A DNA stretch of 64,000 nucleotides from Topomyia yanbarensis. Taxonomy: Eukaryota; Arthropoda; Insecta; Diptera; Culicidae. Within the stretch, counting starts at the first letter, position 1. Each line of letters starts with the position of its first letter. The notes beneath the pieces were generated by a model. The model saw only the letters and a program-made list of their open reading frames with translations, ran no database searches and was not told where the DNA came from. Shown here one piece after another: positions 1 through 64,000 of this stretch. The translations under genes were made by a program, and so were the position numbers. The DNA lies in assembly GCF_030247195.1 (NCBI RefSeq), contig NC_080671.1, forward strand, positions 88,348,370 through 88,412,369. Reading direction: 5' to 3'.

Positions 1-738
1 CAAAAACCAAAAACCAAAAACCAAAAACCAAAAACCAAAAACCAAAAACCAAAAACCAAAAACCAAAAACCAAAAACCAAAAACCAAAAACCAAAAACCA
101 AAAACCAAAAACCAAAAACCAAAAACCAAAAACCAAAAACCAAAAACCAAAAACCAAAAACCAAAAACCAAAAACCAAAAACCAAAAACCAAAAACCAAA
201 AACCAAAAACCAAAAACCAAAAACCAAAAACCAAAAACCAAAAACCAAAAACCAAAAACCAAAAACCAAAAACCAAAAACCAAAAACCAAAAACCAAAAA
301 CCAAAAACCAAAAACCAAAAACCAAAAACCAAAAACCAAAAACCAAAAACCAAAAACCAAAAACCAAAAACCAAAAACCAAAAACCAAAAACCAAAAACC
401 AAAAACCAAAAACCAAAAACCAAAAACCAAAAACCAAAAACCAAAAACCAAAAACCAAAAACCAAAAACCAAAAACCAAAAACCAAAAACCAAAAACCAA
501 AAACCAAAAACCAAAAACCAAAAACCAAAAACCAAAAACCAAAAACCAAAAACCAAAAACCAAAAACCAAAAACCAAAAACCAAAAACCAAAAACCAAAA
601 ACCAAAAACCAAAAACCAAAAACCAAAAACCAAAAACCAAAAACCAAAAACCAAAAACCAAAAACCAAAAACCAAAAACCAAAAACCAAAAACCAAAAAC
701 CAAAAACCAAAAACCAAAAACCAAAAACCAAAAACCAA
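1..738. repeat. (CCAAAAA)n 7-bp satellite
   Basis: About 105 almost perfect head-to-tail copies of CCAAAAA, already running at the first base of the window, so the array probably continues to the left. The C-rich strand reads left to right, so the complementary TTTTTGG strand runs 5'->3' toward the left edge. That is the orientation a telomeric G-strand would have if the left edge were a chromosome end. Flies and mosquitoes lack canonical telomerase repeats, so an ordinary satellite is equally possible. Confidence 0.97.
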
Positions 739-1040
739 TATATACCTGAACGAAATAAGAAATAGGGAATACGAAATACGAAATTCGAAATGCGAAATAC
801 GAACTACGAACTACGAACTACGAACTACGAACTACGAACTACGAACTACGAACTACGAACTACGAACTACGAACTACGAACTACGAACTACGAACTACGA
901 ACTACGAACTACGAACTACGAACTACGAACTACGAACTACGAACTACGAACTACGAATTACGAACTACGAACTACGAACTAGGAACTACGAACTACGAAC
1001 TACGCAATACGAAATACGAAATACAAAATACAAAATTTAA
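739..1040. repeat. (ACGAACT)n 7-bp satellite with ACGAAAT variants
   Basis: After a short AT junction, a second array with the same 7-bp period starts as ACGAAAT-like units (about 755-800). It becomes about 30 near-identical ACGAACT units (about 799-1011) and decays back into ACGAAAT-like units. The 7-base period shifts the reading frame each unit, so the open frame across it encodes a 7-residue periodic peptide and is not a gene. The equal period of the two adjacent arrays suggests slippage-driven growth from related seeds. Confidence 0.95.
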
Positions 1041-3060
1041 AAAATTCGAACACTGAGATACTTTCTGTTTTTTCACTAATTGCAAGTGAAGCAAACCCTC
1101 AAATCAGTCAAAATACCATATAGAGTTTCGATGTTACCCGGAATACAATTTTAATAACTAAGGTTGTTTTAGGTTGTTATTATTATATAGAAACACGTCA
1201 ATAACGAAATCGACTCATTGGTGGTGAGAAGAGACTACACAACAGTGTTTGTTTTCAGTGAAGCTGTGTCCCATTAGGATGGTTTGTGCCCAATTAGTAG
1301 ATATTAAGGCTGTTGTGGTGATCGCTAAACTGTTGGGTATTCGTGTGTACGTGATTACAGTTTCTCGATGGTTCGTTAACGCACCCAACTGAATACTGGG
1401 AGATCGCAGGTTCAATTACTGTTCGAGGGCATATCTTTTTTGCGGTGTGTCCATTAAAAGTGTTTATTTTCACTGTATTACTTTTTCGCCGCATCAGTTA
1501 TGCTTAGTCTACTTTTTCCGTTGGACATTTTCTGCTAAACTGGCCACCATCTATTAATTCTGTTGTCATCTGTTCAAATGGCCATCATATACTGATTTCT
1601 AGAAAATAAAGTTTAATATCATCACGGACCGTCGCTTCCAGAATCAAACTCGTTTGATAAAGTGTTTCCTACAACACGTTATCCGCCATGTTTTACAGCT
1701 CCAGCTCCTTCTATTCTTTAACCACGAAGGAAGAATTCAGTCTTATTTGTCATCGTCGAAACCGACTAACCGGAAACGGTGATACAACACATTTAACCCC
1801 AATTCCGTCCGAAAAGACGAACAGAATGAGATGACTAGTTAGTTTCCTGAGTACGGTACCGTACATACGGCCACACAGACCCCACATTCCCGCATACCTT
1901 CCCTCGTTCATGACAGCCCGGTTTCTGTTTGTTTTCCTAACAGCTGAGGACAGCTGCAAAGGCTAACGTAACGTAGCTAACTTTTAGACTCGACGAACAA
2001 AGTGCATTTCATTTGTCACTCGGACCTACATTCCATGACTGGTCACTATTTTTCCAACCGGTTGGAAACATTTTTCATGGTTTCCGCTGCCGCAGTCCAG
2101 CAGGGAGGGAAGCTTAATTTACATGTAGGGCACGCCTGTGTGTATAAAACTGGCGGGAAAGAGTTTATGTTTTGACAGAAATAAAACTTAGTCGTCGTCC
2201 ATCCATCTGTCCGTCAACGAAGAAATTGTTTAAGTATTACCACCATCGTTAAGACGACGACTGACCGACCGACCGACCGACCGGAATGTTCGGTTACAGA
2301 ACAATTACCCCGTTGACGTGACGGACTTTGCTGCTCCATTCATCCGGACTTTGCTGCTCCATTCCATCCGTCTGGCTAGCCGCACGGTGCATGTCTCATT
2401 TGGTAACGTTGCACGCCAAATCGTCATTCCCGTGTAGTATATATGGGTACTAACTTGACGTTGACATCGCATGAGGAACGACGAATAACAAAAAAAAAGC
2501 AACAACTCAAGTGCATTACACGGAAACAGTCGTAAGCTATAACTCGCACGATTGGGCAGGTCAAGGTAATTTATTAAATTACAGATTATTTACTCTAATA
2601 ACAGGCATTTCCTATCGCTATTTCATTGTAATGCGATGATTAGAGACATTTTTACTGATATGCTACTTTCTTTTTCTTTCGATTCTTTTTCAGGTGAGTT
2701 AAGGCGTGGTTCTTCGAGAGTGATTGATAGCTACCACAACGACAACATCAGCGAAAAGTTGAGGGTAAGACTAAGGTAACAGAGCTTGGAAGAGTTTATA
2801 CAATGTTGCATTTTTGCGTTTTTTGTGGCGGATGAGACACCATTTCTAGCCTACTGATAATCCAGACCTACGAAACTACATGATCGGACAAAGGCTGGCA
2901 GTCGCCGCTCTGGAAGCGGAGCCAAGCTTGTGGTTTTGAGACCGTTTTCATCACACGGTAGGCCTTGGCAACTCTTTTCACGAGCTACCTGACTTTGGCG
3001 ATCTCGAAGCGTTGGTGGTTCTCTTTAGACTGATAAGAACACTGAAGAAGACTATAGGTC
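1041..3060. other. No gene recognised; mostly non-repetitive DNA
   Basis: I see no coding region here. It contains a short (GACC)n run at about 2262-2283, a TATAAAA at 2143-2149, and the splice-like CAG/GTGAGT site described separately. A (TACG)n run sits just to the right at about 3072-3087. Base composition is more balanced than in the neighbouring repeats, so this could be part of a host intron or a 5' region, but nothing proves it. Confidence 0.5.
2667..2700 (+). promoter_or_regulatory. Candidate recursive-splice (ratchet) site
   Basis: A pyrimidine-rich run of about 25 nt, mostly T and C, ends in CAG immediately followed by GTGAGT, with the junction between 2693 and 2694. A strong 3' splice site fused to a 5' splice site with no exon between is the signature of the zero-length ratchet points used in long dipteran introns. 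It could also be an ordinary acceptor that happens to be followed by GTGAGT, or chance. Confidence 0.25.
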
Positions 3061-3199
3061 ATAGTCGAAATACGTACGTACGTACGTTTGATGGTGAAAA
3101 GCAACTGATTCTCGTTTTATAATGGAATTAAACGGAAAACATCTGTCTTAAGAAGATTTTTGTTTTCGTTTTGTGAACTTCAGTCTTGATTTCCGCCAT

Positions 3200-3970
3200 C
3201 AGGTCAATATCAAATTAATTTTAGTACGTGAATTAGTTCACAACTTTATGAATATTATTCGTGAAACTAAAGGCTGACTCGTGATAGATTTTGGAACAAT
3301 ATTCATAGCCCGATTATACGACGTGAACTGATTAATGATTTATTACATCTTTATCATGATCTAGTTTTCGTAATTGTGAAATAGTTCCTAAAATAAGTAA
3401 GGATATTTTCTCGTGAACTAATTTGTGATTCGTAATATATTAGTCACGATTCAATATCTGTGCTCGTGGAAAAGTTCACAATATCAAAAACATATTATTC
3501 ATGTTCTCATCAACTGGTTCATGATTCCTAGTATAATAGTCACGACTGACCATGCGTGCTCGTGAAGTAGTTCAAAAATTCATGATATATTTATCATAGA
3601 TTCGTGAGCTCGTTCATGATTTCTAGTACATAACTCACGATCTATCCTGCGTACTTATGATATTTAGAAGATATCCCTAATCATTGCCAATTCCATGTAT
3701 CTCTACACATGGTCCTGAAATTTTCACGTGAACTATTTCACAAAATTTGAAATATTGTTAATGGAATCAGTTTTGTTCCATGCTTTCTGATACAGTTATG
3801 TCCAGCTGCTAGGTGTGATCAGTAGGGATAAAAAAATATTAGGACCTCAAACATCGCTATTCACCTGATAAGGTTCAGCGTGATGATTAGACAGAAAACG
3901 GAATCTTCACTGAGCACCAAAAATGCATTACAGAGTCACACATCGTGTTCGTGATATAGTTCACAAAACA
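3200..3970. repeat. Degenerate CGTGAACT/TTCACG repeat field
   Basis: Diverged repeats built on motifs such as CGTGAACTA, TAGTTCACAA, TCGTGATT and AGTCACGA recur every few tens of bases. Because the motif is nearly self-complementary (GTGAAC/GTTCAC), the block is full of short inverted repeats. There is no coding frame. It looks like an old tandem or foldback element. Confidence 0.6.
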
Positions 3971-4659
3971 GGATACGGTAGAACCACAGTCCATATGATC
4001 CAGATACTAAGAGTAAACAATCTGGTACTAACCAAATGGTAACATATCACGATAAGGGGGAGAATAATATACCAATATCATAATAAATCTGCTGCTCATG
4101 AACATTAATCACATTACTCCACGTCTCAGTGGGACGAGTCCAGACTTAAGTCCATATATGAAGTTTATGCGATATCTTCACTAGTATTTTTCTCGTATCA
4201 AAAGAGCCGTCAGAGACATTTTTGCGAGATTTTATGTGATTTGAACGTAAAATTAGCTTTTGAGAGCTTTTAGAAGGGCATAAGTGTTTTTTTTGCATTA
4301 TTTGACCATAGGAACTACATACGGTTATTTTCGTTTTTCGAAGAAACGGTTGATTTTATGCATTGCATTACTTCACCAAAATTAACCGTGTGATAAAATT
4401 ACATCGTAAAATCGTCAAAAATAAGTCAGTAGTTGGTTTAGTTAGTGTTTAGACAACTGTTTGGCATGAATTTTTATTGAATTCGAACTTCTAATGCGAT
4501 AACAACAACGCCGCCCGTGATTGCCCGTAATCACACTATACTCATTCGAAAGTTTTTAATGTTCTCTTTAAAATGAGTCTATGCTAGTTTTGCCCTCGGC
4601 ATGATACCTGTACCTGATACTGTCTCATTTCAAACGTACAAACGTGGCCTACGCGGTAA

Positions 4660-6200
4660 CACAAACCTGGTCACAAATACGAACGCCCGCGATCTCGCCA
4701 ATATTCAAACACCCCGATTGATTAGGTGAACGTTGGAACTCAAGAAACTAAGCTCGCGCAATCATGAATCGGTCACGCCCGGAAGTCTCCACCCTTGATC
4801 CTAGCAGCCCAAATTCATGCCTTTAGTTGGACCAATAGAAATAAAAACTAGACAAGACGTCCACGCGATCATTGAAGAATACGCAAACATGCGAATGGCC
4901 ACAAACGCTCGAGTCCTTCGCGATCATCCACGCACGACCACACCCACGATCTCGTAAAAAGTATAACACCCCGGTGACTAAGATGGTTTAGCACTTATAA
5001 ATTAACAATCCCGATCTCGATAGTGAACCTCCAAATGCCCGTGTTCGCGCGATCATGAATCGGTTTCGTCCGGAATCCCCTATTCTCGGCCCTAGTAGCA
5101 TAAGTCCAATGCCTTCAGGAGGACCAATCAAAAATATAATGCTCATATCCACTAAGCTACGTAAAAATCGAATGTATACACACAAAGTCACATACACGCG
5201 ACAAACAAATATAAAAACGCTTGAGCCCTTCGCGACCATCCACGCAACCTATACTCGCGCTCTTCCAGACATTATAACATCCCGGTGATAATATGAACGT
5301 CTTAGCACTTGTAATCACTCAAACGCAGTCTCAAGCGTGAACCTACAGTCCCCCGCACTCGCGCATTCATGAATCGTTCACGTCCGGAAGTCTCGATCCT
5401 CGATTCCAGAAGTCTAGGTCCATGTCTTCAATTGAAGTAATTAAAAGGAAAGCTCTCATATACACTGGACAACACGGTCCATGGCGACATGACAGGGAAA
5501 TCTAGTGATATGGAATAATTCACTCCCTGTCAGAATGTGATCCGTGCACCGAAAACTAAATATCAGAATGACGGTCCGTGTGGCACATACACACGAGCAC
5601 ACGCGACAAAGACGTCAACAAACGATACTTCAGCTCTTCGCGATCATCTACACATACCTACATTTGCGATCGCAACACTCCGGCAAAAACGTGAACGTTT
5701 TAGTACTTACGAAGTTACAAATGCGGTCTCAAACGCGGACCCGTAAACGCGCGCGATCATGAATCGGTCACGTCCGGAAATCTTTATCCTCCATTCTAGT
5801 AACTTAGGTCTATACATTCAGTTATACCAATCGAAAAATATAGCTCATATCCACAAGGTAACACGTTCCTTGGCGACATGACTGAGAACTCTAGTGATAT
5901 GTAAGAACCCACTTTTTTTCTAGAATCTGAACCACACACGAAAAATTAAGTATCAGATTCACGGTCCGCGCGCGATCATTCTAGAATACACGCGAATATG
6001 CGAAAGCAAACGGCATTTATATAGAATTTATGCACGTGCACATACACGTTAGCACACGCGACATACAAAGGCACACGCGATCGAACACGTTAACGTACAA
6101 ATGCTCGAGCTCTTCGCGATGATACACGCGATCGCGAGTCCCTACGCCCGCACATACCTGAACTGTACAATGAATATCACATTCAGAATCACGGCCCGCT
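4660..6200. repeat. Diverged ~300-390 bp tandem array, CpG-rich
   Basis: A conserved sub-motif ATCATGAATCGGTCACG-TCCGGAA recurs at about 4763, 5049, 5368 and 5754, giving spacings of 286, 319 and 386 bases. Each unit then carries a similar block (CCTAG-AG, a CCAATC-like segment, CTCATATCCAC) and an ACACGCGACA / CTCTTCGCGATCAT segment. The units are CpG-rich with many CGCGATCG motifs, unlike the AT-rich surroundings. The short open frames across it are out of phase between units, so I do not call genes. Confidence 0.8.
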
Positions 6201-6354
6201 ACAATTGGCCTAAAGCAGTGTTTTAGTGGGCGACATTGCCTGTCTTGTCTGCAAATTGTAGTATGTGATTCTGACGGGGAGCCCTTCTGAGAACCTAGCT
6301 CTACAGCTCCAGTAGGACAACTCTCGAAAAAATGCGTCTATGCTAGTTTTACGA

Positions 6355-6555
6355 TAAGCGGTCAAAATTTAAAAAATGAGTGACATTATTTGACACATAC
6401 GCACATACATAGACACACACATACACACATACAGACTTTTTCCGATCTCGACGAACTGAATCGAATGGGATATGACACTCGGCCCTCCGGGCCGGGATTA
6501 GGTTAATGTTTTTCAGAGTGATCGCATAACCTTTCTATATGAGAAAGGCAAAAAA
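6355..6555 (+). repeat. ACAC-core / CGGCCCTCCGGGCC dispersed repeat, copy 1
   Basis: The copy has GAGTGACATTATTTGACAC, then an ACACATAC-rich core, TTTTTCCGATCTCGACGAAC, GGGATATGACACTCGGCCCT, the palindrome CCCTCCGGG, a CATAACCTTTCTATATGAGA stretch and AAGGCAAAAA. Four better or longer copies occur in the window. It has no coding capacity. I associate this family with mosquito genomes from memory rather than from a database match. Confidence 0.85.
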
Positions 6556-6689
6556 GTGCCAATATCCAAAAAAGTGAATCGTCGTCAAATTTTTTTTCGA
6601 GTTTGCATCAAATCTCGACGTTTCATGCTCCTTGAAGACATTTAGCATCAAAAATAAAAATTCTATTCTTAATCTTTCCTATAGTTTAT

Positions 6690-7012
6690 ATGAGAATTTT
6701 CTGTGTGGCCGCACTCTTAAACCCGTAATTCCGGAACCAGAAATCCGATCGATCCAAAATTCAATAGCAGCCGATGGGAAGGTTGCACCTTTCGTTTGAG
6801 ACTAAGTTTGGGCAAATCGGTCAAGCCATCTCTGAGAAAAATGAGTGACATTATTTGACACATACGCACATACATACACACACACATACAGACTTTTCCC
6901 GATCTCGACGAACTGAGTCGAATGGGATATGACACTCAGCCCTCCGGGCCGGGATTAGGTTGCCGTTTTTCAGAGTGATTGCATAACCTTTCTACATGAG
7001 AACGGCAAAAAA
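6690..7012 (+). repeat. ACAC-core / CGGCCCTCCGGGCC dispersed repeat, copy 2
   Basis: A longer copy that includes the upstream part of the unit: TATATGAGAATTTTCTGTGT, GCCGCACTCTTAAACCCGTA, ATTCCGGAACCAGAAATCCG, a CCTTTCGTTTGAGACTAAGT stretch, then the ACAC core and the CCTCCGGGCC palindrome. It ends in CATAACCTTTCTACATGAGA and an A-rich tail. Orientation matches copy 1, which lies about 350 bases upstream. Confidence 0.85.
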
Positions 7013-8884
7013 AACTGTGAATGGAGACGCATGATAATTACTGATATTGACTTTGAATAATCACTTTATAGCTAGAATAATGACACGAATACATGCACAA
7101 CTTTCAAATAGCATTGAGAGCATGATCTCCAATGGTTTTACTAGTGATCAAGAGTAAGGAACCGAGTGGGAAGTATGATTTTTTAGATGGTAAAGGTATT
7201 AAGAATGTTTAAAAATCAGTAAATATTTTCAACCATCTGAAATAGGTCATAAAATGTTTCTGGAACTATATCTCGCTAAGTTACGCAATAACTGTCAATT
7301 TAAGTGAACACAGTTGAGTTCTAATCATTGGTGGGATTATTTTGATCCGAATTTGCATAGCACTGATATAACTTATCGGTATGCGATATTATCCAAATAA
7401 AATAAGACCATTTTTAAATGAACCATATTAGCGAAAAAATTAAAGGGTTGTGTACAGGACACGACCACAAAGACACTAAAAAGGTAGCTTTTTTCAAGAG
7501 CGTGCAAATGAATTTTATCTATCACACATATCGACTCACGTTCTTGCTCACTCTCCTGTTTTCATATGTTACAATTTGCTATACACCCTCCCCATTAAAA
7601 CATAATTTATTGAAGGTCATTTGACGGTAATCCATTATTACATTTAATCAAGTATCTCACTAGGTGATTGGCATTATTTGGCTGGTCCATCTAGTAAAAA
7701 TAGGCTGGTCTGTCCAGAATATATATTCAAAAGAAAAGTTCCAAATTGAGAACTGTGATGAGGAAGCCCACGCCCGCCAACGGAAATATACAGATTCTCC
7801 ATGAAATATGAAATTTCATTTTCCATTTAAATAATGTACTAATGAACTTAAGTAAAAAATCTTAAAGTTAAGTATTTCTTGATCGATTAGTGGTTGAACA
7901 AATGAAATTATTTGATAAATTACATTGTTATACAACGTTCGCACTACCGGTTAAAAGGGTTTTATGCTATCTTGGTGACATTTTTCTTGTTGCTAATTAT
8001 TAAAACGTGTTATAACTCTGTAGTGTAAAGATTGTATTATTAAACCAATTCTGCAGCGTTTTATGTTATATAGGTGTTTATGTGGTAATAGGACTGCCAT
8101 AATTATATCTTCAGTACAGCGGTTTGTTTCATAATTTAAAACAGATTTATTTTAAAATTTAAATTGGTATACCTAACCGTTCTATTTGTTGTACACTTTG
8201 AAACGCGATTAGAACTGTGTTTTAAATACATAGGGCAGGACAGATACTCTGACTGCATAAACTGGGAAAACAATTTTAAGTCCAGTAACGCTTAAGGCAT
8301 GGCTTGAATTTTAATCGAAAAGGAACATCCGCTTAAACTGCTGCTGGGACGGTAAGTTCTGTTTTAAAATTTTCCGTTTTGTACAGTACGAAACAAAAGT
8401 GTTTGAAACTAAAAAACAAAAAGTTCTGCTGGGAATGTGATTGTTTCCGATGCAATTACAGGTTTTTTTTTACGCGGGGGATACAGGCCGCGTAAATGAA
8501 ATACTACGCTGCTGAACAGTGCAATAACTACAGAAGCACGTTGTCAGATGCCTTACTGATAAAAAACATATAACCGAAATATGAAACATATGAAAGCCAA
8601 TAGGCTCTTTACCCTACGCAGCTACAAAGCGCCGTAAACATGGATTAACAAGTTATAACGCACACGCATGCATAAAAATAAATTTTTTTTTTTTCAACGC
8701 AACACTCTCAAGCAGCACACATAAGTCGCATCCTGCCGTATTGAATTAAATCCAAACCACCCCACCCACCCACTTTGCAAATCATTCTGTGACACCGTGC
8801 TCGTACCCGAAAAATCCGCACACGGCCACCGCTGCCGAAAATGCATAGCGTCTACCACTTATGGCGATTTCGCTAGAACCTAAA
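7013..8884. other. No gene recognised
   Basis: AT-rich DNA with no open frame I can relate to a protein. It contains short homopolymer runs (T tracts near 8462 and 8680). Confidence 0.5.
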
Positions 8885-8965
8885 ACTGAGTCAGGTTCTA
8901 ACCCCAACCGCTGTCAGTTCATACATTTTGACAGCAGTTGGGGTTAGGAACTGACTCAGTTTCGC
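8885..8965. repeat. Near-perfect 34-bp inverted repeat (hairpin)
   Basis: Two arms of about 34 bases (left beginning AAACTGAGTCAGGTTCTAAC, right ending GGAACTGACTCAGTTT) are reverse complements with about 3 mismatches. They are separated by a short loop containing GTTCATACATTTT. A related single arm with the same loop sequence lies at about 20276-20330. This suggests a small foldback/MITE family rather than chance. Confidence 0.85.
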
Positions 8966-10516
8966 CTCAAACAAAAACCACATTAGTGTAGCGTCCAGAC
9001 ACTGCAGTCATGATCTTACCCGTTCGACATAAGAACAAAAACTGATTCGAACGTGTAGGCGTCACCTCTATTTATAAACTAACCGTATATAGGGTGAAGT
9101 GCCTATTTTCACCATACTAAGGAGGGCGCCTCACTGATTCATTAATTACTCGGCCTACAAACAATGGAATACGCACAAATTGGCATCAACAGCTTTGCTT
9201 CGCTGTTAAGTACCAAGATAATAACATACATGCGCTGAAAACAGTGAAATTCTCGTGTTTGAGCGAAACGAAAACACGAATCGAGTGCCCCTATTGTTGC
9301 GCTACCATTTGACTCAATGCGTTAAACAAAGATGGCAGACACTGCTCTAACCAACGGCTTTAAATGGGTAGCGTGATAATAGAAACATAGCGATAATGGG
9401 CTCATCACCCTAGTTTAGTCACTTAGGTGCGAGTGTGTGCAAATGCCAACGTTGCCGAAAATCGATAGCGCTTATTGCATCGCCCGGAGACGATGTTGCT
9501 CGTATGGGATATTAGCAACAACTGATTTAAACGGACATGCGTCGCTTCTATTTATGACTTTTCGTGATCGATTGAGCGACTAAGGTGCCCTCTAATGACG
9601 GCTGTGTCTGAGAAATCTGCCTCACGAATGGTAATTTTCTCGTTTTTCGTGAACTTTTTAATTTTACCAATTTCCAAAAGTCTACTTTTATTGGGGAGAT
9701 ATTAAATTATTACCAATATTTAAGTTAGGGGTTTCTGAATCGGTTGGTGTATGAATGATTAAAATCCATCTAGTAATATCGGAGTTATAAGCGTGCAAAC
9801 CTTACATAGTTTCGTTACATGGGAGATAGTTTAGATTTTAGAATGACACCTAGCCCCAGATAGTGGAGTAAGACATTTTTAATGTCAAATAATTAATGGC
9901 TTATTTACACTGTAAATAGTACCCGCGTGCAGCCCCGCCAACTTACCCCAACAGCATATTTTTTTAAAAACTATTTAAAAAACAATTTTTGTTCGTGAAT
10001 AGATGTAGATAATATTTATACGGATACTGAAAGTCCTTTTCACGCACTATCGAAAATCACCCCAAATAACACAAAGTCTTTAAAATTTAAAAAAAAATCC
10101 ACCAAACAAATCATTTTGCAGCAAAAACACATTGGATAATGGGTTTCACATAACTTGAGGTACACAAGAAGAGGCATCGCTGTATGTCTAATAGAAACAG
10201 AGAAAAAGGGATTCCGCGCACTTACCCCAACCGCCAACTAGCCCCGGGCTCCCCTAATGACAGCTTCGAGAGATTCGACATCTATCAGATTTAAAATATG
10301 TTACAACAAGCAAGAATTACACCAAGGATGCTGCGACTCAAAGTTTAAACTCGCTTTTCTCGTAATCAATATATTGTCACTTAATCCGGTCTGACTTAAT
10401 ACCGACCAACTGATATACGAAATTTATTTGCTGAATTAATTAATATAGAAACTTTGTCTCTTCGGCAAAGTTGTAGATAATATTAGTACAAAAAATTGCT
10501 GTAGACATATATGTTA
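8966..10516. other. No gene recognised
   Basis: AT-rich DNA that includes short segments resembling dispersed mosquito repeats, for example the GGGTGAAGTGCCTATTTTC block near 9092 and a CTTCGGCAAAGTTGTAGATA block near 10460, which recurs in diverged form near 22448. No coding evidence. Confidence 0.5.
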
Positions 10517-10520
10517 TTAA

Positions 10521-11039
10521 CCCTTTCATGCTCAACTTTTTTCTATTGCATGCAGGGTTTCAAAACTATTTTTCCATGAAAAACGTGGGGTCAAGAAACA
10601 CGAAAAGCCTTTTTACATAAAGATATGTGCTTCTCTCGCAGTGCTAAAAGCAGCTGAATTTTTATCTTCCAATGCTCAATACAATTCTCCTAGAATATTT
10701 ACAATAGTCCAATTGCGTGGAAAATGTATCCAAAGACAGTCTAAATTGATAAGTTTTATCAATTTTTAATAATATTGCAACATAACGAAGATATATGAAA
10801 AATTCATTTTCCGTCGTCAACGAAAACTGTTCCTGGCAGCACTGCTCCATCGGAATCCAATCAGACTAATTGCAATAACTTCAGTTCTAGAGCTGGTCCT
10901 TGAAACTATTAATACTCAAATGAAAGGCAATAGTCACATTCATTAGACTTACTTGTTTTTGTGAGCAAATTTTGCCTTAATCAAAAGTTATAGCTGTTTC
11001 AAAACGTTGTTGTCCACAAACAACATGGGCATGAATGGG
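10521..11039 (+). mobile_element. piggyBac-like MITE with TTAA flanks, copy 1
   Basis: A 519-bp element bounded by TTAA at 10517-10520 and 11040-11043. The terminal inverted repeats are CCCTTTCATGCTCA on the left and, as reverse complement of the right end, CCCATTCATGCCCA. TTAA target duplication plus ends beginning CCC is the piggyBac signature. It has no transposase frame, so it is non-autonomous. A second copy of exactly the same length lies at 48928-49446 in the same orientation. Confidence 0.88.
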
Positions 11040-11289
11040 TTAACGAAACATTGGCAATAATTCGTTTGAATTTCTATTTAATGGGCCTTTTTCCGCTTTT
11101 CCATTAAATTGGTTTAACCTTTGAGATTTTTTGCACTGATATTGTCCTATACTAATTTGAGCGATTCTCATAGTCCTAGCAGTGAGATGAGACATTTCTT
11201 ACACATATTACTGTTGGATCATTCATTAATTTGCAGAACTCTTTTATTAGTTTGCAGTTTCTGGTCTTGCACGAATAAAACCTCAAATA

Positions 11290-11835
11290 AACAGAATATA
11301 GAAAATCAATAAAACGAACCAAATAAAAAAATAAAGCAAAAAATGCAAAACAGAATGTTTTCAAATTCATAAAATGAGTACAATGATTTGTATAAACAAA
11401 ATTAATAAAATACATTAATCAAACTGGATTAGCTCAATAGATGAAAAATTAGTCAATATTTAGAAATAGTTATAAAATTATTTGAATAAATTAAATTGAC
11501 TCAAACTAACAAATTGAATTGAATGAATGAAAAGAATAAAACTAATAAAAGAGTAAATGAATTGAACAAAATGAATAAATAAAACAAACGAATCAAATAA
11601 ACGAAACGAATAGGATTGATTAAATGAATGAAAAGAAGAAGAAAATGAATTGATTAAAATCAAAAATAGGGCGATGTTAAAAATTATAAATTTATTGAAA
11701 AAAAAAAAATAAATTGTGTCAAATAAATAATTGGAATGAAATGAATAAATCTGAAAAATAGTCAAATGATTAAAATGAAGAAACTAAAAACTGGGAAAAA
11801 ACAAAGAGAATTGAAGGAAAACAATGAATAAAATA
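11290..11835. repeat. A-rich low-complexity block
   Basis: About 0.5 kb dominated by A, with short degenerate words such as AAATGAAT, GAATAAA and AAATAAAC. The complementary strand stays open over 95 codons only because stop triplets are depleted in such text. The predicted peptide is almost all F, L, I, S and Y and is not a protein. Similar blocks occur at 12.5, 25.1, 30.6 and 34.3 kb. Confidence 0.85.
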
Positions 11836-11871
11836 ACACTACGCTATATTTTATAATTGGGGTTAAATATA

Positions 11872-12291
11872 GCATAGTGCTTTTCGCATAGGCCTGCTAA
11901 GCCAAAACAAGTCGTCTACCAACTCATTGTTCAACGTTTCGGAGGGATACATCTTTCATCTTGAGGGTGTGGACATTTAAAAATAGTTATAGTTTTCTCA
12001 TAATACAAACATTTTGCAAATTTTTTCAGGATTATAAAATAATTTACTTACCAAGCAGGATGTAATTACAAGCTTTTTTCATACACTAAAATGCAAAAAT
12101 CTATTTGCAAAGTAACGTCAGAAAAAATGGTATTGTCTTCTCAAACCTCCACAATTACATCACACATGATTGGACATTAATAAATGTTTCAGGTTATCAG
12201 AAGATTTTATCACACAACTTAGAAATGGATTGAGAAACAGCAAGAAATATGCATAGTGCTTTTCGCATAGGCCTGCTAAGCCAAAACAAGT
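11872..12291. repeat. 338-bp repeat bracketed by 41-bp direct repeats
   Basis: A perfect 41-bp direct repeat (beginning GCATAGTGCTTTTCGCATAG) lies at 11872-11912 and 12251-12291, with a 338-bp insert at 11913-12250. The insert has a diverged copy at 14040-14386 that lacks the 41-bp flanks, so the insert is a mobile or duplicated unit. A 41-bp target duplication would be unusually long for a DNA transposon. Template switching or LINE-like integration are alternatives. Just upstream, 11839-11880 forms a 15-bp stem (CACTACGCTATATTT / AAATATAGCATAGTG, one mismatch). Confidence 0.8.
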
Positions 12292-12471
12292 TTCGGCTTC
12301 ACTGTGTCTCATCGGCATAAACAGAACTTCTGCTCGGACGGGATATTACGTTTGATCAGTCGTTCGATTGAAACACAAAGTGTGTTTAGTTTTTAGGGAT
12401 TTACGTCAAGCCGACGCTAATATATTCCGACCAAAAGTTAGTGCCGGTTTCTGATGAGGCGAAGCCGTAAC
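12290..12471 (+). mobile_element. Short MITE with GTTTCGGCTTC ends, copy 1
   Basis: The left end GTTTCGGCTTC and the right end GAAGCCGTAAC form imperfect terminal inverted repeats around a 182-bp unit with internal GAAACACAAAGTGTGTTT, itself a near-palindrome. An inverted copy with the same internal sequence is at 26485-26663. Both copies lie next to A-rich blocks. It is non-coding. The target duplication was not identified. Confidence 0.7.
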
Positions 12472-12790
12472 AAATAAAATAAGTCAAATGAATGATATGA
12501 ATAAAATGTACAAAAAATAAACTGATCAGAGTGAATCCAAAGAATGACATGAATAAAATAGATTAAATGAACCCAAATGAACAAAATGAATAAAAAGAAT
12601 GCAGAATGAAATAAATAATTAAATAGCAAAAATCATATACTTGAAACTAGACAAATATTAAAAATGAAAAAAATAAACCAGACGAATAAAATCCATGAAA
12701 TGAAGAAACTGAAAAAATTTACTATTTAAAATGAAATTAAAAACCATTTTTGAATAAAGTAAATGAATAAACCGGATTGTACGAATTTGA
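12472..12790. repeat. A-rich low-complexity block
   Basis: A continuation of A-rich degenerate text (AAATGAA, GAATAAA, AAAATGA words) on the far side of the MITE. No gene. Confidence 0.8.
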
Positions 12791-14039
12791 GAACTATTGT
12801 ATCGGAAAGTTATAAATTGTTTTTGATAATCCCATCATCTGAAAAATGGCCAATGAATATGCAATCAACTTTCTAAAGTTTTCATTCTTTTTTGTTTTAA
12901 CCTTTTTGTTTTCGTTGTTCTTTTCTTAGCGGCGTCGTTTACGATTATCTGGTATTTCTACTTTATTGATGGACCTTAATTAGTTATCAGGAACCTGGAA
13001 CGTTCAATTTGTTTTGGAATTCAAAGTTGTCATTTTGGTTACATATTCCAAAAAAAAAAAAAGATTTTTCTGCAGAATACGTAAATATGCGCAATTGGAA
13101 ATAGTAAAGTAAGACAAGGTCACATATGCTTTCAAACCCCTTAAACAGAGAGCGACAGAGAAAGTATGCGATTCGTGAATCAGACAGGTAGAATTTTCAA
13201 AATTTTCATTTGCATTGATATAAATATTGTGAAGTTTCTTGGCTATGTTGATAGAACAAAAGCCGTGCATTCAGTAGATAATAATGTACTCTCTTTCCAG
13301 TCATTCTTATAGCGTGTATATTGTTTCGTTCGGAATTCTCGTTCAGGGAATATGGATAAATGAGTCCTATTCAAACCAATACTACGAAATTGAAATGGTT
13401 CAAATTTTCAGGATAAGTATTTAATTTGTTGGAAACGCAAGCGCCATTGAAAATGTCACTTGATATAAAACTGCTCTAGATGGACAGGCATGCTTGACAT
13501 TACAATTCTTAATTTTCTGCGAATAAATACGTTTCTTCGTGTTCATTTCTTGTTACACAGTAATGTGTATGACAAAAATGTAGATCAAACGTTTCAGTAC
13601 ACAGTACATCCAACGCCTCTCTACTAATTATGACTGCCATTGAAACATCAATTGAATTTTACTTAGTATAGAGCAAAAATGGACAACGATAAGTTAGGAG
13701 AAACATTGTACTTGTATCTCCCATCGAGAATGGGGTCTTTAGGAGACTTATTTTCCCGGATCTAATTCGTGGATATTTTTCAATAATATCATCACAAAAA
13801 AAATCTTACTTTTCACATGACCTATTTGAGCATATTATTCATTTAAAATTCAATTCACATACGAAAAGTTTAAATAACTCATGTGGAATGTCTCTTATAA
13901 AAATTTTCATCTTCAAACATCCATATTACCCAGTTAAATTAAATATTTTTCTAGAGAGCCATGAATTTCCTTAATTGTAGTGTATATGAAAACTCTGAAT
14001 AGAACTGAATTAAATTGGAGTTGATGTAGTTTTCGAATT
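12791..14039. other. No gene recognised
   Basis: AT-rich sequence without a supportable coding region or a repeat boundary I can define. Confidence 0.5.
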
Positions 14040-14386
14040 TTGGTCGCCTACCAACTCGTAGTTCGACGTTTTGGAGTGATACACCTTTCATCTTGAGGGT
14101 GTGAACATTTGAAAATAGTTATAGTTTTCTCATAATACAAACATTTTGAAAATTTTCTCAGGACTATAAAATAATTTACTTACCAAGCAGGATGTAATTA
14201 TAAGCTTTTTTCATACGCTAAAATGCAAAAATCTATTTACAGAGTAACGTCAGAAAAAAATGGTATTGTCTTCTCAAACCTCCACTATTACATCGTACAC
14301 ATGATTAGACATTAATAAATGTTTCAGGTTATCAGAAGATCTTTTCACACAACTTAGAAATGGATTGAGAAACAGCAAGAAATATG
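14040..14386 (+). repeat. Second copy of the 338-bp dispersed repeat
   Basis: It matches 11913-12250 over nearly its full length, starting at CGCCTACCAACTC and ending GAAACAGCAAGAAATATG, with scattered substitutions and small indels. Its flanks differ from those of the first copy, which defines the repeat ends. Non-coding. Confidence 0.85.
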
Positions 14387-15239
14387 TGATTCGTGACAGT
14401 TAGGAACACGAAGGAAGGGAGAGAGTGTGAGTGAGAGTGTGAAAGGGAGAGAAATGGAAAATGATGTTTAGTGCCGTGACCCTATTATGCGATATATTGA
14501 TTCCTTACATCCTTATTATAAATAATGTAGGTAGTATTTTTTTTCGCCATGACCAGCATAAATAACCTAAATCTTGCAAAAGAGCTAAATTTTCGCTAGG
14601 GTTTTGGGATTCAAAAATACAGTTGCTTTCGGTGATGCCGCGAGTATAATTATATGAGAAATATTTTATCTTACTACTAGGTGAATTACTTGATGATCTA
14701 TGTATTAATATTGCATCAACATTTACTTCAAGATTGAATGCAACACCTAATCCAAGGGATAAATACATGAACTCTAGAAAAAAATCACTATGAGCACATT
14801 ATTTTGTCTTTGAAATGAACTTACATAATAATTTTTGAGAAATAGTTCATTTATTATAGAGGTAATTCACAATTTTTTTTTCAATATCGAATTGAATCAC
14901 GTAGATGTGTTTTCATACCGTGATATTCAAAATCGGTTTAGTTTTGCCTCTAAAACATCAGTAAAGCAATACTCTGTATGAAAAGATCTCCTTTTTAATT
15001 AATGAAAATTAGTAAGGGGGGAATAAAAATACAAAATGTTTAATATCTCCGCCGATCGTGAACGGATTTTGACAATCTATAGCTTGTTAGAAAGGTATTT
15101 TCATAAGCTTTTTACTTCTATCTAGTTTTGGCGCGATGCGATCGCTTTGCTTAAAAGTTATTTGCTTACAATCAGTCTTGTTTTGACAAAATCACCCATA
15201 TATCAGAAAGTAAACAACATATCGAAAAACCAAAATAAT
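14387..15239. other. No gene recognised
   Basis: AT-rich sequence with a short GA-rich stretch near 14410-14455. No coding region supported. Confidence 0.5.
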
Positions 15240-15480
15240 TGTGTCAAATGGTAACGTTAGGTCTTTCATTTGAAACATAGTTTCGGTTAGATCGGTTCAG
15301 CTATTGCTGAGATAATTACATGACATTTTGTACATACATGCATACACACACACACATACAGACACTGTCTCAATTTGTCGAGCTGAATCGATCGGTATAT
15401 GAGACTCGGCCCTCCGGGCCTCGGAAGAAGTTTTCAAAGTTTGAGCGAATCCTATACACTTCTTTTGTAAGAAATGTAAA
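15240..15480 (+). repeat. ACAC-core / CGGCCCTCCGGGCC dispersed repeat, copy 3
   Basis: It contains the TCATTTGAAACATAGTTTCG block, an ACACACACACATACAG core, GTCGAGCTGAATCG, ATATGAGACTCGGCCCTCCG and a diverged tail. It is the same family as the copies at 6.4, 6.7, 55.2-56.0 and 56.9 kb, and in the same orientation. Confidence 0.8.
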
Positions 15481-15574
15481 AAGCTTTTGTTTGACGACAA
15501 GTTTGTATATTGCACCGATAGTTGCATTGCTCGGTTGAAGCCAAAGACCGACTCTTTTATTTTATCTAACTTGA

Positions 15575-15790
15575 AATTGCCAAAGCAGGAACAACAAAGT
15601 CAATCTTTGCGCCTGTTCTAGCCAATTCGCCTATTTATCCTATTCATTGCAAATTATACCGGAATGTCCAGGCACCCAAACGAGGTTGATAGTATTGTAT
15701 ATTTTAAGTTCTTCTATTTGAATTCGACATCTTATGTTGGACCGTGATTTGTCCGAGCTAAGAGTACCTTCATTGCAGCCTAACTAACGG
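15575..15790 (-). pseudogene. LINE RNase H domain fragment
   Basis: Read on the minus strand, one frame gives an ELKIYNTINLVWVPGHSGI segment followed by CNE, then stops and a degraded tail. The VWVPGHSGI-x-NE pattern is the C-terminal signature of RNase H domains in I-clade and jockey-type LINEs (W-PGH with the downstream G/C-NE). Upstream residues SSDKSRSNIRCRIQIEEL fit the helix before it. Stops and frame shifts show it is dead. There is no flanking reverse transcriptase. Confidence 0.7.
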
Positions 15791-15799
15791 AGCAGAAGT

Positions 15800-15910
15800 G
15801 GGATTACTCAAAATAAATTGTCGAAAAATCCCCGATAAACTCCGACGACATGGGTAAATTTGATTTGGCCCAGATACTTCTGGTGGGAACAGGAATTCAC
15901 TCGAGGGCAA
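15800..15910. repeat. Dispersed repeat fragment shared with 22505-22640
   Basis: Both places contain a TTGTCGAAAAATCC block and, roughly 70-100 bases later, a GGTGGGA-CAGGAAT-ACTC block with similar text between them (GGTACAAGTACT versus GGCCCAGATACTTCTGG). This indicates two old copies of one repeat in the same orientation. No coding potential. Confidence 0.5.
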
Positions 15911-16199
15911 CGCGGTGGCTGTTTTTATTTGTTGGAAAGGAAACCCGGTGGGCCTCCGGCGTCATCAGCTAACAGATACATATAAAATTATACTGAAACA
16001 CCTTCCGGCTTTTCGTGGGGTAGAATTATGTGGAATTATCATTCAAAGCTTCATTTGCCTACCACATCAATCTTGTACGACCATAACTTTTGTGGTCCAT
16101 AATTTCTATAACAACTGCGCAAAAACTCAGATCGACGCGGAATCATAGAATAAATTATATTTCGACACCACCCAGATCGAAGCTAACGAAGCCCACCCA

Positions 16200-19100
16200 A
16201 CCGCACAGTGAACCGATGTGTGACGGAACTCAGAAAAAAAAAATCGAAAGTTTTACGTTCTTTTGATCATTTAATTACCACTTATTTTAGTTTGAACAAT
16301 TTTTTTTTGATAATCAGGTTAATTTATTCTTATGAAAAAAAAATTAATTACACACGCACCTTGGCTATTTTCAAGCTTTAATTGGTAATACTGCAAGAAC
16401 TACACAACCGATTAGAACAATTTTTCGTTCATTGTAAAGAGGAATAATAGCAAAAAATTTTGCATTCACACTGTTTGTGTAAAAACGTTTCTCATTTCTT
16501 CTCCATCATGAAAATCAAATAGATAATTTATAGTTACTTGCCTTACAGTTTCCGAGATTGTTCCAAATATGAAAGCTAGAAGTAATTCAGTGAAAAATTA
16601 CTAGAAATCCATTCAAACCAATTTTTATTACTTTGACGAAAATTCGTACGAAGGCGCGCCACTATGAAACGTTAGCTTTCCCGGCTATCCCTTTTCCCAC
16701 TCGCTATACGGTAGTAGGTGTGAGAAGAAAAGGCAAACCCTCGTAAGCCATCTAATAATGTCAGGAAAAAGCAAAACATTAATAAATCAGTTTTCCGCTT
16801 GTTAAACAATCGATTAAACGTATACCTTTCACAGGCCGTCGCCCATCGTTTCGATTGAACCGGGCCGGGACCGTTCCTTGTTTCACTCTGTTGCACCTTA
16901 GGCGATACTACCGACGCGACAGTCGGAAGTCGTTTGATGCGGTTACGCAGTAATAATCGAAAAAAATAACAGAGCGACCAGTGCACCTCAAATATAAAAT
17001 TACATATAATCCACCATGCGTTTCCATTAAAACATACCTAACGGAGCAGACCGTACTCCACCAACTCCAACTGTAGCGTTGATGGTTCTGCAAACGCTAA
17101 ATCCATTTCGCTGGACTTTCCATCGATCCCTTTTCACCGGTACAAATCGATATTTTGCTTCTTCCAACGCGCGGTGTTGGCAGCGGCAGTGGTCCGAATA
17201 TTTTCGGGTCGCTTCACGTTCTATTGATTTCTGGTCGGCTTAACGGGTAGCCGGCGAGCACTTTCCCCAGAGCTTTTCCTTTTTCCGCTGGAAGCATGAT
17301 TAGACCGCACCACAGGTAGACCTTCTAAATGATGTTTGTTTTCCTTCCGTCCTTTTAGTTCTATACCTACCTAACAGTGTAGCCACCACGAAGTAGTACC
17401 TTAGTAGCGCACACTTTTCAATTTTGTGGAATGAGTTCTGGGACTTTTGTATGCAGGATGGTGAATTGGCGAATCAATGGTCGGTCGGATGTGAATAATG
17501 AACGTGAGAATGCGACGTGAATGGTACAGGCTACAGCCTGTGGGCTTGGAGTTGATTGTCTGCTGGGTAGGTACAGTCTACTTAGCAAGCCGGATTGATT
17601 TCCATTCTTCGGTGAAACGGCGCGCATTGTGATTTAATAGACTAGATGAGCTGATGAATGGTTGTAATTTGATTGAATTTCTCATTAAGCCGGCGTTCCA
17701 TTGATGCATAATCTGGAGCTTGTTTGATGAACTGACTAATCACTTCGGGGCTCGTGGAATATTTAGGTAGGGGAAATTGAATTCATACGTCACTGAGAAG
17801 GTGGGATTAATTGAGTCGATCCAATTTAGAAGGAAAATAATCCGTTCAGTTAGTGATTGCGCAATGCAAAAAAAAATATGTATGTTATTTCGCGGGATAT
17901 TAATGTCCGATAGAATCTTTAAGTTAAGCGGACGCTAGGTCATTGTAACCTCTTCTGTATTTGGAGATTTTTTTCAGAATACGGGACAACAAAATAGAAA
18001 CGAAGTATTCCACTTTCAAGCGCTCCCTGATATTCAAAGTTACTTTCGATGTACACATGACTCATATACGTTAACTAGAGTCGTTTGAAAATACGCTGTT
18101 CTTATATCGCACCCAAACGAAGTCTCACCCACTTTGCGCTGTTCGCTTTCATTCAACAGTTATTAACTACCCACTTTAAAACGGAAGCCGACCTTGGCTG
18201 GAAGAACACTCGAGGAAGAAAACAACGCAACACTTGAGCAGCAAGCCGCGACCCTGACGAACACCGGTAGGTAATGATTTCTTCCCTCTGTTGCTACTGC
18301 TGCTGCTGCTGCTGCTTCCTCCACTAACTTCGAAGCAATACCCAGAATAGCCGGTCTGAGCCGTGCCGCTCGTCTAAAGGTAAATAGGTGCTTCAGATTG
18401 CAACTTGCAAGAGCCGTGATTTATGGGCAGGCCTCTTCGAGTGAGAGTCAGGTACGAGGAAAGTCGGGAAATAAAATCATCGCAAATCTCAAAAGACCTA
18501 CCTCCTCCGAACAACGAGCAAAGAGTTGATTACGACGATGACGACGACGTCGACGACAGGAAAACAAATGCCACTTGGGCCTGCCGCAATCGACAGAGCG
18601 GACTTCACTACCTCTACCTTGGCGGGTTGCTGCTGCAGTTCACCCCGACGAGTGAAGTGCAGGAACATAAAAACTCGAGGGAGGGTAAATTGGCGAGGAA
18701 ATGGAACCGATCGGCTCAAGTGCTTATTATTGTTATTTCTTTTCCTCAGTTAAGCCGCTATTATTATCGTTACAGTAAGGGTTCTTGAGAAAGAAATGAA
18801 AAACAATAATAAGCGCTTGTTGATTGCTGGTTTGATTAGGAGAATCGACCAGATGATTGGAAAGGAAACAACTTGAAGCTTGAAGACGTTCGCCACGTGG
18901 GGACAGTGTACTAACGCCATTCAATTAGTGTTTGGCAAGGAATATTGAATTTGTGTGGGTCTACATCGGAAACGAAAAAGAAAAACGATTGCGACATTCA
19001 GTTCAAACTTACATTTCTTGGAGTTCTGAATTTACAAATGCACCTGTTCGGCGACCTTAGCTAAATGTAACGACGAAGCCAGTCCCGGTTCCTATCACAT

Positions 19101-19450
19101 ATTCTGCTTGTAGGGCATCGAAAATGCGACTATAATTCTGCTAAATTGGTTCGTTTTACTGGCAAACGTAACTCAATTTCGCCGGCCGGATTGGCAGGAA
19201 AATTTGTTTCGTAAATTATTTCTCTAGCAACGGTAGTTTATAAGATGGGTGGGAAAATTTTATTTTTTATGCCGGCTGTGCTCAATTTAATGCTCCGCTC
19301 AAAATTATCTACTCGAACGTGAACCACAACTGGAATTGGACAAACATCCCGCGTTGAGTCTAGTTTACGTTCCATGTTATGTTTCAGAGAACTGTTTTTC
19401 CTTTGCATGCTATCCGAGCGGGAAAACCATCACTTGCGTAAACATTGTCG
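16200..19450. other. Comparatively unique region; no gene model supportable
   Basis: The sequence from about 16.6 to 19.4 kb is less AT-rich and has few recognisable repeats. It includes a (CTG)n tract at about 18297-18316 and a GAC-rich stretch at about 18535-18560. A possible donor, ACCG/GTAGGTAATG, lies near 18265. It may include host promoter, 5' UTR or intron sequence. The open frames here (up to 121 codons) have no recognisable domain and overlap in several frames, so none is called. Confidence 0.4.
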
Positions 19451-19484
19451 GCAGGGGGCTGCTTCATTTGGAGGAATCATCACT

Positions 19485-19600
19485 CAGTATAGCTCCGTGC
19501 TAGTTGATCATCAGCTCTAGCAGTGTAGCATCAGAACAGAACGAATTACAAATGGAGGTGCTCGAAATAACTCGTAGGTTAGAATCTTTTATAACAAATA
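19485..19600 (+). promoter_or_regulatory. Candidate host transcription start and short first coding exon
   Basis: TCAGTA at about 19495 resembles an arthropod initiator (TCAKTY). It is followed by about 57 nt of leader-like sequence (AGCATCAGAACAGAACG) and TTACAAATGG, a good start context. The frame from the ATG at about 19552 reads MEVLEITRRLESFITNINQN and ends after 30 codons unless spliced, for example at the weak donor near 19577. Supported by composition and motif only. Confidence 0.25.
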
Positions 19601-20275
19601 TAAATCAAAATGTTGTGCTAGGTATTTTGGAACTAATAATCTAACTCCAATCAATTTCTTGTACATATTGGAGTTTCTATTCATATTTGTAATATATTGC
19701 TTCTATTTTATTACTAACACATCTAAACTTATGATTGCATGTTAACCTAGGACCCTCTAATGAAAAGCAGATACGGCAAGTTCCACCAGAAACCGTGAGA
19801 CAAGCTGCACCTGGTGTGGGTATAATACGACCGCAAAAACTTACCCTTCCTAGATGAATATTTAGCGTGCAAATTTATACGGATAGGATGTTCTAGGTTA
19901 GAAAATAGACAACATAATGGGCGTACAGTTGAGCTTATTTTCACGCTTCAACGAAGAATTATGAACCTGATGAGGAAGGATTTCCTAAGAAACTTCTAAA
20001 TTATGGCTATAGTAAGTGTTCACTCAACTCGCCATCCAGTAATATAATACCAATAAATTGTATCACCTATTCTATTGGTTTGATAACACCACCTTCAGAG
20101 TGAATGTTTAAATATTTCCAAAACATTAACGCACACTTGATTTAATTTTTCATAACAATTTGTGTTAGGTTATAGTTTTATTTTTATTATATTCATTCTA
20201 TTTAATTTCATCAAAGAAGCTTATACTCAGCATCAGCTTGATGCTCGAAATTCCCCAGTGTTTTTTTCATTTTTC

Positions 20276-20335
20276 AGTTCATACATTTTGACGGCGGTTG
20301 GGGTTGGAACCTAGCTCAGTTCCGCTTTAGGGGGA
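20276..20335 (+). repeat. Single arm of the 8.9-kb hairpin family
   Basis: CAGTTCATACATTTTGACGG, then a GCGGTTGGGGTTGGAACC segment and AGCTCAGTT match the loop and right arm of the hairpin at 8885-8965. The left arm is missing. This shows the hairpin is a dispersed element. Confidence 0.75.
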
Positions 20336-21104
20336 AGTGACATTAGTGAAGATCTGTGGGTCGTCTGCTGACAGAATACAGTGAACGCTTATTTTAGGCC
20401 GCTCAAAACTATTTCACATTCTCTTCAAACAAAAGTTCTCTGTTGTAGCTTCGGTTTGTTTTCTACACTCGATTAATTTTATCGAAACTATTTTGTTTTT
20501 TTTCATCATTTTGCTAGTTATCTTTCTATCAAATATATTTGTAAAAAATGCAATAGAGTATGTTTAAAACATTTTCTCTCTATTTACCGTGAAGTGAATT
20601 TCGAGCTGAACGACAACAAGAAAAAATATCTGGAAATGATCATTGCAATATAAATAGGAAGCAACACTCTCGATGGCCTGGTGTCCGGATTTCAAGCATC
20701 GGTCGTGGCCGGCGTCGTTAATGTTTAGAGTCAGTGAAACATGCACAGTGAGAATGATTTGATGTGCACTCGTACGAATTAACAAACAAACCGTAAGAAA
20801 ATTATTTATTCATAAACAGTACTAAGAAATGTACGGGCTACGTGATATAAATAAGAGTAGATTACCAATACTTTTATGTGTAACGAAATTTTTACCGATT
20901 TAAAAAAAATGACTCAGGAGAACTGAAGAAGATTTATTTTCTAAATTTTCAAACTTTTAGAATTTGTCAAAGCACCCACTGCATATTATTATTTTACATA
21001 AAGACGATTATGATCGAGCTGATTTTTATGTTCAACTATATTTTTACTAAAGTTTGCTGAAATATATGCTATAGGTTCACTTAATTCGATTTAGCTAAAT
21101 AGTA
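20336..21104. other. No gene recognised
   Basis: AT-rich sequence with no coding signal. Confidence 0.5.
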
Positions 21105-22041
21105 AGGGAAAATGGGGAGACTTGACCAAGCGCAAAATTCTATTTTCGGCTATGGCGTCTTATACTCGATTCTTAATTTTTTTTCAAAAATATTTTTTGC
21201 AGAAAATATTACGTGATTACTAAATTTGCATTAAATGATGTAATTTTTTATCAACTTTGTATGGACATATCTACTCGACTACTAATTACTATTACTGTAC
21301 TAATATACGATCTTAATCTTTGTGAAGCAGTGAAATGATTTTACATAAACCGGAACATTGGAATAGTTAGTACTAGAATTTGCACGACATTGAACGCAAT
21401 AACTAATGTTGGGGAGACTTATGACACCAGGATTTTATGGGGAGACGACTAAGTGGCGATGAGCTGCAGAAATATACAAAATTCCTAATATTTATTATGC
21501 TTTGGTATCTACTGTTAATGTTAATCACGCCATAAAAAATCCCACCCCAAACATAAGTCTTTATATTTTAATATTTGTAAACAAAGTTAGCAATAGTAGG
21601 ACTGATTTCGTGACGTGTGAACATGCAATGCAAGCAGTACAGTTAATTCTTAAAAAGAAATGCATTAAAAAAAATCAAGATTTATCAAATGCAACTCTTT
21701 TATATTTTTTACTGCTACCTAAGGATCTCGATAATATGGAAAAAATAATTACAGTACGTTTTATGTCATTATTTTTTGTTATGATTTTTCAAAATTCTCT
21801 TGGTCATGTCTCCCCACGCCTTGGTCAAGTCTCCCCGCAATGGGGAGACTTGACCAGAAAAAACGATCACAGAAAAACTTTTGTAACTTTTCGAAAATTA
21901 AATTAAAGAATCTGCAAAAAATCATGAAGACGCGCAATAATTTTGCGCATTATATCTGAATGACTTTTGAGGGATTGAAGGCTTGTTTAGAGATTTATGC
22001 AGTTTTAACTGAAAACCTGGTCAAGTCTCCCCATGTTCCCC
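21105..22041. mobile_element. TA-flanked inverted-repeat element (GGGGAGACTTGACC family)
   Basis: The ends are inverted repeats: AGGGAAAATGGGGAGACTTG on the left, and the reverse complement of the right end begins GGGGAACATGGGGAGACTTG. TA dinucleotides flank both ends, suggesting a Tc1/mariner-type target. The same GGGGAGACTT motif recurs inside. At 21822-21856 it forms a perfect 15-bp stem (TGGTCAAGTCTCCCC / GGGGAGACTTGACCA) with a 5-nt GCAAT loop. A 134-codon frame at 21502-21906 runs into this hairpin and has no recognisable domain, so it is not called. Confidence 0.75.
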
Positions 22042-22215
22042 TATGTTCAGAAGAATTGTAATACATGATACGAGTTATGTGTTGACTAGTACATTTTAGT
22101 ACCACCTGTGACCGCATAGAGGGCGCAACACTAACTTTTCATAAAAGATTCATCTGAACATTCCAACTCGAAAATATTTTAGTTATTTCAGTTCAAATTT
22201 CCATATATACATGCC

Positions 22216-22234
22216 TTCCCCCCCCCCCCCCCCC
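22216..22234. repeat. Poly-C tract
   Basis: About 18 consecutive C residues followed by another short C-rich run. A simple homopolymer. Confidence 0.9.
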
Positions 22235-22757
22235 TCACCCCTCACTATGCCCTATTGCGAAACTACCTACGCCCATGAAATTCAGCTATGGCTTTTGAAT
22301 AATTCATCCAAACATACCAATGTGGTAAATATGTCATGTTATTTTGGTATGCTATATGAAATATCATACCCATGGAAAACTGACTCAGACATCACTTCGT
22401 TAAAAGTTTAATAACTTCTTTCAACAAAGCCGGATTGACTAGCAGTCTTCGACAAAGTTATAGACAATTAAATTATCTTTCTTATTTTTACGTACAGTTC
22501 TCCATGTAAATTGTCGAAAAATCCTATGCAAACTTCAGGCAGGTTGGTCCGGTAGCTAGACTTGTCCGATTGGCTACAAATTTGGTACAAGTACTATTAG
22601 TGGGACCAGGAATCGACTCAGGGGTGGGCCGATAGGGGTAATTTTTTTCTTGTCACTCTAATACACACCACTGAACATAACAAATTGTAATTGATGACAT
22701 AAAATAACAAAAAATGTGGAAAATGAACGCTTCGTCATACAGAAACTTAACTGTAAT

Positions 22758-24661
22758 CAGGGCCGGCGGATACCGTGGGTAGTATGGGTAGTACTACCCA
22801 CTCGAAAATAACAGTGATGGGAAATACCCACTCGAAAGTATGGAACAAACCAAAACCTTAAATTAATGCGTACAAAATGCATGTGTCTGAAATTGAGATT
22901 CGAATTTCTTTTGGCTTACAATTTAAATTTCTTGAAAATATAATAATTAGGATTTGTTTAAAATTTAAACTTATTTTTTAATAATACTTCAATATCTGGT
23001 ACCGAGAACTAATTCGGTCCTGGCGAATAATGTTAAAACTGTGGAAGATCTACGTCGGAAGTTAACCAAATACTTCTTGTTAAACCTAGTAAAATCATGG
23101 GAGTGAAATATAGGGACACTTTGGATTTTTGTTGTTCCATTCCTGTTAGTTTCCGAGAAGAGGAGCTTTGGTTTTGTAATAGTAGCCATCAAAAGACACG
23201 CTCAGGACTTTACGAGGCACTTTGGTTTCGGAAATTTATAGGCTCATTAGAACATTTTCCCTCAGTGGGATTGTAAGGCTCTCGCTCTTTAGTAGATAAC
23301 TAGCGGAGAAATTAGTCGTACTTTCTACGTTTCCACATTGGGTAACTGTATGGCCTAATTGTTCGCAATGACGGAATGCCCTGAGGCACAAAAAGGCGAC
23401 CAGGTAGACGAGCCCCGTTCAAAAGAACAAAGTTTGGAAGAGTAGATCCGGCGAAAGGCTCGTCATGAGACTAATTAAAAATATCCTCAATTTATGCGCC
23501 TCAATTTATCCTGAATGCATTTGCTTGCAAACCAGAATTTTCACTAACTGAAGCAAAGGGTTTGTGGAAGGAGCCAACTCCATATTTCGCAATTAAGGAG
23601 TTGGAGACTACACCATCAATCTATACTTCCGAGGCGGGTACGTAGACAAGATACTTCTTCGTACAAGGCCGAGTGTTACTCTGCTGCCCAAATTTTTGCT
23701 TTGCCTAAAAAAGCTATTGTAGATTGTTTTTGTAAAGAGAAAGCCGAAAAATATATAGGTAGCTCACGAAAGCTGCGGATTTATCATTTAACCCTCGAAA
23801 CGTCCAACATATCCATTTTACGAATCAAGATTTCATTGCTAATAACTTTCATTTCGGCACATTTCGTTCACAACATAATTTCACAGCTACAGAGAAGTAC
23901 TACAAGCTAGCGATTTAAAAATATTTTTTTCTCCAAAAATTAAAAAAAAAAAAACAATAATGAACATCGTTTAACTAAATAACATTGCCATACACAAAAA
24001 AAATTCTCGCTTTTCTCAAATTTTCAACTTTCAACGTTGACTGTATTCAACATAGTGATTTCAAAATTCAAACAATGTATTTTTATGATTAATGGGAATG
24101 TTGTGAAGAAGTTTTCATAGTGATGACAACATACAACCGTGTTTTGAATATTCTGTAGCGATTTCCCCGTAACTCGCCAAAAGGCGGGGTTGGGCAGCAG
24201 GGGGTTAAATGGGTTATATTCGGTTATGAAGTAGAGTAGATATGATTTATAAACAAAAGAAGATTTATCGGCATTATTTTGCCATCGGATAAATATTCAA
24301 ATCGACCTCCATTGAGTCCGAGATACCTTCCCATTAGTCAACGCTATCATGCGGGCTTTACTGTCCACACAAAGAAGGCTTTGCCGGAGGAAACAGAAAA
24401 TTAATGCTACGAATTTTAAAACAATAGAGTATTTGCTACTTAGCTGTAGAGCATTTTTAGTATCAGTAATCAATAAACACATTTTCGCTGAGCCGTCGGA
24501 CACACAGCCCGTTAACAAAGGGTATTTCCAAAAAGCCACCAGGTATTATCCGGAAATTTTCACTTTCACATACATACAAAATGTCTGAACTTTCATCACC
24601 ACGAGTAGAAATCACTCCGAATCTTACTACCCACTCGGAAAAAAGTGTTTCGCCGGCCCTG
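22758..24661. mobile_element. hAT-type element, 8-bp TSD
   Basis: Perfect 11-bp terminal inverted repeats CAGGGCCGGCG / CGCCGGCCCTG lie inside the exact 8-bp duplication ACTGTAAT (22750-22757 and 24662-24669). An 8-bp duplication with ends starting CAGGG is the hAT pattern. Subterminal TACTACCCACTCG occurs near both ends in direct orientation (about 22793 and 24626). In 1.9 kb I find no intact hAT transposase frame, so this is non-autonomous or dead. The interior holds a piece of LINE ORF1 (see 23560-23700). Confidence 0.88.
23560..23700 (-). pseudogene. LINE ORF1 fragment inside the hAT element
   Basis: The minus-strand frame reads YLVYVPASEV, a stop, then IDGVVSNSLIAKYGVGS. It is colinear with KYRVFVPCREVEIDGVVTK in the ORF1 pseudogene at 51235-51785. 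The segment is short and carries an in-frame stop. It may have been captured during hAT evolution or inserted later. Both are I-clade-like ORF1 by the shared motif. Confidence 0.6.
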
Positions 24662-24669
24662 ACTGTAAT

Positions 24670-25079
24670 TGTAAAAGTATAAGTAGTAACTGTAATTGTA
24701 ACAGTATAAGTAATAGACGGAGTTTTGGGGAATTCGTAAAAAGTCAAATGAGAGATGGGTAACGTTTAGTAACAAAAATAACAATATTTAATCAAAATAA
24801 TATTACCAACACCGCAATCCATTTATTAAATTGAATAGGGTAGGGTGCCTATTTTGTATGGATTTGTTCGGATCTTTGTCTGGTTACACCTAGAATTCGT
24901 TCAAGAAACAACACATTCGGCCAAATCGGTGCGTTACAGCATTGCCAACTTCTTATAATACAACATCTTATTTGTTCGATAGTGTAACTGACTATGGTTG
25001 GGTTCGGGGGAAACTGATTCAAGTGATTTTTGAGAGTCGTTCGTTTATATATTTGGTACAATATTATAGAAAAACTCAT
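24670..25079. other. No gene recognised
   Basis: AT-rich sequence with a TAGGGTGCCTATTTTGTATG segment that resembles text near 9092, probably a diverged dispersed repeat. No coding region. Confidence 0.45.
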
Positions 25080-26484
25080 AATTAACTCCTTGTACAAATT
25101 GCGAAAATAGTAGTAAAATGGAAATGCAATAAATTAAAAAAACAAAGCTAACTTTCAATGGAGTTAAAACATAAATAAAGAAAAATAAAAAGAAGGAACA
25201 AACGAGGAAAAACTGATAAATAGATAAAACAAAACAAACCGAAAAAGCTAATAAATTATACATAAAATAATGGAAAGAAATTAATAAGCTGCAAAAATTC
25301 AAGAACCTATCAATATCAAAAAATTTAAAAAAGGTGCAGAAGCAACAGAAATAATGAAAACGGGTAAACATCAAAATGAAAAAAATATCATGAGCATTGA
25401 AAAAAGGAAAACCGACAAAAGGAAGAAAAATGAATACAACAAAAAATATAAAAACAAGACTACAAAAAAATAACGAATATGGAATTGAACGAAATAGTTC
25501 TACTGAGTTAGACGTGAAAATAATAACACAACATGTTTGAAATATACAAATTAGCAACGAAATAAAAAATAAAAACAGGAAAATAGGTAAATGTTAAAAA
25601 TATTTCAAAATAGAAGAAATTATAAAGAACAATGAATTGATAGAAATAAAATAAATATGAAAACTCAAAAAGCGGAAAAGTTTTTTTTTGAAAATGAACT
25701 CATTTAGAATTATATGAGTGCAATGCAATAATAGAAATGGAAATAATTGGGAACAATTGGACGGAATAGATTAAAGAATATATAGAAAACAGGAACAGGT
25801 GGAAATAGCCCAAACACACATAAAGGTGAAGTCATAGAAAACATGAAAACATGTAAAACCAAAATGGTTTAAATGGGTAAAAAAGAAAATGTTAGAAGGA
25901 GAAGAAAATTTTAAAAAATAAATAAGTCTACATAAAGTAAAAGCAAAAAATTAAATTTGAATGAATGGAAAATAGAAAACATTCACAAAATGAAAAAGAT
26001 TAAAATCAAAAAATGGAACAAATGTTCAAATGAAAGTATTAACAACATAGAAAACATGGAATTCAAAATGAACAAAAAAGGTATATGCTTATGGTAATAG
26101 AACATAACAATAAAGGAAAATGGGACAATATTGAAATAATCCACACAAAGGAAAAGCATAAACTTCAAAACTGATAAATGTAGAGCAGAAAAATTCTCAA
26201 CACGAAAAAAGTAAAAAGAAAAAACAAAGAAAATGATTTTTTGAGTAAATGAGTGAAACCTAAAATGAAATTTGGAAAAAGGACTGATAGAGAGATACTA
26301 AAATCAATTTATTGAAAAAAGTAAAACATTGCAAGAAAATAATAGAAAACAAAAGTTTAATTAAATAAACTAAATCAATTTAAAGAAATCAATTCGAAAA
26401 AGAGACGTAAAATAAGCAAATAAAACGATAGATACAATGAAAAATATGAAAAAACATGAAAAGATTATATACATACTTAGTTGC
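25080..26484. repeat. Long A-rich low-complexity block
   Basis: About 1.4 kb with strong A excess, moderate G and few C on the plus strand (words GAAAAT, AAATGAA, GAAATAAAA). The complementary strand therefore shows a 170-codon frame of F, L, I, S, Y and V that is compositional noise. It ends at the inverted MITE copy at 26485. Confidence 0.85.
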
Positions 26485-26663
26485 GTTTCGGCTTCGCCTC
26501 ATCAGAAACCGACACTAACTTATAGATTAACGGAATAGATTAGCGCCGGCTTGACGCAAATCCCTTAAAACTAAAACACACTTTGTGTTTCAATTGAACG
26601 ACTGATCAAACGTGATGTCCGGTTCGAGCAGAAGTTCTGTTTATGCCGATGAGACACAGTGAA
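26485..26663 (-). mobile_element. Short MITE with GTTTCGGCTTC ends, copy 2 (inverted)
   Basis: It is the reverse-oriented relative of 12290-12471: it begins GTTTCGGCTTCGCCTCATCA, contains AAACACACTTTGTGTTTC, and ends GCCGATGAGACACAGTGAA. It is embedded in A-rich low-complexity DNA on both sides, like copy 1. Confidence 0.7.
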
Positions 26664-26880
26664 TGAAAAGATTAAACAAATCGAGAAAATGTGAAAATTC
26701 AATTTTTAAAAATGAATCAAAAATGGTAAAAATAGAAAAGGAAAATATGGGGCAAAATATACAAAATAATTAAAATAAGATTAAATGAAGAAAAGAGAAA
26801 GAATTAAAAACCAAGATAAAAATCAAGTATGAAACAAGGGAAAGAGAAAAAATCGGAAACAATAGAAACTCTAACTTATA
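26664..26880. repeat. A-rich low-complexity block
   Basis: The A-rich text resumes right of the MITE with the same word composition and fades near 26880. Confidence 0.75.
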
Positions 26881-29800
26881 TGAAGAACATAGAATTTCTC
26901 CGACGACGACGTCTGGTGTAAAGTGCTCAAACTGAAAGTTATTTTGTTTTACGATTTTGAAGGCAAGGCAACAATGGATATTTTGTGTAATGTTAAGATT
27001 TTATTATACATTCCTTGTGCACAAAAACAAATATTTTCAGTCAGGCAGAACCACACATGCGTGTGTTCCATGTAGACGTCCAACCATTTCCACGGAAGTT
27101 CGAGTTTTGGAATATGGCTTCATGAAAACTGAAAAATCTTATATTTTACGCTCAGTTTTATTCAAAATAATAGGAAGAAAAAAAAATTTATTCAGTTTTC
27201 TGTGGTTCGTCGACAGACTACACATATTTGTGCATTTTCATAAAAAAAACCAAGTTAATTCGTTGATTAACTTTTGAGTTATCGTATTTGCCAATTTCAA
27301 AAACGCGGTTTCAAGAAAAATTCTATTAAAGGGTGTTTTATATCAAATTGCATTGTTCATTGACCCGTTGTGTATTTTCTCATGAAAATTTGGACAGAAG
27401 TAGTTTAGAGTGTATTGATTACACTGTATTTTTATCGCAGTCAGTTTTTCGAAAATTGTTGCCGTTAGACTGAAATCTGCGTGTGTTGTAGCATATACGC
27501 ACTAGGAATGAAACCGTAACTCAAAAACACTTAAGATTTTTTTTTTGATTGTCCGTCAAAATCCATGACGTACTTATAGCAAAGTAAGAAATTGAAAAGA
27601 AATTTCGCCATTTTGCACCATTCTAAAAGTAACTCAAACACTTTTACTTGATTTTCTCCCTACAAACCCCATGCTTACCCTAGACAGCTGAAATTCATAA
27701 TGCTTTCGTTGTCCTTTGATCAGATCCGGATACCCACGTAGGTCGATCCGAACGAGCTATAGGGAATAAATTGCTAATCTTGTTAGCTGATTATTCGATT
27801 TATAAATTGATAATTGCTGGACACCCACCCCGGCGGGCACCGAGTACTGCCTCTGGTGGGATTACGCACCGACGACGCCGATAAATCGCAACCGACGAAA
27901 AGTTTTCCTCTTTGTTTCTGCAACTAACTGAAAGGCGATCATTTTTTTGTGTCAGCCAGCACAGGTTTGCCGAAAGCCGGCAAGCGGAACGATTCATCCC
28001 AAGCAATCACTTCTAACAAGCTTCATTAGAGGACTCGTTAAATTCAAACAACGTACGGGACCCCCCCCCCCTTATCCACCATCGGTCCCGTGCGGGATGT
28101 GATGGGACGCGATGTTCGGTTTGGGCAGATTTTCGCTCGACTCTGTGATAATATTGAATGGGAATCCTTCAACTTACACTTCGGTGTTCGTCACTGACAT
28201 ACCGTTGTCGTTAGATTTCACGAGGATCCCTGCTAAAAATCTTCAATCTTTTCTGCACCTTGCTTGGTATGGAGAAGAGACAAAATAAAAAGACGCATGA
28301 AAAAAGAAGAACCCTACAACCGTGATATACCTGTGTTTTTTGAGAAGTCGTTTCCCCTTCCGATAGCGGATTCTTTTTAGATTGCCAAAATAAAAAGGAT
28401 GCGCGAGAGCTTTTGTTTAATGTACATACATAATTTATCTCGTCTCTTTCAGTTTGGGTGAAGGTTTTTCCTTGTGGAGTACATCCTTGCCCACAAGATG
28501 ACAAAGGATGCGGAACAAGGTTGTCAGCCCTTTTCCTTTACCTTTTCTTTGCAGATTTGCTCTCAAGCGTTGTTTTTCTTGAGATGGTCTTTAGAGAAAC
28601 CTTTGCTTGGTAGACAATACTGTTTTCAGGATTCAAAAAGTTGGGAACTGTGGTATGATATTTAGCCGGTGTTATTTTATACAATAGAGGAATTTACCGG
28701 CAAGTTAATCCGATTCTTACGACGTGGAATAGAACAATGCTATACTTTTGACATACAACATAAACAGTAAGGAAAAAATATTATTTTCAGGTAAATAACA
28801 TTACGATGTATTTTTCCATCTAATAATAAAATTTAACATATTCTGGTATTTAAATTATAATATTGTGTATTCCGAAAGAGTTGTTACTCGAAAGACCTTT
28901 AGAAGATCTTCCACAGAAATATTTTGTACGGCAAGTACATATCATAAAAAAGAGAATAATCTGCAGACTATAGTAATATCGGTAGATTCATAGCAGTTTA
29001 CCCTGCCCGCACAATCATCAAGCTGAAAACAGCTTTGAAATCTCCAAAACAATCATGAAAAATAAAATTATTCCAGTTTCGCCCCTAAAAATGTAACAGT
29101 TCCAACCCCAAAAAACCGGCGACTCACCACACCGTGTGCCGGATTATTTTTTTTCTCGCTTAGTTTCGATTGTCTTCCCCCACTTCGAATTGGTGACCGG
29201 AGTATATCACAATCCCTGGTGTCAGTGGGGTAATAAATTAAAAGATTTTTTTTTGTTTTGCCCCCGCTGCGGTGTCGGGAGTGGACCGAACCGGTCCAAC
29301 TTGCCGGTAGGACAGTAGAACAAGTGCGGTAAAAATATCATCGCCGGGTTGAAAAGAAACGGCCAAAAGTAAAAATAGGAAGATCGTGACGGGAATTAGA
29401 AATTTCCAATTCGGGATGTGTTTGTGGGTGGGTTTTTCACAATTTACACTTTACTGTCGGGCCAATGGCGGAAGAAGAGGATTACTCGTCGCACAGGCTG
29501 CTGCGGGTGAATGCTTGCAATATGTCGAGGACAAATTTTTTAGCTTCCATTTGCTACTGGAAGTATTCGTGAAGAAGTGTGGACCTCATTGAGTTACGTG
29601 AGCAATGATGTTGCGGTGAGAAGAAGGTGTGAGTTTGTGAAAGTGTGCGCAGTAAAAAGAATGTATCTCCCGAGCATAAGTAAAGCACATAATTTTGACG
29701 AAACGTTTTATTTTGTTATGCTGACTTTTGTAAAAAATTGTGTTATAAAGCGGTTATCATTAAACCACGATAAAACATTCGTAAAAGCGAACATATGGAA

Positions 29801-30560
29801 CCCGTTAAATTTTAGACAACTAGCGATATATTGTAGTCTAGAACGCAAATTAGGTAGATTGTAAATAAATCAACCTTAACAAGTTACAAGATATGAGATA
29901 CGAGATCTTTGCAATTAAAAAAAAACTTGTTGAAGTTATCATTACTAATTTCAAGGGAAAATGCATTTTCTCAAATATCGTATTTATACGTATAATATTT
30001 GCAGTTTTGGTTTTTTGCTAAGGTGATATTCAAAAAAAATTATATATTTTAAGGCGCCTCATTTATAAACCTTTTTTCGCTTGTGAAAAATGAGATCTTT
30101 GCTGTTTTCGAATACCAGTTTCTCTGATCAAAGTATTTCAATTTTATTTTAAAACAGTGTTCTTTTTAGCTCACTTGAACATAAAACAAAGCAAGTATTT
30201 TTGATACTGTGTGATTACTGATTATATGATGCAACGAATGAAGTGAGAGGGCGGCATTTTAAATTAAATTATTTACTATAAAAATCATAAACGCCTTTAT
30301 AAGAACACTCAAGTAAAAAAGCAAAACAATTCCAAATATATCGGATAGAGATTTTTAAACGGTACCGGTATATTACGATTGGTACGAGATTGATTCTGAC
30401 CACGAAATCATTTTCATTCTTATTCAGATGGTTTTCCTTTTAGAAAATCAAACAATCGATTTGTTTCTTACCCCTCAAGAGATGAATAAATCACCCGAAA
30501 ATTTCAGCAATGTATATATTATCATTATATGGTCCAAACTAAACGGCTTCTAATTTGACC
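26881..30560. other. No gene recognised
   Basis: Mixed AT-rich and moderately GC-rich DNA (27.7-29.6 kb is the less AT-rich part). It has a poly-C run near 28059 flanked by ACGGGACC / GGTCCCGT arms (8-bp stem). A segment at about 29787-29814 (GAACATATGGAACCCGTTAA) recurs at 31180-31207. No frame resembles a known protein. Confidence 0.45.
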
Positions 30561-31030
30561 AAAACAAAAACTAAAAATCAATCCAAATCCTAAATTGAAC
30601 ACATTGAATTTGACTTAACGATAAAATATCACAAGTTGATATCTTGAAAGAAAAGTAGTGAAAGGTAACTTCGAGAGAGAGAGAGAGAGAGAGAGAGAAT
30701 AGGAAATTAGAAAAAAAATAATCAAAATTACAAAAGGACAAAAAAGATAGAATATGAAAAAGTACACATGCAAAAAAACCTTCATATAGGTAAAACGAAA
30801 ACAAGAAAACAGAAGCTTAGTCGAAAAAATGAACGCTGGAATAATGGTTAAAAAATTACAACCAAAGGCAAAAAAACAAAACAAAACCGGCGATATCGAA
30901 TAGAATAATGAACAAAATTGAAAATTCGAGAAATAAACATGTAGAAAACGACAAAAAATAAAATAAGAAAAACGGAAAAACAAAAAATTGAAATGGAAGA
31001 AAGATGATAATCCGAACTGACTATAAGAAA
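30560..31030. repeat. A-rich block containing a (GA)13 microsatellite
   Basis: A (GA)n tract at 30673-30698 sits in A-rich low-complexity DNA. The minus-strand frames of up to 158 codons are compositional, consisting mainly of F, S, L and Y. Confidence 0.85.
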
Positions 31031-31049
31031 TAGTCGAAATACGGTGCTG

Positions 31050-31232
31050 GGTTATTAGACCGAATAGCTTAGTTGGTAAATCGATGGCCATGTACTCAGA
31101 TCACCTGGGTTCGATTCCCAATCCCGCACATAGGGTTAGAGATTTTTTCAAAAGAGAGTTCTCTAACCCAAAAAGAGACGAACATACGGAACCCGTTAAA
31201 TTTCAGGTTTAAAACCTCTATAAAAAGAATTA
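31050..31232 (+). mobile_element. tRNA-derived SINE, copy 1
   Basis: RNA polymerase III internal promoter: A-box-like TAGCTTAGTTGG at 31065-31076 and B-box GGTTCGATTCC at 31108-31118. The tRNA-like head (TTGGTAAATCGATGGCC) is followed by a body with AGGGTTAGAG, TTCTCTAACC and AAAACCTCTATA, shared with three minus-strand copies at 33.1, 40.1 and 53.5 kb. This copy carries an extra GAACATACGGAACCCG segment and has lost a clear poly-A tail. Confidence 0.82.
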
Positions 31233-31475
31233 TTAAACCGAAATACGTTTGGCCGAGCGTCGTTCGGCCGGAAGCCGTTAGGCGGAATCCCATTAGGCTG
31301 AACGGGGTTATTGGGCCAAAAGCCATTCGGCCAAAACAGTCATTAGGCCGAAAGTCAATTGGCCGAAACGGTTATTAAGCCGAATGGCTTATTACGCCCA
31401 ATGGGTCATAAGGTCAAATAGGTCATTAGACCGAGTCGGTCAGTGGATCGAATGGGTCATTAGATTGGATAATGC
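31233..31475 (+). repeat. Degenerate GGCCGAA-CATTAG minisatellite
   Basis: Variants of TTAGGCCGAA / GGTCATTAGACCGAA repeat about every 15-22 bases. The reverse-complement motif (CATTCGGCCTAATGACC) fills 33780-33895. Together they bracket the retroelements at 31.8-33.2 kb as inverted arms. The 101-codon frame here is the repeat read in one frame. Confidence 0.75.
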
Positions 31476-31796
31476 TATGCTGTGCAGAGAAGCTGGAAGA
31501 GGCCATCGACTGTGGGGTATAGTCCCCTCGCATTCGCTGACTGTATGCAATCGAGGAAAATGCGCAGGCGTCTAGCGTAAAAGAGGCCTTGCGACTGGCG
31601 GACCAAGATCAAACCTACTGAAATACATTTAGTCTTGATTCGGACCATCCGGATTCCGCATGAATATTTGTTTCAAAATTTATCGGTGAATATTTGAATT
31701 TGAGTATTTGAATCCAACGATTTACCTATTTTTATCTGCTCGCCTGGACCGCATTTTCGAGTGATCATTTCAAAACCAAGAATTTTTTTTAATTCG

Positions 31797-31838
31797 TTTA
31801 TTTGACACGGCTCATAGCGGTAGCTTAACGGAGCCGTG
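31797..31838 (-). terminator. 3' hairpin and polyadenylation signal of the ORF1-only element
   Basis: Perfect 8-bp stem CACGGCTC (31806-31813) / GAGCCGTG (31831-31838) with a 17-nt loop, followed on the minus strand by AATAAA (31797-31802) and an A run at 31783-31790. LINE reverse transcriptases often recognise a 3' hairpin in their template, so this is the likely handle for trans-mobilisation. Confidence 0.75.
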
Positions 31839-31888
31839 GATCTTTTATACGTTTACAATTCATGTAAAAATAAAAATACAAACAAGAA

Positions 31889-32881
31889 TTAATTAATTGG
31901 ATCTCGTGCGCGCAACTTTTTATTGCGAGCGGAGACCTTTTTTCGCGAGGTCTGTTGGCAAACAGCGTCAGGGGGGTCATTTAGTTCTCTCTTGTTTTTC
32001 ACGTCCCGGTCGAAGATGGCTTGGTGTCCGGGATCAGATGTTCTCCCTTGCTTCTTGCACTTATTGTTGATCAGTGTAAATCCGTCGTCATTGTTACTGC
32101 ATTCGTTGCCGATGTTGCTTACAGTTGCTTTTGGGGTGCTGGATGATTCTTTTGAGGTTGTCATTATGGTCTGAACAGCTGCCACCATTTGTGGTTCAGG
32201 CATTGGTATTGAAAATTCTGTTTTAGGTTGGTTTGCCGCAGATGAGTTGGCAATCGGTTGAGATGCATTTTCCTCTGCATCTTCCGCGCAAGGTTGTCCA
32301 TGATGAGCTGTCTGATTACAATACTTGCACGTAGGAGTTTGCCCCTTATGGGTGTATAGCGTAGTTTGCATAAGTGTAGTTCCGTGAGTATTGAGTTTTA
32401 TTGCCAAGTAGGAGGGTATAGGCCTTTCAACCCGCTTCCTCACTACAAAAACGCCTTTAGCAGTACCCGGGAAGAAGTTTCTCCAAGTATCAGGTGTAAC
32501 GGATTCTACTTCTCCGTATTGCGACATGCATTTTGCAATTGGCTCAGGAGGGGTACGAGGTGATAGGTAATATAACCTTACATCTATATAATCATTCTCA
32601 ATGTATACGGAAATCTTAATTCCAACGTTGTCACTTTCAACCACGTGTTTTAAGTTGTTCTTCAAAACGAAACGCTCGGCTTGTGCTAACGTGTTGAATG
32701 ATATTAACACTACATTGCGAAGATGATGATACTGAAGGTACAAGACTTCCGCAAGCTTAAGTTGCATTTTTAACTTCAGAAGGTATTCCACTTCACTAAA
32801 ACTCGGTCGTTTTAAACAAAATTTAAAGTCAACGACCGCAGCGTTGGGTCGGAGTAGAGCTTTTTCGTCAACTTTACTCAT
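31889..32881 (-). CDS. LINE ORF1 protein (Gag-like nucleic-acid-binding)
   Basis: A 330-residue intact frame. Residues about 55-165 look like one or two RRM-like folds (VVLISFNTLAQAERFV near 57-72, VRLYYLSPRTPPEPI at 101-115, GVFVVRKRV at 143-151). A single CCHC zinc knuckle, CKYCNQTAHHGQPC, uses C185, C188, H193 and C198. The C-terminal half is low-complexity and polar, ending in a basic tail (SRKKVSARNKKLRARDP). LINE ORF1 proteins of this type coat element RNA and act as chaperones in the RNP. Most related LINE ORF1s carry two or three knuckles, so one is few. The ATG lies ~119 nt from the element start with no upstream frame needed. Whether it is expressed cannot be seen. Confidence 0.85.
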   Translation of the reverse strand: MSKVDEKALLRPNAAVVDFKFCLKRPSFSEVEYLLKLKMQLKLAEVLYLQYHHLRNVVLISFNTLAQAERFVLKNNLKHVVESDNVGIKISVYIENDYIDVRLYYLSPRTPPEPIAKCMSQYGEVESVTPDTWRNFFPGTAKGVFVVRKRVERPIPSYLAIKLNTHGTTLMQTTLYTHKGQTPTCKYCNQTAHHGQPCAEDAEENASQPIANSSAANQPKTEFSIPMPEPQMVAAVQTIMTTSKESSSTPKATVSNIGNECSNNDDGFTLINNKCKKQGRTSDPGHQAIFDRDVKNKRELNDPPDAVCQQTSRKKVSARNKKLRARDPIN

Positions 32882-32965
32882 GATGACAAGAATAATCCGA
32901 TATTTCCTTTGTTCTCAAGACAATGCACACTAAATCGAGAGGCCTGTTGTTCACTTGGCTCGATT

Positions 32966-33003
32966 GTACGTCTGACTGCGGCAGAAGTAGATAGTAGACT
33001 AAA
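32966..33003 (-). promoter_or_regulatory. Internal RNA polymerase II promoter of the ORF1-only element
   Basis: Counting the first A of the element (33000, minus strand) as +1, the start reads TTAGTC, five of six matches to the arthropod initiator TCAKTY. AGACGT falls at exactly +28 to +33, matching the downstream promoter element RGWYVT. TATA-less Inr+DPE promoters at the very 5' end are known in jockey- and I-type LINEs, where they let each full-length copy carry its own promoter. Confidence 0.65.
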
Positions 33004-33067
33004 AACCAAGAATTGTTCAAAATACAAAAATAACAGTAGAAGTTCAATAGCTGGAAAAAACACATGC

Positions 33068-33242
33068 GCATTTTTTTTATTTCGATCATGGAGGATTTAT
33101 CATTAGCGTAAGTTGCCTTTTTTCTGGTTAGAAAAATCTCATTAGTTAATACTCCATATCTATGTTCGGGGTTGGGAATTGAACTCAGATAAGCTGCGTA
33201 CAAGGCAATCGATTTACCAACAGCACTATGCCTGTCCCTAAT
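33068..33242 (-). mobile_element. tRNA-derived SINE, copy 2
   Basis: On the minus strand: GGCATAGTGCTGTTGGTAAA (A-box region 33214-33228), B-box AGTTCAATTCC at 33175-33185, then a TTTTTCTAACC body and a terminal ATCGAAATAAAAAAAATG. It lies only about 55 bases from the ORF1-only element, so two retroelements landed next to each other. Confidence 0.8.
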
Positions 33243-34319
33243 ACGAATTTGTGATTACTTCAGTTATAAATTTTGCATCATGCAAAAACATTTGGAGCAG
33301 CTTATTTATTGAAGACAGAGGTTTGTTTACAAGTATAGACTAAATATCTAAAGTCTGCCAATACGCAAGTCGAATTGCAATGACCCGTTGAATCAATTGG
33401 GCAGACGAATTCTTTATAACGATGCCGGGTCATAAACCGTAGGGCTGAAGGTTATTCCGTCGAGCTACATTAGGCGGAATTGTCATAACGCCAATTGGTC
33501 ATTTGAAGAAAGGGTTCTGGGGCCGATGGACACAAGGACGAATGGACCAAAGAGAGTGATAAAAAGATTGGTTGGAACTGAAAACGAAATTTAAAGAATG
33601 TTCAGTTTTCAATAAAGCGTGTATTTTTGAGACATCTTTTAAAAAGAATAATATTATTTAGCATATTTTCGTCATCTTTCATGCTGCATATTGACTGACG
33701 TTATGGAATAAATAAATAAAAATTAAGTCAACCATTACTTTCGTTCTCGGAGTGAAACTGGCTCAGATGTGTTAAATCTCATGGCGCTCGGCCCATTTAC
33801 CATTCGGCCTAATGACCTATTCGGCCTACTGACTTTCGACCTTATGACCCAATCGGCTTAATGGCTTTCAGCATTACGACTCCTTCGGCCATTAGGGGGG
33901 GGGGGGGGACTAATGGTGTTAAACTAGTTTCATTGGCAATAAATTTCGGGAACCAATCCAGGGAAGCAAAACACTTATTTCGTCGATCCGTACATTCATT
34001 CACATTAAGCCCAGTGACGGGTAAAACATTCGACAAAGCCCTAGATGGGTTACTCTACTAAGTCCAAAACCACCTAGAGCGGTGGTAGACTACAAACTAA
34101 CTCATGATTTTTAGTTCAACATATAAAATCTATTTCTATAAGTCAAAATTAGCACGATTGGCAACACGGACGATGCATGTTGCCGATTCTCATGTCCCAT
34201 AAGTTTATCTCGCCATCCTTAGTGAGATTCTGCCCAGATCGATCGTAGATGGCGAATGATGACAAGCTGAGCAGATGGTCGATAAATGATGCTGTGCCGC
34301 AATCAAATAGTAAGACGAA
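33243..34319. repeat. Minisatellite remnants, G tract and unassigned DNA
   Basis: About 33420-33500 and 33780-33895 hold degenerate CATTCGGCCTAATGACC-type repeats, the inverse of 31233-31475. A pure G run follows at about 33896-33909. The rest shows no coding signal. Confidence 0.6.
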
Positions 34320-35935
34320 TTAGAGCAAATCAAACAAAAAAAAAATAAAAACTAGGTGAAGAAATAGAAAACATGAAAGGACATAAGAGAAAAGGAGAAG
34401 GATATACGTTGGGAAAATTAAGGTGAGGAAAAATAATATAGCAACTGAAACGAAAAAAGGAATAAAGTAGAAAATGAATGAAAATTGAATGAACAAAGAG
34501 AAATTGGTAAGGAGAAAAATTAATAGACAAGAAAAGCAAGTAAAAAAGTTGAAACGAAAACAAAAATTGAGACAAGAGAAAAGTGAAAAATATATAATTC
34601 GGGAAAAACAGAAAAAAAAAACTACATGAGGAAGAGTAGAAGTAGTGCAGAGAATTGATTCCAAAGAACGAAAAGCGAAAAAAAATAAGAAATATTGAAG
34701 AGAAAGAATGTAATAAGGAAGTAGACTTGGGTCTGGGCGTTTAGAGAAATAAAAGTAAAAAGGTGAAATTAAAAAAAAATCAAGACCCTTTAAAACGTAG
34801 TATTCAGTATTACTTCTCGCTGTATGCAGCCAATTACATAAAAAAACCCTAAATATTAGCATAAAAAAGCAATTAAATTCACAAAAGAAGTAAACGGTGC
34901 GAAATTGAAAATCGGAAAAATCTTCCGTTTAGTGAAAGGAAGAAAATATTCTAATAAAAAATATGTAGATAAAGTAAAGTAGAAAAGTAAAAAGAAATAG
35001 AAGAAAGATAAATAATTGAATTAAAATTAAATAAAAAGATGTCGCGAGAAAGTCGCTTAATGCAATAACGGAAATAAGACAAAAAATAAAACGAATAATG
35101 GAACAATATGTGACATAACGAAAGAAAAAAAACCAGATGCAGAATGATAAAATGGAAAAAATGCGAAAAAAAGGATTAGACAATGAAAAAGGGAAATTAT
35201 AAGTAGCGAGGAAAGCACGAACAAAACAAGAAAAAAGAAGGGATAAATGAACAAAATAACATATGGAGAATAATTGTTGATAAGAAAATTGGAAAATAGG
35301 AGAACAGTGAACGGCACCAAAAAGGTGATCGAGAAAAATACAGAATATAAGGAAGACGAAAAAGAAAAATTAAGAATAGAGTAAAAACAGGAAAATTAGA
35401 AACCAAGTATACAAACGGATAAAAAAGAAAGGAACAGAAAAGAGAAATAAAAAGGCATTAGAAAAAGCATGGATTGCTACAAACTGTAGTATAATAATTA
35501 TTAAAAAAATATAATAGAGAATAAAAAGCAAAAAAAGTTAAAAAGTAGGAATTGAAACAGAAACGGAAGATGGTAAAAAGAATAAAAAAGTAAAGACAAA
35601 CTGAAAAGAAAGGAAATAAAAACGAGGTAGAATCTTAAATCGAACAGGGATTAAGCAGAAAACTGAGAAAAATGAAGAGCAAAAAAAAACAAGAAAATAC
35701 AGGAAATATCAAAGATAATAAAAACGTTGAATTTGAAAAAATAAGGAATAAAAAGGTAGAATAAAAAAATAAAGAAAAAGTAAGAATTAAGTTCAAAAAT
35801 GAAAAGAAAAACAAAAAAAGAAAGGAAAAATGAGCAGAAATAAAAATATTGTGAATAGAAAAAAAATACTGATAAAATTTAAAAAATGGAATTATAAGAA
35901 AAGAAAAAGGATAAATGAAAGTATTATCCACACTT
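34320..35935. repeat. 1.6-kb A-rich low-complexity block
   Basis: This is the longest A-rich block: mainly A with G, little T and very little C on the plus strand (GAAAAA, AAAGTAG, GGAAAT words). The minus strand is F/L/S-rich over frames up to 180 codons, which is expected from composition and is not coding evidence. Confidence 0.88.
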
Positions 35936-36095
35936 AAAGCAAGGCTTGAGTGTCCGGATATAGAAGTAAATGTTTGTATCGCATCGTCTTCTACGAAAGA
36001 TCAAAGGAGTTGTCATTATTTCTTAATCATAAAACTGCCACCGAGACTTGAAACTTAAATAATTAGCAAATATCTAGGTTCTGTTATCTACATAA

Positions 36096-36349
36096 GGGAC
36101 CATCCATAAATTACGTAACGCATTTAGGGGGGGGGGGGTACGACAAGTTGTGACAAGTTGTGACATAGGGAGGAGGGGGTGGTAACTAGATCGTTACGTA
36201 ACATGTTTTCTTCGAAGAAAAAAAATTTCCTGGAATTTGTTACGTAACAGGGGAGGGGGGAATGGAGAAATTTGTGACAATTTGTTACATAGGGGGAGGG
36301 GGAGTCAATTTTAGGCAATTTTTGCGTTACGTAATTTATGAATGGTCCC
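36096..36349. mobile_element. MITE with TAA target duplication
   Basis: The terminal inverted repeats are GGGACCATCCATAAATTACG and, from the right end, GGGACCATTCATAAATTACG, nearly perfect over more than 25 bases. They are flanked by TAA at 36093-36095 and 36350-36352. A 3-bp TWA duplication points to a PIF/Harbinger-type transposase. The interior has a G-rich run, repeated TGTGACAA words and two TTACGTAAC sites. Non-coding, 254 bp. Confidence 0.88.
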
Positions 36350-36352
36350 TAA

Positions 36353-37162
36353 TTCTGTAAGCTATACAGTTGGCCTGGCTACTTTTATCAATAATCACTA
36401 GAAGAACAATTTTAATTTTAAAATAAAATTGAATTTGAGGAAGCCGACAAAATGTTGGCAATATTTTCCTTCGGATTACCAGTATCTGGAAACTTTTGAT
36501 TGTACCGTGAACGGCGGGCGGCATTAGAATTTAGATAAAGTGGCAGATTGTTCCGTCGCTATTAGTTTCCGCAATTTTTTATGTGTGCGTATTAAAGGCG
36601 CTTGGAGTGAAGTTTTATGGAGCAAAGTGATACAGGGGTGATATTCTTGTCAACACCCAACTGGCCACATAGTTCCGATGAAAAATGGATGCTCATTTTG
36701 ATACCCGCTACTAAGTCTATTTCGATCGATTGGGCGTCAATTGCTGGAAAATAGGAAGGTTGAAATTTTAAAACGATTCCCAGGACGCGTCCTTCTGTGA
36801 AACAGGATGGCTGTTTGGATTGGATCATGGGAGCAACGATACAAAAGAATTGGATATCCCGATACCAGGATCAAGAAGATCAATAGTTTTCCTACAGGAT
36901 CTAGTGGGATAGCATAGAGGTGTGGTTCGTGTTGGTTTTCGGCGTCTAGAGGTTGGTTAGCAATTGAGGACAAAAGATAAGTATTGTTACCCTAATTTTA
37001 AAATATAACTACCTGTATCCGGTACACTTCGCCACACTCATCGGAACAAAGTAGACTGTAATATGTGGTCCTGGTCGCATTGGCGACTTTGGCTGGTTTA
37101 ATTTAATTTTCCATATTGAACGATCGTGAATTTTCTACCAGTACGGAAAAGAATCGATATAC
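36353..37162. other. No gene recognised
   Basis: Unassigned DNA. A 23-base segment (AAATTGAATTTGAGGAAGCC) at about 36424-36446 recurs near 37641-37664, an old duplication. No coding evidence. Confidence 0.45.
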
Positions 37163-37208
37163 TTACCGAACAAATAACAACTCTGCACAGTAGTTATTTG
37201 TTCGGTAA
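37163..37208. repeat. 20-bp hairpin, one mismatch
   Basis: TTACCGAACAAATAACAACT and its reverse complement (one mismatch) surround a 6-nt CTGCAC loop. The loop region CAACTCTGCACAGTAG recurs near 37492-37507 without the arms. It could be a very short foldback element, a hairpin RNA or a site for a DNA-binding protein. Confidence 0.8.
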
Positions 37209-40042
37209 CAAAACATTCAAAACAATGAGAGCGAGTAAAGGCGCTTTAACCTAGGCTTATTAGCCAGGGCAAGGTGAAAATACCTCTGTCCCATCACAAA
37301 GGACCAAAGGAGTGACATTAACCTTCTTAGCCAAGTCACTCCCAACGATTTATAATATCCCCTTCAAACTGAAACGGTCGGTACGGTTGTCCTCGTTTCT
37401 TCCTCTTTTAAGATTCAAAACAATTCGTTAATTGAATTATTCATTAAATGAATAATTTAATTGCCGTCTAATTTTGAAACATCTTCAAACCCAACTCTGC
37501 ACAGTAGGCCGTTTTAATATTTGCGACATATGAAAATATGCTTCAAATATTAATATTGACAAGAAAAACACTACAGAATATCGGCAGTGTTTTCCAGGAT
37601 TCTTTTCAATACTGGCTGTGTAAGGGTTAGAATAGAATAGAAAATTGAATTTGAGGAAGCCGAGAGGTTCTTTGTTCAATTATCATGATCGACAATATGT
37701 TAAGAATTGCATACCTGACCATTTAGACCGCCACAAAAATTGACTGAATTCACCTTACCTTACCTTACCTCACTTATTCTCTGAATGGGTCTGTATGCGA
37801 AAAGGTATGAAAAATTTACAAAGAAATCAGAAAATTCAGAAAAAAATACCGGCATCATCTTATTCGTTCCAAAATATTCAGATCGGCATTGCCGAACATT
37901 GTCAATTGATACGCTACTGTTTACAAAATTTATAAAATTTTAAAGTCACTTTCCCACATATGCTCGAAATATGGCATTTTCGATCAATCAATTGATTTTG
38001 AAAGCTGAGCAACTTTGTCTGGGATCATCGGAATCAAACAATCTGTTCGTACTAAAGTAAACTATGCGGTTTGAAGATTTTAGGCATGAAGATTAACTGT
38101 AGAATTGTTTTGTTGAATTTTGAAGATTATTTCCGATTATACCTACATGTAAATTACCATAGAACTTGTGAGTGAACTAAACTATTGGAATATGCTGCTC
38201 ATTTTGCATAAGTATTATGGCATCAATAACCATTCGAATGAATGATGTTCATTAAATACTTATTACATTTGTAATATTTGAATGGTGTGAATATTTACAA
38301 AATGTATTATCTTTAAGGCACTTTCGATATCGTATATAATAATACCATAGATTTCGATAGTTGTTATGTTCTTCTAATCGGGCTTACGTTTCTCGTTTCC
38401 AACTGACATGTATCGACCAGTGTGCAACCAAGTGTGAACGGAATTTTTGTTTGGTTTTCTAGAAAGCTTTCTTGTGGATTTGAGCTTGAGACAGGATGAC
38501 AGCTTCCTGTTTGACATGTTGTCTAAAATACTAACATTTACCAATATATGCTAGGAATTTACTTCTAACGGTTGTTTGGACATGTTCAGGTACAATTTCC
38601 GATTCATTGGAAGACCCTTGAAAATAGTTTTGCTGTCATTCTGTTCTGTAACCACTGCCTTCTCTACAAATATCTGGTAAGGTAAAGGATCGATACAAAA
38701 TCTCCCGCCTCCTGCACCGCGGGAGACAAAAATAAGGGTCGCAACAAACGCATACCATCCTCAATAATGGTTTGTCAATAAAATCAGCATAAATATTGAT
38801 ATCGTCGTACGAGGATTTACATGCAAAAAAAGCTTCCTGTTTCTGCTGCTGTTTTCACTTTCATTGCAGAAGCCGACTTTAGTCGTCCGTGCGCTATCGT
38901 GATCCATTTCCATTGCTATACAGCCTCGATGAATATTTTGGAATAGGAACATGTCGATGCAAATCGTCATTTAAAATTCATATCCTGGATACTACGATTC
39001 CGTTGTGGAATTTTTGCATCTTCTACTTCGGAAGACATCGCTGCAGATTTCTAATATGAAGCACGATTATGGGCGTAATACAACGATCCAACTCACACCA
39101 AGGATTCGTACTGGTCGGGACCCCTACAGGGCTTATTAGATCAGTGCTTCCCCCCGGGTAGCACAAAACCAGGACTAAAAATCGATTTCGACGGGATGGT
39201 ACAAGCCGCCACTGTACGAACGATTCGCGACGATGTTGGAAAACACTGCAAGCTATATTTTCCACTTTATAGCCTGATGTACATATAGCGACAGAAGGGA
39301 ATCGGCGTGGCTGCGGAAGCTTGCCGGCCGGAGCAGGCAGCCGCATTACAAAAGGATTTCACGTGTATGTAAATTCATGATATTTCACTCGACTGATTCA
39401 ACATGTTTCGCTGTCGCATGCCGCGTCGGCTGTAGAGTCAATATCGAAGTTGGTAGGTTTATAGGATGGTAATCAGATTGGAGGCTGAACCCCCACCCCT
39501 CCCCCATGAGAGAGTGAAGCCTTTTGTACTGATATTATAGAAACAGAAGCTGAATGAGTGAAGTGATGTGATACCCCATGCGACATGGATGCGGTATCGA
39601 GAATTTTTGTTGTTTTTTTTTTTAAAAAAATCGCAAATGTGGCGTAAGTGTTATATCGGCTATGACCAGGACTATTTGGAAGGAATGTTAGTAAAGCCCA
39701 CGAACATCCCTTCAAGAGTGTGAGAGAAGGAGTGGCTGTGATTAATGTCTAAATCAAATCAAAGCAAAAGGGCAATCTCAATCCAGGATAGCCGATTGGC
39801 GAAATTATCAGATTCCTGGAGATATTTTTTACATTTTTCGATTGAAAGCTTAGGCAGGGCTTAATGAAGCGGGGAATCCTTTGTGAATTCACAATATGTG
39901 AGATACGAAAACGGATATCAACGAGCATTCGTCAAAACTTGTGCATGCCATTTGTACGATGTTACAGTGATTTCATACCTCTCAAGTTTCCTAGAATAGG
40001 ATGTGGGTTTCGTCAAATGTACCACAAAATTTTTTTGAAAAA
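37209..40042. other. No gene recognised
   Basis: Unassigned DNA with a short (CCTTA)n run at about 37751-37770 and a CT/AT mixture. Several open frames of 60-110 codons occur, but none has a domain or a coding-like neighbourhood. Confidence 0.45.
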
Positions 40043-40200
40043 GCATTTTTTTTTATTTTTAAACATAGAGGAGTCATTCACCTCTTTTCGGAGTAGAAAA
40101 ATCTCTTTAGAAAAATTTTGTACCCTATATATAGAATCGAACCCAAGTGAGTTGCGTACAAGGCAATCGATTTACCAAACACACTATGCCCGTCTCCTTT
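40043..40200 (-). mobile_element. tRNA-derived SINE, copy 3
   Basis: The minus strand reads GGGCATAGTGTGTTTGGTAA, ATCGATTGCCTTGTACGC, B-box GGGTTCGATTC near 40134-40144, TTTTTCTAAAGAGATTTTTC and an A-rich tail with AAAATAAAAAAAAA. It is the same family as the copies at 31.1, 33.1 and 53.5 kb. Confidence 0.78.
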
Positions 40201-41129
40201 TGCAAAAGGTTGTATACACTCAAAATCTCGATTTATTGCAAAAAACGTGGTATTAGGTCCTTTAGAACTAACCATTTAAGCTACGTTCCACAGTGTTTTA
40301 AAACGTCGTTTTCGTGCTCAAAATTAATAGTGTCTAAACAGTTAACGAGTTTTTTGGCAGAGGTTTGCGATGAACGCTCTCCAAACTGAACCGTTCAACT
40401 GAAATCAAAAAAGTAAAAATATTATTGAAGAAAAATGTATTGTGGTGTACTTGAACGGATCGGTTTTCCAATAAAAAAATTTTTTCCTGCAAAAAAATCG
40501 TGTTAACCAAAAAATTGAGCTTTGTGGTGCTCAAAATTTTAAACAAAAATTCATGGTAAAGAATCCAAAATTTCTGGATGAAAAAGAAACCGTTCAAATA
40601 CACGAGAATGTCAATACAAGCAATTAAAAAAAATTATGAACATCGGATGAATTATTTTTGCGATGTCACGTTCACCGCAACGGTACTTTTCAAACAACTT
40701 AGTTCCGAGATAATTGCGTTTAAAGTTTTGTGTTAACTTCATACGCGGAAGAACCAGCGCGCTGCGAACGACTGTAGTTTGAAATCTAGTGCTCCGATCT
40801 GGATGAAATTTCGATATTCAATTAATTTTTTTTCGATTTTTTGAGTTCCAACTTTGTATATAACCCCTTAAACTCGTTTTTCTCGACATCAATATTTTGT
40901 CACTTAGTCCGGTCTGACTTAACACCGACCAAATGAAAGGCATGAATTTAATTCTGATCCGACATCCAGTTCCGGAGTCACTCGTTAGCCTAACCGAAGC
41001 CATTTTTTTAAAGTTATTAGGGAATTTTGGATTTTAACAGAGGTGTATGGCAGGGGTTTACTTCCCCACATATCTCACAACCATCCCCCATCTCCAACCA
41101 GCCAGGTGCCGACAAGATGTAGTTTGGCG
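40201..41129. other. No gene recognised; start resembles the 57.2-kb foldback
   Basis: About 40206-40255 (GGTTGTATACACTCAAAATC, TCGATTTATTGCAAAAAACG) matches the outer part of the inverted repeat at 57.2-58.2 kb, so a partial copy begins here. The rest is AT-rich with no coding region. Confidence 0.5.
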
Positions 41130-41465
41130 ATTCCGGTCAAACAGGGTGTCCGGTTCGCTGGTGCCCCGGCAACCCGCAATTGGTAGTGTCTCTTCTCGAT
41201 CTACTCAGTCTAGTCCCCAGCGGTGAATTTAGCTTACGCCGATGGAAAGTTTCCCGGAGAAAGAAGTTCTCCCGATACCGATTCATCTTTGGTTTTCGCT
41301 GTACTTTTATCAGCAGGGTGGCGTGGTGGGCCGGCGATTCCGGATGGAGTGTGGCGTCTGGTTCACTGGCGCCCCGATGACCCATACCCGGGGCTCTGTC
41401 GCAATCTACTCGACTAGTCCCCGGTGGTGGATCTAGCCTACTATGATGGAGAGTTTCCCGGCTGT
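41130..41465 (+). repeat. Tandem duplication, period about 204 bp
   Basis: Two diverged units: GGCGATTCCGG, a GTGTCCGGTTCGCTGGTGCC-like block, TCTAGTCCCC, and GATGGAAAGTTTCCCGG (41130-41262), repeated as GGCGATTCCGG, GCGTCTGGTTCACTGGCGCC, CTAGTCCCC and GATGGAGAGTTTCCCGG (41334-41461). GC-rich relative to its surroundings. It may be LINE 5'-leader monomers, but no adjacent ORF supports that. Confidence 0.7.
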
Positions 41466-41619
41466 GATTGCGCTCCCAAGGCGGTCATGATCTGCATCCC
41501 CACTCTGTTGACCGTATTCTACGTGTCGCTTGTCATTTTGTTGACTACATTATCCGGATTGATGTCCGTTCCTCCCGTTTCAAACATCGCCCTGTGAGTC
41601 GATTCGAGCCTCGGACATT

Positions 41620-41830
41620 TGAAGTATGTGTATGTGTTAAGCAATATCACTCATTTTTCCCAGAGGTGGCTGGGCCGATTTGAACAACATTAGGTTCAAA
41701 TGAAAGCTCTAATATCGTCGCTTTTGAATTTCACGTGAATCGGATTTATGGTTCCGGAGTTACGGATTGAAGAGTACTGTCACCAGCTATTGAATCATAG
41801 TTAGAATAAATGAGAAAGGTACGTTTGCAT
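41620..41830 (+). repeat. Partial ACAC-family repeat without its core
   Basis: GGTTCAAATGAAAGCTCTAA, GGTTCCGGAGTTACGGATTG, and AGAATAAATGAGAAAGG resemble the outer parts of the ACAC-core repeat (CCTTTCATTTGAA, CCGTAACTCCGGAACC, ATGAGAAAGG). The ACAC core and CCTCCGGGCC are absent. Confidence 0.45.
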
Positions 41831-41924
41831 CGCTAAGTGGATTAGAACAGAATTTCTTTATCCCAGCTTCTCTAGCTTTTTTTCTTTTACAATGTCTTTT
41901 TGTTTTTTTCTTCTACACTATGTT

Positions 41925-43925
41925 TTTTTACGCGGCTTTTTGCATGGTTTTTACACGGTTTTTCGAAAAAGGCAGGCAAAAGACGATTTCTCAACAAGTT
42001 TTTTCTCACGGATTATGCATTTACCACGGTTTTAGCAAAAGTCCTTTTGAAGGCTTTTTAGACTTAGAAGATTTTTGATCAAGTTTTTTTGCCACAGATT
42101 TTGCAACTAAAACGGTTTCTGCTTTTATTCCAAAACATTTTGAATCCAAAGATTTTTGGAAAGTGGAAAAGGCGGATCCCGAAGATTCCTTCTGGCCCAC
42201 ACCTCAAAAATCTGGTTGCTTTTGGAACAGTATTAACGAGTAGACACCAAATGTCTATGTCTGAGGCCATTTTAAAAGCCAATCTGACAACTTCCGGTTC
42301 AATGGAACTCTCTAAAACCCCATCAACATAGGTTTTTTGGAAGATGGCCACTTCGGTTTAGTAAAATTTTCAATTACCAAAACTATGTGTGAATTTTTGA
42401 AATAGCGTTGTTTTAATCCAAGATGGTGACTTCTAGTTTAGTGGGCATCTCATTCATCTTAATAATACAGCCAAGACCCGATTTTATTATTTCAGCTTTT
42501 TGATTCAATTTTGAGCCTCGCAAAAAATGAGCTCTAACAAACGAACCATTTCAAATTCGAGTAAATCCATTCATGAGCACATTTTTCTTATCTTATAAGT
42601 GCAAAATACACAAAAATAAATGTATCTTTTTGTTTAACACTGGATACTTATTCTAAATAATCAGAACCATCTTTGGCGTTAAAATGACGTCAGAGACCTC
42701 TGGCAACTGAATATTTGTCAATCAAGTTCCAAAACACTTCACGTTGACTGAGTGATACAGAATATCGCTAAGCCGATAGTCGCCATTCTGTATTTCAAAA
42801 TGGCCTCAGACATTGATCTCTATCATGTGCTCATTAAGTCCGCTCTGAAAATATGCATACTAATTTGAACAATAGATAGAAAATTCCGTTAGATCGGGAG
42901 TCGCCATCGTGGTATTCCAAATGGCCTCAGATATCGACAGGCTTGTTATTTGCTCACACAATGTGCCACAAAGAGCGAAATACACCGATGAAAAATAGAG
43001 CAGCACAAAAACAATGCGATGTGCAGAACGACCGCACAAAGAGAAACTTGAAAACGAAAAAGAGAGTGATCTGTGCACCAAGAGCTGCACAATTTCGTTC
43101 AACGAGTCACCTTGAAGAACCACTTTTTTGTGTCTCCCCTCACTGGCAAGCAGGTAGGAAGGCGAATAAAACTACAATTCGGATAAAGTTTGATCGGAAG
43201 AACGTTCTTAAAATGTTTTTGGTTGCCTTCTGTTTTTGGTTGTTTATGTGCGCGTGGGACCAAGATTAACACTAAAGAGCCTTTTTATTTCTATTTGGGG
43301 TGTGCAGCCGTGGATTAGAATGCACGTATGGGAGCAACACACATCGGAGTGAAGAGGTTTATTGTGAAAGAGAAGAGTGGTGGTACGCATGAAAAGTGCA
43401 AAAAGCGGTTTTTATTCTTCCCTTCATTTGCTATGAGGTGCATTACATCCCTGGACATCGATATTTGGCGTCTACTTGTAAAGCCCGTTGCAAAAATATC
43501 CATATTGCTGGGTTTCGGAAAGTTCCACTGGACCGGACGTCGCCATCTTGGTTTTCAAAATGGCCTCAGACATCGATGTTTGGCGTCTACTCGACAATAC
43601 TGTTCCGAAAACCGTATTGTTGAAGTGCGGGCCAAATGGAAATCTCAAGATCCAACGTTTCCACTTCTTCAAAAACCTTCTAAGGAATTAGAATAAAAGC
43701 AGAAACCGTGCTACTTGCATAATCCGTGCAAAAAAAAAACTTGTTCAAAAATCCTCTAAATCTTTTTCCTTCAAAAGGACTTAGAACATTTTTGAAAAAA
43801 CTCCGAAATCACCGCTTTTCCTAATATCTTCTAAGTCTTTTGCATTGAATGGAATTTTTGCACGGTTTTCGTAATAAGCGCGGTTTTTTTCAAACGGTTC
43901 GTATCCCTCGTGTAAAAAAACCTTG
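41925..43925. repeat. Two-kb foldback with long diverged inverted arms
   Basis: The left side (about 41925-42360) and right side (about 43480-43925) are inverted relatives. They share ACGCGG/CCGCGC ends, an AAGTCCTTTTGAAGG / CCTTCAAAAGGACTT block, GGTTTCTGCTTTTATTC / GAATAAAAGCAGAAACC, GGAACAGTATTAACGAGTAG versus CTACTCGACAATACTGTTCC, and TGAGGCCATTTT / AAAATGGCCTCA. The centre repeats the GTCGCCATC-TGG / AAATGGCCTCAGA-ATCGA motif several times. The frames are short and mirrored, so no gene is called. Confidence 0.75.
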
Positions 43926-44190
43926 GTGTATTTGTTTTCCTTATGCTCATTGTCGTTATTATTTTCATATTTCTTCCTCTAGTTTGTTTTTTTTAATTGT
44001 TTCATTTTTTCCTTTCACTCGATTCCCATTTTCTTTTTAATTTTCATTCGTTCTTTTTTAATTTGTGTTTTTATTTTTTCTTCTTTTGTGTTAAAATTTA
44101 TTCCTTCTTTTCTTATTTCACTCAATGTATCCTTCTTTCTTTTTGCTGCTTTTCTAATTTTTTCGTTTTTTCCCTTTTTATTAATTTTTG
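43926..44190. repeat. T-rich low-complexity block
   Basis: T-rich text with C and few G (TTTTTC, TTCTTTT words), the complement-like counterpart of the A-rich blocks. With 45970-46170 it appears to be one block split by the LINE. Confidence 0.75.
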
Positions 44191-44191
44191 T

Positions 44192-44274
<83 letters not shown>

Positions 44275-44322
44275 TCACGCACATCAACAGGCCGTACTCG
44301 GCCCCAATGATGGAAACTTAAA

Positions 44323-45828
44323 CTAATTACATCTAAAAAACTGCAGGAATCGATTTCTCAATGATATTCGAGACAAATGAAAGTCGAACAAGTGCGACAC
44401 ACGATTGAAGAGGCGTTGTAGTCCCGTGATAGCGGCATTAGCTGTTTGAATAGTTCGTCGAAACGGCACTCTCAGAAGAACGTTTCCGCGTAACGTTCTG
44501 GACCTTGCTTGGATGTTAACTCGCTCTAGTAAATCTGGAGAATCGATGCGTCCTGACAGAAGATCAGAGATGAATAAGGCTCTTGCAGTTTCTCTACGAC
44601 GCTGGAGAGTATCGAGCTGGATGAGTTGACACCGACTCTCGTAGCTTGGTAGACGAACAGGATCGCGCCAAGGCAGGCGTCGAAGAGCATACCGTATAAA
44701 TTTTCGTTGAACGCCTTCAATTCGATCGCTGCTGTTCATGTAATTCGGGTTCCAGACCGCCGAACAATACTCCAGCGTAGAGCGCACTAAAGAGCAGTAT
44801 AGGCTTTTGAGACAGTAAATGTCTGTAAAGGATTTAGCCGTACGGAAAATGAAGCCCAGGCTTCGCGATGCTTTACCAACAACATACGAAATGTGATTCT
44901 TAAATGTAAGTTTCGAATCTAACAGCACTCCAAGATCCTTAACGCAGCTCACCCGGGAAACAAGAGCTCCAGACAAGTTATATTCAAACTCAATAGGATC
45001 TTTTTTTCTGGTGAACGATATCACAGAACATTTCGCCGGATTCAGAATCATTCGGTTGTTTTCACACCATCTGCTGAAAGTGTCGAATTGCTGCTGCAAA
45101 TATTGTGCGTCCGATCGGCTCCTAATTCTGTTGAAAATTTTTAGATCATCTGCATACGACAACCGTGGTCCTTTCAGCTGATAGTTTACATCGTTGAAAT
45201 AGAGAGTGAATATTAATGGACCGAGATGACTTCCTTGCGGAATACCAGTCGTTGCGGAGAACAGTTTGGAGTATGCATCACCTATGTTCACACTGAGTTG
45301 ACGGCCAACGAGATAGGATTGAAACCATCGCAGGAGTGATCCACTGAAGCCAAGTTTTTCCAATTTAGCGACTGCGATATCGTGATTGATTTTGTCGAAA
45401 GCTGCAGATAAGTCAGTATATATAACATCAGTTTGTTGATTCGCATCAAACCCTTCGGACACAAAAGAGGTTAGAGATAGTAGATTCGTCGACGTAGATC
45501 GATTCGGCATGAATCCGTGTTGGTCTTTAGAAATATATTCCTTACAGTGAAAAAACACTGACTCCACCACGACTAACTCAAAGAGCTTGGAAATGGCACA
45601 GAGCGCAGATATTCCTCGATAATTGTCAATGTTTCTCTTATCACCTTTTTTGTGGACAGGAAAGATGAAAGCTGCTTTCCACAATTGAGGAAAAATCGCG
45701 GTTGTCAGTGACATTTTGAATAGTTGACAGAGAGGTTCCACCAAACCAGATATACACTTTTTCAAAAACACAGCAGGGACACCATCTGGCCCAGGAGATG
45801 ACGATGCTTTAAGCTTGGATAGCAGCAT
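44323..45828 (-). CDS. LINE reverse transcriptase (partial ORF2)
   Basis: 501 uninterrupted codons. Motif 0/1 region: SSSPGPDGVPAVFLKK (10-24), FIFPVHKKGD (55-63). Motifs: NYRGISAL (69-76), DQHGFMPNRST (102-112), TDLSAAFDKINH with the catalytic Asp at about 139, GIPQGSHLGP (195-204), YADD at 225-228 (the two catalytic Asp), and ILNPAKCSVISF (261-272). The C-terminal domain (LEYCSAVWNP) follows, and it ends without RNase H. It copies element RNA at nicked chromosomal DNA. The true N-terminus is lost. Upstream codons (VSEIHVEHSDI) lie in another frame, so a single-base shift near 45830 breaks ORF2. The jockey/CR1-like group is likely, clade uncertain. Confidence 0.88.
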   Translation of the reverse strand: MLLSKLKASSSPGPDGVPAVFLKKCISGLVEPLCQLFKMSLTTAIFPQLWKAAFIFPVHKKGDKRNIDNYRGISALCAISKLFELVVVESVFFHCKEYISKDQHGFMPNRSTSTNLLSLTSFVSEGFDANQQTDVIYTDLSAAFDKINHDIAVAKLEKLGFSGSLLRWFQSYLVGRQLSVNIGDAYSKLFSATTGIPQGSHLGPLIFTLYFNDVNYQLKGPRLSYADDLKIFNRIRSRSDAQYLQQQFDTFSRWCENNRMILNPAKCSVISFTRKKDPIEFEYNLSGALVSRVSCVKDLGVLLDSKLTFKNHISYVVGKASRSLGFIFRTAKSFTDIYCLKSLYCSLVRSTLEYCSAVWNPNYMNSSDRIEGVQRKFIRYALRRLPWRDPVRLPSYESRCQLIQLDTLQRRRETARALFISDLLSGRIDSPDLLERVNIQARSRTLRGNVLLRVPFRRTIQTANAAITGLQRLFNRVSHLFDFHLSRISLRNRFLQFFRCN

Positions 45829-45829
45829 C

Positions 45830-45925
45830 CAATATCCGAGTGCTCCACATGAATCTCACTCACTGACCGTTCGAGTTGGGCCACGCCGCTAGCTGCAACG
45901 TCAATCTGCTGCGAGACTGCATTGT
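45830..45925 (-). pseudogene. Frame-shifted upstream piece of LINE ORF2
   Basis: The minus-strand frame ending near 45830 gives AVSQQIDVAASGVAQLERSV then SEIHVEHSDI. This fits the linker just before motif 0 in LINE ORF2 and continues into the 501-codon frame only after a one-base shift. It confirms that the downstream frame is a truncated and shifted remnant. Confidence 0.6.
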
Positions 45926-46175
45926 TTGCATTGCATTGCATTGTTTGCATTGCATTGCATTGTATTGTTGCATTAGTTTCTTTTTTATTTTTTCTTTCTG
46001 CATTCTTTTTCGTTCAATTCAATCTTTTTTTCCATTTCTTCGTTATTTGCTGTTCTATTAGTAGTTCTTCTTTGATTGATTTTCGTACTTTTTTCATCAG
46101 TACCTGTTTCACCTTTGTAAATTTTTCTGTTTTAATTTCTCACCAATTGTATCATTCATTTGTATTCGAGATTTG
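45926..46175. repeat. GCATT-rich junction and T-rich low-complexity block
   Basis: Short repeats of GCATT / TTGCATTG occur at about 45920-45965, then T-rich text with C runs to 46175, like that left of the LINE. No gene. Confidence 0.7.
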
Positions 46176-48194
46176 AGTGTGTATCTTCGTCGCTAGCGGT
46201 TGACTCTCGTAGAGCTCCCTTCGAGTCGGTTAATTTTCATCATTTTTGGCACAATTTACTGTCTCCCGGTTATGAAAAGTGTTAATAACGGTGCAATTTA
46301 ACAATTATACAAAGTGAAGTGGTTTATAAAAGCATTTTTCGGCATATTTTCGACAGATGCGAGTGGTGACAGTTTGTGAAAATCGAATTCCGGCAAAAAG
46401 AAAAAAAAAAACTTTTCCTCGCATTACGGGCCGTCGATTCCCGATGCAAGGACAATAAAAGTGTACAGAAAGCATCTAGAAACACAGTGTACATTGTAAA
46501 AATAGTGAAAAATGGTTTTTCAAAGAAAAAAATTCGATCCGAAAAGTGAAAAAATATGGCAATAAGAAAAATTGACATTCAAATAATTGACGTTTCACCA
46601 GCGACTAGCGACTACCAGGTGTCGCCCAAAATTCTTCGCCCGAAAAATAGGTGGCAAACCAGCCGGTCGGTGCTCAGCTAATTTCGTCCGCGTCCCTTGT
46701 CACCTATTTTTTATTGAGTGTTTCATCGGCGGTGCTATCTTTGAAAATGAGCCGCCTTGGATATTCAACTGTTTTTTTACTGTATTATTTTATATTCGGG
46801 ATTGCAGATATTTTGTCGCATGTTAATTTTGGGTGTTCGTTGATGTGATGGCGCTGTAAGGGAACACGTATTTGCCGGTCGGCAAACTTTTCTTTGGACT
46901 GAGCAAACTAATTTTTATGTTTCATTAGGGTTTGTTTTACCAACGGGGGAACTGATTCACAGAGCATTCAATGTGCTTAGAGAAAACACATGGCCTTATT
47001 TGAGTGGAATGATGACTTCAATCATGTATAAGGTTTGAGTATTGACAATTCGCGAGAGGGATCGGGGACCGGTTGGCAATTACCTTCAGTAATGTCAGCA
47101 CGAAGAATAAGTGTTTTGCTGTCATTTTCATTGCTTAGTTTTCTATTCTATCGCATGCCTCCACGCGAGTCTAAGTCTATTGATGACATTAGGTCCTTAG
47201 ACCGGCGACGACTGGGAGCTATCAGCCTTCTGCCGATAATAGCAGAATGAGAGTATGCGATATAGCCGAGAAAACAATACCGTAAAAGTTGTTCGGAAAT
47301 CAGCGCCAATAAGACTTTAATTTGACTAGTATCGATGATCGCGGGTCAATACGTACTGAAAATTCGCCGCGTCTGTTTTAATGAATCTAATTTCAAGTTC
47401 CGTTATTGATAACAAGCCCGTGCATCAGGTTAACGATCCTCTGTATTTCCCTTCAATGTTCGATATAATCGTTCGTATACGTGTATTTCACAAACAATCC
47501 GTTATTAGAAAGAGGAAATACTTTCGTTGATTTATAACATCTAGAGCTATCATAACTCTCTATCTGTATAACGTTTTATCACTCGGTAGTTTGCAACCCA
47601 AAAAATATATCGTAGAGAAGGAATAGCGAAATTAGTCTAAATAATGTCGCAATAAATAGTGATCCGGCCCATTACACAGATAAGATTAGCTTTGCTACGC
47701 AATACTCCCACGATCTGCTGTGTGGATGTGAAATTGCTTTTGTTTAGAAAACATAGGATACTCTCGGTAGATCTTATTTTTCGAGCGATCGTGTTCTCGA
47801 AAACTAACTGAACTACTACCTAATAAACTATGCTGTACAGATCGCATCGCTTGCTTGTAGCGAATCCTAGACCTTATTCCCTTCCAAACCACCAACTCCG
47901 CGATACCTGTGGAAGATTCTGATGAACCTTCTGTATAAGATTCCTCATTTTATTCAAACGATCGCCGGGTAAAATCAGCATCGACACGATAGAAACCACG
48001 AAAAAATTCGTTGTGTGATTGAATATTATTAAAAAATATAAGCAGTGCTCCTTATAGCCGGCTATCCGGAGTTCAAGGTGCTTATTATGCTAATCGTATT
48101 AATACAACAAATGATGAATTTTCCAAATTCTCGGCAGCCGGCTGCCCAGATCAATTATTATATGATAACGCTATTGGCACACTTACTAACAACT
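46176..48194. other. No gene recognised; possible host or TE leader
   Basis: The first 450 bases (AGTGAAAA-type text, GTGAAAAATGG near 46507) resemble an arthropod 5' leader, but the ATG opens only 17 codons. From 46.6 to 48.2 kb the sequence is moderately GC-rich and not obviously repeated within the window. No domain could be recognised. Confidence 0.4.
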
Positions 48195-48375
48195 CTCCCC
48201 ATCCCGTGATGCATGTGGAGATGCGGAGGATTCCTCGGTCTCTAGTAGCAACATGTATCGGACTAACATTCCTTCCTTTCCCAGAAGATCTGCATTCGGA
48301 TGTGGCCGGCGTCGGTATTGATCAGCATGCAGGGATCAGAATAGATTATACAATGTGGCTCATCATGTTATTCCC
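48195..48375 (+). repeat. Fragment of the tRNA-headed retroposon seen at 59.2-60.6 kb
   Basis: CCCGTGAT, GGTCTCTAGTAGCAA, GTATCGGACTAACATTCCTT and GGCCGGCGTCGGTATTGATC are colinear with the reverse complement of about 59325-59450 (GTATCGGACTAACCATTCCT and GGCCGGCGCCGGTATTGATC). It is an older, internal-only piece on the opposite strand. Confidence 0.75.
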
Positions 48376-48449
48376 AAGCATGCTGTTCCAATGAACATTT
48401 TGCAACCTAATTTGGTTCTGGTCAATAACGGAGTAGCAACTACGGGCGA

Positions 48450-48690
48450 TCTCTTATGCTTATGCTTAATTGTATCATTCATTTGTATATTTTTTAGCAT
48501 TTTTTCGATGCCTTTATTTGCTTCCTTTCTTTCTTTTTTCCTTTTTACATTCCATTCTTTTGGCTTATCATTTTTCTCTTGTATTTTTTCAATTAGTAGA
48601 ATTTTTCCAATTCCCCATTTTCATTTTGCTTAGTTTCTTTGTTTTAATCGTATTTTTGTGCACGTATTTTAGGTTTTCATAAAGTGAGAA
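48450..48690. repeat. T-rich low-complexity block
   Basis: T- and C-rich text. The F-rich frames of up to 92 codons are compositional. Confidence 0.75.
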
Positions 48691-48927
48691 AAAACTACAA
48701 GGGGCAGCCCTATAGGGTTGCACGAGCTGTAGACGTAGGAATATACTATTTAAAGTAAAATATTTATTTTCTTAGTACATTTATAGTAATAATAAATCAA
48801 ACAAATTTCTTACGTATGGTGTAATCACAACCAATCAACATCGAATATTACATGTTGAACCAAACCTTCTTGGTTATCAGGTCATTTCATTTGTAGTAAG
48901 TGATCGAATCCGATTAAACTTATTTAA

Positions 48928-49446
48928 CCCTTTCATGCCCAACTTTTTTCTAGTGCATGTAGGATTTCAAAGCTATTTTTCCTTGAAAACGGTGGAGTCA
49001 AGAAACACGAAAAGCCTATTTTCATAAAGATAGGTGCTTCCACGGCAGTGCTAGAAGCTGGTCAATTTTTACCTTCTAATGCTCAATACAATTCTCCTAG
49101 AATAAGTACAATAGTCCAATTACGTGGAAAACGTAGCCAACGACCGTCTAAATTGATAAGTCTTATCAGTTTTCAATAATATTGCATCATAACGAAGATA
49201 TATGAAAAAATCATTTTCCGTCGTCAACGTAAACTGTCTCTGGCAGCACTGCTCCTTCGGAATCCAATAAGACGAATTGCAATAACTTCAGTTCTAGAGC
49301 TGATCCTTGCAACTATTAATACTCAAATTAAAGTCAATAATCACATTAATGAGGCTTACTTGTTTTTGTGAGCAAATCTCGCCTCAATCAAACGTTATAT
49401 CTGTTTAAAAACGTTGTTGTCCACAAACAACATGGGCATGAATGGG
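48928..49446 (+). mobile_element. piggyBac-like MITE with TTAA flanks, copy 2
   Basis: 519 bp between TTAA at 48924-48927 and 49447-49450. The ends are CCCTTTCATGCCCA and, from the right, CCCATTCATGCCCA. The body is highly similar to 10521-11039, with scattered substitutions and equal length. Non-autonomous. Confidence 0.9.
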
Positions 49447-49450
49447 TTAA

Positions 49451-51234
49451 GAAGATCTGAAGAAAGTACAGAAAACTGTGACCGAACTAATATCTGGAAC
49501 TAAATCTTTATAGCATAATATTAGCTTGTAAAAACTTTTCGATTGTGTGTGGTAAAAAACCCGGGCCAGTGAAGAAAAATCATATTTTAGACAATATAAT
49601 CACATTTCTTGTACAGACCAAGCATTCTAGTTATATTTAGCCATTATTGTAACTTTCCTAAAGTACGCATACAAATATAGCGAATGCAGTGGTCTTAATC
49701 ATATTTCGAAACTATAAATATATAAGCAATTTTATATATGCACAAGATGCGTTTTTGCAACAGTTTTCAAGTGGAAGTGTATTCATTCATAAATAGGCTT
49801 TGCAGTATGTACCTATTAGTAGAATCAAAGTACTATAGGCTGAGTGGAAATGAATCACGTGATGGGGAAATGAATCAATAAATAGATCGAACGTAAATAA
49901 TAAACTTTCGTTGTGCAATTTAGTAACAAATTAGATCTATCTATCTACACATTCGCCTCAAACATTAAACCCAAGCGCACAAAGCAAAATGAATCAACGC
50001 TGATGATGATGGGTAGAGCGAAAGAGACAAGTAATACCACGACACTATGTTAACCGTGTTTGCAAATGGAGCTCGCATGTACAAACTATTTTGTGTACGA
50101 ATAATTATACATAAAAATGTGCTGGAAACGAACACAACACAAAAGATAGCATACGGACAAGCTCATTCGCATTCACTGGGTAGCGTACCTCCACAGGCAG
50201 TGTAATGGACTTCTAACTCAGCTACACTGGCTGTAAAAGCACACAGCGCAGTGATCTGCTTCGCCTGCCGCTCAACAGGCGACTGAGCTGCTTCGGCGAA
50301 ATCCGTCTGTTTAAATAGTCGATGATGACGTCATTCATAGAAGCGTAGCGCGCTAGGTACACTAATCTGTCGTGCTGGACTAGGGAAGCGCTATCTTCTG
50401 CGCGATATTTTGACTAGGTTGTCCATTATTTAAATTTTTAATGCCATGATATCAAAAATCTTTGGGTTTATCTATTGGGATCTATTCTTAGAAGTATTTC
50501 GGGGCGATATGCGCAAAAAATTTGAAAATTTATCGTGATATGGCTGAATTATATGCGTTTAAAATTGGACCACTTTTCGTTACATACCATTTTTGTAGAA
50601 TTTGCAACGTGCACCCCTATATCGAAAACAAAGACGTAGTCCTACGTCGAAATCGAATGCTATGTTTTAGTGTGTAGATTTTTTCCTATTTTATCAATAT
50701 CTTTTGTACTTTTTTTTCCTTCCATTGTGAGGTCTTGTGAAAATGGTCATTTTGATCTACATATTTCCCCTATACTTATTTTCTTTGCCTTTCTTACCTA
50801 TTACTTAATTCCTTTTCTGCTATTTGTATTTTTCTTTCTTTCTGTTATGTTTGATATGTCTAATCTATCAATACAGGACCCCCTTTTAAAATTTCATTAA
50901 AAGCCCAGTATGAGATTTTGAACGATTCGAATCACTTTAGTCTCGCACAAGATTCTTGAAAAAAATACATCGAACCTGGAGTAAATTCTGTTCTGTGTAA
51001 AAGGAAGCATAGTCTTGGGACTACAATTCCTTTATGGAATTTTGCCTTGAATTCCAGTAAATACTGAGTGCAATAAGAATCCTTCTTCACACACACACAC
51101 ATTTACAAAATGAGGACAATTCAAGTTTTTAAATGCACGTTCTACGTCAAATGTAAGTCGAAGAACTTTCAACCATTCCACCCTATATCTCTCGTTAGAA
51201 AATGTACAAAAGAGCACTTAGCGCCTCAGAGAAA
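49451..51234. other. No gene recognised; includes a T-rich block
   Basis: Mixed sequence. 50200-50235 contains CAGTGTA...TACACTG arms, and 50670-50870 is a T-rich low-complexity block with a spurious 76-codon frame. A short (AC)n run lies near 51090. Confidence 0.45.
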
Positions 51235-51785
51235 CTAACGCTTCGGTTTCTGCTCACGTTGTTTGTTATATTTCGAGAGTTGAGAACTTTTCCCACAGTA
51301 GGCACACTTCTTAGCATTCCTACTGCTAGAATCATCCCCATGATTTCTTCCGCACTTGCCACATTGGTCCTGGAAATAGTTTGACAAACTAGACCAGTGG
51401 AAGGATGTCAGATGCGTGGTTAGGTGAACATAGGATTCAGTTTCACCATTTGCAAAGGATGTCAAATACAATAGATTACAATCCACCATATTCACATAAG
51501 GAAACATATCCTTGAAGCAGCCAATCTCGCACTTCAGCCGAATTGTTGCAATTTGAGCTTGCTTTGGTAACTACACCATCAATCTCGACTTCGCGACACG
51601 GCACGAAGACGCGATACTTTTGACTAGGAAGCATGCCATAGAAATTTCCATTTCGGTTGATTAATGTCTCGTCGCGCTCTTTTGACATTTTCAATAGCCT
51701 CAATCTTTCTTCATTTTCGGGCCGTAAGTAGAGCACAAACGATTCAACCGAGTTGAGTGGTTCGAAGTTCAACCGGAGATTTTTG
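51235..51785 (-). pseudogene. Broken LINE ORF1 with zinc knuckles
   Basis: Minus strand. The N-terminal part (51476-51772) reads LNSVESFVLYLRPENEERL...GNFYGMLPSQKYRVFVPCREVEIDGVV. A frame shift near 51530 leads to a second frame (51235-51507) with MFPYVNMVDCNLLYL, then CGKCGRNH and KKCAYCGKSSQLSKYNKQRE. The C-x2-C...H and C-x2-C patterns are decayed zinc knuckles of the I-clade ORF1 type, with the last H and C lost. A segment between the N-terminal domain and the knuckles seems deleted. A homologous fragment is at 23560-23700. Confidence 0.7.
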
Positions 51786-53494
51786 GATTTGTCAACGTCA
51801 AGGCGGACTTGATTATTTAGTTACAAACCTGATTCGAACTCTGTGATACCATTGTGTTTACATTTTTTAAAGTACTACATTTCGCATACCCGGATTTATC
51901 CCCATTTAAATTATTGTACGACATTAATAAAAATTTTATATGCACACCAAGACCACTAAAATTTACTGTTAAGAAATAGAAGAGTACAGAAATAAATTAC
52001 TCACTGATCACTTTTTTGTCTGGAGTCCTTCGAATATTTATAAGAATATATGATCCGATGTAAACCCCATTACTACTAAATATGATCCCAACAGAGCGAA
52101 GCGTTTCGATGACAGGAACCATCGCGCTGCTACTGATCCGACAGTAATGCCGCTTACGTCCCATCCTATTATTGTTGGGCTGGCATGTTTTATGTTCCTG
52201 TTTGGTGTGTCAAACATAAAACTACAAAGCGATGGGATATCAATAAATTGAATTCAGTAAAAACAATAAAAACGTTCGCGGCACTGCGCTGTGCGCCCAA
52301 GCAAAAAAAAAAACGGATTCCTCCCTGTCTCATTCCATCGTAGAAATAGTAGAACCAGCTGTGAGTGTAGCATTTGAAACGTGTTTTTTCTTCTTCTGCG
52401 GAATCCATGGTGACTTTGCTAGCAACTGAACGCCAGCTGAACCAACCAACCGGAGCCTCGTGGTAATACATTTTATCATTTTATTTTAAAGCTAATGTGG
52501 AAATGTAGATCCTCGGTGGAAATGTTGCATTTCAACGGACTGTTTTGTAACGTTCCTGCTGGACGGAGAGTGTGGAGGGAATAATTATTCAAGCTTCAAC
52601 AAAATCGCATTACAACTTCAAGGGTGCCATAAATTACTGTCACTTTTTGTATCCTTTCGGGAGGTGTTTATATTTTGGTAAAATTTCAATAAAATACTGT
52701 TCTACTGTTCCCGACGCCACCCACTGTCCGCTTCTGATGGTCCCCCAACGCAAACCATGGTCACCCTGGACATTAGCGGGAGATATTTATTTTAAGCTAA
52801 TTGTATCGCCACATTTATCAGTGCCGCAAACATTCCGACTGACACATTGAGCATTCGATTTTGTTTATTCACTGTTCGATCTGTCTGGTGGCGGAATTAT
52901 GGGAAGCTCTCGGGAATTGTCTGCTGGTGGGGTTGTTTCGATGTACTTGTCAAACATATTGATTACTCCGGCTTCTGTTAGTGGTGAAAATTTTAACTCA
53001 TAATTTATCATTGTAGGAGACGTGGAAAAAAATACATAACCGATGTAATTGCTTTACATCAATATCAGTATTCCCCAAATTACTAGACTCTGAAACTAAT
53101 TTAAGTGTTTACATATATTTCCGCTCGGTAATATCAACTGTTTATTTCTATATTTTTTTGGCATGTAAATATTCCTAAATTAATTTTCTAAGAAAATATG
53201 TGAAAATAGTCAAAATTGACAGAGCTACGGTAGTTGTGCGAACCGGTTATTTTGAAGCGTTTATGGTGGGCGAACTCTTAGAAAAAATGAAAATGGCATT
53301 TGACGTAAACCAGTTTACATGTTATGATATTGTGACTATTTTTATGTAAAACGCAGACTGAATGACCTAGGACAACCCGAACAACTCACATTTATACATG
53401 TAATTACATGTAAATTTATGTAGATTGGGACGCTCCCTTTAAGTGCATCTGGAAAGACGTAAAGTCACAAGATTTTTGTTGCTGTGCACAATAT
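51786..53494. other. No gene recognised
   Basis: AT-rich DNA. A 93-codon minus-strand frame at 52190-52471 (containing MDSAEEEKTRFKCYTHSWFY) has balanced residue use and could be a host exon, but no splice-supported model or domain can be given. Confidence 0.4.
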
Positions 53495-53661
53495 TTTTTT
53501 TTATTTCGATTATAGAGGTTTTAACCTTAAGGTCAATCGTCTCTTCGGGTTAGAAAAATATCTTATGAAAAATTTCTAACCCTATGCGCGGTGTCGGGAC
53601 TCGAACCCCGGTGCGCTGCGTACAATGCAATCGATTTACCAACTACGCTACACCCACCCCT
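53495..53661 (-). mobile_element. Intact tRNA-derived SINE with 13-bp TSD, copy 4
   Basis: A 167-bp element flanked by the exact duplication CTGTGCACAATAT (53482-53494 and 53662-53674). On the minus strand: A-box TAGCGTAGTTGG (53639-53650), B-box GGTTCGAGTCC (53597-53607), a body with GGGTTAGAAATTTTTC, and an ATCGAAATAAAAAAAAA tail. It is the best-preserved of four copies and the best reference for the family consensus. Confidence 0.92.
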
Positions 53662-53674
53662 CTGTGCACAATAT

Positions 53675-55119
53675 CTCCACAACCAATTTATCAATCGATC
53701 TAATTTTTCAAGAATTCTTTATAATGTACATAAACTAGCTGTTATAGTAAGAAAGTACTCAAACAAAATGAAGTTGTTTGGTGAACTTTTCTGGGGGTAT
53801 GGAGGTCACCGAGAATGCTATAAAAATAAACGTTTCATGAAACGGCTGTAGTTCCGCCAGTTTTCAATTTTTTAACATGCACACAAATATATTGTACTGC
53901 TTGTTCCTGAGATAATTTGTATAAGATTTTAGTTAAATACCTAAGAAAAATCACAACCAAACGTTTACGTTTTATCGAGCTCTTAATCGAATGAATCCTG
54001 TTTGTCGTTCTGATTTATTCGAAAACAATCTACGCACAGGTCACACAAACCAAATGACAACAGAATCTAAAATCTAAACCGCCAAACACAATCAGTATTC
54101 TAGTTATTGAACGTCGCCATCCTACAAATCCGGTTAAATTTCACAAAAGCAAAACAACCAAATTGCCTCCGGCTCCTTCGGATGCTATCAATACCTGCTT
54201 ACCGAAAACATCCATCTCGAAATACCGAACAATAGTCCTTATAAGCAACCATCGATTGCTCGCCTCACTGGTTCGCTACCCGGAGGCAAATCAACCGTAA
54301 GAAAAACCTGTCCGTGGAAAACAGTGCAGAGAGGGAGAGAGAGAGAAATTGAACTGTTTGTGCGCACTGATTGAGTGCCGTGTCTTTGCCGGTGAGATAC
54401 AGAGCGGCTATCAGTCCTATGTCCTCGATTTGAAAGGCCTTACTTTTATGTAAAGTAGGTACGGAGAAGATTTCCGAACATCTATACCGATTTCGTCTGC
54501 TAAGCCGACCATGAGCTGCGCCAACCGGTATCGCTGCGGTGTGGTGTGGTGGGTGGTGATAGAATGGTTACCAGGGTTGAGGAAATTTGGAATTTGAAAT
54601 GCAGATCGCTTTACCATAAGCTTATCCGACCCGAAGCCGGCTGAATATCGAATCAGGTTTTTGGCTCTACTTTGACGACGGATTCTTTTGTCTATGTCGA
54701 GCTAGGAAACGATTTCTTCGGAATCCCAGTTTTCATCTTTTACGAGTTTTCCCGATGGGAGGGTGGACAATTTTTTTGTCCTCTGTTTGCTACTTCCATG
54801 GGAGAGGATTGTGCGGTGTTAAACGGATGGCGAGATCGATTAGCCTTTTGGCCTCAACGATTCACTCTGCATAATGGCAAATGGAATTTTACTTTTTTTA
54901 AGTTGCATATTTTCCGATGAATTTTTTTTTAGAATAAGTATATTTTCTTGCTTGCAGTTTGATTGAATGGTGTATGGAAAGAGAATTTGTGATGTAAGCT
55001 ACTTCAATAACATGGTGCTACAGTGATTTTGTACTTTTCAAGATACCTAGTATAGGTTGTAGATCTCATCAAATGCAACACAAAACAATGTATAAAAACC
55101 TGTTTTAATCCACCTAGAG
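53675..55119. other. No gene model; one possible exon at 54417-54617
   Basis: A minus-strand frame at 54417-54617 reads MVKRSAFQIPNFLNPGNH...QRYRLAQLMVGLADEIGIDVRK, with normal-looking residue use and an AAAA/GTAAGG donor-like site near its end. It may be a coding exon, but there is no recognisable family. The rest shows no feature apart from a GA run near 54330. Confidence 0.3.
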
Positions 55120-56040
55120 GTGCAATTGTGCCTTTCTCAATATAACATTATGCAAATATCTTTCATTCTTATTACACTTGGTAAGTATATATAAGAGCAC
55201 CTTTTTGCATTCATCGCGGTATCGGTTTGAATCGGAGTTTTCTATGTGATTGCACTCCACAACCCGTAACTCCGGAGCTGGAAGTCGGATGGAGATGGAA
55301 TTTAATATCAGTTTCCGGGGACGCCATAAATTTCATTTGAGACTAAGTTGATCAAATCGGTCTAGCCATTTTCGAGAAACCAATATAACCGTTATTCTGA
55401 ATTTGGATGCTTCCGGATCCGTCGATGGTGGCCAGTGTGGCCAAACAGACTTTGAATGACTGTTGGTGACCTAGATCTACAAATTCAACAGTTGTGTTTA
55501 CATTTTGGAAAAAAATCACCTTTTTACATTCATCGCAGAATACGTTAGAATCGGGATTTGCTGCGTGATCGTACGTATCACTCTGTAATTCAGGAACCAG
55601 AACTCGGATCCACACAAAATTCAACAGCCGATGGACCTTTCATTTAAAATCAAGTTTGTCAAAATCGGTTCAGAAAATTCAGAGAAACCGATGTGGACAA
55701 ATCAACAAATTTTGTTTTGTAACCATACTCTTCAACTCGTAATCCGGAACAAGATGTCGGTTGAAAATGAAATTCAATAGCAACCTGTGGGAATATAATA
55801 CCTTTCATTTGAATCTTAGTTTGTTAATATCGGTTCAGCCATCTCCGAGAAACCGATGTGAACATTTTGTTAACAAATCCGCACATACACACACATACAT
55901 ACACACATACATACACACAGATATTTTACGATCTCGGCGAACTGAGTCGAATGTTATATGAGACTCGGCCCTCCGGGCCTCAGTTGGAAAGTCGGTTTTT
56001 GGAGCAATTGCATAACCTTTCTATATGAGAAAGGCAAAAG
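55120..56040 (+). repeat. Multi-unit ACAC-core repeat, copy 4
   Basis: Starts TAATCCACCTAGAGGTGCAA and GCCTTTCTCAATATAACATT. Several sub-units follow, each with CCGTAACTCCGGAG/C-type text, a CTTTCATTTGA block and TCGGTTCAGCCATCTCCGAG. It ends with an ACACATACATAC core, GATCTCGGCGAACTGAGTCG, a CCCTCCGGGCC palindrome and a CATAACCTTTCTATATGAGA tail. The outer GCCTTTCTCA and TGAGAAAGGC are reverse complements, so the whole unit has inverted ends. Confidence 0.82.
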
Positions 56041-57198
56041 AATAATATTTAATTAGCTTAATCAGCATGAGTTCAATGTTATCTTCATGTGATTATATTT
56101 TGAAATGTTGGTGGAATGGGTTTGAAAATGGAGGGAGTGGGGGGTTAGTAGAGTGGGAGTGGAGGATGCGTCAGAAATCCTTCATCTTATTTCGGATGAA
56201 GGAAATGCGGGCGTGAGGGTGGTCCAAGGGGAGGGGAGTGATGAAGGAGGGAGGTGTAAGGGCAAGACGGGGGAGGGGGGAGGTGCGGCGACGCAATACT
56301 CAACTGCATATTTTGCCTTCCATTTGAGACTTGGTTTGAGAAAATCGGTTCAGTCATCACCGAAGAACCGATGCGACTTTAATTGTGGAATATGCCCGGA
56401 ATTCCGGACTTCCGGAATCGTCGATAGTGGACAATATATTCAAAGAATGTTTGATTGGCAATCAGTGATCTAGATCTGCGATTAGATGTAATATGGTGAC
56501 CATTTCAATAGTTTTTAACCTCTACGAGGTATTACGATTGGACCGATTTATATGGGAAATTCCAGTGTATCCTTACTAACACCCCTGTAACTTCGGAAGC
56601 AAAAGTCAGAACCGAATTAAATTCAGCAGCAGTCAATGGTATTACTGTATCTTTCATTTGAAATCAAGTTTGTAAAAATCGGTAGAGAATTCGTTGGGGA
56701 ATTGGTGTGATATTAGCTTAGGAACTTAGCGAGTTCCCCTGGGGCGTCATGAACCGTCATAGGTGGCCAATGTGGTCAAAGCTGTTTTAATTGATCATTA
56801 GTGATCCAGACTCGCAAACTAGAGTAATGTTACATCAATTTTAATATGTTTTACATCATTTTAACATCATGGGGGTACCAGTTTATATGAGAATTTGCTG
56901 TGTGACCGCACTCTTCAACCCGTAACTCCGGAACCGGAAGTCATATCAACTTTTATCATATTCAATAGCAGCGTTATACCTTTCAGATGAAACTAAGTTT
57001 GCGAAAATCGGTTCAGCCATCTCTGAGACAATTGTGTGAGTTTAAATGACACACACATACACACACATACATACACACATACATACACACACAGACATTT
57101 TTCGATCTCGACGAACTGAATCGAATGGTGTATGACACTCGGCCCGTCGATTTTTACAGTGATTGCATAGCCTTTCTTTGTATGAGAAAGGCAAAAAG
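56041..57198 (+). repeat. Degenerate ACAC-family units, ending in copy 5
   Basis: Further diverged sub-units (CCATTTGAGACTTGGTTTGA near 56320, CTTTCATTTGAAATCAAGTT near 56650) are followed by a full unit at 56880-57198 with TATATGAGAATTTGCTGTGT, CCCGTAACTCCGGAACCGGA, a long ACACATAC core and TATGAGAAAGGC. A GGGAGGGG-rich stretch lies at 56125-56285. The 106-codon frame there is repeat sequence. Confidence 0.75.
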
Positions 57199-58190
57199 GT
57201 TGGATACACTCAAAATCTTGATTTATGGCAAAAAAACGATTTTTCGAAACCTTCGGTACAAATTTTTTTTGCGTGATCATTTTTCAGCCGATTTTAATTT
57301 TTTTGAGTGTTTTGAAAAGGAGAAGACATTTCCTTTCCAACAATATGCTATGTTTTTTTGTTAAAGGTACTATGCGGTTTTGGGACAACAATATGAAATT
57401 TACCATTATTTTACTATTTTTTCAATAAAAATATAACGGTTGCTTAACATTTTTATTATGAAACGTCTTTGTTCTAATAAAAATTTAAGAAGAGCATTTA
57501 AATTCGCGCATCCAATGATTTACTTTCGGTCAAAATCGGTTGAAAAATGGCTGCGTTATTAATTTTTCCAAATTAGAATCCAACCTGCTCGCATAAACTC
57601 CTAAGGGGTTAGTGGGGTATTGTCTCGCACCATAAGATGCTATAATTATACCTTCCGTTATTTTATCCAATTTCATGTTTAAAATTCACACACATACTTT
57701 TGAATGTAACGTAATCGAGCAAAAAAAAATCATTTTTTTTTTTTTCAAAATTTTATATGAGACCGTCCCCTTAAAAATTCATGCGAGCAGGTTTCTAATT
57801 TGGAAAAAATTGATAACTCTGCCATTTTTCAACCAATTTTGATCATAAATTGGTCGTTGGATACGGAATTAAATCTTCTCCTTAAATTTTTATTAAAACA
57901 AAGACGCTTTCTAATAAAAATGTCGAGTAATTTTCAGATTTTTAATGAAAAAATGGTAAAATAATGGTAATTTTCATATTATTGTACCAAAACCGCATAG
58001 TACTTTTAACAATAGAACAAAGCATAGCATATCGTTCGAAAGGTAATTTTTTCTTCTTTCCAAAACACCCAAAAAAATTAAAATCGGTTGAAAAATGACC
58101 GCGTAAAATTTTTTTAGTTCCAAAAGTTCCGAAAAATCGTTATTTTGCTGTAAATCAAGATTTTCAGGGTATATTAAATTGATCAAACAT
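57199..58190. repeat. One-kb foldback, arms about 400 bp
   Basis: The left arm (57199-57600) and right arm (about 57775-58190) are reverse complements with moderate divergence. Shared landmarks are ACTCAAAATCTTGATTTA / TAAATCAAGATTTTCAGGGT, TACTATGCGGTTTTGG / CCAAAACCGCATAGTA, AAATTAGAATCCAACCTGCT versus AGCAGGTTTCTAATTT, and CTCGCAT / ATGCGAG. The loop is about 175 nt. A partial relative starts at 40206. Confidence 0.85.
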
Positions 58191-58494
58191 GGTTTCGTGT
58201 TGTATTTGACCAGACCTACAACCTTTACTATAGCACTTTAAAAGTACATAAGATTATTTTTATTTTGTAGCACCGTGTAAGGAAATAAATGGTAATTGTA
58301 GAGAGCGACTAAATAAAGACAAACTGTTGAACTCGCCTGATTTTACCGTGATGCCAGTTTATTTAAAATAATTAGCAGTTAATGTTAACTTTGTTCTATT
58401 ATTGCGATTTCTTAAACATCTTAGCAAATCAAGTTAATGTTAAGAAATTGAAAAGTTTATGTATCTCCTAATTTTGATTTTCCACTGTTCCATT
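58191..58494. other. No gene recognised
   Basis: AT-rich spacer between the foldback and the next MITE. Confidence 0.5.
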
Positions 58495-58502
58495 GTTGGC
58501 AC

Positions 58503-59132
58503 CTAAGACAAGACGTGACAATCGGCTTCATATTTTTCCTACAACATTCCTCTTTTCCCACATTTTCACCCTACCGAAACCCTCTAAGAACGGTTGGTTT
58601 CAAAATCGTCCAATGAATGACGTTCGTTGGACCAATTTGGACAACGCCCTAATAACCGTTCAACAAACGTCCATCGTTGGACCCGTGTTGAACGATTTTG
58701 AAACAATTTTTTGGACGTCTCAGTGGGAATCTTCCGAACAGTGTTGCTATTTTTATTAATGAAAATGGAGTCTTGTTAATTTATTTTATCCTCGAAATAT
58801 TTTATATCTTGAATCCACTATATTGATGAAGGTCACCGTTTTTCATGTAATGGGTGTTAAGTAAGGTTTGATGAAGCCACTATCTGAAAAATTTTAGATT
58901 ATGGTGTGGTTTTTGTCTTATTTTTGTTAATGTTAATCAACCACGTATACGGTAAATGCATGATAAATACTTGTTTCACTTTGCCGCACAATTTCTGTTC
59001 GATTTAGTCATTTTTACTTTTTTTCAACGGTAATAATTTTATTTGTCAAAAGTAAACACTGCTTAACATCATTTCGCTATCACATAAAATTGGAACAAAA
59101 ACGCTCCCCCTGATTGTCACGTCTTGTCTTAG
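58503..59132. mobile_element. MITE with perfect 21-bp TIRs and 8-bp TSD
   Basis: The terminal inverted repeats (starting CTAAGACAAGACGTGACAAT, 58503-58523, mirrored at 59112-59132) are perfect over 21 bases. Both ends are flanked by GTTGGCAC (58495-58502 and 59133-59140). The interior holds a palindromic zone of GTTGGACCAATTTGG / TCGTTGGACCCGTGTTGAAC type at about 58590-58720. There is no transposase. The 8-bp duplication fits hAT or P-type elements. The ends do not start CAG, so the superfamily is open. Confidence 0.9.
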
Positions 59133-59692
59133 GTTGGCACTATTTACTACGGGTAAGGATGTTCATGAAATTAGAGCTTGAGCTTGTGCGACCACCCCTG
59201 GCTGCTACTCCCTTATCGATCGGGACTAGCTGAAGTTGCACAGGGAATCAGTAGATAATTATGCTTGGGAGTAGCGAAACATCTTTCAATGTGCAACTCC
59301 TGGTAAACCTAAAGTGTTTTTGATCAATACCGGCGCCGGCCAGGCCCGAACGTAGATCGCGGAAGGAAAAGGAAGGAATGGTTAGTCCGATACTTGCTTT
59401 TGCTAGAGGCCGTATATACTACTGCGCACTCCACGAATATCACGGGAGGAGGATATTTTTGTTAGTAAGAGTATAGAAGTTGGATCTACTTCTTCTTTAC
59501 CAACGCCATTGAGGCGATTCCACCACCTTGACTAGATATCGATCCACCAATTTCATGGACCGGGGTCCAACGGCTTTACTTCCCTTCCGAAGGAAGACGT
59601 GACTACAGATTTTTTCACCTCAACGACCTCGGCTGGAATTGAACCCAGGCCAACTGGAATGAGTGGCGGTCACGCTTACCACTCAACCGCCG

Positions 59693-59731
59693 CACAGTGA
59701 TCACCTTCCATGCAAAAGTCGGACAAAACCT
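59693..59731 (+). promoter_or_regulatory. 23-spacer recombination-signal-like end
   Basis: Heptamer CACAGTG (59693-59699), a 23-nt spacer (59700-59722), then nonamer ACAAAACCT (59723-59731). The heptamer is identical to the vertebrate RSS consensus. The nonamer matches ACAAAAACC at 7 of 9 positions without gaps. This is presumed to be the transposase binding and cleavage site. Confidence 0.8.
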
Positions 59732-60530
59732 CAAAAGTGGCCCGTATTTGATGAAAACCTAACATTGAATAATTTTGTGACGCTGAATTCATATTTCATG
59801 TTTATTTTTCTGTTTTTTTAAATCCTCAAAATTTTGGCGCTTAGGGTGGTTCGAAAATTCAACATTTACGAATATAAAGTGCACTATTTGCTAAAATTCA
59901 TTTTAAAAAAATTAGGCGCGGTGAATTTTTTAGCAGAATACGCATTTCTTCAACTGTTGATAATGATATGACACATCTATAAATTATATTGCGAACCCTG
60001 GGTAGTCAAAGGCTTCCATGCGTCTCCTTCAGACGTATCATGAAAAATCACCTTTTTTAATACCTCGGGGCAGAAAGAGGCAAAACATGATACTCATTTT
60101 CGGAAAGTACACTAATTTTCAAGTATAATGAACAACCAGCGATCTTTCCGAACCGTTTCAAAAAAAAGTACAGTCATTTTGAACATTATAACTTTAAACT
60201 ATTGCTCGATTTATTATTTGTTTTTCATGTCTGAGCGAGAAGAAAGGCTTGTATCGACTAAATCGAATGGCAGCTATAAGTCCAGCGAATAACCTTTCAA
60301 ATGAAATCAGTTTGACCCCAATCGGAATCTTAACTAAAAAGATATATTCATTTGAATAATTTAGGTTTGAAAAGAGTTTTCCTTAGAATTCATCATCTAT
60401 TTCACCTTTGAAGTTCTGTAAAAAAATTGAACTCTCGTCTTCGGTACTTAATATTTTGAGAAGACACTATTCAACCTGTTAAGAAATAGAGAAAAATGTT
60501 AAATCACGAAAAATCTAAAATAAAATTTTG

Positions 60531-60558
60531 AGGTTTTGTCCGGCTAGGCGACACTGTG
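60531..60558 (-). promoter_or_regulatory. 12-spacer recombination-signal-like end
   Basis: Read inward on the minus strand: heptamer CACAGTG (60552-60558), a 12-nt spacer (60540-60551), then nonamer ACAAAACCT (60531-60539). It is the same nonamer as the left end, but with the spacer shorter by 11 nt, about one helical turn. Confidence 0.8.
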
Positions 60559-60594
60559 CGCCGGCGCCGTCATAGGGATGTTCATGAAATTAGA

Positions 60595-61309
60595 TGATAC
60601 AATGTATACGGTATCTGAATCCAGTAAAAGGAATCGAGAGTCTTCAGCATTCTTTATGCAAAAACCGTGGCCTGCACGCGATTCCCATGATTTTGTTTTT
60701 AAGTGGGAGTTAGGGTTCGTAATACCGACCCTTTTTGGCGAGAACCGGTACCACGGTACTGACGCCCTCAGTACCGGTAGTACCGGTAAAATACCGGTAC
60801 TCGAATATTTTCTTAAAAAATGCGAAAAATACTCCATTGTGAAAATAAACGTTCAAAATCTGGATTTTATTGATCTACTTCTGTATGCACAGTGGCCTAA
60901 TACAACAAGTTGGTTTATCTGCCTTGCATTCGTAAATCAGACTGCCCATTTCGCAACCAGCAAATCACAAATCGCTCCATTCGAAACGATATCTGTCAAA
61001 TCCAAAATTTCTAGGTACGAAATCGGTGTTCGTTCTTCTGTAGATAAATATTAAACAGTAAATCGAATACAGATGTAACTAAAGCCGCAAACTGATTCTG
61101 TCGGCACACTGTGAATAAGGGGCACTAATCTGAGCTTCGCTTATGAAATATTTCCTGAAAAATCAGTTATTTTTCGCTTGTTGTAGGTACCCTGAAATAA
61201 AATTCAAGATCATTCTATAGTTTTGGAATATTATTATTTCGGTACAAGGGGAGTTACTGCTAACTTATAAAGCCATCTTGCTGGTCGATATTTTGAAACA
61301 GGCGCTTAT
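60595..61309. other. No gene recognised; CCGGTA-rich palindromic patch
   Basis: At about 60733-60800 the motif ACCGGTAC / GGTACC recurs five or more times, producing nested palindromes (ACCGGTACCACGGTACTGAC, TACCGGTAGTACCGGTAAAA). Such patches occur at ends of some hAT-like elements, but no matching partner end was found here. The 158-codon plus frame crossing it has no recognisable domain. Confidence 0.5.
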
Positions 61310-62755
61310 ATTAAAAGGTTTCACTTGGCGCAAAATAGGTCTCCATTAAAGTATACTGAGTGGTAGTGATATTTTCCAGTTCGTAAGTTGAAGACCCTTT
61401 GCCTTTGCGGAAACCAAATTGTTTTTTTAACAGTAATTGTCGAGGTGAAACAAGATCATTTTCTCGAACAACTTTTGGATACAGGACAGCATCGCAATCG
61501 GTCGATACGAGTTGTGGTCGGAGGCTGGTTTTCCTGGTTTTTTGGATGGCCTTCACTTGTCTCCAGTCATAAGGGACAATATTACCCTCAAGAAACTTAT
61601 TAAATCAAGTCAACAAGCGTCTCTTGGCAGATTCTGTAACAAGTTAAGTTTGACTCTGTCTGGCCCTGGGGCTTTATTGTTACATGAAAAGAGAGCAAGT
61701 GAGAACTCCACCATCGAAAACGGTGTTTCGTTCGCGTTATCGTGAGGGGACGCGGCGCGGTAGATCTTCCATGCCTGGGCAGAATCCGGACAAACCTTCT
61801 TGGCAAAATCAAATATCCAACAGTTTGATATTCCACGTTCTCGTTAGTATTGTTTCGGTTTCGTAAGCGCCGGGCCGTACCCCAAAGAGTGCACATCGAT
61901 TTTTCTCTCGTTAGCCCGTCGACGAACCGGTGCCAGTAGCTACGTTTTTTGGCTTTCATCAAACTCTTCATGTGCGTTTCCACCATCGCGCACTGTCGGT
62001 AGCTAACTGGCAGCCCGTCGTCCCGGAAGGTCTGGAGGACGCCCGCGAGAATTCGCGTCTGGTACGCGTTTAGTCTGAGCTTGAATCGCGGTATCGAGAA
62101 TCAAGCCTGCCAGGAATCCGTACTCTTCCTCCAGAGGAAGCTCTTAAGTGCATTCGATTTTGTCGGATATCGCGGACGCGTAGCTCTTCCAATCAAGCTC
62201 GTGGGGTCATACGAAAAATTGATTGTATTCGGTGACCCTGAACCGTTAGCAATATTAATTACGATTGGCAGATGTCGCTGCCGTGGAGATCAGAGACTAC
62301 CTTCCACATGCTATCTAACCGCAGCGATGTCGAGCAAAGGGACAGGTCTAAGGTGCTCGGACGCGCTGGAAGGGCAGAACCCGTGTTCAAAATGGTCATA
62401 CTGAAGTTGTCGCAAAGCTCATGAATTGAGGTAGATCGATTATCGTCATGAGGGCAACCTCATGCCGTACCGTGGGAGTTGAAGTCACCTAAAACCAGCC
62501 TCGGTGCGGGGAGGAGTTCCGCAATATCGCAAAGCCGTCGGTGGCTAACTGAGAGATGTAGGTGAAGGCAATGCAAAGGTTTTTTGCCTTTAATTCTGGT
62601 TTGACAAGTGCCAACTTCAATGCCTGGTATCGAGGGGAGGTCGATTCGATTGAAAGAATAGAATCGCGGTTGGATACCACCAGTCCTAAATAAGGTATTG
62701 GCACTTAAGTCAAAAACCAAAAATTGAATTATTAGAAAGTCCTTGAGTTCTTCGA
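61310..62755 (-). pseudogene. I-clade-like LINE ORF2 remnant: endonuclease and N-terminal RT
   Basis: Minus strand, several frame shifts. Endonuclease pieces in order: ANTLFRTGG, ALKLALVKPELKAKNLCIAF, LLPAPRLVLGDFNSHGTA (the GDFN-H active-site motif), then HLPIVINIANGSGSPNTINF (SDHLPI-like). Next come the linker MKSLMKAKKRSYWHRFVDGL and WGTARRLRNR, the RT start NKAPGPDRVKLNLLQ with YDWRQVK, and KKQFGFRKGKGSS (motif QFGFR-G-S) before the end near 61310. It is truncated at both ends: no ORF1, no YADD core, no RNase H. The APE endonuclease nicks target DNA in functional relatives. Confidence 0.78.
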
Positions 62756-63130
62756 TCAGATATTGCGCTCGGTGGCGATAATACGCTGATAGTGTCGCGT
62801 AACAACCTCCCCAGCACCCGGTACGGGTGTGGTGGTGGGCCCGCTGAACGATGATAGATGGCCTGATATGTTGAGGTTGATAAAGGGCCACGGAAGAACC
62901 TCCCTAGCACCCGGTCCGGGTGTGTTGGAGGGCCCGCTGAGCAATGGTGGTACATGTGTTCGCAGGTTGTGGTTGAAAGGGCCGTGGAAGAACTTCCCCG
63001 GGTATGGCGGAGGGCCCGCTGAAAGATAGTAGATGGCCTAGTTTGTTGTGGCTGATAGAGGGCCACGAGAGAGCCTCCTCAGCGCCTGTTCGGAGTTAGG
63101 CGGACGGCCCGCTATGTGGTGGTGGTTGGT
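62756..63130 (-). repeat. 80-95 bp tandem repeats between LINE parts
   Basis: About four units share AACCTCC-AGC-CCGG, GAGGGCCCGCTGA and GGGCCACG(GA) (starts near 62805, 62893, 62986 and 63069). In the minus direction they follow directly after the LINE stop near 63165, so they are probably its 3' UTR. The proline-, threonine- and serine-rich frames across them arise from the repeat. Confidence 0.75.
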
Positions 63131-63164
63131 AGGGTGTTTGAGGCCAGTATGCTGTCGGTCCACT

Positions 63165-63996
63165 TTAGATAGCTTCAAAAATATTGGCATCCTTAAAGAA
63201 TGCGAGTAGTGTCTCTTCCTGTGCTGAGTTGTTCGATAGTGTGTCTCGAATCGAGGAGGGCAGGTTATGGAGTCGCCGCAGGTCTTCCGGTTCCCGGCAG
63301 TTTATGAGTAGGTGCTCTACTATGCTTCTTGTATTACAGGTCGGGCACATTGGGGAATTTACGCGGGTGATGGTGTAGGTGATCTTCGTGTGTCCTACCC
63401 GTCGGCGCGACAGTTCTCTTTGTTCCCTCCGGTTTTCGCGGTCTGTCCACTTCGCGAGATCTTTTTTAACATTCTGTGGGTAGCCTCGTAGTCTCCTTCA
63501 GTGGGCGATAAAGTGCTTGGAGCCTTTGGCCTTGAATTCCCTGATAACATCAGACGATAGGAACTCTTTGGAAAACAGAGCGCGTGAATGGCGGCCGAAT
63601 TGAGCCCAACGCGGTCGTTACCGCGAATTCCACTGTGCCCGGGAACCCAGCATATGGTAGTAAACGGGGGTCGCAGGATTGCTCTATGGCTTGAACGTAG
63701 GTGTGCTTGGACTCTCCCGATTCCAGTGCTTTGATGACAGAGAGGGAATCGGAGAAAATCACAGCCGGAGTATCTTCAGGTTTCTTGATGATGGCAATGG
63801 CGATGGCGGCTGCTACTGCGGAGAAAACTGAGCAAACAGAGGGTAGACGACGGGCGAGGCCCTGTCCAATTCCGCTCACACCCACTGGGGCCACTGTAAA
63901 TATAATAATATGGTCAGGGACTGTGATTATAAAAGAAAGTAAGACAGAAAGATGAGCGACCGCAAATAAAATTCGCAAGAAGAGAAAATGCTTCAT
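63165..63996 (-). pseudogene. I-clade-like LINE ORF2 C-terminus: RNase H and zinc knuckle
   Basis: Minus strand, entering from beyond the right edge. RNase H region: RRLPSVCSVFSAVAAAIAIA, then TPAVIFSDSLSVIKALESGE with the catalytic Asp in FSDS. Related elements usually have Glu where this copy has Val in FSAVAAA, so the active site looks lost. Frame shifts follow near 63600. The final frame gives RELSRRRVGHTKITYTITRV, then CPTCNTRSIVEHLLINC (C-x2-C-x7-H-x4-C), ending FFKDANIFEAI and a stop at 63165. Distinct from the RT at 44.3 kb, which lacks RNase H. Confidence 0.8.
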
Positions 63997-64000
63997 AACA

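Follow-up and report, generated by a model that had tools for sequence, protein, structure and literature searches.

A non-autonomous Transib-type element with 12/23 ends and its relatives in the genome of Topomyia yanbarensis

Introduction

A stretch of Topomyia yanbarensis DNA (contig NC_080671.1, forward strand, positions 88,348,370 to 88,412,369), 64,000 nucleotides long and hereafter called the window, holds a mobile element whose two ends look like vertebrate RSSs, one with a 23-nt and one with a 12-nt spacer. The locus raises the question of how such asymmetric ends arose, what kind of enzyme moves them and whether they obey a pairing rule. According to excerpts of one account, a Transib with 12/23 ends was proposed to have seeded the split antigen receptor gene (PMC8355894). 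If a transposase were to enforce 12/23 pairing without RAG2, the 12/23 rule would be older than V(D)J recombination or of separate origin.

Architecture of the element

A letter-by-letter check of the window sequence delimits an element of 866 bp at 59693-60558 (plus strand), assigned to a family called M1, with CGCCG on either flank. These target site duplications (59688-59692 and 60559-60563, plus strand) are both included in the interval 59688-60563 given by a first-pass annotation, the element proper being 59693-60558. On the plus strand, the left end reads as a CACAGTG heptamer (59693-59699), a 23-nt spacer (59700-59722) and the nonamer ACAAAACCT (59723-59731); on the minus strand, the right end reads as the same heptamer (60552-60558), a 12-nt spacer (60540-60551) and again the nonamer ACAAAACCT (60531-60539). 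The exact 12/23 layout with CGCCG duplications described by that annotation was confirmed letter for letter. Because the nonamer is part of a longer stretch of 17 nt, CGGACAAAACCTCAAAA, which is identical and inverted at both element ends, the sequence itself dictates that the spacers differ by 11 nt; the absolute values of 12 and 23 depend on the alignment to the RSS nonamer ACAAAAACC, with 7/9 positions matching, a register that was the best among those compared by eye.

Several traits place M1 among the Transibs. Its terminal inverted repeats start with a CAC heptamer, CACAGTG at both ends, its 5-bp duplication is CGNCG-like, and heptamer and nonamer are separated by about 12 nt at one end and about 23 nt at the other (38/40 copies). 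The frames of the element are short, the longest wholly internal one counting 62 aa, so that it encodes no transposase and is non-autonomous; two inner frames scanned against Pfam gave no transposase-type match. The earlier proposal of a non-autonomous Transib-type element is supported by these ends, duplications and short frames. CGNCG, the duplication consensus of M1, is also the one listed for Transib in excerpts of PMC5704228.

Might the layout be a chance resemblance at one locus? Single RSS-like sites do arise in this way, as exemplified by seven RSS-like loci in viral contigs (spacers of 12 nt in three, two of them with the same sequence, 23 nt in one, 24 nt in two and 19 nt in one), which were taken as chance since none continues like the M1 element. 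In the window, a scan allowing at most one heptamer mismatch, at most two nonamer mismatches and spacers of 8-29 nt returned seven matches, and a spacer of 12 or 23 nt was present only at the two element ends. There are also seven generic CAC...GTG pairs with identical 5-mers, extended inverted ends being seen by eye only in the M1 element, and 30 shuffles of the window yielded 0 to 6 such generic pairs. Across 200 dinucleotide shuffles, the 68 inverted CACAGTG pairs included none with an identical flanking 5-mer and none with an identical 9-mer placed at 12/23; the analytic expectation of the M1 end layout in the window is about 8e-9. In the whole host assembly (1.168 Gb in 1044 contigs, three of them of 470, 429 and 218 Mb), the heptamer followed after 9-30 nt by the nonamer occurs 2912 times as against 31 for the reversed control, and the exact CACAGTG-12-ACAAAACCT occurs 654 times as against 0. 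On the shuffles, the 40 scored copies and these end counts, a chance origin is so improbable that it was rejected.

Outside the host, no copy of a 20-nt left-end piece of M1 was found in viral contigs, the both-end pattern was absent from prokaryote genome contigs, and the element had no match in plasmids and four short ones at E 0.9 in phages.

Copies in the host genome

A DNA search of the host genome with M1 provided 1837 candidates, of which 40 were scored, chosen as those most similar to the query and hence not a random sample. Besides the window copy, they comprise 39 near full-length copies with 93-96% identity to it. Spacers of 23/12 nt were found in 38/40 of these best-scoring copies, the left spacer measuring 23 nt and the right one 12 nt in 39/40 each. 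The exceptions are L037, scored 25/12 and damaged at its left end, and L038, scored 23/11, where the alignment of the 34 distinct insertions puts the lost base in the nonamer and not in the spacer. The nonamer was exact at the left end of 40/40 copies and at the right end of 38/40, and the heptamer in 38/40 and 35/40, respectively. Four of the five right-heptamer exceptions have common flanks and read CATAGTG; these copies (L021, L023, L027 and L051), distributed over three large contigs, apparently represent one M1 insertion carried along by another repeat.

The 5-bp duplications are identical at 5/5 positions in 35 copies, at 4/5 in three and at fewer in two. Six copies were dropped for flanks in common with another copy (L020, L023, L027, L036, L044 and L051), leaving 34 distinct insertions. 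Identical duplications flank 30 of them, with base counts of C20 G21 N C27 G23, hence the consensus CGNCG, which the CGCCG of the window copy fits. The tabulation of copies called for by the first-pass annotation thus bore out its description of heptamer, nonamer, spacers and duplications. The mean divergence from the M1 consensus is 2.5%; with 3.47%, the window copy ranks among those farthest from it.

Within the 34 copies, substitutions amount to 594/22597 (2.6%) in the interior, 11/782 (1.4%) in the left spacer and 1/408 in the right spacer; the nonamers present 0/306 at the left and 1/305 at the right, together 1/611. The left heptamer, with 5/238 (2.1%), is not below the interior on raw count, five being the number of mismatches found in L034 and L037, the two copies with a damaged left end, and the right heptamer has 2/238. 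No excess conservation over the interior is seen in the 21 nt internal to the right nonamer (27/713, 3.8%). The nonamers and the right spacer of M1 are thus held more tightly than the rest of the element. Indel events numbered one in the left spacer, none in the right spacer, one in the right nonamer and 26 in the interior, a rate too low for testing a constraint on spacer length. What these counts show is a sequence constraint on the ends of M1, which is not the same as a pairing rule.

Related families and pairing of ends

The ends of M1 can be aligned over 86-99 nt, at 72-76% identity, with those of a second family, M2. In the two M2 copies L095 and L097, of 866 bp, the left end reads CACAGTG-23-ACAAAACCT, the right end CACAGTG-12-CCAAAACCT and the duplication CGCCG; L096 has M2 ends with flanks TGGCG/CGGCG. 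Two M2 relatives read by eye are 23/12 with CGCTG on both sides (L093) and 24/12 with CAGCG on both sides (L094). A third family, M3, of which one copy was read (L092, C1:1390021-1392010), is nearly palindromic, 1.97 kb long and 22/22, with the heptamer and nonamer of M1 and a CGCCA duplication. The existence of a 22/22 element with these signals speaks against an asymmetry imposed by the signals alone.

The pairing of ends takes in only those with exact heptamer and nonamer and was read from the first 100 of the 2912 occurrences, which cover the first 51 Mb of contig C1. Their spacers measure 23 nt in 63 cases, 12 nt in 23, 22 nt in 11, and 19, 24 and 27 nt in one each. Convergent pairs within 7 kb are 12/23 in 17 cases, 22/22 in four and 12/24 in one. 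The first-pass annotation had asked whether copies ever have 12/12 or 23/23 ends: none with the M1 signals was seen among these 22 pairs, one of which is spurious, but symmetric pairs with the same signals do occur, namely the four 22/22 ones. Among 100 of the 654 twelve-nt ends, reading revealed no convergent pair nearer than about 8.5 kb.

The spurious one of the 17 12/23 pairs, L091, spans 5.2 kb and was considered as an autonomous partner and rejected; it has no transposase match, and its flanks (CGGTG versus CGACG) led us to take it as unrelated insertions.

Transib transposases of the host

A six-frame search of the genome with the RAG1 Pfam model gave eight places at E <=0.1, 0/8 being above the cut-off, and at the protein level 2/5 frames tested exceeded it. 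A frame of 389 aa matched structure 6pqn at E 2.4e-63 and RAG1 chains at E 2.3e-6 to 2.3e-4. We take 6pqn to be HzTransib, the structure table naming a DNA-mediated transposase. Three transposase families, A1, A2 and B, were examined. Family A1, to which the 389-aa frame belongs as a part of the transposase (the upstream part being in other frames), is about 4.2 kb long, with symmetric ends identical over 45 nt and AATTTTTAC at the place of the nonamer. Its four complete copies have the duplications CAATG, CAGTG, CAGTG and CAATG and correspond to three insertions, as L064 and L069 have 10 kb in common. In the 20 loci L071-L090, two of which (L071 and L072) coincide with L063 and L064, 18 contain exact A1 ends, 19 in all, which are flanked by CATTG in nine cases, CAGTG in four, CACTG in three, CAATG in two and CGATG in one. 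When 106 of 1257 candidates for the 389-aa frame were scored, these best matches showed 99-100% identity in 106/106 and no stop in 105/106, a near-identity that speaks for a recent spread.

For a Transib, A1 (L063, L064 and L069-L090, target CANTG) presents unusually many near-identical copies. Autonomous Transibs are typically found as single or at most few copies, according to excerpts of PMC4411706.

In A2 (L065 and L066), either end reads CACAGTG-23-ACAAAAACA, a symmetric 23/23 arrangement with a CAATG duplication and a nonamer matching the RSS consensus at 8/9 positions; the two copies read both have broken frames. B (L067 and L068) has long symmetric ends, CACAGTGGTCAAAATG, with one right end cut short and one left flank CGTTG. 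The best named relatives of one host transposase are among Toxorhynchites, Aedes and Culex, and the same holds for the reverse transcriptase and a second frame of the window.

Could one of these families move M1? All share the CACAGTG heptamer with it, the CACAGTG-23-ACAAAAACA ends of A2 resemble its left end, A1 looks recently amplified, and the single CGTTG flank of B points the same way. However, A1 and A2 duplicate CANTG, as against CGNCG in M1 and M2, A1 has AATTTTTAC where the nonamer should stand, none of the three carries ACAAAACCT ends, and a blast of the M1 element against L063-L070 gave matches of 15 to 24 nt only, all in the M1 interior. We therefore regard A1, A2 or B as an unlikely mover, and no transposase combining ACAAAACCT ends with CGNCG duplications was found among these three families. 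Of the earlier suggestion that an active or recently active Transib transposase acts on 12/23 ends, one part stood, since Transib transposases are present in the genome and many near-identical frames belong to one of their families; the part concerning the ends was not borne out by the families examined, A1, A2 and B all being symmetric-ended and A1 and A2 duplicating CANTG.

Origin of the asymmetric ends

M1 is very probably a MITE, a non-autonomous DNA transposon of the cut-and-paste type, present in high copy number and belonging to the Transib superfamily. A Transib transposase would move it in trans, and its 12/23 asymmetry would go back to a common ancestor of M1 and M2 and have been kept for competence to move. 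The supplied transposase would bind heptamer and nonamer at each M1 end, nick beside the heptamer and hairpin the flanks, so that M1 would be excised and then inserted at CGNCG targets through cuts staggered by 5 bp; the window copy went into the tRNA-like head of a SINE that was already in place. Nicking and hairpin formation at the heptamer are known from the biochemistry of Transib and RAG. The biochemistry behind this mechanism is also treated in excerpts of PMC8355894 and PMC8289069. The driver would be a Transib enzyme with a preference for ACAAAACCT-type 12/23 ends, and the asymmetry, once fixed in the common ancestor of M1 and M2, would have been kept in both because their ends must stay competent to move.

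The layout may instead be merely inherited, M1 and M2 descending from one founder whose ends differed by chance by 11 nt and the transposase being indifferent to this difference. We consider such descent fairly probable. The alignable ends of M1 and M2 may mean one founder, symmetric 22/22 M3 and 23/23 A2 coexist with them, and L094, with identical duplications, is 24/12; in addition, a single long gap allows a weak alignment between the two spacers of the window copy, the score being reached by 0.7% of 3000 shuffles with CGG and by 11% without. On the contrary, the scarcity of substitutions in the right spacer and nonamers relative to the interior indicates a constraint on the ends, though not a pairing rule, and neither 12/12 nor 23/23 was met among the 22 convergent pairs, the spurious one included.

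A stronger proposal is that 12/23 pairing is a true rule imposed in the absence of RAG2 by a Transib transposase of the host, which would have M1 and M2 as its substrates, with the right spacer and both nonamers kept almost unchanged and mispaired elements failing to spread. This we hold to be rather unlikely. The lack of 12/12 and 23/23 in a small paired sample is equally compatible with a rule and with descent. One genome brings together M1 and M2 (23/12), M3 (22/22), A2 (23/23, with an almost canonical nonamer) and A1 (young-looking, high-copy and with a transposase), and so offers both enzymes and substrates, in a natural setting, that bear on the importance of unequal spacers for a Transib transposase.

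Comparison with known systems

The vertebrate RSS and M1 have an identical CACAGTG heptamer and similarly spacers of 12 and 23 nt, and the M1 nonamer matches 7/9 positions of the RSS consensus ACAAAAACC as given in excerpts of PMC8289069; unlike the RSS cut by RAG1-RAG2, M1 is a mobile element with target duplications. ProtoRAG also has a CAC heptamer, a 5-bp duplication and asymmetric ends, but its spacers are 27/31 and it carries a different TR5 element (PMC8355894 and PMC8289069, both in excerpt). The protostome RAGL end consensus, CACTWMCAAAC... in the available part of PMC7204232, is not matched by the M1 ends, CACAGTGATCAC and CACAGTGTCGCC. The transposase of HzTransib (Helicoverpa zea) is homologous to those of the host genome (6pqn, above), and its ends, unlike those of M1, are symmetric with little nonamer similarity (PMC8289069, in excerpt).

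Symmetric ends prevail among Transib families according to a portion of PMC8289069, and excerpts of PMC9435367 describe all Subgroup I Transibs as having asymmetric ends and Subgroup II as having both kinds. Neotropical anophelines and those of New Guinea were reported to lack Transib (PMC7728395, in excerpt).

The closest parallels to M1 are Transib families with published 12/23 ends. The listed 12/23 ends are reportedly owed to Kapitonov and Jurka (2005), and the N families of An. gambiae are presumably non-autonomous. Spacers of 12 or 23 +/- 1 nt are listed in excerpts of PMC8355894 for Transib5 of D. melanogaster and for Transib2, N1, N2 and N3 of An. gambiae, which, like M1, have an RSS-like heptamer and nonamer with about 12 nt at one end and about 23 nt at the other. 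Compared with them, the host genome shows exactly 23/12 in 38/40 M1 copies, more than one such family and, alongside, families in which these signals are arranged symmetrically. Transib ends of the 12/23 kind are thus already in print, and M1 with its genome is a rich further instance, with hundreds of matching ends. No paper on the families described here was found in a search of open-licence papers judged by titles and the beginnings of abstracts.

Surroundings of the window copy

The window copy of M1 is nested in the tRNA-like head of a minus-strand SINE-like repeat. The larger part of this repeat, with the head that holds M1, occupies 59176-59692, and the first bases of the head beyond the insertion are at 60564-60575 (both minus strand). 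Its target site duplications of 19 nt, GGATGTTCATGAAATTAGA, lie at 59157-59175 and 60576-60594 (plus strand) and are identical at 19/19 positions. Once M1 and one CGCCG are removed, the SINE head becomes continuous; therefore the SINE was inserted first and M1 later. The head contains GGTTCAATTCC, which we take as a box-B-like motif, the tRNA-like reading resting on such box motifs; ARAGORN predicted no tRNA genes in the window. A second, headless SINE piece is present at 48179-48446, 74% alike over 153 nt, and the SINE pieces had no match in viral contigs or phages.

The window opens with 105 perfect copies of the 7-mer CCAAAAA (1-738), followed by a degenerate TACGAAC array (770-1024). A telomeric reading of the CCAAAAA array was rejected, the window being located at 88.3 Mb of the 470-Mb contig and not at its end.

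With regard to coding content, 126 frames in the window reach 74 aa or more; 109 of them, along with two smaller frames inside M1, were scanned against Pfam. These 111 frames gave five weak matches, with E 0.01 for the best, and neither RAG1 nor Transib was among them, a mostly frame-broken relic being expected to escape such a scan. The 17 remaining frames are 16 of low complexity and a reverse transcriptase scanned separately. In that separate scan, which also covered one 341-aa frame and nine others, the reverse transcriptase was the only match; its frame of 510 aa (44323-45855, minus strand) has its nearest named relatives in mosquitoes.
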